Position numbers and translations under genes: made by a program. Below, piece after piece: positions 1 through 64,000 of a stretch of DNA of 64,000 nucleotides. The stretch comes from an uncultured Candidatus Peregrinibacteria bacterium (GTDB lineage: Bacteria > Patescibacteriota > Gracilibacteria > Peribacterales > Peribacteraceae): contig CAIKAD010000001.1 of assembly GCA_903825315.1 (NCBI GenBank), positions 62,001-126,000 on the forward strand, read 5' to 3'. Within the stretch, counting starts at the first letter, position 1, and every line of letters starts with the position of its first letter. The notes below the pieces were generated by a model. That model was not told where the DNA came from and searched no databases. It saw only the letters and a program-made list of their open reading frames with translations.

Positions 1-705
1 CCGGGCGAGGAGTGCGATGAAGGTTTGGAAAATGGCACGACCTCTTCCCCCTGTACGCTCTTCTGCGGTCTCGCGAACGTCTGTAGCAACGGTTTCCTCG
101 ATTCCGGAGAGGAGTGTGACGACGGGAATACGCAGGACCGTGACGGCTGCTCATCCTCTTGTACGATTGAACCGGAATCCTACCCCACATGCGGCAACTT
201 CCAGATCGATCCCGGGGAAACGTGTGACGATGGCAATCTGCGCAGCGGCGATGGCTGCTCTGCCGACTGCCATCTGGAACTCTCCATGACGCCGTTCTGC
301 GGCGACAACATTCTAGAGGTAGGGGAGCAGTGCGACGACGGTCCCGAAAATGCCGATACCCTCCCGGACCATTGCCGCACGAACTGTTTCCTGCCCTGGT
401 GCGGGGACGGCATTCTCGATGGTGGGGAACAGTGTGACCAGGGCATGCAGAACGGTCGGCCTTCGGCCTCCTGCGATATTTACTGCCGTTCCCTCGCGGC
501 TCCGGCTGCACAGGAGCCTTCGGTGATCACGCTGCCGTTCGGGGCATCTCTCATCAATCCTTCGCAGTCGTCACAGAATGTCGCAATGTCTCCTCTTATT
601 ACTCCCACCGCTCCTCCACAGGGCAAGACGGGTCCGGCAACGCTCGCAGTGATGGCAGCGGGTGCTGCTGCAGGTTGGTCATGGGTGAGGAGGAAGAAAA
701 AATGA
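1..705 (+). CDS. Cys-rich repeat (DUF4215-like) surface protein, C-terminal TM anchor, 5' truncated by the window
   Basis: Frame open from base 1; repeats CGNFQIDPGETCDDGN, CGDNILEVGEQCDDG, CGDGILDGGEQCDQG; C-terminal hydrophobic segment followed by RRKKK. Confidence 0.85.
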   Translation, partial: PGEECDEGLENGTTSSPCTLFCGLANVCSNGFLDSGEECDDGNTQDRDGCSSSCTIEPESYPTCGNFQIDPGETCDDGNLRSGDGCSADCHLELSMTPFCGDNILEVGEQCDDGPENADTLPDHCRTNCFLPWCGDGILDGGEQCDQGMQNGRPSASCDIYCRSLAAPAAQEPSVITLPFGASLINPSQSSQNVAMSPLITPTAPPQGKTGPATLAVMAAGAAAGWSWVRRKKK

Positions 706-869
706 TGGGGATGCCAAGGATGCCGACGATTCCAAAGATCCGCGAACATGCGAGTTTTCGTTGTTTGATATGTATGGTTCCGTGAAATCCTTGGCCTCGC
801 CGGAAACCTGGGAATCTCAACTTTTTTCCTCCACTGCTTCTTCCCGAAAAGACGCTACAATGCTAGGCT

Positions 870-2753
870 ATGGCCGTGTCACCCGCACCGTACAGACCGC
901 CCCAACGCAGCAGGCAACAGTGGCTTCTCAGCGCCTTCCTCTTTAGCGCTCTCGTGTTTTTATCTCTTCTCTTCCTGTTCAATCCGGAGCAGGGGGAGGA
1001 AAAAAAGCTCGCGGCCGCCAAGGAGGTTCCCCTGAGCGAGATTACGCGGGGCTACGCGGACGGCAAATTCGACAAGATCCTCATCCGCGATAACAAGGTG
1101 TATGCCACCCAAAAGGATGGTGCGATGGTCCAGTCATATAAGGAGTCAACCGATTCCTTGAGCCAATTGGGATGGAACGATCCCAAGAATGCCACGGTGG
1201 TCTCGGTGGAGAACCGCGAAACGGCCAACCTGTTCTTTGCCATCCTGCCGGATCTCCTCTTCTTCTTCCTTATCCTTGCGGGGGTGGTGTGGCTCTTCCG
1301 CGGCATCGCCCGCAGCCAGTCTACGGCGCTTTCCTTTGGTAAGTCGCGTGCGCGCATTGCGGATGCCAAGCAGGTAAAGACGCGCTTTGTGGACGTGGCA
1401 GGTGCGGAGGAGGCCAAGGAGGATCTGGTGGAGGTGGTGGACTTTCTCAAGAATCCCAAGAAATACACGAGCATCGGTGCCAAGATTCCCAAGGGCGTGC
1501 TCCTGGTGGGTTCGCCGGGCACGGGCAAGACGCTCCTTGCGCGCGCGGTCGCGGGCGAAGCGGGGGTACCGTTCTTCTCCATTGCCGGCTCGGAGTTTGT
1601 CGAAATGTTCGTGGGCGTGGGCGCGAGCCGTGTGCGCGACCTCTTTACGCGCGCCAAGCGCAACGCGCCGTGCATCATCTTCATCGATGAGATCGATGCG
1701 GTGGGCCGGCAGCGCGGCGGCGCGGGGTTTGGCGGGGGGCACGACGAGCGCGAACAGACGTTGAACCAGATCCTTACGGAAATGGATGGCTTTGAGCAGG
1801 GGACCAACGTGATCGTGATGGCCGCCACGAACCGGCCGGACGTTCTCGATATCGCACTCCTCCGTCCCGGCCGCTTCGACCGCCGCATCTTTATCGACAA
1901 GCCGGATCTCGCCGCGCGCGAGAAGATTCTGGAAGTCCATTCGCGCAATAAGAAGGTTGCCAAGGGGGTCAAACTCCTCGACATCGCCAAGCAGAGCGTG
2001 GGGCTCACGGGTGCCGACCTGGAGAACATTATGAACGAGTCTGCCATCTTCGCCGCCAAGCGGCGCCATGCGCAGGTTACACAGAAGGATCTCGTGGACG
2101 CCGTGGAAAAAGTGACGATTGGCGCGGAGAAGAAGTCCCGCAAACTTACGCAGCGCGAAAAGGAAATTACCGCATACCACGAGCTGGGCCACGCCGTCGT
2201 CGGCCACCTGTGCCCCGAGTCCGACCCGCTCCATAAGATCTCCATTGTCTCGCGCGGGTCCGCACTGGGCGTCACATGGTTCCTGCCCGAGGAGGACCGT
2301 TATACCATCAACCGCGGCAAGTTCCTGGACGAGATTTGCGGCCTGCTCGGAGGGCGCGCTGCGGAGGAAGTCGTCTTTAAGGAGATTACGACGGGCGCGT
2401 CCAACGACCTGGAGCGCGCCTCGCAGATTGCGCGGAACATGGCCATGAAGTACGGCATGGGTGATGACGACATTGGCCTCGTGGCGTACGGCGAAAAGCA
2501 GGGGTCGGTATTCCTGGGTGTGGATCCGGGCATGTCTCGCAATTACAGCGAGGAGATTGCCAGAAAAATTGATAGTTTTGTGCAGCGGACGCTCAAGGAG
2601 CAGTACGAGCGGGCACTCGGTTTCCTCCGCACGCATCGCAAGAAGCTCGACGACCTCGCCAAGGTGTTGATGCAGCACGAGACGATGACGGTGGAAGAGT
2701 TTATGGAGATCTTCGAGGGAAAGAAGAAGGCGGAGGTGTCGGTTGTAGCGTGA
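870..2753 (+). CDS. ftsH: ATP-dependent zinc metalloprotease FtsH
   Basis: N-terminal TM segments, Walker [12 protein letters not shown] region, zinc motif HELGH. Confidence 0.97.
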
Positions 2754-2800
2754 CTCCCTTATAAACAGAGTTCGTTGTGGAGGTGTGTTAGTTGTGTGTT

Positions 2801-2955
2801 GTTCCGCCCTCTCCCCTAGCCCCTCCCCCTGATGGGGAGGGGGATGTTTCTGTTTTGTTTTTCCGCGAAAGGAGCCTCTCGAAGGATACACAACTACAAA
2901 CAAGAACATTCCCTTCCCCCTTTGGGGGAAGGGGTAGGGATGAGGGCGGGAGGAG
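2801..2955. repeat. Composite palindromic repeat, family 1, copy A
   Basis: gttccgccctctcccctagcccctcccc ... ggggaaggggtagggatgagggcgg; inverted arms, also seen near 30.25 and 59.3 kb. Confidence 0.7.
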
Positions 2956-3034
2956 GGGAAGGCGGAGAGGGGTGGGTATTCGCGGAGACGGGTGGATTTC
3001 TCGTCCCCCGCACTTTTTGCTATGATACTCTCCG

Positions 3035-4348
3035 ATGGAACAAGCGCTTTCCCCATTAGACGGCCGTTACGCCAAACAGGTCGAGCCGCTGCGGGCGTTT
3101 TTTTCGGAAGAAGCGCTCATGCGGGCGCGCGTGACGGTGGAAATCAGGTATTTCATAGCGCTTTCACGGGAAGAAAGGGTGCGGGAACTGCCGGCGATCA
3201 GCGCGGGCGGTGAGAAGGAGCTCATGCGTCTCGTGTCGGGATTCTCCGAACATGATGCGCTGCGGATCAAGGAGATCGAAAGCACGACGCGACATGATGT
3301 GAAGGCGGTGGAGTACTTCCTTAAGGAACGGATCGGCAAGGTGATTGCCTTGAAGCCGTACCTGGAATTTTTGCACTTTGGCCTTACGAGCGAGGACGTC
3401 AACAACCTCGCGTACGGCATTCTCATCCACGATGCCCTCAAGCAGGTGATCCTCCCCGCGCTCCAGGGGCTGCAAAAAGAACTCGCGCGCATGGGCCGTT
3501 CCACCATCAAGATCCCGATGCTCAGCCTCACGCACGGGCAGCCGGCCACGCCGACTACCGTGGGCAAGGAGTTGCTGGTCTTTGCGGAACGGCTGGAGCG
3601 TCAGTTCGCGCAACTCCGTTCCTTTCGGATGCAGGGGAAGCTCGGTGGTGCTGTGGGGAACTTTTCTGCGCACAAGGCCGCCTACCCGCTCATCCACTGG
3701 GAGCGCTTCCGGGTCAAATTTGTCAAAAGTCTCGGCCTCATTCCCCTCATGCACACTACGCAAATCAACCCGCACGACGACCTTGCAGAACTGAGCCATA
3801 TTCTCCATCGCATCGACACCATCCTCATCGACTATTGCCGCGATACCTGGCTCTATATTTCACGCGGCGTCTTTAAGCAGAAGACGGTGGCGGGAGAAGT
3901 CGGTTCCTCGACGATGCCGCACAAGGTCAATCCCATCGATTTCGAAAACGCGGAGGGCAATTTGGGAATGGCTAACGCACTCTTCGACCACTTTGCATCC
4001 AAGTTGCCGATCAGCCGTCTCCAGCGCGACCTCAGCGATTCAACCGTCCAGCGGAATATCGGCGTGGCGTTCGGCTACCACCTTCTTGCCCTCCATTCCC
4101 TCAGGAGGGGACTCGGAAAGCTCTCGCTCGACCGCAATGCGGTCAACAAGGAACTGGAGGACCATCCGGAAGTGGTGGCGGAAGCGATTCAGACTGTTCT
4201 CCGCAAGCACGGCGTCTCCGGCGCGTACGAAAAGCTCAAGGCGCTGACGAGAGGGGAAAAAATCACCGCGGCGAAATTAGCGACGTTCATCGAAGGTCTC
4301 CCGCTCCCCAAAGAGGAGAAGAAGAGGTTGAAGACGATGGTGGAATAA
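3035..4348 (+). CDS. purB: Adenylosuccinate lyase
   Basis: Signature SSTMPHKVNPIDFENAEGN, full length 437 aa. Confidence 0.96.
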   Translation: MEQALSPLDGRYAKQVEPLRAFFSEEALMRARVTVEIRYFIALSREERVRELPAISAGGEKELMRLVSGFSEHDALRIKEIESTTRHDVKAVEYFLKERIGKVIALKPYLEFLHFGLTSEDVNNLAYGILIHDALKQVILPALQGLQKELARMGRSTIKIPMLSLTHGQPATPTTVGKELLVFAERLERQFAQLRSFRMQGKLGGAVGNFSAHKAAYPLIHWERFRVKFVKSLGLIPLMHTTQINPHDDLAELSHILHRIDTILIDYCRDTWLYISRGVFKQKTVAGEVGSSTMPHKVNPIDFENAEGNLGMANALFDHFASKLPISRLQRDLSDSTVQRNIGVAFGYHLLALHSLRRGLGKLSLDRNAVNKELEDHPEVVAEAIQTVLRKHGVSGAYEKLKALTRGEKITAAKLATFIEGLPLPKEEKKRLKTMVE

Positions 4349-4409
4349 CAGGTTCTATAAGCCAAATATCCCCCTCGCAGCTCCCAGATCAGCATGCTAC
4401 GCTTTTGGC

Positions 4410-5468
4410 ATGCGCGGCATTTCGCAGCAAGATTTCGGCAGGTTGTTCCGGAGTTACCTCATCAATGCAGTCCTGTTCGCCGCCGCACTCTTTGTCTACC
4501 GCAACAGCCACTACTACGCAGATTTCCTCATTCCCCGCACGCAGCAGGCGCTTCTCGGGGTCTACCTTCTCTACCTGGCGCTCGCGATTCCCCTGGAGCT
4601 TGCCCTCCCTGCGGACCGGCGGCGGCTTGATGGAAAAGGCGTCATCGCGCTGCGTGCCGTGTGGCGCTCCCTGCGGTGCGGGTGGGACTACGTGCGCCAC
4701 TATCCGCTCCAAACAGCCAACCCGCCTTCCATCATCCCGCAGGAGAAGACAGCCATCCTCTTTCTGCTCGTCAAATTCTACTACCTCCCGATCATGCTCA
4801 ACTTCCTGTTCGGGAATTGGGATACGGCGGTGTGGAACTGGGGCATGTACCATGCGGCCACGCTGGATGTCCATCAGAACATGTTCCAGCACTTCTTCCC
4901 GCTCCTCACGTACGCCGTCTTCGTGATCGATACGGGCATCTTTACGCTCGGATATGCGTTCGAGTATCCCTATGCCCGCAACACCGTGCGGTCGGTGGAA
5001 CCCACGCTTTTCGGCTGGATGATTGCTCTCCTCTGCTACCCGCCGTTCAACGACATCGTCAACCGTTACGCCGTGTGGGCGGCCAACGACAACAATGCTT
5101 TTGCGTCGGTGCCCGCCACTTATGTCCTTCACATTGTGGCGTTTGCCCTGCTGCTCCTGTACGCATTGCCGTCCGTGGCGCTGGGTTTTAAAGCCAGCAA
5201 CCTCACCAACCGCGGCATTGTGACGCGGGGGCCGTACGCGCTCGTGCGGCATCCGGCGTATACCGGCAAGGTGCTGGGGTGGTGGGTGATGTCTTTGCCG
5301 ATCCTCCTGCAACCGGACCAGTTCTTTCTCGCGATTATTTCCATGTCCATCTGGACGGTTATCTACTTCTTCCGCGCCCTCACGGAGGAGCGGCACTTGA
5401 GCATGGATCCCGACTATGTGGAGTACTGCAGGCGTGTACCGTGGCGCTTCATTCCGTACGTCCTCTAA
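4410..5468 (+). CDS. Membrane protein with isoprenylcysteine/phospholipid methyltransferase-like C-terminus
   Basis: Multi-TM; NRGIVTRGPYALVRHPAYTGKVLGWW. Confidence 0.7.
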   Translation: MRGISQQDFGRLFRSYLINAVLFAAALFVYRNSHYYADFLIPRTQQALLGVYLLYLALAIPLELALPADRRRLDGKGVIALRAVWRSLRCGWDYVRHYPLQTANPPSIIPQEKTAILFLLVKFYYLPIMLNFLFGNWDTAVWNWGMYHAATLDVHQNMFQHFFPLLTYAVFVIDTGIFTLGYAFEYPYARNTVRSVEPTLFGWMIALLCYPPFNDIVNRYAVWAANDNNAFASVPATYVLHIVAFALLLLYALPSVALGFKASNLTNRGIVTRGPYALVRHPAYTGKVLGWWVMSLPILLQPDQFFLAIISMSIWTVIYFFRALTEERHLSMDPDYVEYCRRVPWRFIPYVL

Positions 5469-5471
5469 ACC

Positions 5472-7013
5472 GTGCGTACCCGGCTCACCATCAGGCGCTG
5501 GGACCTGGTTCTCCTGTTCGGCGGAATTGCTGTTCTTGCGGCGCTCCTGCGCTTTGCGTTCCTCGATGCGCGCACGATCCACATCGATGAGGGTGTGAGC
5601 ATCCTCTACGGGCAGCAGATCCTTGGCGGTACGTGGCTGTACAACCCGTTTAATGCGCACGGTCCCGTCTTCTTTATGTTTGCCGCGCAGGTCGTCCGTT
5701 TCTTTGGCACCAACGTGGTGGCGGGGAGGGCGGCAATGGGCATCGTCAACCTCCTCTGGATTGGTGCGCTCCTGTGGTTGTACTGGCCGCTGCTCCGCAA
5801 CCCCGGTCGTCTGCTCCTCGCTGCGGGGCTCGGCCTGTCGTCCGGCCTCATCTTCTATTCCCGCTACTTCATTCATGAGCAGCTGTTCATGCTCATCACC
5901 GTCGGTGCGCTTGCCGCAGCCGAGATGTGGGTCCAACGCCGACGCTCCTGGGCGCCGGCAACATTCATCGTGCTCTGCGCGCTGTTGTATTCCACCAAGG
6001 AAACAGCAGTGTTTACCGTGGGGGCGTGGGCCGCTGCTGTCGCTCTTCTCTTTTTGGAACCGGGACGGGAAAAGGCGATCGCGGAATTGGATTGGCAGAA
6101 CGTCCTCTTTGGAGTGGCGCTCGGTGCTTCCCTTATCCTCTTGCTCTTTACGCAGCTCTTTACCGATTCCACGGCCGTCGCCCATCTGTTCCAGGGGCCG
6201 CTCCATTGGTTTGACCGCGCGCAGGCCTATCACGTGCGTCCTTTTCCGTACTTCCTCCAGCTTCTTGTCGTGCATGAGTACCCGCTCCTCCTCGGTGCGC
6301 TCTTGTTGGGATGGCGGCTTGTTGTCCATCGCGCGTGGACGCCGCGGCTTACGTTCTTCGCGCTCTGGACGATATTCATCACGTTGGCCTATTCATGGGT
6401 CCCGTACAAAACTCCCTGGTGTATCCCCAATCTCATCCTGCCGCTCGGGCTCTTTGTGGCATTTGCGTTCGACACACTCTGGCCGCATGTGCCCGAACAA
6501 TGGAAGCAGGCCTGGTTGCTTTCGGTCATCCTCCTCCTCGGCGCGGGCACGGCTACGGCATGGGCGGATAGCATCCAGCACCCCGACCGCGTCCAGCCGC
6601 TCGACTATGCGTACCTGCAGTCCGACAAGAGCTTCGGGCGTTTTCTCCAGACGATCCAGGACATCAGCAATCTTTCCCAAGGGCCGCATCCCTTGCCGAT
6701 TCAGTTTATAGGCGAGCCGGACGAGCTTCTGCACGTGGTCACGGAGCCGTATGCAACGCACGAAGCATCAGAACCGCTCCAACCCGGGCTACCGCTCTAC
6801 ATCAATTACATGCACGACGACATGGACACGCTGCAGAAGATTGAGGACGCTTCCGGCAAGACCTACATCCGCTCCACGTACCGCTACCTGCGGGATTGGG
6901 GCACACTCGTGGACCTGTTCGTGGAACAAGACCTCTGGAACCGTTACCTCACGGACGTGGCGCATGAGGATGTCCAGGAGGGGGAGCATCCTGTGTATGA
7001 CTACAGCAACTGA
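5472..7013 (+). CDS. Polytopic membrane glycosyltransferase-like protein (TIGR03663/GT39-like)
   Basis: N-terminal HIDEGVSILYGQQILGGTWLYNPFNAHGP, many TM segments; GTG start. Confidence 0.65.
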   Translation: MRTRLTIRRWDLVLLFGGIAVLAALLRFAFLDARTIHIDEGVSILYGQQILGGTWLYNPFNAHGPVFFMFAAQVVRFFGTNVVAGRAAMGIVNLLWIGALLWLYWPLLRNPGRLLLAAGLGLSSGLIFYSRYFIHEQLFMLITVGALAAAEMWVQRRRSWAPATFIVLCALLYSTKETAVFTVGAWAAAVALLFLEPGREKAIAELDWQNVLFGVALGASLILLLFTQLFTDSTAVAHLFQGPLHWFDRAQAYHVRPFPYFLQLLVVHEYPLLLGALLLGWRLVVHRAWTPRLTFFALWTIFITLAYSWVPYKTPWCIPNLILPLGLFVAFAFDTLWPHVPEQWKQAWLLSVILLLGAGTATAWADSIQHPDRVQPLDYAYLQSDKSFGRFLQTIQDISNLSQGPHPLPIQFIGEPDELLHVVTEPYATHEASEPLQPGLPLYINYMHDDMDTLQKIEDASGKTYIRSTYRYLRDWGTLVDLFVEQDLWNRYLTDVAHEDVQEGEHPVYDYSN

Positions 7014-7127
7014 ATAGAATTAAGAATTTGGAATCTGGAATTTTGTAATGACTGTTCCTGATTCCAAATACAATATTCCACATTCCAGATTCTTCATGAC
7101 GTTCCTTGGGCGCGGGGGAACGTCCCC

Positions 7128-7334
7128 TTACAGTATGCAGGACAGCAGTCCCACGTCGCACAGTACCGACCAACCGAAGAAGAGCGCGTACTCGCCGGTG
7201 GCGAACAGGATGCCGACCGTGATGATCAACAGGATGACCATTTCAGTTTTTCTGTCGCGGGCGTACGCGCGGTACGTTGCGTGCAGGAGAACGAGCACGA
7301 GGGCGAGCCAGAGGAGGAGGATGAGGATGATCAT
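7128..7334 (-). CDS. Small membrane protein, 68 aa
   Basis: Two hydrophobic segments, isolated ORF. Confidence 0.5.
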   Translation of the reverse strand: MIILILLLWLALVLVLLHATYRAYARDRKTEMVILLIITVGILFATGEYALFFGWSVLCDVGLLSCIL

Positions 7335-7407
7335 GGGAAGGATAGAAGAAAGTATACAATGCCGGCCCCTCCATGAGGAGAGGCCGGTTACGTCTGTCCC
7401 GTCCGGA

Positions 7408-7935
7408 TTACTTGCTCCCGACGCTGATCAGCCGCCGGTCGGCGGCGATGTGGTCCGGAATAATCCAGCCGGGGTCCGTGGGTGCGTACGCCAGTGTGGC
7501 GAAGTAGTACGACACGCGGACGTAGAACACGCAGGTGTAGCCGCCGTGTACAGGCAAAACGGTGTACGGCTTGCCTACGAGGCTGCGCGCGTACCAGAGC
7601 ATGCGCGGCACCAGGTATTGCGCGTTGAGGCGCAGCACCGCAATGCGCGGATACGTCCCGTAGAACACGTTGAAGGGGACGGTGCGGATGCCGGGGTTTA
7701 CCTGCGCCTCGTAGACGAGGCCGGATGCGTAGAGGGCGGCATGGTTCCAGTACCCCGGGACCATGTTGTTCCGGGGATTCCGGGTGAGGAACACGTCTCC
7801 ATCACGCAGCTTTGGCCAGGCGGCCTCGGCGGAGGAGGGGAGGAACAGCAGACTGCCGAGCGCGGCAGTGCCGCCGCCGGCCAGGGCGAGGAAGCGGCGA
7901 CGGTGGAACGCGGGGGCACCGGATGTGCGTCGCAT
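7408..7935 (-). CDS. Tat-exported YiiX/NlpC-P60-like putative cysteine hydrolase
   Basis: RRRFLALAGGG twin-Arg signal; GDVFLTR...NHAALY and Cys motif CVFYVR; SD-like AAAGGAG upstream. Confidence 0.65.
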   Translation of the reverse strand: MRRTSGAPAFHRRRFLALAGGGTAALGSLLFLPSSAEAAWPKLRDGDVFLTRNPRNNMVPGYWNHAALYASGLVYEAQVNPGIRTVPFNVFYGTYPRIAVLRLNAQYLVPRMLWYARSLVGKPYTVLPVHGGYTCVFYVRVSYYFATLAYAPTDPGWIIPDHIAADRRLISVGSK

Positions 7936-8171
7936 GGGACACTCCTTTGGATTGAAAGGACAGGACTCGACGGATCCGGCAGGACATCTGCCGGAGTGTT
8001 ACGCTACGGGCGACCGAATGGCGACTAAAGACTCAGCCGACCACTTCGTTGGCTGTCCTCCTGTTTTTTGGCTTGAGGAAGGGCTGAAAGAAGTTCTACC
8101 GGGGCGTGGAACGTTCGGCTCTCCATGACGGAACGGAGACTCTCACGGCCTCCGTTCCGTCCGGTTGTTGT

Positions 8172-9284
8172 TCAGAGATGTTTTTGCTGCTCCGGCGGAT
8201 CAAACACTGCATACCTCTGTAGCGCTCCGCATAATCTGCTCCGCACCAGGAGTTCCGCATTCTGTACGGCGGCGCCTGCCGCACCGCGGATAGTGTTGTG
8301 GGAAAGGACGACGAATTTGTAATCGAGAACATCGCACTCCTGCAGCCGTCCCACGCTCACCGTCATGCCGCTGCCGAGATCGCGGTGCAGGCGGGGCTGG
8401 GGATGGGCGGGGTTTCCGAGATAGACGAGGGGCTCCTCCGGTGAAGACGGAAGCGAGAGGCTCCCGGGCGATGGGCGGAAATTTCGTAGAGCATCTTCCA
8501 CCTGCTGCCGTGTCGCGCGCTGTCGCAATCCCACTTTGACGCACGCAAGATGCCCGTCGAGCACGGGGACGCGGTTGCATTGTGCGCTCAGCTGCATGTC
8601 TGCAAAGCGGATCCCGTCCGCCTCGAGCGTTCCCAGGATTTTCCGCGGTTCCGTTGCCATTTTCTCTTCCTCGCCGCTGATGAAGGGAACAACGTTGTCG
8701 ATCAAATCCATGCTCGGCACGCCGGGGTATCCGGCGCCGGATGCGGCTTGCAAGGTGGTTACATCCACGTTCGTCACGCCGAAGGAATCGTGCAGCGGTT
8801 TGAGCGCCATCACGAGTCCTGTGGTGGAGCAGTTGGGATTGGTGACCGTACATCCGCTCCTGAATTGCTGGCGGGTGATGAGTTGCAAATGATCCGCATT
8901 TACCTCGGGAATGATGAGGGGAACGTGCGGGTCCATGCGGTGGTTCCTGGCGTTGGAGACGACGGCGAATCCGGACTCGGCGAAGTGCCGTTCGATGGGG
9001 CCCGCCACGGAGGAATCGAGGCCGGAGAGGGCAATGGCTCCCTCGACGGTTGGGATGCATTCCTGCACCTGCATCCGCGCGATGTACGGATCGAGCGGGG
9101 AGGGGAGGCGCCACTGCGTTGCCTCCGCGTACGGTTTGCCCGCGGATTTTTCCGAAGCGCAGAGCGAAGCGATTCTGAACCAGGGATGGTTCCGCAACCG
9201 CTCAATGATGCGCTGGCCCACCATGCCGGTGGCGCCCAGCACGGTGACCGGTATGTGTTCCGATGATGTGGGAGAATGTTCCAT
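8172..9284 (-). CDS. asd: Aspartate-semialdehyde dehydrogenase
   Basis: VLGATGMVGQRI NADP-binding start, catalytic TNPNCSTTGL. Confidence 0.93.
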   Translation of the reverse strand: MEHSPTSSEHIPVTVLGATGMVGQRIIERLRNHPWFRIASLCASEKSAGKPYAEATQWRLPSPLDPYIARMQVQECIPTVEGAIALSGLDSSVAGPIERHFAESGFAVVSNARNHRMDPHVPLIIPEVNADHLQLITRQQFRSGCTVTNPNCSTTGLVMALKPLHDSFGVTNVDVTTLQAASGAGYPGVPSMDLIDNVVPFISGEEEKMATEPRKILGTLEADGIRFADMQLSAQCNRVPVLDGHLACVKVGLRQRATRQQVEDALRNFRPSPGSLSLPSSPEEPLVYLGNPAHPQPRLHRDLGSGMTVSVGRLQECDVLDYKFVVLSHNTIRGAAGAAVQNAELLVRSRLCGALQRYAVFDPPEQQKHL

Positions 9285-9316
9285 GATGGGAAAGAAAGAA
9301 AGGGATACAAAAACGG

Positions 9317-9332
9317 CCTCCGGGGGCGGAGG
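9317..9332 (-). terminator. Rho-independent terminator-like hairpin after micro-ORF copy A
   Basis: Minus strand CCTCCG-CCCC-CGGAGG then CCGTTTTTG. Confidence 0.7.
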
Positions 9333-9359
9333 TCGTAGGGTTTTTGTCTGTACGAAGCC

Positions 9360-9398
9360 TCAGCCCCTCTTACGAGCGGTCTTGGTCTTCGTCGTCAT
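9360..9398 (-). CDS. Micro-ORF copy A, MTTKTKTARKRG (12 aa)
   Basis: ATG to TGA; near-identical 3' half to the ORF at 9529-9582; terminator-like hairpin downstream. Confidence 0.4.
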   Translation of the reverse strand: MTTKTKTARKRG

Positions 9399-9484
9399 GG
9401 CGATGCCCGACGTAGAGGGGAAGATCCTGGCCGGTGGGGGTGGAGGATGTCCCAAGAAGTGGGGGGGGAATGAAATACAAAAGA

Positions 9485-9502
9485 ACCTCCGGAGGCGGAG
9501 GT
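9485..9502 (-). terminator. Rho-independent terminator-like hairpin after micro-ORF copy B
   Basis: Minus strand ACCTCCG-CCTC-CGGAGGT then TCTTTTG. Confidence 0.65.
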
Positions 9503-9528
9503 CGTATGGGTCACGCGGATACAAAACC

Positions 9529-9582
9529 TCAGCCTCTCTTGCGAGCGGTCTTGGTCTTCGTCGTTGTGACAGTGGCGGACAT
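9529..9582 (-). CDS. Micro-ORF copy B, MSATVTTTKTKTARKRG (17 aa)
   Basis: Promoter-like TTGCAT-17-TACATT (9590-9618, minus) placed 7 nt upstream of ATG; shares TTKTKTARKRG with copy A. Confidence 0.45.
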   Translation of the reverse strand: MSATVTTTKTKTARKRG

Positions 9583-9653
9583 CGGCATCAATGTACGTCC
9601 ACAGGCGGTCTGATGCAATGAGTTCTGCATAACTCCAGGAGGAAGCGGAAATC

Positions 9654-10148
9654 CTACCACCTCTCCCGGTGGATCTTCTGTGCGTCGTACTCTGCGTCCG
9701 TGTGCGGGGCGGGAGGTTCCTTGGCGTACCCGACGGGGATGATGTTGATGATCATATGGCCGGCGGGAATACCGAGCGCCTCCTTTACCTTCCCCGCGTT
9801 TTCCAACGACACATTCTTCCATACCGTTCCCAGTCCCAGTTCCGCCGCCTGCAGCATCATCGATTGTGACGCTATGGAGAGGTCCTGCACCGGCAGCATG
9901 GACTTGCCCTCCGGCATCACGGCCACGATGAGCGCCGGCGCCTCCTTTACAAAGTCACTGCCCACAACTGTGAACACAGCTTCCTTTACCGTGGGATCCC
10001 GCACCACGACAAACTCCACCGCCATGTTGTGTTTTGCGGTAGGGGAGAACTGCCCCGCTTTGATGATGTCAACGATCTGGTCATCGGCAACAGGATCGGA
10101 TTTGTAGGATCGCACAGCGCGGCGGGCGAGGATGGCGGGGAGGAGCAT
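9654..10148 (-). CDS. Nitroreductase family protein
   Basis: LARRAVRSYKSDPVADDQIVDIIKAGQFSPTAKHN; GLGTVWKN; nitroreductase fold pattern. Confidence 0.9.
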   Translation of the reverse strand: MLLPAILARRAVRSYKSDPVADDQIVDIIKAGQFSPTAKHNMAVEFVVVRDPTVKEAVFTVVGSDFVKEAPALIVAVMPEGKSMLPVQDLSIASQSMMLQAAELGLGTVWKNVSLENAGKVKEALGIPAGHMIINIIPVGYAKEPPAPHTDAEYDAQKIHRERW

Positions 10149-10473
10149 ACGTTGTGGGAACCAAGGAAAAGTGGGTCAATTGTAGCAAGAACGGCCTTGT
10201 AGCATCCCGAGTTCTTGGTACACTTGTCCGCGCAGGATTCTTCTGTCCTTACAGGAGTTTCTCTGCCGACGCCCTCGTTCATTCAGTCGTACGTGCCGTG
10301 GCACGTAGATCCAAAGCGGATCTCGTGGATCCATAGCACCAATCTTGTTCTTTCTCTCCTATACGTGCCGTGGTGGCGTCCACCTTCGCCCTTTATCCAG
10401 ATTGCGTCTGGGGAAGGCTACGGTGGACTCAGTGAAGTATCACCCCGGTATGCCCTCGTTCTCAGATATACGT

Positions 10474-10560
10474 GCCGTGGTGGCGGAATTGGTAGACGCA
10501 CTAGCTTGAGGGGCTAGCACTCGCAAGAGTGTGGAGGTTCGAGTCCTCTCCACGGCACCA
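10474..10560 (+). tRNA. tRNA-Leu (GAG), CCA encoded
   Basis: GCCGTGG/CCACGGC acceptor stem, CTAGC-TTGAGGG-GCTAG anticodon arm, long variable arm ACTCGCAAGAGT, GGTTCGAGTCC T-arm, ACCA end. Confidence 0.97.
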
Positions 10561-10682
10561 CAAAGGGGTCACAACCGATTACACTTTCGTCCTTACCGCG
10601 AACGTCCCCGCAAGGGCGGCGCTGGTCGGTGAAGCGGTATGACCCCCGCCCGAGGAAACATATATCTGATCGTGAGCACAGT

Positions 10683-10871
10683 TCAGGAAGGGCGCTCACT
10701 TTTCACGATTTCGTCCCACAGCCGATGGAATTCCTCGTCGCTGGGAGGAGGAGGAAGACGACCGAACTTCTTCTCCACAATATCAAGAACGATCTTTGCA
10801 TACTGCCGAGCCCATTGCCGCTGATCCTCTTCGGCCATTGGCAAGTGCTTTACTTTGAATCGCTGCTCCAT
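10683..10871 (-). CDS. Small hypothetical protein, 62 aa
   Basis: Charged, protein-like composition MEQRFKVKHLPMAEEDQRQWARQ. Confidence 0.4.
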   Translation of the reverse strand: MEQRFKVKHLPMAEEDQRQWARQYAKIVLDIVEKKFGRLPPPPSDEEFHRLWDEIVKSERPS

Positions 10872-10968
10872 GAGAAGATATTCCTCTTGGGGGGCTTCCC
10901 ACGCAACCGCAAATGGGGCGGCGGTTCCGAAGGTTCCTATGGCAGACCTTTGGGATGTGGGGGGTGGT

Positions 10969-11823
10969 TTACATTATTTGAGGGTTTGAATTTCGAAGTG
11001 GGACAATCCTGTTTACAGCTTGTGTAGTTGAATTATGAATCTTGCTTATGTAGTGAATTACTTTTTGATGGGGAAAATGAAAGTACCATGAGTAGCTACA
11101 AAGCTCAGATACTTCATTCAAATAATCCCATACAGTTGCCTTCTGTTCATCGGTTAATTTGATGTTTCCTGTTTGTAAAGCAAGGAGATAGATCGCATCA
11201 ATTGTTGCGTGTATTTCTGGATCACTTTCAAAAAATTGCCAGAGCTTTTTCCCAGGAGTGAAATGCATGAATGCATTCCGTACATTCGCATTCAAACTCT
11301 TGATTGCATTAATGTCTGATTTTGGAAGGGTTAGTAATCTTTGCTTTTTACATCTCTTTATTGCTTCAGGGAAACTGATTAGCTGCTTTACTTCAATCCT
11401 TTCTCTCTTGAGCTCATATTCGTTATGCCATCTAAAGACATGATATGCGTACGACCTCATAAATCTTGGTAGGGGTCGCCATCTGTTGCCCTGAAAGCTT
11501 TTTCTTACCATTGCATCCAATTTGGATCGAACAAAGTGGCTAACTTGCATAAACAAAATTTTCCGACTGCTCATTTTTTTCCGATTCCACCACAATACAT
11601 TTTCATCATTTCCCTGGTGAAGTGCACAGATTGCAAAACCATACAGTGAACAATGCAAAGCTATCATTGCCCATTTCATCTTATGTCTAAGTCTGGGGCG
11701 CTGTTGGTAGCAACCCATTTCAAATACTGTGTGATTTGGTGAATTGAGAAATTCCCGAGCTGCTGATAATGACTCGACTGCATTCTCAATCTCGTTCAAT
11801 TCAATGTTTGACAGCAGATTCAT
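10969..11823 (-). CDS. HEPN-like hypothetical protein
   Basis: 284 aa alpha-rich; VRNAFMHFTPG contains an RN-x3-H (Rx4-6H) motif; AT-rich. Confidence 0.55.
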   Translation of the reverse strand: MNLLSNIELNEIENAVESLSAAREFLNSPNHTVFEMGCYQQRPRLRHKMKWAMIALHCSLYGFAICALHQGNDENVLWWNRKKMSSRKILFMQVSHFVRSKLDAMVRKSFQGNRWRPLPRFMRSYAYHVFRWHNEYELKRERIEVKQLISFPEAIKRCKKQRLLTLPKSDINAIKSLNANVRNAFMHFTPGKKLWQFFESDPEIHATIDAIYLLALQTGNIKLTDEQKATVWDYLNEVSELCSYSWYFHFPHQKVIHYISKIHNSTTQAVNRIVPLRNSNPQIM

Positions 11824-12006
11824 ATTTCCATTCTACATCCTTTGCTCATATTGGCAGCCCCCCAAGATATCTATAACGCGGGGCTCTTCGACGCCTTCTT
11901 ACAGTGGTATCAAGTCCTGAAAAATATCGCAACCGTCGCAACTGTGGCGTAGAGGTGATCTGTTGGGAGCGGAGAGGTACCGGGAGGCGAAGTAAAAACG
12001 GGCTGA

Positions 12007-12234
12007 TCAGCCCAAAATTTCGGGAGGGTCGTTGCCGTACGAATCCTTCTGCCGGATTTGGCCGTGCAGACCTTGGATGACGAGTTCTTCCTTGTTTCTA
12101 CGTGCAATGCCGCGTGCTATCTTGATTGCCTCGGCCTGAGTTTCGGTAACCGCAGCCGCACGATGAGCTTTGGCGAGTTTGACGATCCATTTGTGATCCA
12201 GTTTACGGGGGGAGACGAAGCGTAGAGGAGTCAT
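12007..12234 (-). CDS. DUF2188-like small protein (75 aa from internal ATG)
   Basis: AIKIARGIARRNKEELVIQGLHGQIRQKDSYGNDP resembles the DUF2188 C-terminal pattern. Confidence 0.65.
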   Translation of the reverse strand: MTPLRFVSPRKLDHKWIVKLAKAHRAAAVTETQAEAIKIARGIARRNKEELVIQGLHGQIRQKDSYGNDPPEILG

Positions 12235-12307
12235 ATGCGAGTGGGGGTGCCTTCCCGGTACCTCTTCCACGTAGAAAAACGAGCAAAACCTCATTGTGTT
12301 ACAAAAA

Positions 12308-13153
12308 TCATCGGGGAAACTGGATTCCAATGACGGAGATTCTCCCATTTCCTACCAAATAAGGTTTCGAAAATGTTTCAGGGACGCTGTCGTTGCTAAA
12401 CAAAATTATGACCCCCCTATCCAATCTAGTCCCCTCCATCATGCGTAATGTTTGCTGTATGGCATGACGCATGGCCTCTTCGAAAATTTGATCAACTACA
12501 AACTTTGTCTCAACCAGAATTGAATAGTTTTCAAAGAACAGCACTAGATCGGCACGCATGTTCTCACGAATCGGAACTTCAACCTTGGCAACAGATGAAC
12601 GGGAAGATTCGAAGTATTGCTTAACCAATTTAATTACATCCGTTTCCCGTAATGTTGTATTCGTGGGTACTCGCATTTTACTGCTTTCAATGAACTTTTT
12701 GAGAGCCAGTAATGACAATTCAACCTCTATGGTACTACCCATAAATGCCAACCAAGCAAATACAGTCCGCAACACGAACATGGCTTCATCTCTCGTAACA
12801 CGACGACCGGAATGCGTTACTCTATTGCGGATAGCTTTCGCATCTTTGTAGTCAGACCAAAGATGATTGCGCTTATCGATCTGACGCCCGATAGCAACTG
12901 GCACAAAAGTATCTAAACGTGAATCAAAGTCAGTTCTCGTTCTTTCTTCCAACCATTTGACCAACAATGGATCGAGTTTTGATTCCAATGTCGGGAATAC
13001 TCTATTTGAGACATATGCCTCGAGCGCCGTAATAGCTTCGAGGATCACTGCACGTAAAACCTTCTCATCACCAGAATTAAATAACTCCTCCGCAATCGCT
13101 AGAAGCTCTTTCGGCGTGTGCAGCTCGGCACGAGGGATCGAGGAATCAGGCAT
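12308..13153 (-). CDS. HEPN-like protein with PD-(D/E)XK-like C-terminal region
   Basis: AIRNRVTHSG (RN-x3-H) and ADLVLFFENYSILVETK (D...ExK). Confidence 0.6.
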   Translation of the reverse strand: MPDSSIPRAELHTPKELLAIAEELFNSGDEKVLRAVILEAITALEAYVSNRVFPTLESKLDPLLVKWLEERTRTDFDSRLDTFVPVAIGRQIDKRNHLWSDYKDAKAIRNRVTHSGRRVTRDEAMFVLRTVFAWLAFMGSTIEVELSLLALKKFIESSKMRVPTNTTLRETDVIKLVKQYFESSRSSVAKVEVPIRENMRADLVLFFENYSILVETKFVVDQIFEEAMRHAIQQTLRMMEGTRLDRGVIILFSNDSVPETFSKPYLVGNGRISVIGIQFPR

Positions 13154-13157
13154 AGAA

Positions 13158-14492
13158 TTAGTGAACTTTTTCCTTGGAGAATTTTTCCAAAATAACGCTA
13201 CTCGGATGATTTGCTAATGAAACCAGCTTGTTCGCTAGGGACACAGGCAATAGCGACGAATCATACATATCGCACTTCAATAAGCTGATGTTTTGCAGAA
13301 TGACATGAAGATTACGGATATCCCTTTCTGTCGGAGCCTCAAGGACTTCCTTGCCCGCAAGAGTCACTACATACGTGCGATCATCTCCGGATTTGAATAT
13401 GACTTTATTGCCAAAATAAGTACTCCGTCCGTAGGTTTTAGTGGGGTCTGCTTTACCAGGAACGATGTATTTATGAATGTAAGTGTTATCTAATAGAAGG
13501 ACTGAATTAGGCTTTAGTCTTCTCATAATCTCATCTGCGTGCTCTACGAAGGCACCGCTTTTTTCTAGGCCAGCAAGATGCAACTCGTGGTTATCGAATA
13601 AATATTCGATCAACCGCTGCATTGGTCGGTGCATGTTGGCCGTTTGGCCAAAGAATGCCAAAGGTCCGTCAATGATGAATAGCACTTGTTTCAAACTCGA
13701 AGGATTGTCTCTCACCAAAGATCGCAAAATGTAGATCAAGATAAATTGTTCAAGGAGTTTTGTTACGTATCCCAGAATCCCACTAGCTCCTAGCTCATTA
13801 TCTACAGCCTCATGCAGTCGGAATACATCTGTTAAGTAGAGTTTCTCCGAGCAATGGCTACATGCCAATGTAAAATCGGCTTTAATATGAGTGCTGCCAA
13901 TTTTTACCCGCTCTCCACAGCTAGGACAGCTTGAAAGCTCCCATAGTGCTATTGGGGAACGCGAGTATTCTTCAAACAAGAACCATTTGAGGGTCTCTAT
14001 AAGCTTACGTGACTCTGTTCGGGGCTCGGCTGTAAAGAACTCATAGACAGATCTTCTCACCGTATTGGTCAATGTAAGCTCATCTCCAAGGGCAATGTTC
14101 TTCGTGGGGAGAATGAACTTGAAGCGCTCAATATCTTTTAGACGAGCCATATCACTGGGATCGATAAATGGTTTTTGCCCCAGTTCTTCGAGATCATTCA
14201 GCTTGAAAGCGAGAGCGCCGAATTGAAAGAAAGCTAAAGTCGAGGAGGGAAAGGACTTTTTTACAGAGATATCCGTATAACCTCCGTCTATTGCAATAAC
14301 ATGCTTTATTGGACTCTCAATTGAGGTATCTAGCTCCACGATTAATTGTTCAGGTAGCTCAACTTCCTCTGCGCTTTTTGGTAAGTGACAACGCTCCAAA
14401 TACTTCACCACTTCTTCATCTTGGATAACTTTGCTATGTGCGGATTTACTCGCATATTCACTCGGCCGTTTACCTTTACTTGAATAGCCCAT
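13158..14492 (-). CDS. NurA-domain nuclease
   Basis: AIDGGYTDISV (N-terminal catalytic Asp), LFIIDGPLAFFGQTA, LEKSGAFVEHAD; adjacent to HerA; internal CPSCGE..CSHC zinc ribbon-like insert. Confidence 0.75.
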   Translation of the reverse strand: MGYSSKGKRPSEYASKSAHSKVIQDEEVVKYLERCHLPKSAEEVELPEQLIVELDTSIESPIKHVIAIDGGYTDISVKKSFPSSTLAFFQFGALAFKLNDLEELGQKPFIDPSDMARLKDIERFKFILPTKNIALGDELTLTNTVRRSVYEFFTAEPRTESRKLIETLKWFLFEEYSRSPIALWELSSCPSCGERVKIGSTHIKADFTLACSHCSEKLYLTDVFRLHEAVDNELGASGILGYVTKLLEQFILIYILRSLVRDNPSSLKQVLFIIDGPLAFFGQTANMHRPMQRLIEYLFDNHELHLAGLEKSGAFVEHADEIMRRLKPNSVLLLDNTYIHKYIVPGKADPTKTYGRSTYFGNKVIFKSGDDRTYVVTLAGKEVLEAPTERDIRNLHVILQNISLLKCDMYDSSLLPVSLANKLVSLANHPSSVILEKFSKEKVH

Positions 14493-14497
14493 ATCTC

Positions 14498-16492
14498 TTA
14501 TTTCTTGGCAGTAAAACGGTCAATCTGAACTGGAACTACGAAAGGATTTGAATATGTTTTCATCCTCACAAAGCCCTTATCTTTGTCAGCGCTAAAGCGG
14601 ATGAGTCCGTCTGTGAAATCAGAGAAGTCATAGTATTTCCTAAGCTCTCTAATTTCGTCTTCATTGTTCAGATGGGCGATGAACCAGTTTTGAGTATTCT
14701 TCAGGATATTCGCACTGATTGAGCTAACTTCTTGGGTGGCATAGATAAGTGCGAGGTTCAATTTGGCACCTTCTTTCGCAATCTTGTTGTAGATTTGGCT
14801 TAGATCCCGATCTTCCCTGTGAGGGAACAGGTTATGCGCTTCTTCAAAGTAAAACTGGATGAAGTTATTAGGCTTATTGCTGATGAAAGTGGCCAATGAT
14901 TCGTTAAAAATCTTCTTGCAGATTCTTTCGGAGTACAGGCTCTGCACGTTTGCCTCTCCTTGCGATAGATCGACGATAACGATTTCACCGTTCCGCAGTG
15001 CCTGGATGATGTCTTCCTCGAAAGAGCTATCAAGAGAGGCTGTATGCATCTGCTGAATCGAACGGAGCATCGTATACCCACTGACGCTTGGGGAACCTCC
15101 TGGCGATTTCTTTCTTGTGAGGAAGGTTAGAAGTGCCTTTAGATCTTCATCAGCCCATTCTCTGCCCTTTTCATTCTTGTACTTCTTAAAGTAATCCATA
15201 TCCTCATAGTGGTCCCAAATGTACTCAAACCACTCAGTAGCTTCTTCTACAGAAATGCCTGACTTAGGGTCAAGTTTCTTGAGAGCATCGAGCTCAATTT
15301 GTTCCTGGATTTCTGCGCAGGTCTCGAAGTATACCTTGAAACTGCTAGGCTGATCGAAACCTGCTTTGTAAAGACAGCATTGGTATACAGCCTTCTTTCT
15401 TCTATACCTCGTTGCAGCCGACCCTTTTTGTTCCTCAGGTTCGATAAGCTCTATTGAACGGAAGCTCTGAACATAATGTCCCGACTCATCAACGAGACCC
15501 GCTTTAACAATCTCAAAACCAGATTCGATCTGAGTATAAAAGTTGATTTTCATGATCTTAAATCCATCTTTAGGAATTGTGCTGTAGCGACTGACCTTGT
15601 CTTGGTAGAGCTCAAAAATAGCCGTTCCTTCATCTTGAAGGTTGGCGTTTGCGTACTCACCATTGATGTCGAAAATAATCTGCCCCACAGGGAATTTAGG
15701 CGCTTCATCACTATCAAAGGGGGTGAGGTTAGCTTCGGGCTTGCTGGTCGGCTTGCGCGCATCGGTGAGCTTCGACTTAGCTTCTCCACTAATCTTCTCT
15801 GTCGCTTCGATAATCTTTTTCACTGTGTTCGATTTGCCTGTTCTGGTCATACCAAACAGCGCCGTTCTCTTTCCAAGAAAGTCTTGAGGGTTTATGCACA
15901 CGGCTACCTCCTTTCCTTGATCTTGGAAGCGTCGGCTGGAGCTATAACGAACAGAGCCGATTTTCACATCATGGGCAGAGATAGAACCCGCATTCACGAT
16001 ATAGCCAAGTACGTTCTCCCGAGGCTTATAAACCTTGTAATGATGGGCGCTGTAAAAATTCTCCACATCAGCTCCGAAGACTGTTTTTCCATTCTCTTGA
16101 TAGAAGGTACCGAGTACTTTGCACTCCAATCCTGAGAAACTGAATTCATAACGAGTGAACTGATCCAGCTCACTTTCGGATCCAGTGGTCTTTAGGTTGT
16201 CTTTGTAATATTCAATCATTGAACTGGTCACATCGTTTTCTGTAGGTAGATCTGTTGGCTCAAGTACGCGCAAGAGAATCGCTTCAGCGCCTTTGTCATT
16301 CTCGTTCTCGTAGAACGCCAACAAGAAAGACCCTTGTGGAATACCACCCACCTTGTATTTCCATGAGTCAGCCACGAGAAGATATGCTTTCTGATAATCG
16401 AGATAAAACGGTCGACCCACGAACGCATCCTCTTTACACCCTTCTTTGAGGATATCCACGTTAACGATGTCTTTGAGAATGGCTAAGCTCAT
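14498..16492 (-). CDS. herA: HerA-like hexameric ATPase/translocase
   Basis: Walker A GMTRTGKSNT, FDINGEYAN, EEAHNLFPHRED Walker B region, IYATQEVSSIS. Confidence 0.88.
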   Translation of the reverse strand: MSLAILKDIVNVDILKEGCKEDAFVGRPFYLDYQKAYLLVADSWKYKVGGIPQGSFLLAFYENENDKGAEAILLRVLEPTDLPTENDVTSSMIEYYKDNLKTTGSESELDQFTRYEFSFSGLECKVLGTFYQENGKTVFGADVENFYSAHHYKVYKPRENVLGYIVNAGSISAHDVKIGSVRYSSSRRFQDQGKEVAVCINPQDFLGKRTALFGMTRTGKSNTVKKIIEATEKISGEAKSKLTDARKPTSKPEANLTPFDSDEAPKFPVGQIIFDINGEYANANLQDEGTAIFELYQDKVSRYSTIPKDGFKIMKINFYTQIESGFEIVKAGLVDESGHYVQSFRSIELIEPEEQKGSAATRYRRKKAVYQCCLYKAGFDQPSSFKVYFETCAEIQEQIELDALKKLDPKSGISVEEATEWFEYIWDHYEDMDYFKKYKNEKGREWADEDLKALLTFLTRKKSPGGSPSVSGYTMLRSIQQMHTASLDSSFEEDIIQALRNGEIVIVDLSQGEANVQSLYSERICKKIFNESLATFISNKPNNFIQFYFEEAHNLFPHREDRDLSQIYNKIAKEGAKLNLALIYATQEVSSISANILKNTQNWFIAHLNNEDEIRELRKYYDFSDFTDGLIRFSADKDKGFVRMKTYSNPFVVPVQIDRFTAKK

Positions 16493-17460
16493 AACTTGTT
16501 GTGAGTAAGAAGCGGGTTCTGGAACCTAATGACAGATTGCTGCGCGTAATCACTGTTCGTATCAATTGATATCCATTTACGCTGTGATTTCTCGGCGCAG
16601 AATCCAGTAGTATTAGACCCCCCAAATGGGTCTAATACAATATCCCCAGGTTCAGTGAGCATTTCTATAAAGAACGATGCAAGCTCAATGGGCATCCTTG
16701 CTGGATGTGGCGCGATGCTTTTCTTGCGGCATCTAGCCAAAAAGAAATCATTAGACTGTGTATGCGAAATACTGAACACGTTTTTGGGAAGCCTTAGCTC
16801 TCGCTGCTCATCAATCTGCTCCAATTCAATCAAATTGTGCATGATGCTTCCCTTGTGCTTCTTCAAAAAGCTTTTTTCTCCAATAGCATGTTCCGAAGGT
16901 CTCTTGCCGGCATTATAACTCTGTCGCTTTAGTAGCATCTTCATGCTTGAGCTGTAAGGCCGAAGAACACGACTATTATCCGCCTTGGGATAATCATTCT
17001 TCGACATCCACCAAACATGCGTGAAGCTATCCGTAACTCGAATTCGCTTGATATTCACCCATTCTACAGGAGAGGGTAGGCGCGAGGGGTTGTAGCACAC
17101 GAATTCTTGGCATAGATGTAAGCCCGCACGCCTGTTTTGGACGAAACCTAGTAGTGATTCGAGCGGAAGCAAAGACTGGATTGGTCTTTTTGGTTCCCAT
17201 GCATTCCCAAGCTCAATAACAATTGATCCATTCGGAGTAAGCAGCTCTGAAAAAACTTCAGACAATCCGATAAACCATTCCTTGTATTCCTTCCCCTGGA
17301 GATTGCCGTAACTTTTCTTATTGTTGAGAGGGAAGGGTGGCGATGTAAGAATTAACTGAACCTTTTTCCTCAGCTTCTTCCCAAGCTCTCCATCCAACAA
17401 TTTATTGGTGTCTCCGAGATAATATTTGCCTAATTTGGTTCTGTGAAAAACTTGCGCCAT
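16489..17460 (-). CDS. DNA methyltransferase (N4-C/N6-A, beta-class-like)
   Basis: LTSPPFPLN motif IV, LDPFGGSNTTGFCAEK motif I, start-stop ATGA overlap with herA. Confidence 0.88.
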   Translation of the reverse strand: MAQVFHRTKLGKYYLGDTNKLLDGELGKKLRKKVQLILTSPPFPLNNKKSYGNLQGKEYKEWFIGLSEVFSELLTPNGSIVIELGNAWEPKRPIQSLLPLESLLGFVQNRRAGLHLCQEFVCYNPSRLPSPVEWVNIKRIRVTDSFTHVWWMSKNDYPKADNSRVLRPYSSSMKMLLKRQSYNAGKRPSEHAIGEKSFLKKHKGSIMHNLIELEQIDEQRELRLPKNVFSISHTQSNDFFLARCRKKSIAPHPARMPIELASFFIEMLTEPGDIVLDPFGGSNTTGFCAEKSQRKWISIDTNSDYAQQSVIRFQNPLLTHNKL

Positions 17461-17543
17461 GCAGATAGAAGGTATGTGTATAGTAATCTGGATTTCGTAT
17501 AATCTAAAGTTTCCTTATTCTTTAAACGCTGCGTGCATTTACT

Positions 17544-17753
17544 TCAGAACAGTTGCGAAAGGGTAATGCCGAATCCTTTTGCAAGTTTCTCCATCGTGCT
17601 CAGCCGCATATCACGGGGGTTGCTGCTCTCGTGCTCTTGATAGTACTTGTACTTGATCTGGCACTTCTTTGCAGCCTCTTCCTGCGTCCAATTCCTCTCC
17701 TTCCGAAGTTCCTTTATCCTCTTTGCCAATAGCTTTGCAGCCTCGGACGCCAT
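17544..17753 (-). CDS. XRE-family HTH regulator
   Basis: RIKELRKERNWTQEEAAKKCQIKYKYYQEHE, 69 aa. Confidence 0.85.
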   Translation of the reverse strand: MASEAAKLLAKRIKELRKERNWTQEEAAKKCQIKYKYYQEHESSNPRDMRLSTMEKLAKGFGITLSQLF

Positions 17754-17787
17754 GAAGAAGATTATCCGGAGGTACGGATCACCTTTA

Positions 17788-17807
17788 CACCCCGAAGATT
17801 CGGGGTG
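17788..17807. promoter_or_regulatory. Palindrome between divergent XRE and membrane-protein genes
   Basis: CACCCCGA-AGAT-TCGGGGTG. Confidence 0.5.
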
Positions 17808-17831
17808 ATAATTCAGCTGTACCCCCTACTT

Positions 17832-18224
17832 ATGGATCGGAATCATCTTTCCGCGAAGCAGGCTTTCCTGATCCTCGTCGCAGTCTTTGTAGGTGCCTTT
17901 ATCATTGCTGCAGTGATCGTCAAGAACACGCCGCCAACTGCTCCTCGGCCACCCGTTGAGGCCAAGGCAAAAGACTACAAGGTCGAAGCGTGGGCGTGTG
18001 CACAAACGCAAATTAGGAATGGCCTGAAAGCACCGCGTACGGCCAAGTTCCCTTGGCAATCCGAAGCGCAGATTACCGACCTCGGCAACAATAGCTTTCA
18101 AATCAACGCGTTCGTTGACTCAGAGAATAGTTTCGGAGCGATGTTAAGGACAAAGTTTCAATGCAAAATCACAATGGAGCCGGATTCGGGCGATTGCGTC
18201 TACGACTGCGATTTCGTGGACTGA
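17832..18224 (+). CDS. Small membrane-anchored hypothetical protein
   Basis: N-terminal TM; WACAQTQIRNGLKAPRTAKFP...FVDSENSFGAMLRTKFQCKI, Cys at C-terminus. Confidence 0.6.
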   Translation: MDRNHLSAKQAFLILVAVFVGAFIIAAVIVKNTPPTAPRPPVEAKAKDYKVEAWACAQTQIRNGLKAPRTAKFPWQSEAQITDLGNNSFQINAFVDSENSFGAMLRTKFQCKITMEPDSGDCVYDCDFVD

Positions 18225-18266
18225 CACGATGCTCAGCCATCAATTTATCCACCGAGGACAGTAGTC

Positions 18267-18788
18267 CTACTGCCCCTCACCCCATAGCATTTCCCACCTG
18301 TCGCAGTAGGGGGTGATCATCGCGGCATGTTTCTCCTGATGAAGGTGCCGCTTGTTGTTGTCGGCGCTGTGCATCCTGCCGTTCCTTCCTGGGGTACGAA
18401 GATACGCGGCATGGTCTTCTCTCAGCCAGACGTCGAGGGTGGCCGTAGGGACGATGTAGTATCGGAGGTTCCTGAAGTCCTCGGCCAAGTCCACGAGAAC
18501 GGTGAAGTCCCGTCCCTGATCGAGATGAAGGAAGATTGTGCCGTCCTTCTTCGCGCTCCATTGCCAGATCGGCCATTCTTCGGACTTCGTCTTTACCCTT
18601 ATCCGTACATCCTTCCCGCCTTTGGTCGCGAGGATGTCGAAACCGGGAGCGTTGCGGGGCGCGAGCGCTGCGATGATCCCCCGCTTGAGGAGTTCCGCCA
18701 TGACGTAGCACTCCCCGGCATTGCCGATGAGGGTACTTTCCCCCGCGCGAATTCTTCCGCGCCGCCGTTGTTGCGACACCTCGTTCAC
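18267..18788 (-). CDS. PD-(D/E)XK-like nuclease-fold protein
   Basis: GNAGECYVMAELLKRGI...GFDILATKGGKDVRIRVKTK; GTG start with -10 GATACT 9 nt upstream. Confidence 0.55.
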   Translation of the reverse strand: MNEVSQQRRRGRIRAGESTLIGNAGECYVMAELLKRGIIAALAPRNAPGFDILATKGGKDVRIRVKTKSEEWPIWQWSAKKDGTIFLHLDQGRDFTVLVDLAEDFRNLRYYIVPTATLDVWLREDHAAYLRTPGRNGRMHSADNNKRHLHQEKHAAMITPYCDRWEMLWGEGQ

Positions 18789-18802
18789 AAGGTAAAGAGT
18801 AT

Positions 18803-18820
18803 CACCTTGCTTACAAGGTG
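18803..18820. promoter_or_regulatory. Operator-like inverted repeat between divergent nuclease-like and XRE genes
   Basis: CACCTTG-CTTA-CAAGGTG plus half-site CACAAGGT at 18786. Confidence 0.55.
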
Positions 18821-18855
18821 GTCTAGACGAGGTGTGGATCCGATGATGGCGTACT

Positions 18856-19077
18856 GTGAAAGACGACGTCACCCTACAATTGGGACACCGCATCAAGGCT
18901 CTCCGCAAGCAGCACAGCCTCACGCAAGAGGAACTGGCACGACGTTCCAAGGTGAGCATCAAGTACCTTCAGGCGCTGGAGGGGAAGACGCCCTACAACG
19001 CTACCATCGTGACGCTGAAGAAGCTGGCGGTCGGGTTCGAGATGCCCCTGTGGAAGCTCCTGAAGTTCGACGAGTGA
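18856..19077 (+). CDS. XRE-family HTH regulator
   Basis: LGHRIKALRKQHSLTQEELARRSKVSIKYLQALEGK; GTG start. Confidence 0.85.
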   Translation: MKDDVTLQLGHRIKALRKQHSLTQEELARRSKVSIKYLQALEGKTPYNATIVTLKKLAVGFEMPLWKLLKFDE

Positions 19078-19129
19078 GGATGTCCTTTGTATGGGAGTGA
19101 ATCGGGGGCAAAGTTGTCTCATGCGAACG

Positions 19130-19597
19130 ACTCCCAACAAGCGTTGTCGCGAAGTCGAGGACAGGATCGTTAGGCACGTCCGCGAGGGTGCCTCACTCTC
19201 CGACGCCCCGTGCCTTGAAGGGATAGACGAGGCGACGTTCCGTAGGTGGAGGAAGTGCCGGAACGCGGAGGACAATGATGAGCTTCCTCTGCGCGACAGG
19301 CGATGTTGGTCGTGCGCGAACTGCGCCCTCCAAAGGCGATGTGACGAGGCCGAGTGTCTGTTCAAGCAGTCCTGCATCCGCACGATCCATCGGGCGGGGG
19401 AGAGAAACTGGCGTGCGAGGGCATGGCTCCTTGAGCGCCGCTACCGTCAGGAATACGGTGCGATGACCGTAATAGAGGACGTGCGGGAGTCACAGCCGGA
19501 TCCCACTGAAGTGCTCCTCGCGGCTATTTGCGCCCCTATGAGTACCCTCCCAAAGGACGAAAAGAAGGGCTTGCGGCTACCGAATTCCTCGCAATAG
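19130..19597 (+). CDS. HTH protein resembling phage terminase small subunit
   Basis: GIDEATFRRWRK and AWLLERRYRQEYG pattern; Cys cluster CWSCANCALQRRCDEAEC; start uncertain (ORF opens at 19091). Confidence 0.4.
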   Translation, partial: TPNKRCREVEDRIVRHVREGASLSDAPCLEGIDEATFRRWRKCRNAEDNDELPLRDRRCWSCANCALQRRCDEAECLFKQSCIRTIHRAGERNWRARAWLLERRYRQEYGAMTVIEDVRESQPDPTEVLLAAICAPMSTLPKDEKKGLRLPNSSQ

Positions 19598-19677
19598 AGC
19601 TGCAAGTCGTCTTTGAAGCGTCATGCTTGAAGGATAGGACGAAACTCCTTCAGAGATTTATTAGAGCCCTTAAGCTC

Positions 19678-20559
19678 CTACAACGAGGAACTAACGCGAT
19701 CAATGGCGGAAAGTAGCCGCGTACGCGCTCGTCCCGCCTCTTGTGCCTCCAAGTTAAAAGCCGCCATGCCGTAATCTGGAAGCCGACCCAAATTAGAAAG
19801 AGCCCATCGATCATTCTTCGTTCGTTCACTTTCGTTCTTATCTAGGGCGTCGGCCGCTGCGCGTATCTGTTGTTTCCATAATTCCAGTACATGCGTAGGG
19901 ATAAGAGTGAATGATGATCGCTGATAGGTCTCAGGATTTAACACCGGCGATGCCAGGACTTCCGCTCTCGCAAGTTCGATCAATCCAAGCGGATGAATGT
20001 GTTTTCGCTTGCAGTAATCCCGATAAATCCAAAGTTGTTCCTCGAATGACGCATCATCGACATACTTCATCTCTTTGCCGCACTCGCAGCTAAAATTGCC
20101 GAACGAATAGATCGTCAAGATTGGGTACTCTTCCCCAATATCAGAATTATGAAACACTTCGACGAACCATATTAGTTCATCTAGATGCCACCTATCAATA
20201 TTGTGCTCAACGCTCTCCTTGGTTATCGGTTGATTTTCAACAATAGCTACGTACTTTCGAGCGGCTCTTTTCATTGCTTCCCTGCGTATCACTCGTTTCT
20301 TCATTTCACGAAGATGTTGGTTATCCTGCCTCTCCCAACAACGCATGAAATTCCTATATGCGTCGGGGTCAGGGCAAAGAATGCGCGCCATTTTCGGTGC
20401 AAGTCTTTCTGAGACGCGCATGGCGCCGCTGATGTAATCCTGCACAACACTATGGTGCACTTTCAACTTTAATGCGAGTGCACGCTTGCTAATGCCTTGC
20501 TCCTCGCATCCTTCACGGATGAGAGAGCCCAGTGAAGTCACGTTATCTATACCCGCCAT
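19678..20559 (-). CDS. HTH repressor-like regulator, 293 aa
   Basis: N-terminal SLIREGCEEQGISKRALALKLKVHHSVVQDYISG; ATG lies in the centre of a perfect palindrome. Confidence 0.6.
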   Translation of the reverse strand: MAGIDNVTSLGSLIREGCEEQGISKRALALKLKVHHSVVQDYISGAMRVSERLAPKMARILCPDPDAYRNFMRCWERQDNQHLREMKKRVIRREAMKRAARKYVAIVENQPITKESVEHNIDRWHLDELIWFVEVFHNSDIGEEYPILTIYSFGNFSCECGKEMKYVDDASFEEQLWIYRDYCKRKHIHPLGLIELARAEVLASPVLNPETYQRSSFTLIPTHVLELWKQQIRAAADALDKNESERTKNDRWALSNLGRLPDYGMAAFNLEAQEAGRARTRLLSAIDRVSSSL

Positions 20560-20584
20560 GGCGGGTAGCATACCACTACCCGCC
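20550..20584. promoter_or_regulatory. Operator-like palindrome plus third half-site
   Basis: TACCCGCCATGGCGGGTA (20550-20567) and TACCCGCC (20577-20584), overlapping repressor start and -10 TATGCT. Confidence 0.65.
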
Positions 20585-20618
20585 AGACACAAACTTATTA
20601 CACTCATGCCGCAACGCG

Positions 20619-20897
20619 ATGAAAGACGTAGCAACCACTTTGCGGCAACTTCCCATCCTCGACGTAGCCCGTTCATTGGGACTCAACGTCGTGCGTACCG
20701 GTGCCCGTACCTACAACATGCGAGAGGAGCGGGAAATCACCTCGCTCGTTATCTTCGAGAAGTCCAATACATGGCACCGGTTCTCCGGGAAGGAGCGCGG
20801 GGGTGTTTCGCGCGGCTCCACCATCGACCTCGTCATGCACATCCGCCAGTGCTCATTTCGGATGGCAATTGATTTCCTTACCTCCCGCTTCCTATGA
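20619..20897 (+). CDS. CHC2-like primase N-terminal domain lacking zinc ligands
   Basis: LPILDVARSLGLNVVRTGARTYNM...SLVIFEKSNTWHRFSGKERGGVSRGSTIDLVMHIRQCSFRMAIDFLT. Confidence 0.6.
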   Translation: MKDVATTLRQLPILDVARSLGLNVVRTGARTYNMREEREITSLVIFEKSNTWHRFSGKERGGVSRGSTIDLVMHIRQCSFRMAIDFLTSRFL

Positions 20898-22843
20898 AAC
20901 CCGCGAAGCTCAGTTTTCGAGTGCAATCCCTTCCCCGATCCTTCCGCCGTTATCTCAACCAGCGGGGCATCAGCGATGACGTTATCAAGAAGCGGAACAT
21001 TGGACTAACGACGATAAAGGAAAGACGGTGGATCGCGATCCCGGTGCATGACAAGCGAGATAAGTTGGCCGCTGTCATCCTCCGTAGCCCACCGAGGGCA
21101 CCCAAATCCCAGCAACGCTACACGATGCTGAAAGGAAGCAAGGCAATGCTCTATCCCCTCGATGCAGCGCGAGAAAGGGGCGACCTTCTGCTCTGCGAAG
21201 GAGTGCTCGACGCTCTCGCCGCCGAATCCACAGGCATCCGCGCGATAAGTGGCACGGCGGGCGCGGGGACGTTTAAGGAGGAGTGGCTGGAGCAAATCCC
21301 CAAAGGGGGGAAGGTCATCGTCTGCTACGACGCGGACGAAGCCGGACACAAAGGAAGAGACAAGGTTCTGCGTCTCCTCACCGCGAAGAGGCCGGATCTT
21401 CGGCTTGCCGTCATTGATCTCCCCGACATGGGTGCGAGCAAGAAGGACGTGACGGATTTCCTTACGCAATGCGGCGATGAAGACAAGGCAGCAGCGTTGT
21501 TGGGCCTCGCCCGACCATATTCGACTGCTGCGGTACAGAAACATACGCCAGTAGCACTCTCTGAGTTCAAGCCGCTAACAAGTGGAGACCTTGCCTCCAT
21601 CCTCGACCTGACGATCAAGAAGGACAACGCGAACAAAATCATCGTTTTCCTGTGCGCCCTCTCCTCCTACACGCGGGATTCACAGTTCAACATCAGCTTC
21701 AACGCTCCTTCCTCGGCGGGGAAGAGCTACATCCCTCTCGAAATCGCGCAGCTTTTCCCGGAAGAGGATGTTGTTGAATTGGGGTATTGCAGTCCTCAAG
21801 CATTCTTCCATGACCACGGTGAGTTCGACGAGAGAAAGGGGCGTTCCGAAATCAACCTTGCGCGGAAGCTCATTATTTTCGTCGATCAGCCGCATGACCA
21901 GCTGCTTCAGCGTCTCCGTCCTCTCCTCTCGCACGACAAGCCGGAGATCACGTCGAAGATCACCGACAAGACCCAGAAATGGGGGAACCGCACGAAGACC
22001 GTCTGCATCATAGGGTATCCGGCAGTCATCTTCTGCACGACCGGCCTGCGCGTCGACGAGCAGGAGAGTACCCGATTTCTTGTCCTCTCGCCCGAAATCA
22101 CCCAAGAGAAGTTGCGTGAGTCCGTTGTTGGGCGTATCCGTCGTGATTGCGACCGTGTGGCGTTTGACGCGTGGCTTGGAGAGCGTCCCGAGAGGCTTCT
22201 CCTGCGCGAACGGATCAAGGCGGTGAAGGCCGCAGGGATTGACGATGTGCTCATCGGTAATCCAGAAACCGTCGAAGAAATATTTCTCGGTTCACGTACC
22301 ATCCTGCGTCCTCGTCACCAGCGGGACGCGGGTCGTTTCATCAGCCTCACCAAAGCATTCGCGCTCCTGAACTTTATGTTCCGGGAACGCAAGGGCAACG
22401 TGATCGTGGCGGCAAGGGAGGACATTGAGGAGGCCGTTCGGCTTTGGGAGAGTATTGGGGAGAGCCAAGAACTGAACCTCCCGCCGTATGTCCTTGAACT
22501 GCACCGGCGCGTGATCGTGCCTGCGTATGAAGCAAAACGTAAGAATACATTGGCGGACGAGGGAACGGGCATCACAATGGCTGATATTCAGCGGCGACAC
22601 TACAAGGTGTACGGCGGTTCGATCTCGTACCCAAAACTGCGTCAGGAAATCCTTCCAATGTTGGAATCGGCCGGATTAATTGAGCAAGCGAAGGATTACA
22701 ACGGTGACGGGCGGAGGACGATTGTGACGCCCATCGATACTGCCGAACCTCAGCCAGAAAGAAATATGCCGGCGCGGGCGGGGGTCAGCGGTGAAGAGCC
22801 TCAGCAACTCCCATTCAATTCCCCCGAAGACGATGCCGAGTGA
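20894..22843 (+). CDS. Toprim primase fused to P-loop ATPase/helicase-like region
   Basis: LLLCEGVLDALAAES and CYDADEAG (Toprim), FNAPSSAGKS (Walker A-like); ATGA overlap with upstream gene. Confidence 0.75.
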   Translation: MKPAKLSFRVQSLPRSFRRYLNQRGISDDVIKKRNIGLTTIKERRWIAIPVHDKRDKLAAVILRSPPRAPKSQQRYTMLKGSKAMLYPLDAARERGDLLLCEGVLDALAAESTGIRAISGTAGAGTFKEEWLEQIPKGGKVIVCYDADEAGHKGRDKVLRLLTAKRPDLRLAVIDLPDMGASKKDVTDFLTQCGDEDKAAALLGLARPYSTAAVQKHTPVALSEFKPLTSGDLASILDLTIKKDNANKIIVFLCALSSYTRDSQFNISFNAPSSAGKSYIPLEIAQLFPEEDVVELGYCSPQAFFHDHGEFDERKGRSEINLARKLIIFVDQPHDQLLQRLRPLLSHDKPEITSKITDKTQKWGNRTKTVCIIGYPAVIFCTTGLRVDEQESTRFLVLSPEITQEKLRESVVGRIRRDCDRVAFDAWLGERPERLLLRERIKAVKAAGIDDVLIGNPETVEEIFLGSRTILRPRHQRDAGRFISLTKAFALLNFMFRERKGNVIVAAREDIEEAVRLWESIGESQELNLPPYVLELHRRVIVPAYEAKRKNTLADEGTGITMADIQRRHYKVYGGSISYPKLRQEILPMLESAGLIEQAKDYNGDGRRTIVTPIDTAEPQPERNMPARAGVSGEEPQQLPFNSPEDDAE

Positions 22844-23033
22844 GCGCAGTCGCCATTTCGGGCGTCGCGGACAGCTCCCTATTGAGGAAGACGAGTGGGA
22901 GTTCTCGTTCGATGATTCCTCTTCCCCGGAGGCTGACGAGGCGCTCGACCGTGCTCTGGACACCATCATGAGGCACGCGGAAGAACAATCACAGTCCCCC
23001 GATTCTTTCCCCGATGTCTATGAATGTCACTGA
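22791..23033 (+). CDS. Small acidic hypothetical protein
   Basis: 80 aa, overlaps the end of the primase gene; part of a colinear cluster. Confidence 0.4.
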   Translation: MKSLSNSHSIPPKTMPSERSRHFGRRGQLPIEEDEWEFSFDDSSSPEADEALDRALDTIMRHAEEQSQSPDSFPDVYECH

Positions 23034-23280
23034 TGTTCAGATCATGCCCGTCGCTCCTCGTGACGGCCTCATCGCCTTCGCCTCCTGCGTATTGAACGGC
23101 GAGTACCGCGTGGACTCCATCGCCGTGTTCACGAAGCTGAGCGGCGGTTACCGGCTTGTGTACCCCACGAAGAAGGTTGGTGACCGTCAGTTCTGCTACC
23201 ACCACCCGCTCACGCCGGAGGCGAGCAGGGCGGTGGAGGAGGCCGTGTTCCACAAGGTGGAAGCGCTGTTCGATCATTAA
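23014..23280 (+). CDS. SpoVG-like protein
   Basis: LIAFASCVLNGEYRVDSIAVFTKLSGGYRLVYPTKKVGD...HPLTPEASRAVEEAV. Confidence 0.7.
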   Translation: MSMNVTDVQIMPVAPRDGLIAFASCVLNGEYRVDSIAVFTKLSGGYRLVYPTKKVGDRQFCYHHPLTPEASRAVEEAVFHKVEALFDH

Positions 23281-23341
23281 CAACATCGGAAAAAGGAAGT
23301 AGCAAAAGAGGTCAAACACCTATTCCTTTCTCAATCCTTCT

Positions 23342-25189
23342 ATGTCGAGCAAAATTCACATGATGAAGGACGTAGCAAAGGATGTAGCAACAGACGTTGT
23401 GCCCGCCCCACTTATAGAAGCAGCAGCGTATGTGAGGGTGAGTACCGAAGAACAAGGGGACAAGTACGGACCCGACTTTCAGAGGCATGAGATCATACGG
23501 TACGCCGAGTACCACGGATACAGGGTTCTGCCGGAACACGTGTACATGGACATCGGGTATTCCGGAGCGACGAGCATTGAAGAACGCGAGGGACTCAAGA
23601 GCTTATGGGAAGCGGCGGAGCGCAAGGAGTTCTCCACCGTCCTTGTGTGGAAGGTTGACCGCTTGTTCCGGCGGCTTCTCTACCTTCTGGACGCCCTCGA
23701 CCGTCTCTCGAAGCTGGGTATCGGCTTTGTCGCAACGACGCAGCCCGAGATGAATACCACGAGCAGTATCGGAAAGGTCATCATGGCTGTTATCGGCATT
23801 CTCTCCGAGGTGGAGCGCGACAACATCCTGGAACGAACGGCGGCGGGAAGACAGGCGGCAGCACGGGCGGGCAAGTGGGCGGGCGGCAGATATCCCCCGT
23901 ACGGGTATGACATTGATCCCGCGACGCGCATCATGAGCGTGAACGATGAAGAGGCAAACATCGTCCGCAAGATCTTTGATTGGCTCGTGCGGGACAGGCT
24001 CACGACGTACGCCATCCAGAAGAGAATCAATGCGATGAAGGTCAGAACGAAAGCGGACTCTGCGGTGAAATCGCTTCGTGATCAGGGTAAGGAGCCTGGG
24101 TATTGCAGAACGAGGAACGCGGAGAATTTCTGGGGGCACAGCACGATCATCAAAGTGCTCCGGCAGGACGCCTACAAGGGGGAGTACTACTACAACAAGC
24201 GCAAGCGCGGGAAGGATCCCGCGACGCGCAAGATGCGTGAGGTCATCAATCCCCGCGAGAAGTGGATTCCCATTCAGTGCATTCCTATCGTAGAAAAAGA
24301 AGTATGGGAAAAGGCTCAGCAGATCCTTGCGGATAACCAGAAACACGCTCGAAGAAACCGACAGCATGACTACTTGTTCGCGGGAGGGATAGTCGTGTGC
24401 GGCGTCTGCGGCTCCAACTACGAGTGCTACATGAAGAAGAAATATAAACGGTCGGGCGGGGGGCGGGTGTGCGTGGACCAGTTTCCGCAATGCCGTTGCC
24501 GCAAGATCAGCCTGACGAAGGCGAGCACGCGGTGCACGAACCGTCATATCTCCGAGCGGATTCTGGAAGACCGCGTGTGGAAGCAGATCCATTCCCTCCT
24601 TGCCGATCCCCGTCATTTCCTCGACCGCTTACAACAACGCGAGGAGAGAAAAGGAAATGCGCAGGAGTTGCGCGTGAAATTGAGGGAAATCGACGCCGAA
24701 CTTGCGGAAGCGCAGAAAGAGTGGGATCGCGTGCTTGACCTCTACGAGCGCGGTATCCGCTACCAGAACCCCGGTGAGCTGCCCGAACGGCAGCGGCAGA
24801 TACAAGCCCAGAAACAAGTGATCACCGTCGAGCGGAACGCCATTGCCGGGAAGCTTCTGTCGCAGGAGGAGAAACGCGACCGCGCGAAGCTGGCCTCCCT
24901 CCTCGCAAAACGCTACCGCTCATCGCTGGAAGACCTCTCTCCTAAAGAACGGGCGCGTCTGATACGGGACGTCGTTCGCAGGATTGTCGTGTACCCCCGC
25001 AAGATCCACATTGAATACCGTCTGAGTAGAAGCCTCTTCGAGAAGACCCAAAACGGGGAAGACGGGGGTGGCGGTGATCAGTTGCCACCCCCTCGTCACC
25101 ATTATTATCAAACACTCACCACACCCCCGGTACCAGCCGATACGTCACTTTCTTCCTGTAGGCCGCATAACCGGGCAATCCTTTGGTGA
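23342..25189 (+). CDS. Large serine recombinase
   Basis: AAYVRVSTEEQ catalytic Ser, GYSGATSIEEREGL, zinc ribbon CGVCGSNYEC, coiled-coil C-terminus. Confidence 0.93.
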   Translation: MSSKIHMMKDVAKDVATDVVPAPLIEAAAYVRVSTEEQGDKYGPDFQRHEIIRYAEYHGYRVLPEHVYMDIGYSGATSIEEREGLKSLWEAAERKEFSTVLVWKVDRLFRRLLYLLDALDRLSKLGIGFVATTQPEMNTTSSIGKVIMAVIGILSEVERDNILERTAAGRQAAARAGKWAGGRYPPYGYDIDPATRIMSVNDEEANIVRKIFDWLVRDRLTTYAIQKRINAMKVRTKADSAVKSLRDQGKEPGYCRTRNAENFWGHSTIIKVLRQDAYKGEYYYNKRKRGKDPATRKMREVINPREKWIPIQCIPIVEKEVWEKAQQILADNQKHARRNRQHDYLFAGGIVVCGVCGSNYECYMKKKYKRSGGGRVCVDQFPQCRCRKISLTKASTRCTNRHISERILEDRVWKQIHSLLADPRHFLDRLQQREERKGNAQELRVKLREIDAELAEAQKEWDRVLDLYERGIRYQNPGELPERQRQIQAQKQVITVERNAIAGKLLSQEEKRDRAKLASLLAKRYRSSLEDLSPKERARLIRDVVRRIVVYPRKIHIEYRLSRSLFEKTQNGEDGGGGDQLPPPRHHYYQTLTTPPVPADTSLSSCRPHNRAILW

Positions 25190-25790
25190 GCAACTTTTCC
25201 TCGTCCACAGCCCGCAGCATGATGAAGGGGATCACGAGTGCAAAGCCGATGAGCGTCCACCAGGAGCCGAGCGCGACGGGCGTGGCGAGGATCATGATGG
25301 TGGAGCCGAGGTACATGGGATGGCGGACGATGGCGTAGGGTCCCGTCGTAATCACCTTCTGGCCTTTATCGATCTCGATGACGCGGGATGTGTAGGTGTT
25401 CACTTTGAACGTGAGGAACACGATAGAGAAGCCGAGGACGATGAGCACATCGGCGATCACTACAGCCTGCCACGGTACCTGCGACCATCCGAAGCGGTGG
25501 TCCAGCGCGGCGAAGACAAAGGATACGGTAAGGAGCACGCTGAGGATCGCCATGATCATCCGTTCGATGGGACGCTGTTCGCCGCGCTTCATCCGGCGCT
25601 TCAGCAGCGCCGGGTCGTTCTTATAGAGATACAGGGTGATGAACACAGTGGGAATGAGGAATGCTGCGAGGAATGCCCATCCTTCCCAGTAGAGGAATGT
25701 TCCTGCTGGCAAAAAGAGGAGCGCAGTCATCACGAGGATGAACAGCAGTGATTGGATGGAAACGCGGAGGACAAAGTCGAAGGGAATCAT
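25116..25790 (-). CDS. Isoprenylcysteine methyltransferase-like membrane protein
   Basis: VITTGPYAIVRHPMYLGSTI...RLVPGVW; start moved from 25802 because TATGAT overlaps the upstream ATG. Confidence 0.8.
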   Translation of the reverse strand: MIPFDFVLRVSIQSLLFILVMTALLFLPAGTFLYWEGWAFLAAFLIPTVFITLYLYKNDPALLKRRMKRGEQRPIERMIMAILSVLLTVSFVFAALDHRFGWSQVPWQAVVIADVLIVLGFSIVFLTFKVNTYTSRVIEIDKGQKVITTGPYAIVRHPMYLGSTIMILATPVALGSWWTLIGFALVIPFIMLRAVDEEKLLTKGLPGYAAYRKKVTYRLVPGVW

Positions 25791-25831
25791 GGGAAATATC
25801 ATACAGGGTGCGGGCGTGGTACAGTATCGGC

Positions 25832-26782
25832 ATGTCTCTCTTTGCGCCTCTGGAGCTTTTCGCCGAATGGATCACGCTCTCCGTGTTCCATATCCCGCAA
25901 GGGCGCTGGGCGGATGCCGTGATCTTCTTTGTGGCGGATACGGTGAAGATCTTCCTTCTCATGTCGGTGATCATTTACGTGGTCACGTTCCTCCGGTCGT
26001 ACCTTCCTCCGCACAAGATCAAGTCGCTCCTCGCACGGAGGTTCCCGCTTGTCGGCCATGTCCTCGCCGCGGGCATCGGCATCGTCACTCCCTTCTGCTC
26101 CTGCTCCGCCATTCCGTTGTTCCTGGGGCTCACGGAAAGCGGCGTACCGCTGGGTGTCGCATTCTCGTACCTCGTCTCCGCGCCCATGGTCAACGAGGTG
26201 GCAGCCGTCCTCCTGCTCGGCCTCTTCGGATGGAAGGCGATGCTGCTCTACATCGGGTCGGGCGTTGCACTCGCCGTCATCACAGGGTTTATCCTGGGGA
26301 AGTTGGACCTGGAGCACCTGCTCATCCGCCAGGACGTTCGCGCACCGGCGGTAGCCGTTCCCACCGTTCCCGACCGTCATCGGCGGGCGCTGCGGTACAC
26401 GGGGAACCTGCTCAAAAATATCTTTCCGTACGTCGTCATTGGCGTGGGTGCCGGGGCACTGATCCACGGCTACGCACCGGCCGATGTTCTCGCACGCATT
26501 GCAGGCAGGGGCAATCCGTTCGCCGTCCCCATCGCCGTCCTCATCGGCGTGCCGCTCTACTCCAATGCGGCGGGAACCGTGCCGATCGTTCAGTCTCTGG
26601 TGGAGAAAGGATTGCCGATGGGCACCGCACTTGCGTTCATGATGGCCATCACGGCGCTCTCCGTGCCCGAAATGATCATCCTCCGGAAGGTGATGAAGAC
26701 AAAACTGCTCGCGCTCTACATCATCATTCTCGCCGTGGGGATTATGGCGACGGGCTACCTGTTCAACGCCGTTCTCGTGTGA
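25832..26782 (+). CDS. Permease, DUF318/ArsP-like
   Basis: TPFCSCSAIPLFLGLTESGVPLGVAFSYLVSAPMVNEVA; multi-TM. Confidence 0.85.
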   Translation: MSLFAPLELFAEWITLSVFHIPQGRWADAVIFFVADTVKIFLLMSVIIYVVTFLRSYLPPHKIKSLLARRFPLVGHVLAAGIGIVTPFCSCSAIPLFLGLTESGVPLGVAFSYLVSAPMVNEVAAVLLLGLFGWKAMLLYIGSGVALAVITGFILGKLDLEHLLIRQDVRAPAVAVPTVPDRHRRALRYTGNLLKNIFPYVVIGVGAGALIHGYAPADVLARIAGRGNPFAVPIAVLIGVPLYSNAAGTVPIVQSLVEKGLPMGTALAFMMAITALSVPEMIILRKVMKTKLLALYIIILAVGIMATGYLFNAVLV

Positions 26783-26789
26783 CGGCCGA

Positions 26790-27386
26790 TCAGTCCGGCA
26801 CCACCGGGGTCCTGTTGCCGTAGTACACCGCCGTCACCGTCTTGTACCAATCAGTCGCCTCGCTCGCGACGTACTTTTTGGCGTCCTCGCGGGTGGGGAA
26901 GCGGTTGCCGTACACGCGCAGCCAGATGCTCTCAAAATCGGCGTAGCTCTCGGCGGGGGAGTCGTACGTCTTAAAGCCGCACTGGCCGTTGGAGCATCCG
27001 CGGATGCCGTGGCAGTTGTTGCGGGAGAGGCCCGTTCCCGTGGTGCAGTTCTCCGTCTCCGCCATTGCCACTGCGTACGCCAGCTTGCGGATGTCTACGC
27101 CATTCGCAGACACCTTGGGCGAAGAAACCTTGGGGCAGTGCTTCTTCTCCCCTGCGCTGCAGAGCTGATTACGCAGGTCCTTCGCATTCTGATGGAGTTC
27201 ATCTTGCTGTTTTACGTACTCCGTCTGGTTCTGTGCCCACTCGTCCTGGAGTGCATCGAGCTTCTTTTGCAGCGCCTGTGCGTTGGGCACCTCCGGCGCT
27301 TCCGCCAGTCCGACACTGCCCAGGGACGCGCCGCTCGCAAGGAGGCACGCGACCGTACCGATGAGGAATCTTTGGGAGTTCTTCAT
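26790..27386 (-). CDS. Secreted lysozyme/glucosaminidase-like protein
   Basis: Signal peptide; AYAVAMAETENCTTGTGLSRNNCHGIRG. Confidence 0.5.
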   Translation of the reverse strand: MKNSQRFLIGTVACLLASGASLGSVGLAEAPEVPNAQALQKKLDALQDEWAQNQTEYVKQQDELHQNAKDLRNQLCSAGEKKHCPKVSSPKVSANGVDIRKLAYAVAMAETENCTTGTGLSRNNCHGIRGCSNGQCGFKTYDSPAESYADFESIWLRVYGNRFPTREDAKKYVASEATDWYKTVTAVYYGNRTPVVPD

Positions 27387-27542
27387 ACGATAAGGGGGTA
27401 GAACATTTAATCATGTACTCATAGAATGTCAATGCCACAGGATGTGGTTTATTCTGTGTTTTGGACGTAAAAGGTGATTATTTCATACATACGAAAGGAA
27501 AGAGGACTACTCCTCTGTCCAGCCCACTTGTCATTCGTCAAT

Positions 27543-28067
27543 TCATGCCATAAGCATTTCCCGGAGCTTCATGAGCTTGGGTCCGATGACGATTGCGCAG
27601 TAGGGAGCATGGGGATTCTTTACGTAGTACTGTTGATGGTTCACTTCGGCGGGGTAGAAGGCGTTGAACGGTTTCACCTCCGTTGTCACCGGTGTGCCGT
27701 ATTCCTGTTCCGCCTTCCGCATTGCGGCGGAGATGTACTTCTTCTGACCTTCGTCCGTCCACAGGATCAGGGACCGGTACTGGGTGCCCACGTCGGGGCC
27801 CTGTTGGTTTAGGGTGGTGGGATTATGGAGAGAGAAGAATAAGGAGAGGATGCGTTCCAACGACACGATGTCCGGGTCGAATGTCACACGCACCACTTCC
27901 GCGTGCCCCGTGGTCCCGGTGCAGACATCGTCATACGTCGGGTGGGGCATGTGGCCGCCGGCGTAACCGGGTTCTGCGGAAAGGACGCCCGGCACGTGGG
28001 TGAATATTGCTTCGGTGCACCAAAAACATCCGCCGCCGAGGATGATGATAGAAGATTTGGAATGCAT
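27543..28067 (-). CDS. msrA: Peptide methionine sulfoxide reductase MsrA
   Basis: GGGCFWCTEAIF...GYAGG...GHAEVV. Confidence 0.96.
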   Translation of the reverse strand: MHSKSSIIILGGGCFWCTEAIFTHVPGVLSAEPGYAGGHMPHPTYDDVCTGTTGHAEVVRVTFDPDIVSLERILSLFFSLHNPTTLNQQGPDVGTQYRSLILWTDEGQKKYISAAMRKAEQEYGTPVTTEVKPFNAFYPAEVNHQQYYVKNPHAPYCAIVIGPKLMKLREMLMA

Positions 28068-28190
28068 AGAAGTCTGGAGAAGAATAGAGACCGCATGGAC
28101 CTTCACCTTTCCTCTATCACCTCTTCCCAAGGAGGAGAGGAGAGTGAGGGATGTCCTGTGAAGGTACAACGGAGATCAGGCCAGTGCATG

Positions 28191-28592
28191 TCAGTCCTCT
28201 TCTTCATCGGCGAAGGTGGGACGCTCCTCTACGTCCGGAACGAAGCACATGGAGAGGGAATTGACGCAGTGGCGCGTGTCCCTTTGGGTCAGTTTTTCGC
28301 CTTCGAATACATGTCCCAGATGTGCTCCGCACGCGGTGCATTGGATTTCCGTACGGATTCCGTCAGCATCGGGAATGCGGATGACTGCGTCTGTGATTTC
28401 CTGGTCAAAGCTGGGCCACCCGCAGCGCGCGTCGAACTTGTCCTCCGAGCGGTAGAGCGGTGTCTCGCACCGGCGGCACACGTAGGTGCCTTTTTCCCAA
28501 AAATTATCGTACGCGCCCGAAAACGGTCGTTCTGTATCCTTGCCGACGATGATGCTCTCTTCTTCGGGCGTGAGTGATGAAGACGTAGCCAT
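28191..28592 (-). CDS. msrB: Peptide methionine sulfoxide reductase MsrB
   Basis: FDARCGWPSFDQEI, GAHLGHVF, RHCVNSLSM. Confidence 0.95.
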   Translation of the reverse strand: MATSSSLTPEEESIIVGKDTERPFSGAYDNFWEKGTYVCRRCETPLYRSEDKFDARCGWPSFDQEITDAVIRIPDADGIRTEIQCTACGAHLGHVFEGEKLTQRDTRHCVNSLSMCFVPDVEERPTFADEEED

Positions 28593-28706
28593 CAACTTTG
28601 CATTTTCTCTCTTGATGCAAGCGGAAGCAACTGTTCTATGCAGTAAATATGACTTTGGAAAAACTTCTCTCGTCAATCTTTTCCCTCACCGTCCAGATCC
28701 GGTCTC

Positions 28707-28859
28707 TCAAAAGACGGGGATGATCGATGCAAGAACGCCGCCTGCCGGCGTGGGGGCTGTCCCCGAGTACACCAGCATCACCGCAATGAGAAAAGCCACT
28801 GACGAAGCACAGAATGTTCCGGCAATCCACGTCGCGCGCTGCTGGGAGGTTGTGTTCAT
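28707..28859 (-). CDS. Small single-TM protein, paralogue A (50 aa)
   Basis: MNTTSQQRATWIAGTFCASSVAFLIAVMLVYSGTAPTPAGGVLASIIPVF, similar to the next ORF. Confidence 0.65.
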   Translation of the reverse strand: MNTTSQQRATWIAGTFCASSVAFLIAVMLVYSGTAPTPAGGVLASIIPVF

Positions 28860-28896
28860 GGAAAAAAAGAAGAAAGCCCGATAGGAAATTCCATCC

Positions 28897-29046
28897 TTAG
28901 AACACCTCGATCAGCGAGGCAAGGATGCCTCCCGCTGCAACGGGCGACGTCCCTGTTTCCCGCATCACGACGGTGAGGAGGAGCACGGCCGAAGCGCTGA
29001 ACAACCCTGCGAGCAGGGTGAGGCGCCGATTGGCGTTTGTCTCCAT
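28897..29046 (-). CDS. Small single-TM protein, paralogue B (49 aa)
   Basis: METNANRRLTLLAGLFSASAVLLLTVVMRETGTSPVAAGGILASLIEVF. Confidence 0.65.
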   Translation of the reverse strand: METNANRRLTLLAGLFSASAVLLLTVVMRETGTSPVAAGGILASLIEVF

Positions 29047-29226
29047 AGGGAGAGGGGGTATTTGTATTGAATATATTATAACACAAATAAATAATTATAG
29101 CAATTAGTCCCGGGTTCACCCTATTGGCTTCTGGATCAGAAAATATCTCTGATCATTCCGTGACGGTAATGGGGGGAGAAAGCGTGGCCGACGCCCCGTC
29201 AATTGAGGAATCCGCCTGCATTAGGC

Positions 29227-30234
29227 ATGATCATGCACGACTTCTCTTTTGCCATGGCAGCATCCACATCTTCCGGTTCCGTGCTTTCCGAGCTTCTCGC
29301 GCAAGCGTGGACGTTGATGGTCCGTGCGCGGAGGCAGCTCCTGTGGGGCATCGTTGCCATTTCCTTCCTCAGCGTGCTCATGCAGGTGGTGGTGGGGGAT
29401 CGCGTGGGCACGGAAGCGGCAACGCAGGTGCGAAAGCTCTTGGGAGAACAGCGGTACCAGCAGCTCGTTTCGGAGATGCGTTTGCAGGGTGCCGGTGATG
29501 CCGCGCAATTGCAGAACTTTTCCGGTCAAGTAGCCACGGTGGTACAGGAGAAATTTGCTTCTCTCTCCTCCGCGGAGCAGCGCGCGTTCCTTTCCTCCGC
29601 TATCCAGGAAAGCCTCATCGATCTGTTGCCCGTCCTCTCCATATTCCTCCCACTCTTCCTGTTGCTTACGGTGTGGTCGCGCACGTTTTTCCTCCACCTG
29701 GGCCTCCATCCGGAATGGGACTTTAGCACCGCCATCGGGCGCTCCACGCAGAAGTTCCTTCCCCTGCTCGTTGTCTTCGCCCTGCTGTTCCTCTGCTCGC
29801 TCGCGTGGCTGCCGGGGGTCACGTTTTTCCTCATTCCGTATTCGCCGTTCGCGGTGCTTCTGTTCCTCATATCCTTTGTGCCACCCGCCATCCTGGTGCC
29901 GCGTTTTGCGCTGGCGCCCGTGATTTGCCTTACGGGCGGGGGGGTAGTCCGCAGCGTGGGGCAGAGCTTCCGCCGCAGCAAGGGGCGGTACTGGAAGATT
30001 GTGGGCAATGTCCTCGCCGCGCTCCTGCTCTCCACCATCGCCCTGTGGTTCCTCCTCACCGTTTCGGACATCGTGGGGGCGGTCCTCAATTTCTCCTACG
30101 TACTGCTCTTCCTCTACTGGCTCCGCCAGGCGCTCTCCTTCGGATCTGCCGCATACCGCACGGTCTTCCTCGCGCGACTTTCGGATAGCCTGCTCCAGGG
30201 CCCGCAGAAGATGATGGCGCGGAAGGTGCGGTAA
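29227..30234 (+). CDS. Polytopic membrane protein, hypothetical
   Basis: Several TM segments; start uncertain (ORF opens at 29203). Confidence 0.65.
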   Translation: MIMHDFSFAMAASTSSGSVLSELLAQAWTLMVRARRQLLWGIVAISFLSVLMQVVVGDRVGTEAATQVRKLLGEQRYQQLVSEMRLQGAGDAAQLQNFSGQVATVVQEKFASLSSAEQRAFLSSAIQESLIDLLPVLSIFLPLFLLLTVWSRTFFLHLGLHPEWDFSTAIGRSTQKFLPLLVVFALLFLCSLAWLPGVTFFLIPYSPFAVLLFLISFVPPAILVPRFALAPVICLTGGGVVRSVGQSFRRSKGRYWKIVGNVLAALLLSTIALWFLLTVSDIVGAVLNFSYVLLFLYWLRQALSFGSAAYRTVFLARLSDSLLQGPQKMMARKVR

Positions 30235-30252
30235 ATCGGCGCAGCCGATGTA

Positions 30253-30425
30253 CCGCCCTCACCCCTAGCCCTCTCCCAGGGGGAGAGGGGAATGTTTGTG
30301 TTCTTTGGTTGTTTGTTTTGTGTGTTGTTTGGACACTCAAGAAGTCCCTGATTGAAAGCAGTGGCTTTGCCTTGGCTAGCGCTGCGCCCCCTTTCTCCCC
30401 CGGAGAAAGGGGGCTGGGGGGATAG
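30253..30425. repeat. Composite palindromic repeat, family 1, copy B
   Basis: ccgccctcacccctagccctctcccagggggagagggg ... ccccctttctcccccggagaaagggggctgggg. Confidence 0.65.
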
Positions 30426-30461
30426 AGGAGAAACAAGACAACAAACAAAAACTCAACGTCC

Positions 30462-32732
<2,271 letters not shown>

Positions 32733-32857
32733 TCATTGGATTCTTTCTGTCCGCTTCAACAATATTCTCTACTAAGGTGCGGCATCTCTCATCACTGTCA
32801 ATTGCTTTATCTTCCTAATAGGGAAAGATACCGCGCGTCCCTTACGGCTCACCTCCC

Positions 32858-33094
32858 ATGTTAACCGCTCAAGACATTTACGCCCGCCTCGAAGCGCTCA
32901 ATGACGAAGCCATTGCATCGATAGCCTCCATTGTCGAACTCTGCCGCGACGCTGCCGAAGAAGATCCCGAAGCCGTGGACCTGCAGGAGATTCTCGATCG
33001 ATGGGCCGATGCTGCCGATGAACACGGATGGAATCCGGCTGTCACATCGCGCCTGGCAAAGGGGATTGTGGATCTGTGCAAGCAGGGGGAGTAG
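32858..33094 (+). CDS. Small acidic hypothetical protein, 78 aa
   Basis: MLTAQDIYARLEALNDEAIASIASIVELCRDAAEEDPEAVDLQEILDRW. Confidence 0.5.
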   Translation: MLTAQDIYARLEALNDEAIASIASIVELCRDAAEEDPEAVDLQEILDRWADAADEHGWNPAVTSRLAKGIVDLCKQGE

Positions 33095-33209
33095 CGCAGC
33101 TTCCATTGCTCTCCAGAGAGCATGGAAGTGTTTTTGTCTGCCTCAACCCTCTCCTTTCCGGCCCGATCCTCAGGAGGGGGCAGATCCATACAGTGAGAAT
33201 TACGGTATA

Positions 33210-33238
33210 TTGATACAATAGCAAAAAGATGGTATAAT
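33210..33238 (+). promoter_or_regulatory. Sigma70-like promoter of pilT
   Basis: TTGATA-17-TATAAT, 6 nt before the GTG start. Confidence 0.8.
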
Positions 33239-33244
33239 AACTAC

Positions 33245-34282
33245 GTGGACACACAAACAACGATCCCACTCTTCCAGAAGGCCGTGGAGGCGAAGGCGTC
33301 GGACGTGCACGTGGCCGTCGGGTCGCCCATCCTCTTCCGCATCGACGGTGTGCTCATCCCGCAGACGGAACAGGACGTAACGCCCGAGCAGGCGCTTGCC
33401 ATCGTGCGCGCGGTGCTGGGCGAGGGGCCGTTCAAACGGTTTGAGGCCGAGAAGGAAATTGACGTGTCGTACCAGGTGGGCAACGGCACGCGACTGCGCG
33501 TCAATTGCCACTACGAGCGCGGCAACATGGGCCTCGCTGCGCGTGTTATCCCGGCAGTCATCCCCACCATCGAACAGCTGCAGCTTGGGGACATTGCCAA
33601 CAAGATCTTTTCGCTTGAAAACGGGCTCGTGCTGTTCACGGGACCCACCGGCATGGGAAAGTCCTCCTCGCTTGCGGCGATTTTGCAGTCCATCAACGAG
33701 AAGGAAGCCAACAACATCATCACGCTGGAAGACCCCATCGAATTCCTGTTTCCCAAGGGCAAGTCCATGATCCGCCAGCGCGAGTACGGGCACGATTTCC
33801 TCTCGTTCCCCGAGGCGATGAAGCGCGTGCTGCGCCAGGATCCGGATATCGTGATGGTGGGCGAGATGCGCGACCCCGAGACCATTGCCGCAGCCCTCAC
33901 ACTCGCGGAGACGGGGCACCTCATCTTCGCCACGCTCCACACGCCCAACGCCATCCAGACCGTGGACCGCATCATCGATGTCTTTGCGCCCCATCAACAG
34001 GGGCAGGTGCGCGCACAGCTCTCGCTCTCACTCAAGATGGTGGTGGCGCAAAAGCTCCTCCCCAAGGTGGGCGGCGGGCGCGTAGCCCTGCGCGAGGTGC
34101 TCCTCAATACCGCTGCGGTAGGCAACACCATCCGCGACGGTCGCACGCAGGAGCTCACTACCGTGATGCAGACGAGCGAGGATGTTGGCATGGTCACGTT
34201 CGCAAAGGCGGCAGAGCGTCTCCTGGTCCATGGGCTCATTACCAAGGACTTGTATCAGACGTTGTCGGCGACGGTGAGGTGA
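33245..34282 (+). CDS. pilT: Type IV pilus retraction ATPase PilT-like
   Basis: GPTGMGKSSSLAA, IITLEDPIEF, RQDPDIVMVGEMRDPET, ATLHTPNA. Confidence 0.93.
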   Translation: MDTQTTIPLFQKAVEAKASDVHVAVGSPILFRIDGVLIPQTEQDVTPEQALAIVRAVLGEGPFKRFEAEKEIDVSYQVGNGTRLRVNCHYERGNMGLAARVIPAVIPTIEQLQLGDIANKIFSLENGLVLFTGPTGMGKSSSLAAILQSINEKEANNIITLEDPIEFLFPKGKSMIRQREYGHDFLSFPEAMKRVLRQDPDIVMVGEMRDPETIAAALTLAETGHLIFATLHTPNAIQTVDRIIDVFAPHQQGQVRAQLSLSLKMVVAQKLLPKVGGGRVALREVLLNTAAVGNTIRDGRTQELTTVMQTSEDVGMVTFAKAAERLLVHGLITKDLYQTLSATVR

Positions 34283-34363
34283 AGACGCTTGGAAGCTTAG
34301 CAGTCAGATATCAGGAGACGCTTGTTTTAGGCAGCGATTAGGGCTGGAGCGGAATTCGTTGCA

Positions 34364-35242
34364 TTAGGGGAACAGTTCCGTGGACAAGTACTTTTCCCCC
34401 CGGTCCGGGAAGATGACCACAATGGTTCCCTGTGTGATGGCACGCGCAACATCCAGTGCACCGTAGAGGTTGGCGCCGCTGCTCACGCCGCAGAGGAGCC
34501 CTTCCGTCCGCGCCAGACGGCGCGCCATGGCCACGGCCTGATCCCGCGATACGGAGATGGTCCCATCCAGGAAGGACGGGTCAAAGTGCGCCGGGGCGTG
34601 CGGTTCCTTCATATTGCGCAGGCCGTCGATGCGGCTTTCCGGTTCCACCCCGATGATTCGGATGCCGGGTTTTGTCTTCCGGAGCCCGCGTCCCGCCCCC
34701 AAGAGTGTCCCGAACGTCCCCATTCCTGCAACGAAGTGGGTTACGTCTGGTACCTGTTCCAGGATTTCCCGGGCTGTCGTTTCTTCATGGGCAAGAGGGT
34801 TTTGGACGTTCGCGTGCTGGTTGACGTACCAGTAGCGGCCGGGATGTTCGGCGAGAAGCGCGTGGACCTTGGCGATCGCACCACCGGTCCCCATCTCTGC
34901 GGGCGTCTCGATCAATTCCGCGCCGTACGCCCGCAGCACCTTCTTTCGTTCCTCGCTGGCGTTCGCCGCCATCGTGAGCGTGAGCCGGTAGCCCTTTACC
35001 GCCGCAATCATCGCCAGTGCGATGCCGGTGTTTCCGCTCGTGGCTTCCAGCATGGTCACGTCCCTGGTCAATATCCCGCGTTCCTCCGCATCGCGGACCA
35101 TAAAGAGCGCGATACGGTCCTTAACGGAGCCGCCGATGTTCTGCCCTTCCAGCTTGGCATAGAGCGCTACGCGCGGATTGGGGTTGATGCGTGCGAGTCT
35201 GACGACGGGTGTGTTGCCGATGAGGGAGAGGAGGGTATTCAT
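34364..35242 (-). CDS. Cysteine synthase family PLP enzyme
   Basis: IGNTPVVRL, GGSVKDRIA (Lys), EATSGNTGIALA, CGVSSGAN. Confidence 0.92.
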   Translation of the reverse strand: MNTLLSLIGNTPVVRLARINPNPRVALYAKLEGQNIGGSVKDRIALFMVRDAEERGILTRDVTMLEATSGNTGIALAMIAAVKGYRLTLTMAANASEERKKVLRAYGAELIETPAEMGTGGAIAKVHALLAEHPGRYWYVNQHANVQNPLAHEETTAREILEQVPDVTHFVAGMGTFGTLLGAGRGLRKTKPGIRIIGVEPESRIDGLRNMKEPHAPAHFDPSFLDGTISVSRDQAVAMARRLARTEGLLCGVSSGANLYGALDVARAITQGTIVVIFPDRGEKYLSTELFP

Positions 35243-35688
35243 AGGAGGGAGGGAAGGGGAATATGAACCGGGGGAAAAGCTTCCGCGATGGGGATGCGCC
35301 GACAGCCAAATACATGCCGCGTCGTTTTCCACGGCAGCAAGGTTCCCGACGTGCCGCGTTCAATCACCAGCTTTTTGGAAACGGGGATGTCCGACCGGAA
35401 GGGTTCGACAATGATGTCCTCACTCCAGAGATCCACGAAGAAGACGGGGATGCGTTTAAGACCAAGTCTCTTTGCCGCATGCCAACGATGGTGACCGTCC
35501 AGAATTACTTTCGATTGGGTGTCTGCGATGATTGCTCTTCTCAGGATCCTGTCGCGCCGGAGCTGCTCCAGCAGTTCCTGCAGGTGTTCTGCCGAGACCT
35601 CCTCGTGGGGGAGGAGGTGTTGGCGAGCCGGAAACGACAACAGCATGATTCGATAGGGGAGAGTGTACACCGTTGGGGGCGGATGCAA
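35239..35688 (-). CDS. ParB/SerK-like (DGHHR) domain protein
   Basis: VILDGHHRWHAAKRLGLKRIPVFFVDL; ATGA overlap with cysteine synthase. Confidence 0.7.
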   Translation of the reverse strand: MHPPPTVYTLPYRIMLLSFPARQHLLPHEEVSAEHLQELLEQLRRDRILRRAIIADTQSKVILDGHHRWHAAKRLGLKRIPVFFVDLWSEDIIVEPFRSDIPVSKKLVIERGTSGTLLPWKTTRHVFGCRRIPIAEAFPPVHIPLPSLL

Positions 35689-35788
35689 TACTGATGGCAG
35701 AGGTTAGGGGTGGTGCGGCGTCTGCCGTAACGCGATTGGCCGGTATCTGTGTTGACCTCCGAGTGGGATTCCTCCTACAGTCCATCCG

Positions 35789-36922
35789 ATGCAACGAGAC
35801 TTGACCACTGCCTCCTACCTGCAGCAGCGGGAGGCGTCTGTTTTTCGCACGCTCAAAGAAATCTGCGAGATTCCGTCACCGACGTTCCATGAACAGGCTA
35901 AAATCCGCCACCTCGTCCGTCTCCTCCGGTCCCTCGGTCTGACGGATGTCCATATTGATGGCGCCGGGAATGCCATCGGATTCCTGATCGCCGATCCCAA
36001 GCGGAAGAAATTCGTCCTCCTCTCCGCCCATGCGGACACTGCTTGCACCGTCCCGATCCCTATCCGCGTAAGGGACGACGGAGCGTACCTGCGTGCCCAC
36101 GGCATCTGCGACGATAGCGCGGGAGTGACAGCGCTGCTGACGTTCCTTCGGTTTGTGAAGGAGGAACGTGTTCATCTTCGGAAGAACTATCTCGTTGCCT
36201 TTACCGTGTGCGAGGAAGGGTTGGGCGCCAAGCGCGGCATGAAGGCGGTGATGAAGACATATGCGAAGAGCATCGCTTCTGTCGTAAATGTGGAGAGCCA
36301 TGACATTGGGCGCATTACCCATGCGTGTGTGGGGCAGTACCGCGCGCGGCTCACGGTCACAACGAAGCAGAAAGGAGCACACAGTTACCACGATTTCGGG
36401 GAGCCGAATGCCGTGGTCATCCTCTCGACGATGATCCACGATCTATCACAGGTTCCCTTCCCGCGCGGCGTGACGTACAACGTGACGGCGGCGGAAGGGG
36501 GCGGGCGCATTAACGTCATCCCGGACCAGGCGCAATGCCTCGTGGAGTTCCGCGCGGAGAAACAGAAGGATATCGACAGACTCGTTACAAGGTTTGAGGG
36601 GATGGTGAAGCGGCGGAAAGGCAAGAACGTCACGTGTACCCTCGAGGTCCTTGCGACGACGCAAGCGGCGCGGATGCCGAAGCATCTCCCGATGTATCGC
36701 ATTGCCCGGCGTGTCATCACGTCCCTTGGCATCAAGCCGTTCTTCAGCGTTGGCAACACGGATGGCGATGTGCCGATGGCGATGGGCGTTCCCACCATCA
36801 CTCTTGGTTCAGCCCATGGCTTTGCCACACATTCCCCGGAGGAGAAGCTGTTGAAAAAGACCTATCTACAGGGAGTGGGACAGGTGATGGAGGTGATATT
36901 GGCGTTGGATGAGGCGGAGTGA
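35789..36922 (+). CDS. M20-family peptidase (PepT-like)
   Basis: LLSAHADTA, ICDDSAGVTALL, CEEGLGAKRG, GAHSYHDF. Confidence 0.85.
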   Translation: MQRDLTTASYLQQREASVFRTLKEICEIPSPTFHEQAKIRHLVRLLRSLGLTDVHIDGAGNAIGFLIADPKRKKFVLLSAHADTACTVPIPIRVRDDGAYLRAHGICDDSAGVTALLTFLRFVKEERVHLRKNYLVAFTVCEEGLGAKRGMKAVMKTYAKSIASVVNVESHDIGRITHACVGQYRARLTVTTKQKGAHSYHDFGEPNAVVILSTMIHDLSQVPFPRGVTYNVTAAEGGGRINVIPDQAQCLVEFRAEKQKDIDRLVTRFEGMVKRRKGKNVTCTLEVLATTQAARMPKHLPMYRIARRVITSLGIKPFFSVGNTDGDVPMAMGVPTITLGSAHGFATHSPEEKLLKKTYLQGVGQVMEVILALDEAE

Positions 36923-37163
36923 AGGGGAGTTCCACGCCCGCCCGGAACTTAAAATATGGCTTACCGTAGGGCTAAAACGAAATACCGCACCGCGGATTAC
37001 CCGCGAAAATATTGCTGTTGCGTCAGATATGCTACCAAGCAATAAAAAATGATATTTACAAGATTTCAAAAGCGCGTAGTGTTGGGGTTTGCCGAAACCC
37101 TGCTTCGTTTATTTTCCCAGTCTTGGACGGGCGGGAGCACAGGCACTCATTTTCTCCCCCTGC

Positions 37164-39440
37164 ATGAGCCCCCTGCCTTCCAGTGTCGAGAACTACTTAA
37201 AGGAAGCCGGCTTTACGTCCACGGAGCTGCTCGTGCTTAAAAAGCTCCTGGAAGAGGATGCGCTCACGCTGCGGGAATTGGCGGCAAAGACGGGCAAGAG
37301 CACGGGCGTGCTCGACCAGGCGCTCAAAAAGCTCCTGCGCCGGAACATTGTGATGCGCGAGTCGGTGAACGACACGGCCAAGTACCGCCTCATTTCGCTG
37401 GAAGCGATTGCCAAGTGGATGGAGGAGGATACGCGGCAGAAGCAGGAGATGCTCAAGCGCCGACACCAGAACTTTGAAGCCTTCCTCCGTTCCGTGCAGA
37501 CGGAGCACGACCGGCCGGAGATGCAGTTCTTCGATGGCGACGCGGGCATCAGTACCGCGTACGAAAAGCTCCTTGGTCAGACGAAGGAACTCCTCCACTA
37601 CTTCCCCGTCACCACCACCGCAGAGGAAGATCCCCTGCGCGAGTTCCGTGTGAAATACTTCCGCGACCGGCGCAACGCAGGGGTCTTTTCCCGCTACATC
37701 GTCCACAACACGCCGCTTGGGCGCCGCTTTGCTTCCCGTGATCCCTTTGAGTACCGCAAGACGATGCTTGTACCGGAGCACAAGGTTCCCATCACATTCG
37801 AAAAGGTGATCGCGGGCGACACCATCGCGTGCTTTAACCACGTGGAGAAGAAGGTCTGTTTTGTCCGTTACAGGGACCTGGCGCAGGTGGAGCGCGACCT
37901 CTTTGAGCGTATTTGGGAGGAACAGGAGCACGGCGTTGCGGGTCCCGTTCCGGCTGCGTCCGTCCCATCGGTTCCCGAGGTGCCTCTTTCCACGCGCACG
38001 CTCTCCGCGCTGCGGGAGTTCTTCCTGAGCAAGAAGAGTTTGGCCATTATGGGCGGGTTTATCCTTGCGGCAGCGCTCGTCACCTTTGGTCTCTATCGGC
38101 AGAACTACAACCTCAATCTCCAGCGCCTCCGCGAGCGGGCCATGTCCATTGCCGCAACGGGCGCGATGCAATTCGATTACCGGGATTTGGACAAGCTTCG
38201 TACGATCGAGGACATCAAGAAACCGGAGTATGCGAAGGTGATCAGAAAGATGAATGAGATCCGGGATTTAAACGAAAGTGTTGCGTATGCATGGATCCTG
38301 CGGCCTTCTGACAAGGCAAATTATTGGGAATTTGTTGCGGATGCAGATTCTATAGATCCCTATGCAAAATTTGATGTAAACGCTGATGGAGTGGTAGATG
38401 AGAATGACCAGCTCCAATATCCGGGTCAATTTTATGATCAGATTGATAATTACCTTGATGTCGAAATGAAGGATACTTATTCCGTTCCAGAAATATATTC
38501 TGATCAGTGGGGAACATATCTTTCGAGTTCTTCGCCCATTCGTGATGCGTCTGGAATATCAGTAGCAATATTTGGTGTGGATATCTTTGTTAAGGAAGTA
38601 TCCTTGCTCACATGGCAGTCTTTCAATTATATATTTTGCTTCGTTGGGCTATTTCTGATCTTTGTTCTTGTTCGTCTCGCAGCATTCAATAAATCGCTAT
38701 TCAGCGAGTTGTGGCAGGTCTTCAAGATGCGGAAGGTGCTTCTCTGGTTAGCACTAGCGGCGGAGATTGCGTTCTTTGTCACACTTGGCTTCTATTTCTA
38801 TACCTTGAACATTATCAAAGAAGAGTACGGACAGAAGCTGATGGCGGTGGCTGCTACGGCGGCAAGCCAGTTCGACACCGACGATCTGGATCAGCTTCAT
38901 TTACCGCGAGACATGAAGAAAGAGGCGTATCAAAGAGTGTTTAACAAGCTCAATGATATTCGGGATACGAATACGGATGTAAATATCAAATGGGCGTACA
39001 TCCTGCGTTCGTCACCGGAGAAGTATACTTGGGAATTTGTTGCGGATGCGGATGCCAATGATAACCTTCCATTTTGGACCGATGGGAATGTGGATGGCAT
39101 ACAAACAATAGATGAATCCATTTGTCCTCCTGGGACACAGAACTATCAGGAATTTGCCACCATAGGGAACAAGGAGTTAGCCCTCAGCAAACCACTCGTA
39201 GACGATACCGATCCTGATAGCGACCAATGGGGCGCGATCCTCTCTGCAAGTGCACCTATTGCCGACCACTCCGGCAACCACGTGGCCATCATTGGTCTCG
39301 ATGCGGACTACTCGGAAATGTACAAGGCACACCGCGAACGCTTTGTCTTTACCTTCTGGTTCATCGGAATCTTCTTTGCCTTGGTACTGTTCGGCCTTCT
39401 CGCTTCTAAGATTTCCGGTTCCGTTCACAAATCTTCATGA
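37164..39440 (+). CDS. Membrane-tethered TrmB-like HTH regulator with two extracytoplasmic sensor modules (paralogue 1)
   Basis: HTH FTSTELLVLKKLLEEDALTLRELAAKTGKSTGVLDQALKKLLRRN; TM segments; DVNADGVVDEND loop. Confidence 0.8.
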   Translation: MSPLPSSVENYLKEAGFTSTELLVLKKLLEEDALTLRELAAKTGKSTGVLDQALKKLLRRNIVMRESVNDTAKYRLISLEAIAKWMEEDTRQKQEMLKRRHQNFEAFLRSVQTEHDRPEMQFFDGDAGISTAYEKLLGQTKELLHYFPVTTTAEEDPLREFRVKYFRDRRNAGVFSRYIVHNTPLGRRFASRDPFEYRKTMLVPEHKVPITFEKVIAGDTIACFNHVEKKVCFVRYRDLAQVERDLFERIWEEQEHGVAGPVPAASVPSVPEVPLSTRTLSALREFFLSKKSLAIMGGFILAAALVTFGLYRQNYNLNLQRLRERAMSIAATGAMQFDYRDLDKLRTIEDIKKPEYAKVIRKMNEIRDLNESVAYAWILRPSDKANYWEFVADADSIDPYAKFDVNADGVVDENDQLQYPGQFYDQIDNYLDVEMKDTYSVPEIYSDQWGTYLSSSSPIRDASGISVAIFGVDIFVKEVSLLTWQSFNYIFCFVGLFLIFVLVRLAAFNKSLFSELWQVFKMRKVLLWLALAAEIAFFVTLGFYFYTLNIIKEEYGQKLMAVAATAASQFDTDDLDQLHLPRDMKKEAYQRVFNKLNDIRDTNTDVNIKWAYILRSSPEKYTWEFVADADANDNLPFWTDGNVDGIQTIDESICPPGTQNYQEFATIGNKELALSKPLVDDTDPDSDQWGAILSASAPIADHSGNHVAIIGLDADYSEMYKAHRERFVFTFWFIGIFFALVLFGLLASKISGSVHKSS

Positions 39441-41680
39441 ACGCCCTCCCCGCCAGCATCGAAAGCTATCTCCTCGAAGCGGGGTTTACGAGCACAGAAC
39501 TCCTTGTACTCAAGAAGCTCCTGGAAGAGGACGCGCTCACGCTACGGGAACTGGCGGCAAAGACGGGCAAGAGCACGGGCGTGCTGGACCAGGCGCTCAA
39601 AAAGCTCCTGCGCCGGAACATTGTCACACGCGAATCCATCAATGAGACAGGTAAGTACCATCTCGTTTCCTTGGCCGCCATCGTCAAATGGATGGAGGAG
39701 GACACAAGGCAGAAGCAGGAGATGCTCAAGCGGCGGCACCAGAACTTTCAGACGTTTATTGAGTCGTTGCAACTCGGCAAGACGCGTCCCGAAATGGAGT
39801 ACTTTGATGGCAAAGAGGGGATTGAAAAGGCCTACAAGCAGCTGCTCCAGTACAAGAAGGAGATGCTCCACTACTTCCCCGTCACGTGTTCCGCCGAGGA
39901 TGATCCCATGCGGGATTTCCGCGTCCAATACTTTCGAGAGCGCCGCTCTGCGGGCGTGTTTGCGCGCTACATCGTCCACAACACCCCGCTCGGGCGCCGC
40001 TTTGCTTCCCGTGATCCCTTTGAGTACCGCAAGACGCTTCTGGTCCCGGAGGAGAAGTTTCCCATGAGCTTTGAGAAGGTGATTGTGGACGACATTGTTG
40101 CCTGTATCAACCATGCGGAGAACAAGGTCTGTTTTATCCGGTACAAGGAGCTGGCGGAGACGGAGCGGCAGCTCTTTGAGCGCATTTGGCAGGAGCAGGA
40201 GCAGGGCGTATCCGGACCTGTGCCCGTGCAGCAGGCAACGGCACAACCCGATATTCCGCTCTCCACGCGCACGCTCTCGGGGTTGAGGGAGTTCTTTATG
40301 ACGAAGAAGAGCTTTGCGTTGTTTGGAGTGTTTGCCGTCGCCTCGGCTCTCGTCACGTACGGGCTGTACCGGCAGAACGTCTACTTGAACACGCAGCGCA
40401 TCCGTGAGCGGGCAATCTCCATCGCCGCAACAGGTGCCATGCAATTTGATACGAAGGACCTGGATAAGCTGCGCAGTGTGGAAGATGTCCAAAGCATTGA
40501 GTATGCAAGGGTACTGGCGAAGTTGAATGAGATCCGGGCGGAGAATGAAGGGGTACGGTACACATGGATCATGCGTCCAACGGACAAAGAAGGGGTTTGG
40601 GAGTTTGTCGCCGATGCCGATTCATTGGATCCCAATGCCAAAAAGGACCTCAATAAGGATGGCGTCATTGATGAAGCGGACCATCTCTCGCCGCCGGGAG
40701 AGATATATGAGGATGATACGGGTGGCATAGCTTTGGCGTTGCTTCAGCCTTTTGCCGACCAGGAACCGACCGAAGACCAATGGGGTTCCTTTATCAGCGG
40801 CATGGTTCCCATTAAAGATGCGTCTGGCAAAGCAGTCGCAGTATTTGGAGTGGACGTAGAAGGGGCACGTTTGTACTCCATGATGCGGCAGACATTTAAC
40901 GCGGCGCTCTATTTTGTCAGTTTCTTCCTGCTGTTTGTTTTTATCCGCCTCGCGGCATTCAACAAGTCGCTGTTTCTTGAGGTGTGGCAGGCATTCAAGA
41001 TGCGCAGGGTTCTTATCACTCTGGCGCTCTGTGCGGAGATTGCCTTCTTTGTGACGCTTGGGTTGTATTACTACACGCTTAACATCATCAAGGACGAGAT
41101 GGCGCAGAAGCTGATGGCAATTTCCGCGACCGCTACCAGCCAGTTTGACCCTACCGACTTGGATCAGTTGCACTTTGCGCGTGATATGAAGAAGGAGGCG
41201 TACCAGAAAGTGTTCAGGAAGCTGAATGAAATCCGTGATAACAATGAACGTATTAAGTGGGCGTATATTTTCCGGCCTGCCATAGGAGATGCCATGTGGG
41301 AATTTGTTGCGGATGCGGACACCAATTACAACTTGCCCTACTGGGAAGATTTAAATGGGGACGGGGAGGAAACTCCTGACGAACTCAATGTTCCTCCCGG
41401 CATTCATTACTATGCGAAAGGACTGGTTCTAGAAAATAAGGAATTGGCATTAAGCCAACCCACACTTGACGATGCTTACACGGATCAATGGGGAACTTTT
41501 ATTTCCGGCAGTGCCCCCGTTGTGGGGAAAGACGGCACGGCTCAGTATCTGCTGGGCTTTGATATTGAGTTATCGGATGTATACCAGGCTGCCACCAGGC
41601 GGTTTATGCCTTGGTTGTGGTTTTTGGGCTTCTTTTCCATACTCGTTTCTGCGCGGTTTGTTTTCCTTAGGAGTAAGTAA
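39437..41680 (+). CDS. Membrane-tethered TrmB-like HTH regulator (paralogue 2)
   Basis: Same architecture; DLNKDGVIDEAD and DLNGDGEETPDE loops; ATGA overlap with paralogue 1. Confidence 0.8.
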   Translation: MNALPASIESYLLEAGFTSTELLVLKKLLEEDALTLRELAAKTGKSTGVLDQALKKLLRRNIVTRESINETGKYHLVSLAAIVKWMEEDTRQKQEMLKRRHQNFQTFIESLQLGKTRPEMEYFDGKEGIEKAYKQLLQYKKEMLHYFPVTCSAEDDPMRDFRVQYFRERRSAGVFARYIVHNTPLGRRFASRDPFEYRKTLLVPEEKFPMSFEKVIVDDIVACINHAENKVCFIRYKELAETERQLFERIWQEQEQGVSGPVPVQQATAQPDIPLSTRTLSGLREFFMTKKSFALFGVFAVASALVTYGLYRQNVYLNTQRIRERAISIAATGAMQFDTKDLDKLRSVEDVQSIEYARVLAKLNEIRAENEGVRYTWIMRPTDKEGVWEFVADADSLDPNAKKDLNKDGVIDEADHLSPPGEIYEDDTGGIALALLQPFADQEPTEDQWGSFISGMVPIKDASGKAVAVFGVDVEGARLYSMMRQTFNAALYFVSFFLLFVFIRLAAFNKSLFLEVWQAFKMRRVLITLALCAEIAFFVTLGLYYYTLNIIKDEMAQKLMAISATATSQFDPTDLDQLHFARDMKKEAYQKVFRKLNEIRDNNERIKWAYIFRPAIGDAMWEFVADADTNYNLPYWEDLNGDGEETPDELNVPPGIHYYAKGLVLENKELALSQPTLDDAYTDQWGTFISGSAPVVGKDGTAQYLLGFDIELSDVYQAATRRFMPWLWFLGFFSILVSARFVFLRSK

Positions 41681-41756
41681 TGGAAGAGGGAAAGGATTTT
41701 AGAAGTAGAAGCCGTGGCCTAAACATCAGATTCCTTTGAGCTAAATTTCCTTTATC

Positions 41757-42671
41757 ATGGTTTTAATGTGGTTCTTGTTCGCCTTACTTGGCGTATTCTG
41801 TTGGGCGCTGGTAAATGTATTAGATTCATTTCTGGTAAACACATTTGGGAATCATGAGCCGGTTGTAATCATGTGGTTTCAGAGTTGGTTTAGCCTCACT
41901 ATACTTGGCTTGATGGGTGCATTTTACCTACCACATCCTTCTTCTATTGATTGGTTAGCTTTTCTTCTCTTTTCTGGGATAAGTGCGTATTTGGGGGATC
42001 TTGTGTTTCTTAAGGCATTGAATAGGATGGATGTTTCTATTACGAACTTAGCATGGGCGCTTCTTGCGATTTTTTTAAGTGCAGTTGGTATTCTTATATT
42101 TCGAGAGCAATGGACATCATATCAAAGTATAGGAGCCATACTAATTGTGACTGCATTGTTACTTATTCCACTGAGTAATACGAGCCAAATAACGAAAAAT
42201 GAAATGATTCTTCTCCCATTATTAGCATTGCTTTATACTCCCTTTTTTGTGACACAAAAATACGCTCTTATGTCTGGAGAAACTTTTTTTGGAATATTCT
42301 TCTGGCAGATGCTGGGTAGAGAATTCTGCTCGTTTATCTTTCCTTGGACGGGAAAGAAAATGCGAAATAGTCTCATTACTTCATTAAATTGTCTAAATTT
42401 TTCTTATGTACTAACTATTGCGCTTACAATGGTCTTCCTTTTCGCTGGGGATCTTCTTACACAGGCATCTTACCAAATCGGACAGTTATCTTTAGTTTCG
42501 ATTGTTTCCAATATTCAGCCATTTATTGTTTTGGTCTTTGCGTGGATGTTTGTACGCTTTATTCCGCAGTATTCGCCGCGAGAAGTTGTGACATGGCAAG
42601 CTCTCGGAACGAAAACTGCAGCCTTCAGTCTGGCTTTTACAGGATTGTTATTTATAGCGTATACCACATAA
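41757..42671 (+). CDS. EamA/DMT-family transporter
   Basis: 10-TM pattern; YLGDLVFLKALNRMDVSITNLAWALLAIFLSAVGILIFREQWT. Confidence 0.75.
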   Translation: MVLMWFLFALLGVFCWALVNVLDSFLVNTFGNHEPVVIMWFQSWFSLTILGLMGAFYLPHPSSIDWLAFLLFSGISAYLGDLVFLKALNRMDVSITNLAWALLAIFLSAVGILIFREQWTSYQSIGAILIVTALLLIPLSNTSQITKNEMILLPLLALLYTPFFVTQKYALMSGETFFGIFFWQMLGREFCSFIFPWTGKKMRNSLITSLNCLNFSYVLTIALTMVFLFAGDLLTQASYQIGQLSLVSIVSNIQPFIVLVFAWMFVRFIPQYSPREVVTWQALGTKTAAFSLAFTGLLFIAYTT

Positions 42672-42820
42672 AATGTCTGCAAATGAAAGGGTGAATTGCC
42701 TTTAAGTAACAAGTCACTGATTGAATGCCCAATAACAGGAAATATTTCAATTCTAGAAAAGAGGACTATACTCAAGATGATTTGAAAAGTAACCTTTGAA
42801 AGTTTCTACAACTTTCTCAT

Positions 42821-43201
42821 ATGTCTTCCTTAAGTAGTAACTACTCATCAAAGGCATTAGTAATATTAGTAGTTGTTTGTATTGTAGTTGCCACTTTTCT
42901 TTCTGTTTACAATTATTTGATTCGTAAAGATTTTATTCTTTATATTAAGGCTCCCTGCAATCCCTCAGTTTCTAGCTGTTTTGTGCACGATTGCGAAGAT
43001 GGAGATGTAAGATGCGATACAGCCTCAGGTGGTATAGTGTATTACAAGATAGTATTAAAGAAGGAAAGAAACATTATTCCCTGTTCCAGTGAAGATTGCA
43101 CTGAATTGAAATGTGAATCAGGGGAAGATTCCTGCGAAGAAATTTTCTGTTCAGAAGAAGCATTACAGCAATTCGCACTTGAAGATAATTGTAGTGAATG
43201 A
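42821..43201 (+). CDS. Single-TM Cys-rich hypothetical protein
   Basis: N-terminal TM, CNPSVSSCFVHDCEDGDVRC. Confidence 0.55.
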   Translation: MSSLSSNYSSKALVILVVVCIVVATFLSVYNYLIRKDFILYIKAPCNPSVSSCFVHDCEDGDVRCDTASGGIVYYKIVLKKERNIIPCSSEDCTELKCESGEDSCEEIFCSEEALQQFALEDNCSE

Positions 43202-43204
43202 TTT

Positions 43205-44014
43205 ATGCCAGATAAGATTATTCCAGTTGGCAGAAATGATCGTTTCTCTAGAATCTACACTCCATTTTCGGAACTGAAGAGAGAAATCAGAGAGCGATAT
43301 AACAACAAGCAGCTTCTGAGCAAAGTACGAGAATTTTTTGGGCCGTGCATGCTGGATGTTATGAATCGAGAGCCACAAGTTGTGTTGAGTAGAAGTATTG
43401 TAACACCAAACATGGAGCTTTCACATTTTCTAAATTTAACAGCGGCTCTCGGTATTCCTCCTTTATTTTTAGAATATCCAGACAAGTTTGTGGCAAAGAA
43501 TATGGATAAATATCATCTATGTAAGCTTTATTTCTATCGCAACACTAATGATGGTACTTCGAAACTTGTGAACACACTTAGAATCATTAACTTTAATGAG
43601 GAAGAGGGTAAACTGTTTAAGGATATTACAACCACATGGGGGGAGAATATTATTGATACACATCATCGAATGCTGTTTATGGAACATCAACATTTGCGGA
43701 ACAGAATTTACGATTTTTCTGAATGGTTCAACGAGAAGCGATATCTTGGAAAATTTTATTATCTATATTTTTTGTCATTGTTCATTTGTAATGGTGTCTT
43801 GTTAGAGAATTTCCTATTCGAGGATAAGGAAGAAGGAAAATTCATAACAGAAAAATTCCTTCCAAGTTTTGAAGAAGTAGAGAGGATATTTGGAGTAAAG
43901 CCACTAATATATCCCTTATTACCCTTTAAATCAGTCAATGACGCATATTGGCAATCCTATCCTGAAAACTCTAAGCCATATTGGAGTGGGAAATATGCTC
44001 AGAAAGTGCTATAA
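43205..44014 (+). CDS. Hypothetical protein, AT-rich ORFan
   Basis: 269 aa, protein-like composition, no family recognised. Confidence 0.6.
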   Translation: MPDKIIPVGRNDRFSRIYTPFSELKREIRERYNNKQLLSKVREFFGPCMLDVMNREPQVVLSRSIVTPNMELSHFLNLTAALGIPPLFLEYPDKFVAKNMDKYHLCKLYFYRNTNDGTSKLVNTLRIINFNEEEGKLFKDITTTWGENIIDTHHRMLFMEHQHLRNRIYDFSEWFNEKRYLGKFYYLYFLSLFICNGVLLENFLFEDKEEGKFITEKFLPSFEEVERIFGVKPLIYPLLPFKSVNDAYWQSYPENSKPYWSGKYAQKVL

Positions 44015-44028
44015 TCATAGTAATAAAT

Positions 44029-45753
44029 ATGGAATTCAACTTCGCACAAAATTTACAGTATTGCCACGAGATTGTTCAGGATGTATCCAATCTTCTGTAT
44101 GTATCTCATATACCCAGTGCGATAGCAGCATTGGTAATTGGATATTTTGTACTAACAAAAAGCAATTATTCATTACTGGGAAAAATACTCTTTTCAATTG
44201 CAGCAACTTTTTCGCTTTGGGTCATTTCGAATCTTATAATTTGGATTTATTACAATCATAATGGGTTAGTCATGTCAGTTTGGGCTTCAATAGAGATATT
44301 TAGTATCTTGTTATATGTATTGTTTCTATATTTTATATATGTTTTTGTCGAGAAGAAGGATGCAACAACAGTGTGGAAATGTATTGCATTGACTCCATTA
44401 ATTATTTCGATTTTTATTTCTCCTACAACTTATAATTTAACTGGTTATGATATTCAAGAATGTATAGCTATTGAAAATCCCATTTACCAAGAATACTTTC
44501 GAATTGTTAAAATTGTCTTTGCAGTATGGATAATATTGCTAGCAATCAAGAAGTATATTCAGTCTGACAAGGTGATGAGAAAAGAAATACTATTGCTTGG
44601 GACTGGTATTCTGATTTTTATCTTATCCTTCTTTGTATCTGGGTATATTGCAGAACAGACTGAATTATTTGTTTATGAGGCTATTGGCTTGTTTGGGATG
44701 GTATTATTTATTGGGTTTTTAGGTTACTTAATCGTGAATTTTAAAGTATTTAACATTAAATTGATTGCGACGGAAGCTTTAGTTGTAACTCTAATATTTC
44801 TAACAGGTGCTTCGCTCTTTAATGCAAAAGAATTTACCGATTTATTGTTAACGGGTTCAATATTTATATTTATTTGTTGCACGGGTTACTTTTTAACGAA
44901 AAGCGTCAAACGTGAAATCGAACAGCGTGAAAAAATTGAAAAACTCGCCGGCGAACTTTCACTGACAAACGATCAACTCAAAGAACTAGACCGGCAAAAG
45001 GATGGCGTGTTGCACATGGTCGCGCATCAGCTTAACGGTCCGGTCACAACCATTAACACGCTCACTGAGCTGCTTTTGGATGGGACGTTTGGAGAGATGA
45101 GTGGCGAACAGAGAGAGAACATAGAAAACGTGCGCGCTGCGTCCCAAAAGATGGGTGCACAGTCCTCGATGGTTCTTGACGCGGCGAAGATCAGGGGAGG
45201 GAAATTGCCTTTGAAGGCTGAGCCGATTGAGTTGGGCAGTTTCTTTAAAGATATTTTGAAAGAGGCGGAAATTCGGGCGCAGAGCAAACAGGTGCAGTTA
45301 ACAGTCTCACTTCCTTCTGCCCAGCTGCCGACAGTCATGCTCGATCGTAAATATACTCAGCTCGCTTTTGATAATCTCTTGAGTAATGCCATCAAGTATA
45401 CGGCGCTCAAGGGAGAGGGGGGTAAAGTGACATTTGAGGTAACAATCCATGAAGCAAAATTGCGATGCGTCGTGAAGGACTCCGGCGTGGGTATTCCCAA
45501 GAAGGATCAGGGGCATATATTTAAGGAGCTGTACCGCGCGAGCAACGCAGGTAAAGAAGGCAATGGCTTGGGATTGAACGTTGCCCTTGGCGCTATCCAG
45601 GCTCAGGAGGGGAAGATCTGGTTTGAGAGCGAGGAAGGGAAGGGGACTACTTTCTACGTGGAGCTTCCTCTTAAGCCAGCCAATGAAGCGGGAGGCGCAG
45701 TTGCTGTGAAAGTCGAGCCGGCAGAGAAGCCTGCGAAGAAGGGCTCCAAATAA
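44029..45753 (+). CDS. Sensor histidine kinase with multi-TM N-terminus
   Basis: H-box HMVAHQLNGPVTTI, N box DNLLSNAIKYT, DSGVGIPKKD, GNGLGLNVA. Confidence 0.9.
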   Translation: MEFNFAQNLQYCHEIVQDVSNLLYVSHIPSAIAALVIGYFVLTKSNYSLLGKILFSIAATFSLWVISNLIIWIYYNHNGLVMSVWASIEIFSILLYVLFLYFIYVFVEKKDATTVWKCIALTPLIISIFISPTTYNLTGYDIQECIAIENPIYQEYFRIVKIVFAVWIILLAIKKYIQSDKVMRKEILLLGTGILIFILSFFVSGYIAEQTELFVYEAIGLFGMVLFIGFLGYLIVNFKVFNIKLIATEALVVTLIFLTGASLFNAKEFTDLLLTGSIFIFICCTGYFLTKSVKREIEQREKIEKLAGELSLTNDQLKELDRQKDGVLHMVAHQLNGPVTTINTLTELLLDGTFGEMSGEQRENIENVRAASQKMGAQSSMVLDAAKIRGGKLPLKAEPIELGSFFKDILKEAEIRAQSKQVQLTVSLPSAQLPTVMLDRKYTQLAFDNLLSNAIKYTALKGEGGKVTFEVTIHEAKLRCVVKDSGVGIPKKDQGHIFKELYRASNAGKEGNGLGLNVALGAIQAQEGKIWFESEEGKGTTFYVELPLKPANEAGGAVAVKVEPAEKPAKKGSK

Positions 45754-45926
45754 TTCCTACCTGGCTTGTGTTACGTCCGGCGTAGAACTGAATACTATTC
45801 GAGGATCTGGTTCTATCCTGGTCTTGCTGCTGGCTTTGAGCGTGAGAAGCAGGAAGGCCACAAAGAGAATGAGGGCAAAGAGGTTCTTATTCATAAACGG
45901 GCAGGAGAGACGCTCATGATTCATGG

Positions 45927-46691
45927 CTATTGGAAGTTACGGTGTTGCTTCTGCAGCCTCATCTCCAGTCGTTGCTTCGCCAGGCTCCCACGCTTAGAAG
46001 AAGCAGACGACGTTGATGACGATGACGACACTGCCGGTTTGTTTTCCGCAAAGGCGAGAGTCTTCACGATTTCCTCATACACAAGATAATCCCGGTCGAA
46101 GGTTGGGGCGGGGGAGATGATTCTGACGCTGTAGAGAGCCGTGCCCTTTGGGACGTAGATCGCTTCGCCGCTAGCCGTCCCCGCCGTGAACCTGTACTTC
46201 CGCGCAGGCAGTCCCAGTAGCATCGTGTCCGTCGGTTCTCCCGCCGGCGCGTAGTTGGGGAGGAACCAATCGGTGAACATCTGGTCATGCGTGGAGTAGT
46301 TGAGGGTCACGGTGCGTGTGAAGTACGCGTCGGTCTGCGCCGCATCGTACTCATACGGGATGGGCGCGACGGTGATACGGATTTCCGTGTAGTCCGCCCG
46401 TTTTCCCATGCGGAATATGGCGACACGGCCGTTGCATGAGGGATCGGATGCCTTGGAGTATGACCACAGGCTGGTGGGACCGGTAAAGACCAGGTTCCGG
46501 AAAGCATATTGCCCGAACTGCGGTGAGCCGGTGGGAGCCTGTTCTACACTCGAGGGGTTCTTTCTCAATTCCAGGTTTTCCGGATCCGAAGAGGTCCGCT
46601 GGTAATCCTTCCGGCGCGCGCTTGCCTGGGCGGCAGGGACGGAGGTGAGGAGGAGAATCAGTGCCAGAAAGGAGGAAGAAAGGCGTTTCAT
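45927..46691 (-). CDS. Secreted hypothetical protein with Ser-rich C-terminus
   Basis: Signal peptide MKRLSSSFLALILLLTSVPAAQA. Confidence 0.6.
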   Translation of the reverse strand: MKRLSSSFLALILLLTSVPAAQASARRKDYQRTSSDPENLELRKNPSSVEQAPTGSPQFGQYAFRNLVFTGPTSLWSYSKASDPSCNGRVAIFRMGKRADYTEIRITVAPIPYEYDAAQTDAYFTRTVTLNYSTHDQMFTDWFLPNYAPAGEPTDTMLLGLPARKYRFTAGTASGEAIYVPKGTALYSVRIISPAPTFDRDYLVYEEIVKTLAFAENKPAVSSSSSTSSASSKRGSLAKQRLEMRLQKQHRNFQ

Positions 46692-46877
46692 GGGGGAGGG
46701 GAAGGTGACAGGGGCACTGTACTCATCACCCGCTTTGACATGTAGGGGTACAAAATGGGATAGTTCTCTGGAGGTCAATTTTTCCTCATTTGTAAGCCAA
46801 AAAGTAAGTTCTACGAGGGCGTGGAACGCCCCCATCTGGTGCCCAGAAAGGGGTTTCAAGCGTGGGTGCCCAAATGC

Positions 46878-47450
46878 CTATTTCCACCTAAACGTCTTAA
46901 ATATCTCCTCCGCGAGTTGGGGGTTGTCGGTGAGTTGGGAGATGCAGATGAGGACGGTCTTGCCGTCTTTCTCGGAACATAGAGCGTAGGCTGAGTTACT
47001 TCCCTCTGGCGTGCCATCTTCTTTGTACTGTAGTAAAGGAGGTCTACAAACAATAGTATTAGTAGACGAGCCTTCATAGATATAACCACTATTATCGAAG
47101 TAATCCACTTTGCCTTGAAGTATCAAGGCATTGGTGTGGTTAATTTGTTCAGGTTTCGTCACACCCATCTGTTTACAGGAGACAGAGTCTGAGATAGAAA
47201 TGAAATAATCCTTTGAGGAATGTTGAACAACAGGGGCAGAGTTAGTTGTAAGAACAAGCGAGCGATCTGGGCGTCGTATTTCATATTTCAATTGCATGGG
47301 ATACTCGAAAGTAAATGAGTTAGTTGGATCTTGATATGTAATCCAACTGGGGGAAGTCGCATGATCAGCATTTTGCTTCTGAGGGGTACAGCTTGGGAAT
47401 AGAGCAATGAACAGGAGTATGGAGCCGTACAACAAGCGATGCGAGTGCAT
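46878..47450 (-). CDS. Putative lipoprotein
   Basis: MHSHRLLYGSILLFIALFPSCTPQ lipobox-like. Confidence 0.6.
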   Translation of the reverse strand: MHSHRLLYGSILLFIALFPSCTPQKQNADHATSPSWITYQDPTNSFTFEYPMQLKYEIRRPDRSLVLTTNSAPVVQHSSKDYFISISDSVSCKQMGVTKPEQINHTNALILQGKVDYFDNSGYIYEGSSTNTIVCRPPLLQYKEDGTPEGSNSAYALCSEKDGKTVLICISQLTDNPQLAEEIFKTFRWK

Positions 47451-47464
47451 AGTATTATGGTAAG

Positions 47465-50400
47465 TTAAATCCAATTACGTTTAATAGGATCCCATTGTTT
47501 AGTACCACTCATATTTAACCACCCTCCATATTGCTCATCCCATCTTACCCTTTCGCGTTGCATTGGATCTATATGCCATGCGATCCAATATGAATCGTTG
47601 CCTGCTTGACTGGGTTCTTGCTGAGTCCGATTATAAATTAGTTTAGTTGCATCAGAGGCCCAGGCATTGAGCGAATCTTCCCAGTGTACGGCGGAGGTTG
47701 CTCCATCAATCGTAAATACCTGTTTACCATCAGGTCTTGTGACCAAGTTCAGTGCTGCAGCGTAAGTAGTCATATGAAGCCCTTTGTCCGGATCCGTGAG
47801 TAGAATGCGCGGATCAATCGCATCCGTATTGAAGAAACCGTATTCATCCAATTGTTTTCCATCCGGAGCCATGAATGTTTCTTCATGGAGGTGCGTTTCA
47901 TAGCCTTTGCCATTGTTCCCGAAGTTCCCGACATTGATCATAGTAGTTCCCTGAGTCACAGTAGAGTTGAGAGCTAAGGGGGAAATGGTGCCATCGCTCT
48001 GGATCGGTCCAGATTGGCCGTTTGTGTCATGGTACATGTGGAGGTACTTGGTGTACCAGAACCATTCATGCCCGTTCACAAATATTGTATGCTCAAGAAT
48101 AAGAGTGGGATTTTGCTGGCTATCCAGTTTGTTGTAAACAACTTTCCCATCAGCTGGTGCTTTGATAGGTGCTTTGTCATCTGCGGTTCCTGTCCGTGAA
48201 AGGTCAATGGCATTGTATGCATTGTCATGATGGGAGGTTGAGGCAATGAGCCAAGACCAGTTATTTGGCTCATCTAAGAAAAAATGTTCTTTCAAAGTTG
48301 AGAGAATAGAATTTTCCGCCAATCTTCTCTCAAAGTTTTGAGGTGTATTCGGTAGAGTCGAAAAATCGCCGATCTGCGTTTCAACTGTCCCATCCCACTC
48401 CACAGTAATGGGGTTCGAGTATCCCTTGATGTGTCCTGCATCAATTGGGTTGCCGCTGGCATCCTCCGCCCAGCTGACTCCCATGAGAGAAATGGGACCA
48501 TGATAATTGCCCATTGCTTTGGCGATGTCCGCCACTGCGATATCTACGGAGAGTTTGCCCTTCACCTCTCCTCCAAACTGGATATCGCTCAGCTTCGTCT
48601 TATCTGAATCTCGTACGAGATAGAAGGATGTATGGTGAATGTGATTGCCACTGATGGTAGCTGGTTGGTCAAAGTACAAGCGAATCATTCCGTTATGATA
48701 GAAATTCCTGTTCGTTATTGCGGTAATGTGATCTCCCGTTTGAGGGGGGTTTGAGGTTAAGCTGAATATTGAGGAGAAGCCGTGAAGACGGAAGACATCA
48801 ATCATCATTTTCTCAAAGCGTTCCTGATCGTGACTTACGATGACGTTGGATACCAATTCACTAGGAATACCAAGGATAGCAGCAGCTTTGCGGCACATAC
48901 TGTAAGCATCGCGAGGAGAAACACTCAGAGCATTTTTGTAGAGCCATGCGAAGACATTGCCCGCCTGCGTTGTAGTGTTGACATATTCGCCTCTAACAGA
49001 AAGGGATTCAGAAGAACCGAATTGTTTGTACCAATCCGTTATTTCCTTCATAGCTTTCACTGTATCAATAGTCTCTACTTCAATCTCCGCCCCTCCCACC
49101 TCCACCATCGTTCCATCTGGAGCAAATGTATACGTCCCTGTCTTGTCCACGAGCAACGGATCATACCCCCCGGCCCCAAGCGCCGCGGCAACCTGCGCTT
49201 TGTTCATTGCAATCAATTCCTCCGTTGTCACTCCCCGTGCCAGGAACGCTTCATATTCCGCTTTCTGCGCCGCGGCCGTCATCTGCATCATCACCCCGAC
49301 GCTCTCCACGGTCGGCTCCGTAACGCCCACGGTCCCCACACTGTTCTGCCATCCCGGGATGGAACCTATGGAGGCAATGATGTGTTGCGTCAGCGTCTGC
49401 ATGCTCCGCGAGCCGAGCCTCGCCCGGTATTGCTCCGGCGTCAGCCCAGCCGGAGGCGGCTCATGAACCTTGCGCCCGTACTCGCTCAGCACATTCCCCT
49501 TCGCATCCAACACCTCGATGCTCACGGTTTCCCCGGATTCGTGAAGCGTGGTGATAACCGTGAGTACCTTTTGGCAAAGCCCGCCGATGTCTCCCGTAAA
49601 GGTCCGGATGATGGGGTCGGCGGAGGTACCGGTGGTGCCTTGCCGGATATGGACGGTGACCGGCGTGCCGGTCTGGCCGTCGTTGGCGATCTCGAAGATA
49701 AATTTGACCGTGTCGCCCCCGCCACCGCGGAACTGTTTGCTGGGGTAGCCCGCCTGGTTGATTTCTCCCCATCCCTCTGCGTTTCCCCGCTGCCCTTCGA
49801 GCACTGCCAGCACATCTGTGCGGATGACAGTTCCTACGGGCGGTAATGCATCCATGCACGTGTCGGCGGTAGTCACTCCGGGATAGCTGAATTGGCCCTG
49901 TCCGATTACTTTGATGTAGAGGCTGGGGGCGGCGCCCGGGAAGACGATGATGGCGTTGTCCTGCGATACCCCCGAGACGAACCGCCAGAACCTTTGGTCC
50001 AGGGGTGCCAGCGTCTTGCCGTCCTCCATCACCAAATACACACCGGCGATGGCCGCGCTTCCATTAGCGGAAATAAGCTTAAGGGTCGAGTATTCGTCGT
50101 GAGAGTTCATATTTTGCTGGATGGGCACATAGAGCGGATCCCGTCCGACGGAGAGGGGGTCTCCCCCGCGGTAGTGGCCGATAACCTGGTTTCCGAAGAA
50201 ACTTACGGTATCCCCGGTGGGAACATATTTCGACCAGACGAGCTCATTCACAAGTGCCACATGCAGGTTCGTTTCCGGCGAGAGGGCGCTGGCCGATGCT
50301 TGCGCGGTATCCGTCCGCCCGTTGACCATCAATCCGGAAAGGTACAGCTTGCTGTCTGGTTGCGTCTTAGTGAAGACGACGGAGGTGATGAACTCCGAAT

Positions 50401-52453
50401 CGTTGGATGCCGTGAACACGCCATCCGCCCCGATCACCTGCGTCCCCACGCAGTGTTCGCCATTATAGAAGTGCGCCGTAATCTGTTCCCCTGCGCTGTC
50501 CGAGATAATTGTTCCGGCAACGTCTGTTACGGCTTTGCCGGCATTGCGCAGGTCCAGCGCCGCACCCGCGCCCGTCATTTGCAGGAGCTCCGTCCCCGCG
50601 GCAATGTCCGGTACACCCGTTGGTTGAGCGGTGTTTATACTCCGGATGCCATAAGCGGATTGCACAGCACCACGTTCGTTGAAGTGCGCGGGGATGAGCC
50701 TGATGGAACTCACGATGGCATCCACGGCGATGGCGCCGCTCTCTCCGAGGGGGAACATCATTTTGGTTCCATCTGCTTTTGTCACCTCCAGCATTCCCTG
50801 CGCTGGGCCACCAAGGTGTTCCACGTTCACCCATTGGACGTACTTGGGTTCCGCTAGCGTGAGGGAGAGAGGTCCTGATCCGAACAGAATGGGTTGGAAG
50901 ACATAATTTTCATCTACCTGCGCCACACTTGCACCGAGGACGCCGTTGATGCTCGCGATCCGCATCGTGCCCGTATCCACGGTTACCGTCCCCAGCTCCG
51001 GGGTCGTGTACGTCTGGATTTTCAGTGGTGGCCGGTTATCAAAGGTGATGCCGTGCCGCGTGATCCACCAGGGATTCCCCACGTAGATGAACCCCTCCGC
51101 CATCTTGAATTGTGAGGTGAGCGTCGCCACCTTGGCCACCTCCTCCGCCGAGAGCCCTGCACCCACCAGCGCGCGATGGAGCGATGTGGCATCCGCGGGA
51201 TCCACACTGCCTGTCAGCTGGGACTTTCCCTGCCAACTGGAGAAGAGGGCGCTTCCGCCGGTTTCCGTAAGGTTCACCTGCCAGCTGTTATCTGCCTCCC
51301 GCTTTCCCTGCGCGAGGGAAGGGGAGGAGGTGTATACATTGGGATCTTCGAGCGTGACCGGATTGGCGAGCAGCTCCTGTATCGATTGGCGCACGGCATC
51401 CTTTGCCGCGGCGAGTGTCTGCTGGTGCTGAGCGACATCAGCCGCGATATCCGCGAGGACGTCCTCCTCCCAGGCAAGGTAATTCTCTTCCTGGAGGATC
51501 TCCGTGCGCAGGGCGTCCGCTGCGGACTGCGCCTTCCTGAGTATCTCTTCTGCAGCGATCCGTTCGGCTATGGTTGCCGCGAGGTCCTGCTCCGCTTGCG
51601 CTTTCTCTTTCTTCTTGGCGAGGATCTCCTCGTCCTTTGCGTCGTCCTCCGTTTGCAGCTTGATGAGCACCTTGGACGCGTCATCGAGTGCTGCCTTTTG
51701 GACATCTTCGTTCTTCCGGAGCGTTTCGACCTGATTGAGCATGGCGACGTACTTGGGGTGCACAACGGCGTACTGCTTTTGGAGCGCGGCGAGCTGCGCT
51801 TTGTTCACGGGGCCCTTAGCTGATCGCGCATTGGGCGCCTGGTACGCCTTGATGCTCTGCAGGAGCACCGCATCCTGCTTTTGGATGGGAGCCAGTGTCT
51901 TTTCCGCATCTATCCTCTTCGACGTTGCGGTCGCGAGATTCTTTTGGCATCGGGCCACCTCCGCTTGTGCGGCGGGGATCTGCCGGCTATCGCGGATGGC
52001 ATCTTCCTCGGTGAGGGTCGTGATGGTCTGCCCCAGCGTTCCAATGCGCTCCGTGAGAGCATCGGATGACTGCGTGAGACTGGTGATCTTTTGGGTGGCG
52101 GCGGTGACAGCGTCTTCCTGTATTGTGAATATCGCCCGGTCTTCCTGTAGATCGTCATTGATCTCTGCAATATCGTTTGTAATGCTCTGTTTATTCTGGA
52201 GACCGGCTTGGACGGAGGCTTCCTCTGTGCCTATTTTGCCCATCAGGTTCCCGATCGCTATGGAGGCGGTGGAAGCGATGTTCTGCTTTAGGAATGTTTC
52301 AATTGCTCCGGCCGGCCATTGCTGTGTACCGACGATCGCTTGGTTCAGTTCATAAGTGGGGGATGTGTCGTTTGTGCTGTTCATCATCAGGCGGTCTTCA
52401 TACTTTTCCACACTAAGTGTGGGTCCTTTCCGGTTGGGTGTTTTGCTAGTCAT
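47465..52453 (-). CDS. Giant coiled-coil surface protein with LytM/M23-like C-terminal region
   Basis: Coiled-coil N-terminus; HDNAYNAIDL...ETHLHEE metallopeptidase-like motifs; start at MTSKTPNRK. Confidence 0.75.
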   Translation of the reverse strand: MTSKTPNRKGPTLSVEKYEDRLMMNSTNDTSPTYELNQAIVGTQQWPAGAIETFLKQNIASTASIAIGNLMGKIGTEEASVQAGLQNKQSITNDIAEINDDLQEDRAIFTIQEDAVTAATQKITSLTQSSDALTERIGTLGQTITTLTEEDAIRDSRQIPAAQAEVARCQKNLATATSKRIDAEKTLAPIQKQDAVLLQSIKAYQAPNARSAKGPVNKAQLAALQKQYAVVHPKYVAMLNQVETLRKNEDVQKAALDDASKVLIKLQTEDDAKDEEILAKKKEKAQAEQDLAATIAERIAAEEILRKAQSAADALRTEILQEENYLAWEEDVLADIAADVAQHQQTLAAAKDAVRQSIQELLANPVTLEDPNVYTSSPSLAQGKREADNSWQVNLTETGGSALFSSWQGKSQLTGSVDPADATSLHRALVGAGLSAEEVAKVATLTSQFKMAEGFIYVGNPWWITRHGITFDNRPPLKIQTYTTPELGTVTVDTGTMRIASINGVLGASVAQVDENYVFQPILFGSGPLSLTLAEPKYVQWVNVEHLGGPAQGMLEVTKADGTKMMFPLGESGAIAVDAIVSSIRLIPAHFNERGAVQSAYGIRSINTAQPTGVPDIAAGTELLQMTGAGAALDLRNAGKAVTDVAGTIISDSAGEQITAHFYNGEHCVGTQVIGADGVFTASNDSEFITSVVFTKTQPDSKLYLSGLMVNGRTDTAQASASALSPETNLHVALVNELVWSKYVPTGDTVSFFGNQVIGHYRGGDPLSVGRDPLYVPIQQNMNSHDEYSTLKLISANGSAAIAGVYLVMEDGKTLAPLDQRFWRFVSGVSQDNAIIVFPGAAPSLYIKVIGQGQFSYPGVTTADTCMDALPPVGTVIRTDVLAVLEGQRGNAEGWGEINQAGYPSKQFRGGGGDTVKFIFEIANDGQTGTPVTVHIRQGTTGTSADPIIRTFTGDIGGLCQKVLTVITTLHESGETVSIEVLDAKGNVLSEYGRKVHEPPPAGLTPEQYRARLGSRSMQTLTQHIIASIGSIPGWQNSVGTVGVTEPTVESVGVMMQMTAAAQKAEYEAFLARGVTTEELIAMNKAQVAAALGAGGYDPLLVDKTGTYTFAPDGTMVEVGGAEIEVETIDTVKAMKEITDWYKQFGSSESLSVRGEYVNTTTQAGNVFAWLYKNALSVSPRDAYSMCRKAAAILGIPSELVSNVIVSHDQERFEKMMIDVFRLHGFSSIFSLTSNPPQTGDHITAITNRNFYHNGMIRLYFDQPATISGNHIHHTSFYLVRDSDKTKLSDIQFGGEVKGKLSVDIAVADIAKAMGNYHGPISLMGVSWAEDASGNPIDAGHIKGYSNPITVEWDGTVETQIGDFSTLPNTPQNFERRLAENSILSTLKEHFFLDEPNNWSWLIASTSHHDNAYNAIDLSRTGTADDKAPIKAPADGKVVYNKLDSQQNPTLILEHTIFVNGHEWFWYTKYLHMYHDTNGQSGPIQSDGTISPLALNSTVTQGTTMINVGNFGNNGKGYETHLHEETFMAPDGKQLDEYGFFNTDAIDPRILLTDPDKGLHMTTYAAALNLVTRPDGKQVFTIDGATSAVHWEDSLNAWASDATKLIYNRTQQEPSQAGNDSYWIAWHIDPMQRERVRWDEQYGGWLNMSGTKQWDPIKRNWI

Positions 52454-52669
52454 TGGGAGGAGGGGAAAATGCGACACCATCACACGCCTCTCCCACGCGT
52501 GCGGGGAGGGCTCTTTCTATTGGAAATATGTCAATGGTTCCGATTGTCTTTTGTGTAAGCGATTTCCGAGGTTCTACGAGTGCGTGGAACGTCCGATATA
52601 TGATTTGTAATTATATTTGTCATGAGAACGATATATTCTCAAGTTTTGGTTTCTCTTTGTTGATCTCTC

Positions 52670-52712
52670 TTCTCGCGCTAGCCCTCTCTCCATTGGGTAG
52701 GGGAATGTATGT
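52670..52712. repeat. Partial copy of palindromic repeat family 1 (copy C)
   Basis: ctcgcgctagccctctctccattgggtaggggaatgtatgtt. Confidence 0.4.
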
Positions 52713-52767
52713 TATGTGATGCTGGCTGTCTTTAATGAACGTGCTCACGCAGATATACTTTTCCCCA

Positions 52768-53271
52768 ATGACTCTTCCGGACGCTGACAATCAAGAACTT
52801 CTGCATCGTATCCATGCTGCTTTTGATGTACTTGGGATCCACGAGAACTGCTCTGCCGTTCCACTCGTTCCGGAAGGCTTCGAAGCGTTCCGTGGAAGGA
52901 AGATCCTCCTCGTGGACGATGCGGATGTTGTCTTTCGCGCGTTCGTCCCCGCGCTCATGGCGGTGACGTCCGGTTCGGCAATATTCCTTAAGGTCCGGGA
53001 TGAAGGGGCATTGGAGCTCGCGAATCTCATCGTCAGCCAGTCACCGGGGATCGTGCTGATGGACGGGGAACTTTCGGATCACCTCCGCGGCTTCGAGGTG
53101 GTCAAAGTGCTCAAGGTGCTACGCCCCGACATGACGTGCATCGGCTTTTCGTCCGCAGAAGGGTTTCGCGAGGCGTTTATGAGGGCGGGAGCGACCGGCT
53201 TTGTGGAGAAGCGTACGGGGGATGTGTGGGGGTCGTTGAGAGGTGTAGTCAAAGTTCTGGAAAAGGGGTGA
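52768..53271 (+). CDS. Stand-alone response-regulator receiver domain
   Basis: RKILLVDDADVV, GIVLMDGEL, TCIGFSSAEG, GFVEK; start at MTLPDADN with -10 TATACT 8 nt upstream. Confidence 0.75.
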   Translation: MTLPDADNQELLHRIHAAFDVLGIHENCSAVPLVPEGFEAFRGRKILLVDDADVVFRAFVPALMAVTSGSAIFLKVRDEGALELANLIVSQSPGIVLMDGELSDHLRGFEVVKVLKVLRPDMTCIGFSSAEGFREAFMRAGATGFVEKRTGDVWGSLRGVVKVLEKG

Positions 53272-53363
53272 AAAACCATAGATTTACTGAAGCAGAAGCG
53301 AAAATTGACAAATACATAATTAGGTGTATTTTAGTATATAATTTCTGACTTCTTCCATCTCTT

Positions 53364-55295
53364 ATGAGTGAAATGTTCTCTGTGCATCCGGAAATAGATA
53401 TAACAATGAAAGAGAACAATGATTCTCTGCATCCGGATATCATGTCGATATTTCCCGTGCATGGTCCATGCTGGGGGCCGGGCAGGAACAAGATGGAGCA
53501 GATATGGGTGAAGACGGGAAAAGAAGAAGGTTTTGAAAATTATGAAGCTGTTGAGTTCCCGGAAGGAAGCGATTATTGGATGGATATCCCTGGATCGGAG
53601 TTGATGTTCATGCCTGTTGATGTCGTGAGTTATAGCAGGGATACCAGAGGAAAGCTTAGTAAATTATTCTCGCGGAAGCTTCCCATCAATTCCTTTGGCC
53701 AAGTGGTTACTATGTCTCAACAATTCACGGAAAAGGGTCCGTATGAAACGATCTACTGTACGGAAAGGCGGGGGGGGCGGTTGGTTGCATCGCGCGATGG
53801 CAAGCAGGTGCATCTTGAGGAAGTGCGGCGCCGTTTCTCCAATGCAGCGTCGGTGGAACAATTGGGATTAGGGGCGATTGTGTACCAGGAAAACAGCCCC
53901 CGGTACCAGACAAAGACGATGCAGAAGCGGATGGGGAAAAGTATAGAGTCCGTTACGACTGTGATGGGGAAGCCCATTGAAGGAAAGGATGCGGAAAAAT
54001 CGCCGCTATCACCCATAATGCGTGCTGCTCTTCAAGACTATGGCAACATTGTCTACGAATCCGGCCCATCGGATGCAACGCGGCTTATCGTCTGTCTCAA
54101 GAATTTACATGGTTCGTATGGAGACAGATTCATATTATCGGCTTGCGGACCTCAGGTGGTGCAACGGTACGATGACCATCATCGGAAACAAGCGGAGGTG
54201 ATGCGCAAGCTGTGGAGGGCTGCAGGTTCCGTACCAGTGAGCTTCTTTTTTGAAACTGAAGCAAAAAGATTCAAGGATCTCTCACCGTCGGAGCAGGCTT
54301 CGCGCGCACAGATATTTGCATTGGCCGAAGTATTCAGTGCATCACCTGAACACGAAGAGGCGGTGGCGAAAGCTTTTAGGGAAGACTTCTCCGAAGTCTT
54401 GGCGAAGAGTGGGTATAAACCGGAGGAGTATGACCAGCTGTTCAGGCAAACGCTTCCAGCATGCATCATCAGTCACGAATGTTTGTCCCAAGGCCGATCA
54501 GATGCCCTGTTTGGCGACGGTCGTGCAGGGGACGAAATGTATATGACCGGTATAGACACACTGCAGAAACGCATCTCTGAAATAAGCGACTATGCGGGGA
54601 TGTCGGGTGCCGCTGGCGATGAAGCTACTCTGTGTACCCGAAAAGATGAATGTGTATTTGGTGACCCTCAGAGAGTTCTTGTTCAGGGTATGGCTACCCT
54701 GCCGCCGCATTCCGTTGGCATCCTGCTTTATGGTGCAGCTCATTTTTCTTCGGGGACAAATTGCGGAGACGATATTATATCGGTGAAGCGATTGGAAGAA
54801 TATATGTCCTTATTGCCGGATACGTATGTAGTGGTGATTGAGGAAGGCAATTATGTCAAATTGTGGAAGGATTATAATGCGCAGTACGATGGGGTTAGAA
54901 ATACAAAGGACGCAACAATCATTAAGACTTTTCTGGATATTCATAAACTTATGTTCGACGCGACAACGTCTTTCTATTTGTCTGCCGCTGAATGGTGGAA
55001 AAAGCGTTCCAGTAGTGAGAATTGGAAATCAGCATGCAGTGAGTTGCCGGTTTGTGCCAAGCTTATCTTGGATCTTCAGAAACTGATTAGCTTGAATTCA
55101 CAATTAATTTCTATGAATGCGCAGCTACAAGAAATCAAGGGTGTTATGGGGGGAAATGGTGGATCGGCTAAGACTCCTACAAAGGCCGTGGCGCATGCTC
55201 AAGTCCCCATAATCGACATGTCCAAATTGCCAAAGACGAAGGATTGTCCTTCGTATACCAAGGGCGGATTACGTGCGGGTAGGCCAAAACGGTAA
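53364..55295 (+). CDS. Large hypothetical protein (643 aa)
   Basis: Long ORF, no recognised family; VGILLYGAAHFSS motif. Confidence 0.7.
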   Translation: MSEMFSVHPEIDITMKENNDSLHPDIMSIFPVHGPCWGPGRNKMEQIWVKTGKEEGFENYEAVEFPEGSDYWMDIPGSELMFMPVDVVSYSRDTRGKLSKLFSRKLPINSFGQVVTMSQQFTEKGPYETIYCTERRGGRLVASRDGKQVHLEEVRRRFSNAASVEQLGLGAIVYQENSPRYQTKTMQKRMGKSIESVTTVMGKPIEGKDAEKSPLSPIMRAALQDYGNIVYESGPSDATRLIVCLKNLHGSYGDRFILSACGPQVVQRYDDHHRKQAEVMRKLWRAAGSVPVSFFFETEAKRFKDLSPSEQASRAQIFALAEVFSASPEHEEAVAKAFREDFSEVLAKSGYKPEEYDQLFRQTLPACIISHECLSQGRSDALFGDGRAGDEMYMTGIDTLQKRISEISDYAGMSGAAGDEATLCTRKDECVFGDPQRVLVQGMATLPPHSVGILLYGAAHFSSGTNCGDDIISVKRLEEYMSLLPDTYVVVIEEGNYVKLWKDYNAQYDGVRNTKDATIIKTFLDIHKLMFDATTSFYLSAAEWWKKRSSSENWKSACSELPVCAKLILDLQKLISLNSQLISMNAQLQEIKGVMGGNGGSAKTPTKAVAHAQVPIIDMSKLPKTKDCPSYTKGGLRAGRPKR

Positions 55296-55422
55296 GACGA
55301 TAAAGGTGTTATTGGTCATTACTCTTGGGTCATTCATTGACGCATGAACGGGCGGGCGGCGCAATTGCTTTGCCGGTGCCTCCTTCCTTTATACTCTTCT
55401 TCGTCTTTCCCCCTGTTTTCCC

Positions 55423-56931
55423 ATGAAGAAGTTCCTTGCGCGCTTGTGGACCCCCACGTTTTTCGCCGGCATTGCCGCCGGTGTCCTCCTTACATCCGGC
55501 GCAGGCGCGGCGCTCCTCGGTTCCGCCGTCTTTTCGGACGTCAAATCTGGTGCGTTCTACGACCAGGCGGTGGGGGAACTTAACGCTGCGGGGATTATCC
55601 AGGGGTATGAGGACGGCAAGTTCCATCCCAACGATTACGTCACGCGCGGTCAGTTGGCCGTGCTCTTTAAGCGTTTGCGCGACGACATCAATGGCACGAA
55701 CTATGTGCCGCCAACTCCGCCCGCATCAACGTCATCGTCCACCGCGCCCGCGGATTCCTCCTCCAGCTCCTCCCGCTCGCGGCGATCATCGTCCTCATCG
55801 TCCTCTTCCCGGTCATCCAGTTCTGCGACCACGGCCAATGCGACGTACGGCTCCTTCCGGCTCACCGCATCCACGTTCAATATCCCCGATGTGGCGCCCT
55901 CGCTCTCCCTCAGCGTGCTGCGTGACGGCGGCACCAAGGGCGAGGTGACGGTGGCGTACGACCTGGGCGGCGGCACGGCGGTGTCGGGCACGGACTACAC
56001 GCCCTCACACGGCACGCTCACCTTTAAGGACGGCGAAAAGACCAAGAACGTCACGGGCAAGCTCATCCGCAACAATGCCGCGACGGGCCATCGCACGCTC
56101 GTCCTCACCCTCAGCAGCCCCACGGGCGGCGCTACGCTCATCAGTCCCTCCACGGCCACCATCACGCTGGTTAAGACCGGTGTGCCCCTGGGTTCCAGCA
56201 GCTCCAGCTCCACAAGCGGCGGCAGCAGTTCGAGCAGCAGCACGACTGCCGCCAGCAAAGTCGCCTTTAACGCAGCTATGTTCGGGGTGCTGGAGAACGC
56301 CGGATCCGCCACCATTACCGTCCAGCGCACCGGAACCGTGAGCGGCTCGGCGACGGTGGAGTACACCACGGTCAACGGCTCCGCGTTTGAGGGAACGGAA
56401 TACACGCGCGCCACCGGTACGCTCAGTTTTGGCGCCAACGAAACAACCAAAACCTTCACCGTCCCGGTGAACAACAATTCGTCGCCGGAAGGGAACAAGC
56501 AGTTCTCCGTCCAGCTCAAGAATCCCTCCGGAGCGGCGCTCGGACACCTTGCCACGGTGCCCGTTACCATCATCGATGACGAGAGCGCTACCACCGGGTC
56601 CGGCAGCATCCGCATGGACAATGCAAAATTCTACGCTCAGAACGGCGATGGCTATGCGTACGTCGTCATTTCCCGCGCGGGAGGATGGACGAACATCGCC
56701 ACCGTGTCGTACGACTGCATGGATAGCACCGCGCAGAACGGCGTGGACTACACCCGCGTGAGCGGCAGCGTCACGTTTGCGGCAGGCGAACTGAAGAAGG
56801 AGATCGCCATCCCCCTCCTTACGCACACCGGCAACGACGGGGAGAAGGAATTCTCCTTCCGCATCACCAATGTCACCGGCAATTCGAGCATCGGGAACCA
56901 AATGGATGCGAAGGTGGTCATTCAGGGATGA
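55423..56931 (+). CDS. SLH-domain, Ser-rich, Calx-beta repeat surface protein
   Basis: FSDVKSGAFYDQAVGELNAAGIIQGYEDGKFHPNDYVTRGQLAVLFKR; Calx-beta-like repeats GTDYT...GTLTF. Confidence 0.85.
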   Translation: MKKFLARLWTPTFFAGIAAGVLLTSGAGAALLGSAVFSDVKSGAFYDQAVGELNAAGIIQGYEDGKFHPNDYVTRGQLAVLFKRLRDDINGTNYVPPTPPASTSSSTAPADSSSSSSRSRRSSSSSSSSRSSSSATTANATYGSFRLTASTFNIPDVAPSLSLSVLRDGGTKGEVTVAYDLGGGTAVSGTDYTPSHGTLTFKDGEKTKNVTGKLIRNNAATGHRTLVLTLSSPTGGATLISPSTATITLVKTGVPLGSSSSSSTSGGSSSSSSTTAASKVAFNAAMFGVLENAGSATITVQRTGTVSGSATVEYTTVNGSAFEGTEYTRATGTLSFGANETTKTFTVPVNNNSSPEGNKQFSVQLKNPSGAALGHLATVPVTIIDDESATTGSGSIRMDNAKFYAQNGDGYAYVVISRAGGWTNIATVSYDCMDSTAQNGVDYTRVSGSVTFAAGELKKEIAIPLLTHTGNDGEKEFSFRITNVTGNSSIGNQMDAKVVIQG

Positions 56932-56975
56932 TGGTGATGGCCAGCCGTCCGGCATCGGCTGTACAATGGGTGATC

Positions 56976-57539
56976 ATGCGTCGTTGGCTCGTCATCGGAA
57001 CTGCGCTCCTGCTCGCCTCCTGCGGGGGGCCGACCATGCGACCGTCCGTTCCAAACGGCGTTGTTCCGCCAGCCGCTTCCTCGTCCCTTCCCTCCTTCAC
57101 TATGGAACTCACCAGCACTGCTTTTGTCCAAGGTTCGTCCCTCCCGTCCTCCGTCACGTGTGACGGGCAGGGCGCCCTGCCGCCGCTTGTCGTGAGCGGC
57201 GTACCCTCCGGAGCCAAAACGCTTGCTCTCATTGTTGCCGATCCCGATGCGCCTTCCGGCAACTTCGTCCACTGGACCGCATGGAACATTCCTCCTCAGA
57301 ATGGTTCCCTTGCGCCGCTCCCGCCCGGAAGCGTGCAGGGGATGACGAGCATTGGCGAAGCAGGATGGGTGCCGCCCTGTCCTCCTTCCGGGTCCCACCG
57401 CTACGTGTTCACCGTCTTCGCACTCGATGTCGCTCCCGATCTTACGTCCTCGGCGGGGGAGACCGATCTGCGGAAGGCGATGGAGGGGCATGTTTTGGCT
57501 GAGACGAAACTGGTGGGCAAGTATCAGAGGACGAAATAA
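56976..57539 (+). CDS. YbhB/YbcL (PEBP-like) lipoprotein
   Basis: LLLASCGG lipobox; VADPDAPSGNFVHWTAWNIPP. Confidence 0.88.
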   Translation: MRRWLVIGTALLLASCGGPTMRPSVPNGVVPPAASSSLPSFTMELTSTAFVQGSSLPSSVTCDGQGALPPLVVSGVPSGAKTLALIVADPDAPSGNFVHWTAWNIPPQNGSLAPLPPGSVQGMTSIGEAGWVPPCPPSGSHRYVFTVFALDVAPDLTSSAGETDLRKAMEGHVLAETKLVGKYQRTK

Positions 57540-57554
57540 CCAAAGGTCCAAAAT

Positions 57555-57618
57555 ACCAATGACCAAAGACGAAGGAAAACAGGGACGTTTTGGTCATTGA
57601 ATAATTGGTCATTGGTCA
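57555..57618. repeat. Imperfect hairpin repeat, family 2
   Basis: ccaatgaccaaagacgaagg ... cgttttggtcattgaataattggtcattggtcattt. Confidence 0.55.
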
Positions 57619-57641
57619 TTTGAGGGGACTATCATCAATTC

Positions 57642-58106
57642 GTGTCCTTCACTCCTGCTGTCACTACCATCCATTCTCCAGTCGGCCCCCTCAAGATCAC
57701 CGCAACGGAGAAGGGGATCATCAGCATCACATTCGCGAAGAAGCCCGGGCGGAGTGATGGTCAGCATCCCATCTTGAAGACCTGTGCTCAACAATTGAAA
57801 GAGTACTTCGCAGGAAAGCGGCGCACGTTCACCGTCCCGCTTGCTCCCGCGGGTACAGCGTTCCAGCGGAAGGTGTGGGATCAGCTGCTCACCATTCCAT
57901 GTGGGGAAACGCTCACGTATGGGCAGGTGGCATCCCGTATCCGGAAGGACAGAGCATCACGTGCGGTGGGCAATGCGGTGGGAAGCAATCCGATCGTTAT
58001 TATCATCCCGTGCCATAGAATCCTGGCAGGGAACGGGATGGGAGGGTTTAGCGGGGGGATAAAGCGCAAGGAATGGCTGCTGGAACACGAAAATACCATG
58101 GCTTGA
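57642..58106 (+). CDS. ogt: Methylated-DNA--protein-cysteine methyltransferase
   Basis: IIIPCHRILAGNGMGGFSGG. Confidence 0.94.
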   Translation: MSFTPAVTTIHSPVGPLKITATEKGIISITFAKKPGRSDGQHPILKTCAQQLKEYFAGKRRTFTVPLAPAGTAFQRKVWDQLLTIPCGETLTYGQVASRIRKDRASRAVGNAVGSNPIVIIIPCHRILAGNGMGGFSGGIKRKEWLLEHENTMA

Positions 58107-58150
58107 GGAAGCGGAAGAATGGCTCCCGCTCCCGGAAGCTCCGTAGAATG

Positions 58151-58179
58151 TTGACAGTCATACAAATTCACAGGATAAT
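58151..58179 (+). promoter_or_regulatory. Sigma70-like promoter of DUF11 gene
   Basis: TTGACA-17-GATAAT, 9 nt before ATG. Confidence 0.8.
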
Positions 58180-58188
58180 TCGTCCCTT

Positions 58189-59283
58189 ATGGCTTCCACA
58201 ACCCCCTCCAAGGTCCTGGGTGCAGCCCTCGCGCTCGCGCTCTCCTTTACCCTCGTCTCCTGCGGATCAAGAGACGGCAGTTCCCAGACAGGCTCCCTCC
58301 TTAATGGGACGGGCAGCACTGCGGGACAGGATGTGCTGCGCATGGTTGCGGACCAGTCGACGGTGCAGGCGGGCGGAGAGGTGCAGTACGCCGTGACGGT
58401 GCGTAACACCACGCCGCTGCAGCTGCAGACTGTGGAAGTGAACGTCACTGTTCCGAGCCAGAAGCTCGCCGTGACCGACGCCGGGGGAGGCACTCTTGCC
58501 AACGGCCGCATCACCTGGTCTGTCCCGGCGCTCGCCGCGGGGCAGGTGCTCACCTTTGGATATACCGTCACGCTCAATGCAGACCTCTCGCAGGGTGAAC
58601 TCGTGCGCACCGTCGTGAGCATGCGCGCGGCCAACCTCCAGGAGCCGGCTACCGCTGCCGCCGAGGTACACGTGGGTACTGTTGAGTCCGAGGGTAGCGC
58701 TGCATCGTCCGTCGCGGCGTCCGTCACATCTTCCGTGGTGGCGTCGGTAGCTTCCTCGCTCACCGGATCATCTTCCTCCGTCAATCCCGGTTACTCGTTC
58801 TTCCTCGGCAACCAGTCCTCATCGGCATCATCCGTCATTGCGACGGAAAAGGGCTCTCTCGCCCTCGCGCAGAATGCGGACCAGGCGGAGCGGCAGACCG
58901 GCACACGGGTGGTCTACACCATCACGGTACGCAATACGTCCGCTGTCCCGCTCTCCACGGTTACCGTGCAGGCACTCCTTCCACCCCCGCTCTTTGTGAC
59001 CAACGTGGGCGGCGGCGTTATTTCGGGCAATACTCTCACGTGGAACATCACTTCCCTCCTGCCGGGCGCCACGCGCACCTTTACGTATCGCGCGAGCGTG
59101 CGCACCACCGCCAAGGATGGCGATGTCATCTCCACTATTGCGCAGGTATCTTCCCCGTCTCTCTCTACACCGCTGGCCACCACCACGGATATCCGCGTCG
59201 TCGGCCGCATGCCGATGACGGGGGCGGAGGATCGATTCTTCGAACCGTTGGATGCGGAGAAGTATCTGACGCCGGTGAGGTAG
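58189..59283 (+). CDS. DUF11-repeat lipoprotein
   Basis: LVSCGS lipobox; two repeats VQYAVTVRNTTPLQLQTVEV... and VVYTITVRNTSAVPLSTVTV... Confidence 0.85.
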   Translation: MASTTPSKVLGAALALALSFTLVSCGSRDGSSQTGSLLNGTGSTAGQDVLRMVADQSTVQAGGEVQYAVTVRNTTPLQLQTVEVNVTVPSQKLAVTDAGGGTLANGRITWSVPALAAGQVLTFGYTVTLNADLSQGELVRTVVSMRAANLQEPATAAAEVHVGTVESEGSAASSVAASVTSSVVASVASSLTGSSSSVNPGYSFFLGNQSSSASSVIATEKGSLALAQNADQAERQTGTRVVYTITVRNTSAVPLSTVTVQALLPPPLFVTNVGGGVISGNTLTWNITSLLPGATRTFTYRASVRTTAKDGDVISTIAQVSSPSLSTPLATTTDIRVVGRMPMTGAEDRFFEPLDAEKYLTPVR

Positions 59284-59298
59284 GGTGTTTGTTGTTTT

Positions 59299-59449
59299 GT
59301 TCCGCCCTCACCCCTAACCCTTCCCCCAGAGGGGGAAGGGGATGTTTCTGTTCTGTAATTGTTTGTGTGCTGAGATGCCTCATATCGTGAAGACAAACAT
59401 ACACATTCCCCTCTCCCCCTGGGAGAGGGGGTAGGGGTGAGGGCGGAAC
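59299..59449. repeat. Composite palindromic repeat, family 1, copy D
   Basis: Outer inverted repeat GTTCCGCCCTCACCCCTA ... TAGGGGTGAGGGCGGAAC with two inner hairpins. Confidence 0.8.
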
Positions 59450-59464
59450 AACCTACAACAACCA

Positions 59465-60412
59465 TCACTGCACCGGAACCCCCTTCATCCCCGCGCGCTC
59501 TTGACGATACAAATCCGGATCAATCGTCCGCGGGAAGCAGACGTTGCCCGTGCCGTGCGTCCACTGCGCGGCTGGCGCGCCGAAATCGTACGGGCCGGAG
59601 GGCAAGCGGCTCTGGTCCTTTTGTTCCGTAGTGAACGTGGCGCAGAGTTCGAAGGAAAGGGGAGACGTGACCTTGTAGTCATAGGCCACTTTGGTCGCAG
59701 GATCCTGCGGCGGCGTAAAGCCCCGGATGTCATCCTTGAGATCCGTGATAGTAGCGGGAAGTTTATCCTTGTTGATCCAGTAGTTGATGATTTCGCTCTG
59801 GATCGACTGGAGGTCCTGGATCCGCCGCTCGTCAAAGCGGGCCTGACGCTGCGTAAAGGGCGATCCGATGATGGCGAAGCCGGCGGCGAAAAAGACAAAG
59901 ACGGCCGCAGAGGAGAAAATGGCCCAGAGCCGATGGGTCTTTCCGCGCTTGGGCAGGGGGTTGCGGAGGTCGCTGATCTCGTACCAGAACACGGCGCCCG
60001 CCGTGAGCAGCGCCGCGAGTACTTTAAGGAGGAAGCGCGCAGTCAGTTCACCGTTGAGGAAGTATCCCACGAGCGTCACCAGGTCCACGATGATGATCAG
60101 TGCCGCGAGGAACAGCGTGAGGTGCAGGAGCCACCGGCGGATGGCCAGCTGTGAGCGATCCGGTTCTTCCTGCAGGTCGCGGTGGATGAGCCATGAGACG
60201 AGGATGAAGACGGGGAAGAGGATGAGGAGCGCGGCCATGGAGACGCGCACGGCTCCCGGGTCTGCGCCGTATAGGTAGAGGAGCGGGTCGGGGAAGAGGG
60301 CGTTGATTTCCTCGAAGAGCAGCGAGAGGAACATCCCCACGCTCACGTAGAGCGCAATGATGGCGAGGAGGTGGAGGAACACGTCCTTAGGGGTGGTGCG
60401 GGTGGAGGCCAT
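59465..60412 (-). CDS. DUF5671-like membrane protein
   Basis: N-terminal multi-TM pattern FLHLLAIIALYVSVGMFLSLLFEEIN. Confidence 0.75.
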   Translation of the reverse strand: MASTRTTPKDVFLHLLAIIALYVSVGMFLSLLFEEINALFPDPLLYLYGADPGAVRVSMAALLILFPVFILVSWLIHRDLQEEPDRSQLAIRRWLLHLTLFLAALIIIVDLVTLVGYFLNGELTARFLLKVLAALLTAGAVFWYEISDLRNPLPKRGKTHRLWAIFSSAAVFVFFAAGFAIIGSPFTQRQARFDERRIQDLQSIQSEIINYWINKDKLPATITDLKDDIRGFTPPQDPATKVAYDYKVTSPLSFELCATFTTEQKDQSRLPSGPYDFGAPAAQWTHGTGNVCFPRTIDPDLYRQERAGMKGVPVQ

Positions 60413-60620
60413 AATCGGAAGGGTAAAAGTTCGGCAATTATAGGACGGAATGAGGAGCGGATGTTACTGAATTGCATTGCGGAGAGAGGGGATGAAGTAT
60501 CAAGTTTCAAGTCTCAGGGATCAAACAAGAAACAAGGATCACAAGGGAAGAAGCCAAGAACTGGCATTTTGAATCCAGCTTCCTGAAACTGTTTGAAATT
60601 GGATGCCTGATATCTGGATT

Positions 60621-61799
60621 TTATTCCGGTGAGATTTTCGATGGTTTCCGTCGCAAGTCGTCCAGGAAGATGCCGATGATTGCCGCTACGGGGATGGAGA
60701 GCAGGATGCCCAATACCGGGGGGATAAAGGAGGGGAAGCTGACGCCCACGAGCATGGCGAACATGACGGCGACGGGCGAGATTTCCACGGCATGCTTCAT
60801 GACGAGCGGAACGATGAAGTTGTTCTCGCACCACTGCACCGCGTAATACGCCACGGCTACCATAATCATGAACCCAAATCCTCCCTGCGAGAGCGCGATG
60901 AGCACGCCCGGCACCGCGGCGATGAGCGGGCCGATGTACGGGATAAACTCCGTGAACCCTGCGAGAATCGCCAGGGTGAGCGCATATTGCACGCGGAAGA
61001 TCGTGAGGACAATGAACACCATGGTGCCGATGATGAGGCAGAGGATCACTTGGCCCTTGGCCCACTGGGAGAGTTTGGCATAGATGAGCGAGAGCTTGTG
61101 CTCTGCGTAGCGGCGCTGCGAAGGTGTGAGGAACTGCAGCAGCCACGGGAGGGTGCGGTCGCGCTCCATCTCAAAGAAGAATGTGAAGAGCATCACCACT
61201 CCCATCTTTATCAGGAAGCGCACCGTGGAGGCGGCCAAGTCGGTAGCGAACTGCAGCGAACCGAGCGCGATGGTGGAGAGTGACGCCGAGAGCTCGCGGA
61301 GGGCGTCCGGTACCTTCTGGATGGAGAGTTGCTGGAGGGTGCTCTGGAGGAGGAGCGAGAGCTGGTCGTTGAGTTGTGCCGGAACAAACGGGAGGGAGAC
61401 GGTGGGATGGTGGAGAAAACGGTCGATTTCCGCGGTGGAGAGCGATGCAACCCCAGCAATCTGCTGTGCGAGGATGGGGACGAGGGAGAAGAAGAGGAAG
61501 GTAGCGAGGCCGAGGAACACCAGGTAGTGGAGGAGGACGGCGATGCTCCGGGGCAGCCCGAGCGCTTCCAGACGCTGCACGCCCGGATCGATGACCGTGG
61601 CGAGGAAGAGCCCCAGGAGCAGCAGCAGAACGATTTCCTGCAGGAGATAGAGCAGGAGCACGCCGAAACCCACGGCAAGGACGGCGAGAAAGGCGGTAGC
61701 TACGGAGGAAGGAGCCAGGCTTCCTGCCACCGCGTGCGGCAAGCTATGGGATCGTTTGTTCTTTGGTACACTTGCGGTGAGGAGGGGTTCTCCCGGCAT
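60621..61799 (-). CDS. AI-2E family transporter
   Basis: Multi-TM; FIPYIGPLIAAVPGVLIALSQGG. Confidence 0.9.
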   Translation of the reverse strand: MPGEPLLTASVPKNKRSHSLPHAVAGSLAPSSVATAFLAVLAVGFGVLLLYLLQEIVLLLLLGLFLATVIDPGVQRLEALGLPRSIAVLLHYLVFLGLATFLFFSLVPILAQQIAGVASLSTAEIDRFLHHPTVSLPFVPAQLNDQLSLLLQSTLQQLSIQKVPDALRELSASLSTIALGSLQFATDLAASTVRFLIKMGVVMLFTFFFEMERDRTLPWLLQFLTPSQRRYAEHKLSLIYAKLSQWAKGQVILCLIIGTMVFIVLTIFRVQYALTLAILAGFTEFIPYIGPLIAAVPGVLIALSQGGFGFMIMVAVAYYAVQWCENNFIVPLVMKHAVEISPVAVMFAMLVGVSFPSFIPPVLGILLSIPVAAIIGIFLDDLRRKPSKISPE

Positions 61800-61943
61800 A
61801 GTCAGGAAATTGTAGCAGAGGGATGCCGCGAACGGAGATCAGATTGGGGAAGGGTCAAGGGAAGAGGAAACAGAGGTAGCAGAAGATACAAAGGATGCAG
61901 AGGAATAGGCATCCCCTTCGTCCGGAATAACTCTCCAAGAATT

Positions 61944-62007
61944 TCCTCTGATTCTTCTGCATCATCTGCATCTTCTGCATCATCTGCATCTTCTATATCT
62001 TCTGCTT
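61944..62007. repeat. Short tandem repeat of TCTGCATCA/TCTTCTGCA units
   Basis: ttcttctgcatcatctgcatcttctgcatcatctgcatcttctatatcttctgc. Confidence 0.8.
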
Positions 62008-62035
62008 CCTTTCTCCTTGTGCCACACTGTGCTCC

Positions 62036-63073
62036 ATGGCCACCTTCCAAGACATCCTCGGCCTCTACGATTACACGGTCCCGCGCGAGCAGGTGGCACA
62101 GGCGCCAGTTAATCCGCGGGACAGTGCGCGGCTGCTCGTCTACCGGCGGTCAACCGGCGAGATGACGGATGCCGTGTTCCGCGATATCGGGCAATTCCTG
62201 CCGCCGCGGTCCGTCCTGGTCCTCAACGAGACGAAAGTCGTTCCCGCAAAGATGACGCTCTGGCGCGTGTCCGGCGGCATGGTTTCCATCCTCATTCTCG
62301 GACGGTCCGGAAACCTTCTCCGCGTGCTTGCAGACAAGAAGCTGCGCATTGGCGAGACGCTTTCGCTTCCCGCGGGACATTCCCTCACGGTGGATGCATC
62401 GGACGGCAAGGAGTGGCTCCTCCTCCCCACGTTTCCCGCGGAGCGTTGGATGGAGGCGTGCGATGAGATCGGGGAAATGCCGCTGCCTCCCTATATAAAG
62501 GAGACGCCCCTCACTCCGGCCGAGCAACGCCGCGAGTACCAGTCCGTCTTTGCGCGGGAGGAAGGATCCGTTGCGGCGCCTACCGCGTCCCTGCACTTTA
62601 CGGAGCGGCTTCTCCAAAAGCTCCAGAAGGCAGGGCACGATGTCACGTTCGTTACACTGCATGTGCACCTGGGGACGTTTGCGCCGCTCACGGAGGATCA
62701 ATGGAAAAAAGGCGCGTTGCATCGCGAGGAGTACCACATCCATCCGGGGACCGTGCAGCTCATCGAACGTGCCAAGCGCGAACAGCGTCCCGTCATCGCC
62801 GTGGGGACCACGGTCGTCCGCACGCTGGAATCGTCTGCGGACGCATCCGGCCATATCATCAAGCCATCGGGACACACGAATCTCTTCATCAAGGAGGGAT
62901 ACCAGTTTAGGCTTGTGGACGGGCTGATCACGAACTTCCATGTTCCCAAGTCCAGCCTGCTCATGCTGGTCTCGGCCTTTACCGGACGTTCAAAGTTATT
63001 GGAGTTGTATCGGAAGGCGGTGGATCAGAACTATCGGTTCTTTTCGTTTGGGGATGGGATGTTGATTGTGTAA
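62036..63073 (+). CDS. queA: tRNA preQ1(34) S-adenosylmethionine ribosyltransferase-isomerase
   Basis: YDYTVPREQVAQAPVNPRDSARLLV; VTLHVHLGTFAPL; GTTVVRTLES. Confidence 0.96.
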   Translation: MATFQDILGLYDYTVPREQVAQAPVNPRDSARLLVYRRSTGEMTDAVFRDIGQFLPPRSVLVLNETKVVPAKMTLWRVSGGMVSILILGRSGNLLRVLADKKLRIGETLSLPAGHSLTVDASDGKEWLLLPTFPAERWMEACDEIGEMPLPPYIKETPLTPAEQRREYQSVFAREEGSVAAPTASLHFTERLLQKLQKAGHDVTFVTLHVHLGTFAPLTEDQWKKGALHREEYHIHPGTVQLIERAKREQRPVIAVGTTVVRTLESSADASGHIIKPSGHTNLFIKEGYQFRLVDGLITNFHVPKSSLLMLVSAFTGRSKLLELYRKAVDQNYRFFSFGDGMLIV

Positions 63074-63227
63074 CGACCAATGATCAATGTTCAATGAACA
63101 ATGATCAAAACGCTTTTCGTTTCCCGGACCGTGTTGATCATTGAAAATTGATCATTCGTCAAAAACTCATCCATTTCCTCGCGTCCCATCCCGAAAGTCG
63201 TACGCTGTAGATCAAGACCCTGCGCCC

Positions 63228-64000
63228 ATGCCCCCCCGCACACACTTTCTCCGCGCCCGCATTTCTCTCAACGAGAGTCAGCCAACGTCTTCCGTATCCG
63301 ACATTAACCGGGAACGGGAAGCGCTGGATGCGTATTCAAACGTGGTGGCCACTGTTGCAGAGGAGGTGCGTCCGGCGGTGGTCAACCTTTCCGTTGCCAA
63401 GAAGAAGGGTCATGGTTCCGGTTCCGGCGTCCTCTTTGCGCCGGACGGGTTCCTGCTCACCAACCATCACGTCGTCGATCAGGCGGAGGAGGTGCGTGTA
63501 CGGTTGTCGGATGGGCGGGAACTGGAAGGCCGCGTCATCGGGGCGGATCCCTGGAACGATATCGCGGTGGTGCAAGCGGAGGCGCAGGATTTTCCCTCCG
63601 CGCGGCTGGGGGATTCATCAGCATTGCGGGTGGGTCAGCTCGTTGTCGCCGTGGGGAGCCCGCTCGGGTTTGAATCCACCGTCACGGCCGGCATCGTGAG
63701 CGCGACCGGACGCGCGATGCGGACGGCCACGGGATACCTTCTCGATAACATCATTCAGACCGATGCGGCGCTCAATCCGGGCAGCAGCGGCGGGGCATTG
63801 TGCGACAGTCGCGGCCGCGTCGTGGGCATCAACACGGCTATCATCCTTCCGGCGCAGGGGTTGTGTTTTGCCATTCCCGTTAACGTCGTCAAAGAGATCC
63901 TCAGCCAGCTCATGAAGCACGGCCGCGTAGTGCGTGCCTATCTGGGACTGCACGGGCGGACGGTGCCGTTGCCGCGGTACGTGCTCCGCATGCACGGGCT
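63228..64000 (+). CDS. Trypsin-like serine protease, HtrA/DegP-like, 3' truncated by the window
   Basis: Own translation from ATG 63228: LTNHHVVD, NDIAVVQ, NPGSSGGAL; not in the supplied ORF track. Confidence 0.88.
   Translation, partial: MPPRTHFLRARISLNESQPTSSVSDINREREALDAYSNVVATVAEEVRPAVVNLSVAKKKGHGSGSGVLFAPDGFLLTNHHVVDQAEEVRVRLSDGRELEGRVIGADPWNDIAVVQAEAQDFPSARLGDSSALRVGQLVVAVGSPLGFESTVTAGIVSATGRAMRTATGYLLDNIIQTDAALNPGSSGGALCDSRGRVVGINTAIILPAQGLCFAIPVNVVKEILSQLMKHGRVVRAYLGLHGRTVPLPRYVLRMHG

Follow-up and report, generated by a model that had tools for sequence, protein, structure and literature searches.

A conserved and mobile MTase–HerA–NurA gene trio as a candidate restriction-modification-like defence system

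An operon of an uncultured Candidatus Peregrinibacteria bacterium was found to contain three adjacent genes, encoding a DNA methyltransferase (MTase), a HerA-type ATPase and a predicted nuclease of the NurA fold, that constitute a conserved and mobile three-gene core. As this trio turns up in bacteria and archaea that are only very remotely related, often next to anti-virus genes, it is probably a little-known type of restriction-modification (R-M) system that destroys unmarked incoming DNA. The reading that we favour, with some reserve, is that of an R-M-like defence in which methylation would mark the self DNA and a HerA-NurA translocase-nuclease would replace the site-specific endonuclease.

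Organization of the operon and its surroundings

The window, i.e., the whole stretch of 64,000 nucleotides that was analysed, belongs to a genome of 1.29 Mb assembled in five contigs, the relatives of which have around 1 Mb each. It contains six consecutive ORFs on the minus strand, in the order XRE, MTase, HerA, NurA-like, HEPN/nuclease-like, and DUF2188 (Table 1). The MTase and HerA genes overlap by 4 nt (ATGA), the spacing is of 5 nt between HerA and NurA-like and of 4 nt between NurA-like and HEPN-like, and 83 nt separate the XRE gene from that of the MTase. Coordinates and spacings are thus those claimed in the original prediction, and so is the lower GC content of the operon (43–47% vs. 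55–60% in the flanks). The HEPN-like and DUF2188 genes overlap by 41 nt, but the DUF2188 domain begins at residue 44 of its protein, so the overlap may be an artefact of the start codon assigned; a start at Met residue 39 would abolish it.

The operon had also been placed within a recombinase-bearing island. A large serine recombinase gene and a tRNA-Leu gene support this setting, but the search for an att repeat at the tRNA-Leu gave no result, and an empty-site test showed that the flanks of the operon lack conservation within the genus, so the borders of the island are not fixed. The serine recombinase gene is accompanied by a primase/helicase-like gene, and both are probably the mobile element's own. 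A further minus-strand gene of the window encodes a protein with a weak match to PD-(D/E)XK nucleases.

Table 1. Features of the window, with positions counted from its first nucleotide.
Feature	Position	Strand	Remarks
XRE	17544–17753	-	69 aa
MTase	16489–17460	-	323 aa
HerA	14498–16492	-	664 aa
NurA-like	13158–14492	-	444 aa
HEPN/nuclease-like	12308–13153	-	281 aa
DUF2188	12007–12348	-	113 aa
Possible second HEPN protein	10969–11823	-	284 aa; RNAFMH; weak Cas13d HEPN match, 9e-5
tRNA-Leu	10474–10560		
Weak PD-(D/E)XK match	18267–18962	-	231 aa; PDDEXK_5, 0.013
Relative of the XRE protein (coding stretch)	18880–19062	+	41% identity
Primase/helicase-like gene plus large serine recombinase	20894–25189	+	
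Large serine recombinase	23342–25189	+	phrog_95, 1e-104

Families and folds of the three core proteins

The MTase showed an N6_N4_Mtase domain (Pfam, 4.5e-31) and, as its best relative of solved structure, M.PvuII (1boo, 8e-73), with an alignment along the full length. The M.PvuII encoded by pPvu1 (NC_002632) was 41% identical to it over 320 aa, an alignment that spans the central region, which we regard as responsible for target recognition. Among the relatives, this central region is conserved to the same degree as the catalytic motifs, so a shared target is likely, probably CAGCTG. The enzyme is thus a beta-class MTase of the M.PvuII family, with N4-cytosine as the predicted modification and CAGCTG as the probable site. 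The observed/expected ratio of CAGCTG was 0.98 in the window, i.e., the site is not depleted, and its 340 copies in the genome reveal no obvious shortage; consequently, the signature of restriction avoidance is absent.

The HerA protein matched DUF87 (Pfam, 8e-13) and keeps intact Walker A (GMTRTGKS, residues 214–221) and Walker B (FYFEEAH, residues 547–553) motifs. Its profile recovered TdpA (8wet, 2.8e-25) as the top match in the PDB, the runner-up being at 2.6e-14, and the protein is therefore predicted to be a hexameric DNA translocase ATPase of the HerA type.

The third protein was harder to place by sequence. Its E value against the Pfam NurA family was 0.14, and 14 of 40 relatives scored below 0.01 (best, 2.9e-5). 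No convincing full-length match to canonical NurA was obtained with our own NurA profiles or with hhalign against 24 to 51 canonical NurAs, and no match appeared when the PDB sequences were searched with the profile of the NurA-like protein. The assignment consequently rests on the fold and on the Pfam matches of the relatives. An AlphaFold (AF2) model built from 40 relatives reached a pLDDT of 85, and Foldseek returned as its top match the TdpB chain of the TdpAB-DNA complex (8wfd; 7.9e-8, probability 1.00, TM 0.48–0.58), followed by the NurA proteins of Deinococcus, Thermococcus, Pyrococcus, and Sulfolobus. All seven matches with E < 0.001 were NurA-family proteins or TdpB. Identity to TdpB in the structural alignment was 13%, with sequence similarity below detection.

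Residues D222, E248, D275, K311, and H318 of the NurA-like protein are invariant in the 83 relatives compared, and D69 is kept in 82 of them; D69, E248, and D275 appear to lie within motifs that resemble those of canonical NurA (IDGG, E, DGPL). An inserted zinc ribbon (C189, C192, C211, C214) is retained in around 67 of these 83 proteins. Position 421 is Asn in the main clade vs. His in divergent members from Vibrio and Halorarius, and the active site may thus depart in some details from the canonical NurA one. Altogether, the protein is a predicted nuclease of NurA fold (RNase H-like) with a zinc-ribbon insert.

The families that the original prediction had given to the MTase, HerA, and NurA-like proteins were therefore upheld, the latter through the structural comparison of the AlphaFold model; the M.PvuII type of the methylase had gone unnoticed in it.

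Conservation of the trio and exchange of its partners

A genome scan with the alignment of the NurA-like protein yielded 140 confirmed relatives, the best 80 of which were kept for examination. Among these best 80, contiguous MTase-HerA-NurA genes were found in 50 other loci, in 42 of which the MTase was at least 55% identical to that of the window. The genes of the trio mostly overlap by 4 nt or lie a few nt apart, and some of the loci examined end early at contig ends. This gene order is well beyond chance. Pairwise distances among the MTase, HerA, and NurA-like proteins were correlated (r = 0.70 to 0.87, vs. a maximum of 0.22 over 999 permutations), a co-divergence that is expected for genes travelling together and that joint transfer of adjacent genes would also produce.

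The hosts of the trio include Methanosarcina, Chloroflexota, Bacteroidota, Bacillota, Cyanobacteria, Pseudomonadota, Planctomycetota, and Patescibacteria. These phyla are intermingled on the NurA-like tree, where the nearest relatives of the window protein are from Patescibacteria. The distribution is patchy, as one of 385 related genomes, not counting the source genome itself, has the system. Divergent forms were located on plasmids and in two temperate Vibrio phages, and a scan of viral contigs with the NurA-like protein, as a single sequence and as an alignment, gave no relative. The MTase, HerA, and NurA genes thus form a conserved three-gene core, and a mobile one.

In contrast to this core, the HEPN-like and DUF2188 genes were absent from all the homologous loci checked, and the slot downstream of the trio is filled by different genes in different loci. 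The six genes originally seen as a unit are therefore rejected as a conserved one, and of the MTase-HerA-NurA-HEPN neighbourhood whose conservation had been raised, the first three members stood and the HEPN gene did not. That all six genes would work as a single dedicated system whose main effector is the HEPN/PD-(D/E)XK protein is consistent with the 4-nt spacing after the NurA-like gene and with the block of low GC, but these absences and the variable slot leave it very improbable. The XRE gene also counts as accessory, together with the HEPN-like and DUF2188 genes, as only some homologous loci have an XRE/C-like gene and most relatives lack it.

Regarding these accessory genes, the XRE protein matched HTH_3 (Pfam, 9e-11) and the PADLOC Control_protein model (9e-10), with 28% identity to C.PvuII, so this HTH protein of the XRE/Cro-C1 type is possibly a C-protein-like controller. 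A regex search revealed no XRE gene upstream of the relatives' MTases. With tblastn, relatives of the XRE protein were located next to HerA-NurA in Nostocales, and an upstream one in a single locus (L019). A relative of the XRE protein is also encoded by a stretch of the window on the opposite strand (Table 1).

The 281-aa protein carries the motifs RNRVTH (RNxxxH) in its N-terminal half and D-x(n)-ETK in its C-terminal half, by which it is a putative HEPN + PD-(D/E)XK fusion. Its HEPN_Apea score (0.039) is below the Pfam cut-off, and its single-sequence model (helical N-half, beta-rich C-half) had a pLDDT of 49, too poor for a fold search. One relative, marginal and partial, was found in 289 genomes, and no match in plasmids or viral contigs. 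The HEPN/PD-(D/E)XK-like effector proposed originally thus kept its two motifs, on which the claim rests, but gained nothing from the domain score, the model, or the single relative. The DUF2188 protein was assigned to its family with 8.7e-17 (Pfam) and to the PADLOC candidate PDC-S16 with 9e-23. Located 183 nt downstream of its gene, and maybe on the same transcript, is the gene of the 284-aa protein, a possible second HEPN protein for which no Pfam family passes.

The partners of HerA-NurA are exchanged among loci. Where the PvuII-type MTase is missing, there is often another in its place or beside the pair: a permuted SPPY-type enzyme in 13 loci, a D12 adenine MTase in Salirhabdus and in the Vibrio phages, and type III Mod-Res in three loci from Nostocales. 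The order integrase, HerA, NurA, and antisense D12 adenine MTase is common to Salirhabdus and one temperate phage of Vibrio (L008, L018), with nucleases that are far diverged despite this common order. In a supported Nostocales clade (L002, L003, L004, L014, L015), a gene for an 82-aa XRE protein is followed by HerA-NurA with no MTase alongside. Three plasmids of this clade were not among the best 40 matches when plasmids were searched with the MTase, and an MTase may still be encoded elsewhere. Along the NurA tree, the MTase type showed 17 label changes vs. a minimum of 5, partly corresponding to loci without an identified MTase.

These exchanges bear on an alternative in which HerA-NurA would be triggered by another phage signal, such as free ends or replication/packaging intermediates, and the MTase would be an antitoxin-like brake or would provide a mark for another enzyme. 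The Nostocales clade, the switches of MTase type, and the lack of an evident recognition domain in HerA and NurA speak in its favour, as do the HerA-Sir2 and HerA-DUF4297 systems, which defend without an MTase (cited in PMC12977600). However, most complete loci do have an MTase gene, usually translationally coupled, and one MTase is swapped for another rather than lost, which suggests that methylation is needed; we therefore regard this alternative as unlikely.

In many loci, genes of defence systems directly adjoin the trio, an enrichment that was judged by eye. In eight Bacteroidota loci (L029, L035, L044, L047, L050, L051, L052, L085), the trio runs directly into Septu PtuA, usually with a 4-nt overlap, and then mostly into a PtuB-like gene. 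Two loci, one of them from Patescibacteria, have type III Res before the trio and a Cas4-like nuclease after it, and others adjoin GmrSD or AbiEii genes.

Relation to known systems and proposed mechanism

TdpA and TdpB are the nearest relatives of solved structure for the HerA and NurA-like proteins of the window. The Tdp system (TdpABCDE) was reportedly described by An et al. in 2025 (Nat Chem Biol), and its TdpCDE proteins are said to mark DNA by phosphorothioation. In common with it, the window system has a HerA-type hexamer and a NurA-fold nuclease as the predicted DNA-destroying pair, and presumably also tells self DNA by a mark on it, but the mark would come from a DNA methyltransferase, and no TdpC, TdpD, or TdpE was found in the window operon (Pfam). 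The kinship with HerA-NurA pairs had been recognized in the original prediction, whereas the closeness to TdpAB had been missed. The PvuII R-M system shares with the window an MTase of the same family and a small adjacent HTH gene, but HerA and NurA occupy the place of R.PvuII, and no cognate site-specific endonuclease was detected in the operon (Pfam, PADLOC, NCBIfam). Likewise, Sir2-HerA and HerA-DUF4297 combine a HerA translocase with an effector, which in the window is the NurA-fold nuclease plus an MTase; searches with the same three resources revealed no Sir2 or DUF4297 effector next to the window HerA.

The HerA-NurA pairs of Sulfolobus, Pyrococcus, Thermococcus, and Deinococcus resemble that of the window in fold and domain partnership, and such a NurA fold with a HerA ATPase would also suit a role in repair through DNA end resection, which has been proposed for the archaeal pair. 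The window pair is distinguished from the end-resection pair by its coupling to an MTase, its zinc-ribbon insert, its mobility, and a sequence very far from canonical NurA. In addition, neither mre11 nor rad50 was found in the window operon, no canonical NurA was found in the source genome, and the system is patchy and linked to defence, so that a repair role is hardly to be expected. The repair role of HerA-NurA is itself disputed, and an antiviral one has been suggested instead (PMC12977600).

Another parallel in gene content is ICETh1 of Thermus, a tRNA-inserted mobile element with an operon for a type IIG enzyme, a NurA-like protein, TdtA (FtsK-HerA family), and an N4/N6 methylase, in which nurA and tdtA are required for DNA donation (PMC5365140). 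By its published content, this operon is like that of the window in joining a HerA-family ATPase, a NurA-like nuclease, and an N4/N6 methylase, and genes for a tRNA and a serine recombinase are found not far from the window locus as well. A role as DNA-transfer machinery is nevertheless improbable, as the window operon lacks a type IIG enzyme, the neighbours of its relatives are defence and not transfer genes, and the plasmids and temperate phages that host them have their own means of transfer.

MADS was rejected as well, since of its mad1-mad8 gene set two models gave matches, mad8 with HerA (6e-13, outscored by several other HerA models) and, marginally, mad1 with the HTH protein. No PADLOC model fits the NurA-like nuclease, and in the libraries searched the exact gene set corresponds to no named system, in agreement with the original prediction. 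A full-text search of the openly licensed literature did not find the trio as a described system, though an earlier mention is possible, and NurA is unmentioned in comparative papers of 2024 and 2026 on HerA capture systems (PMC10853773, PMC12839542).

In the R-M-like mechanism that we favour, the M.PvuII-type MTase would set N4-methylcytosine on the cell's own CAGCTG-like sites. The hexameric ring of HerA, as expected from its family, would thread double-stranded DNA and, as in the TdpAB and HerA-NurA structures, would dock on the NurA-fold nuclease in dimeric form. By analogy with TdpAB, the complex would translocate along unmethylated incoming DNA and degrade the duplex, and methylated self sites would block its loading, translocation, or cutting. 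The HTH gene would probably delay or balance expression. The slots beside the core could hold swappable back-up effectors, such as HEPN/PD-(D/E)XK and DUF2188 in the window, Septu in Bacteroidota, or the Cas4-like nuclease and type III Res in some Patescibacteria.

This R-M-like reading is supported by the conserved trio, the correlated distances of its three proteins, the M.PvuII family of its methylase, the TdpAB-like pair, the near-invariant active site, the substitution of one MTase by another, the defence neighbours, and the patchy and mobile spread. Against it are the lack of CAGCTG depletion, the clade without an adjacent MTase, the Asn at position 421 of the main clade, and the donation role reported for ICETh1 (PMC5365140). 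Moreover, HerA-NurA has no evident sequence-recognition domain, so that its reading of a site-specific mark is hard to explain. Judging from families, fold, operon, and spread, the original idea of an MTase-licensed HerA-NurA translocase/nuclease appears right, its function being what we infer. More tentatively, and with somewhat more doubt than confidence, the trio could represent a widespread R-M class in which a processive, TdpAB-like HerA-NurA ring reads a protective mark on the passing DNA, the mark being interchangeable (m4C, that of other methylases, or phosphorothioate in Tdp). Were this true, one DNA-shredding engine would have been repeatedly paired with different self-marks.

If the trio restricts DNA, it would depart from the rule that type II methylases are paired with site-specific endonucleases, as an M.PvuII-family enzyme would guard against a processive motor-nuclease, and HerA-NurA would be tied to defence across bacteria and archaea. 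It also raises the question of whether base methylation is sensed by the HerA ring in the DNA threaded through it. Finally, many bacterial proteins annotated as the repair nuclease NurA may be defence enzymes.
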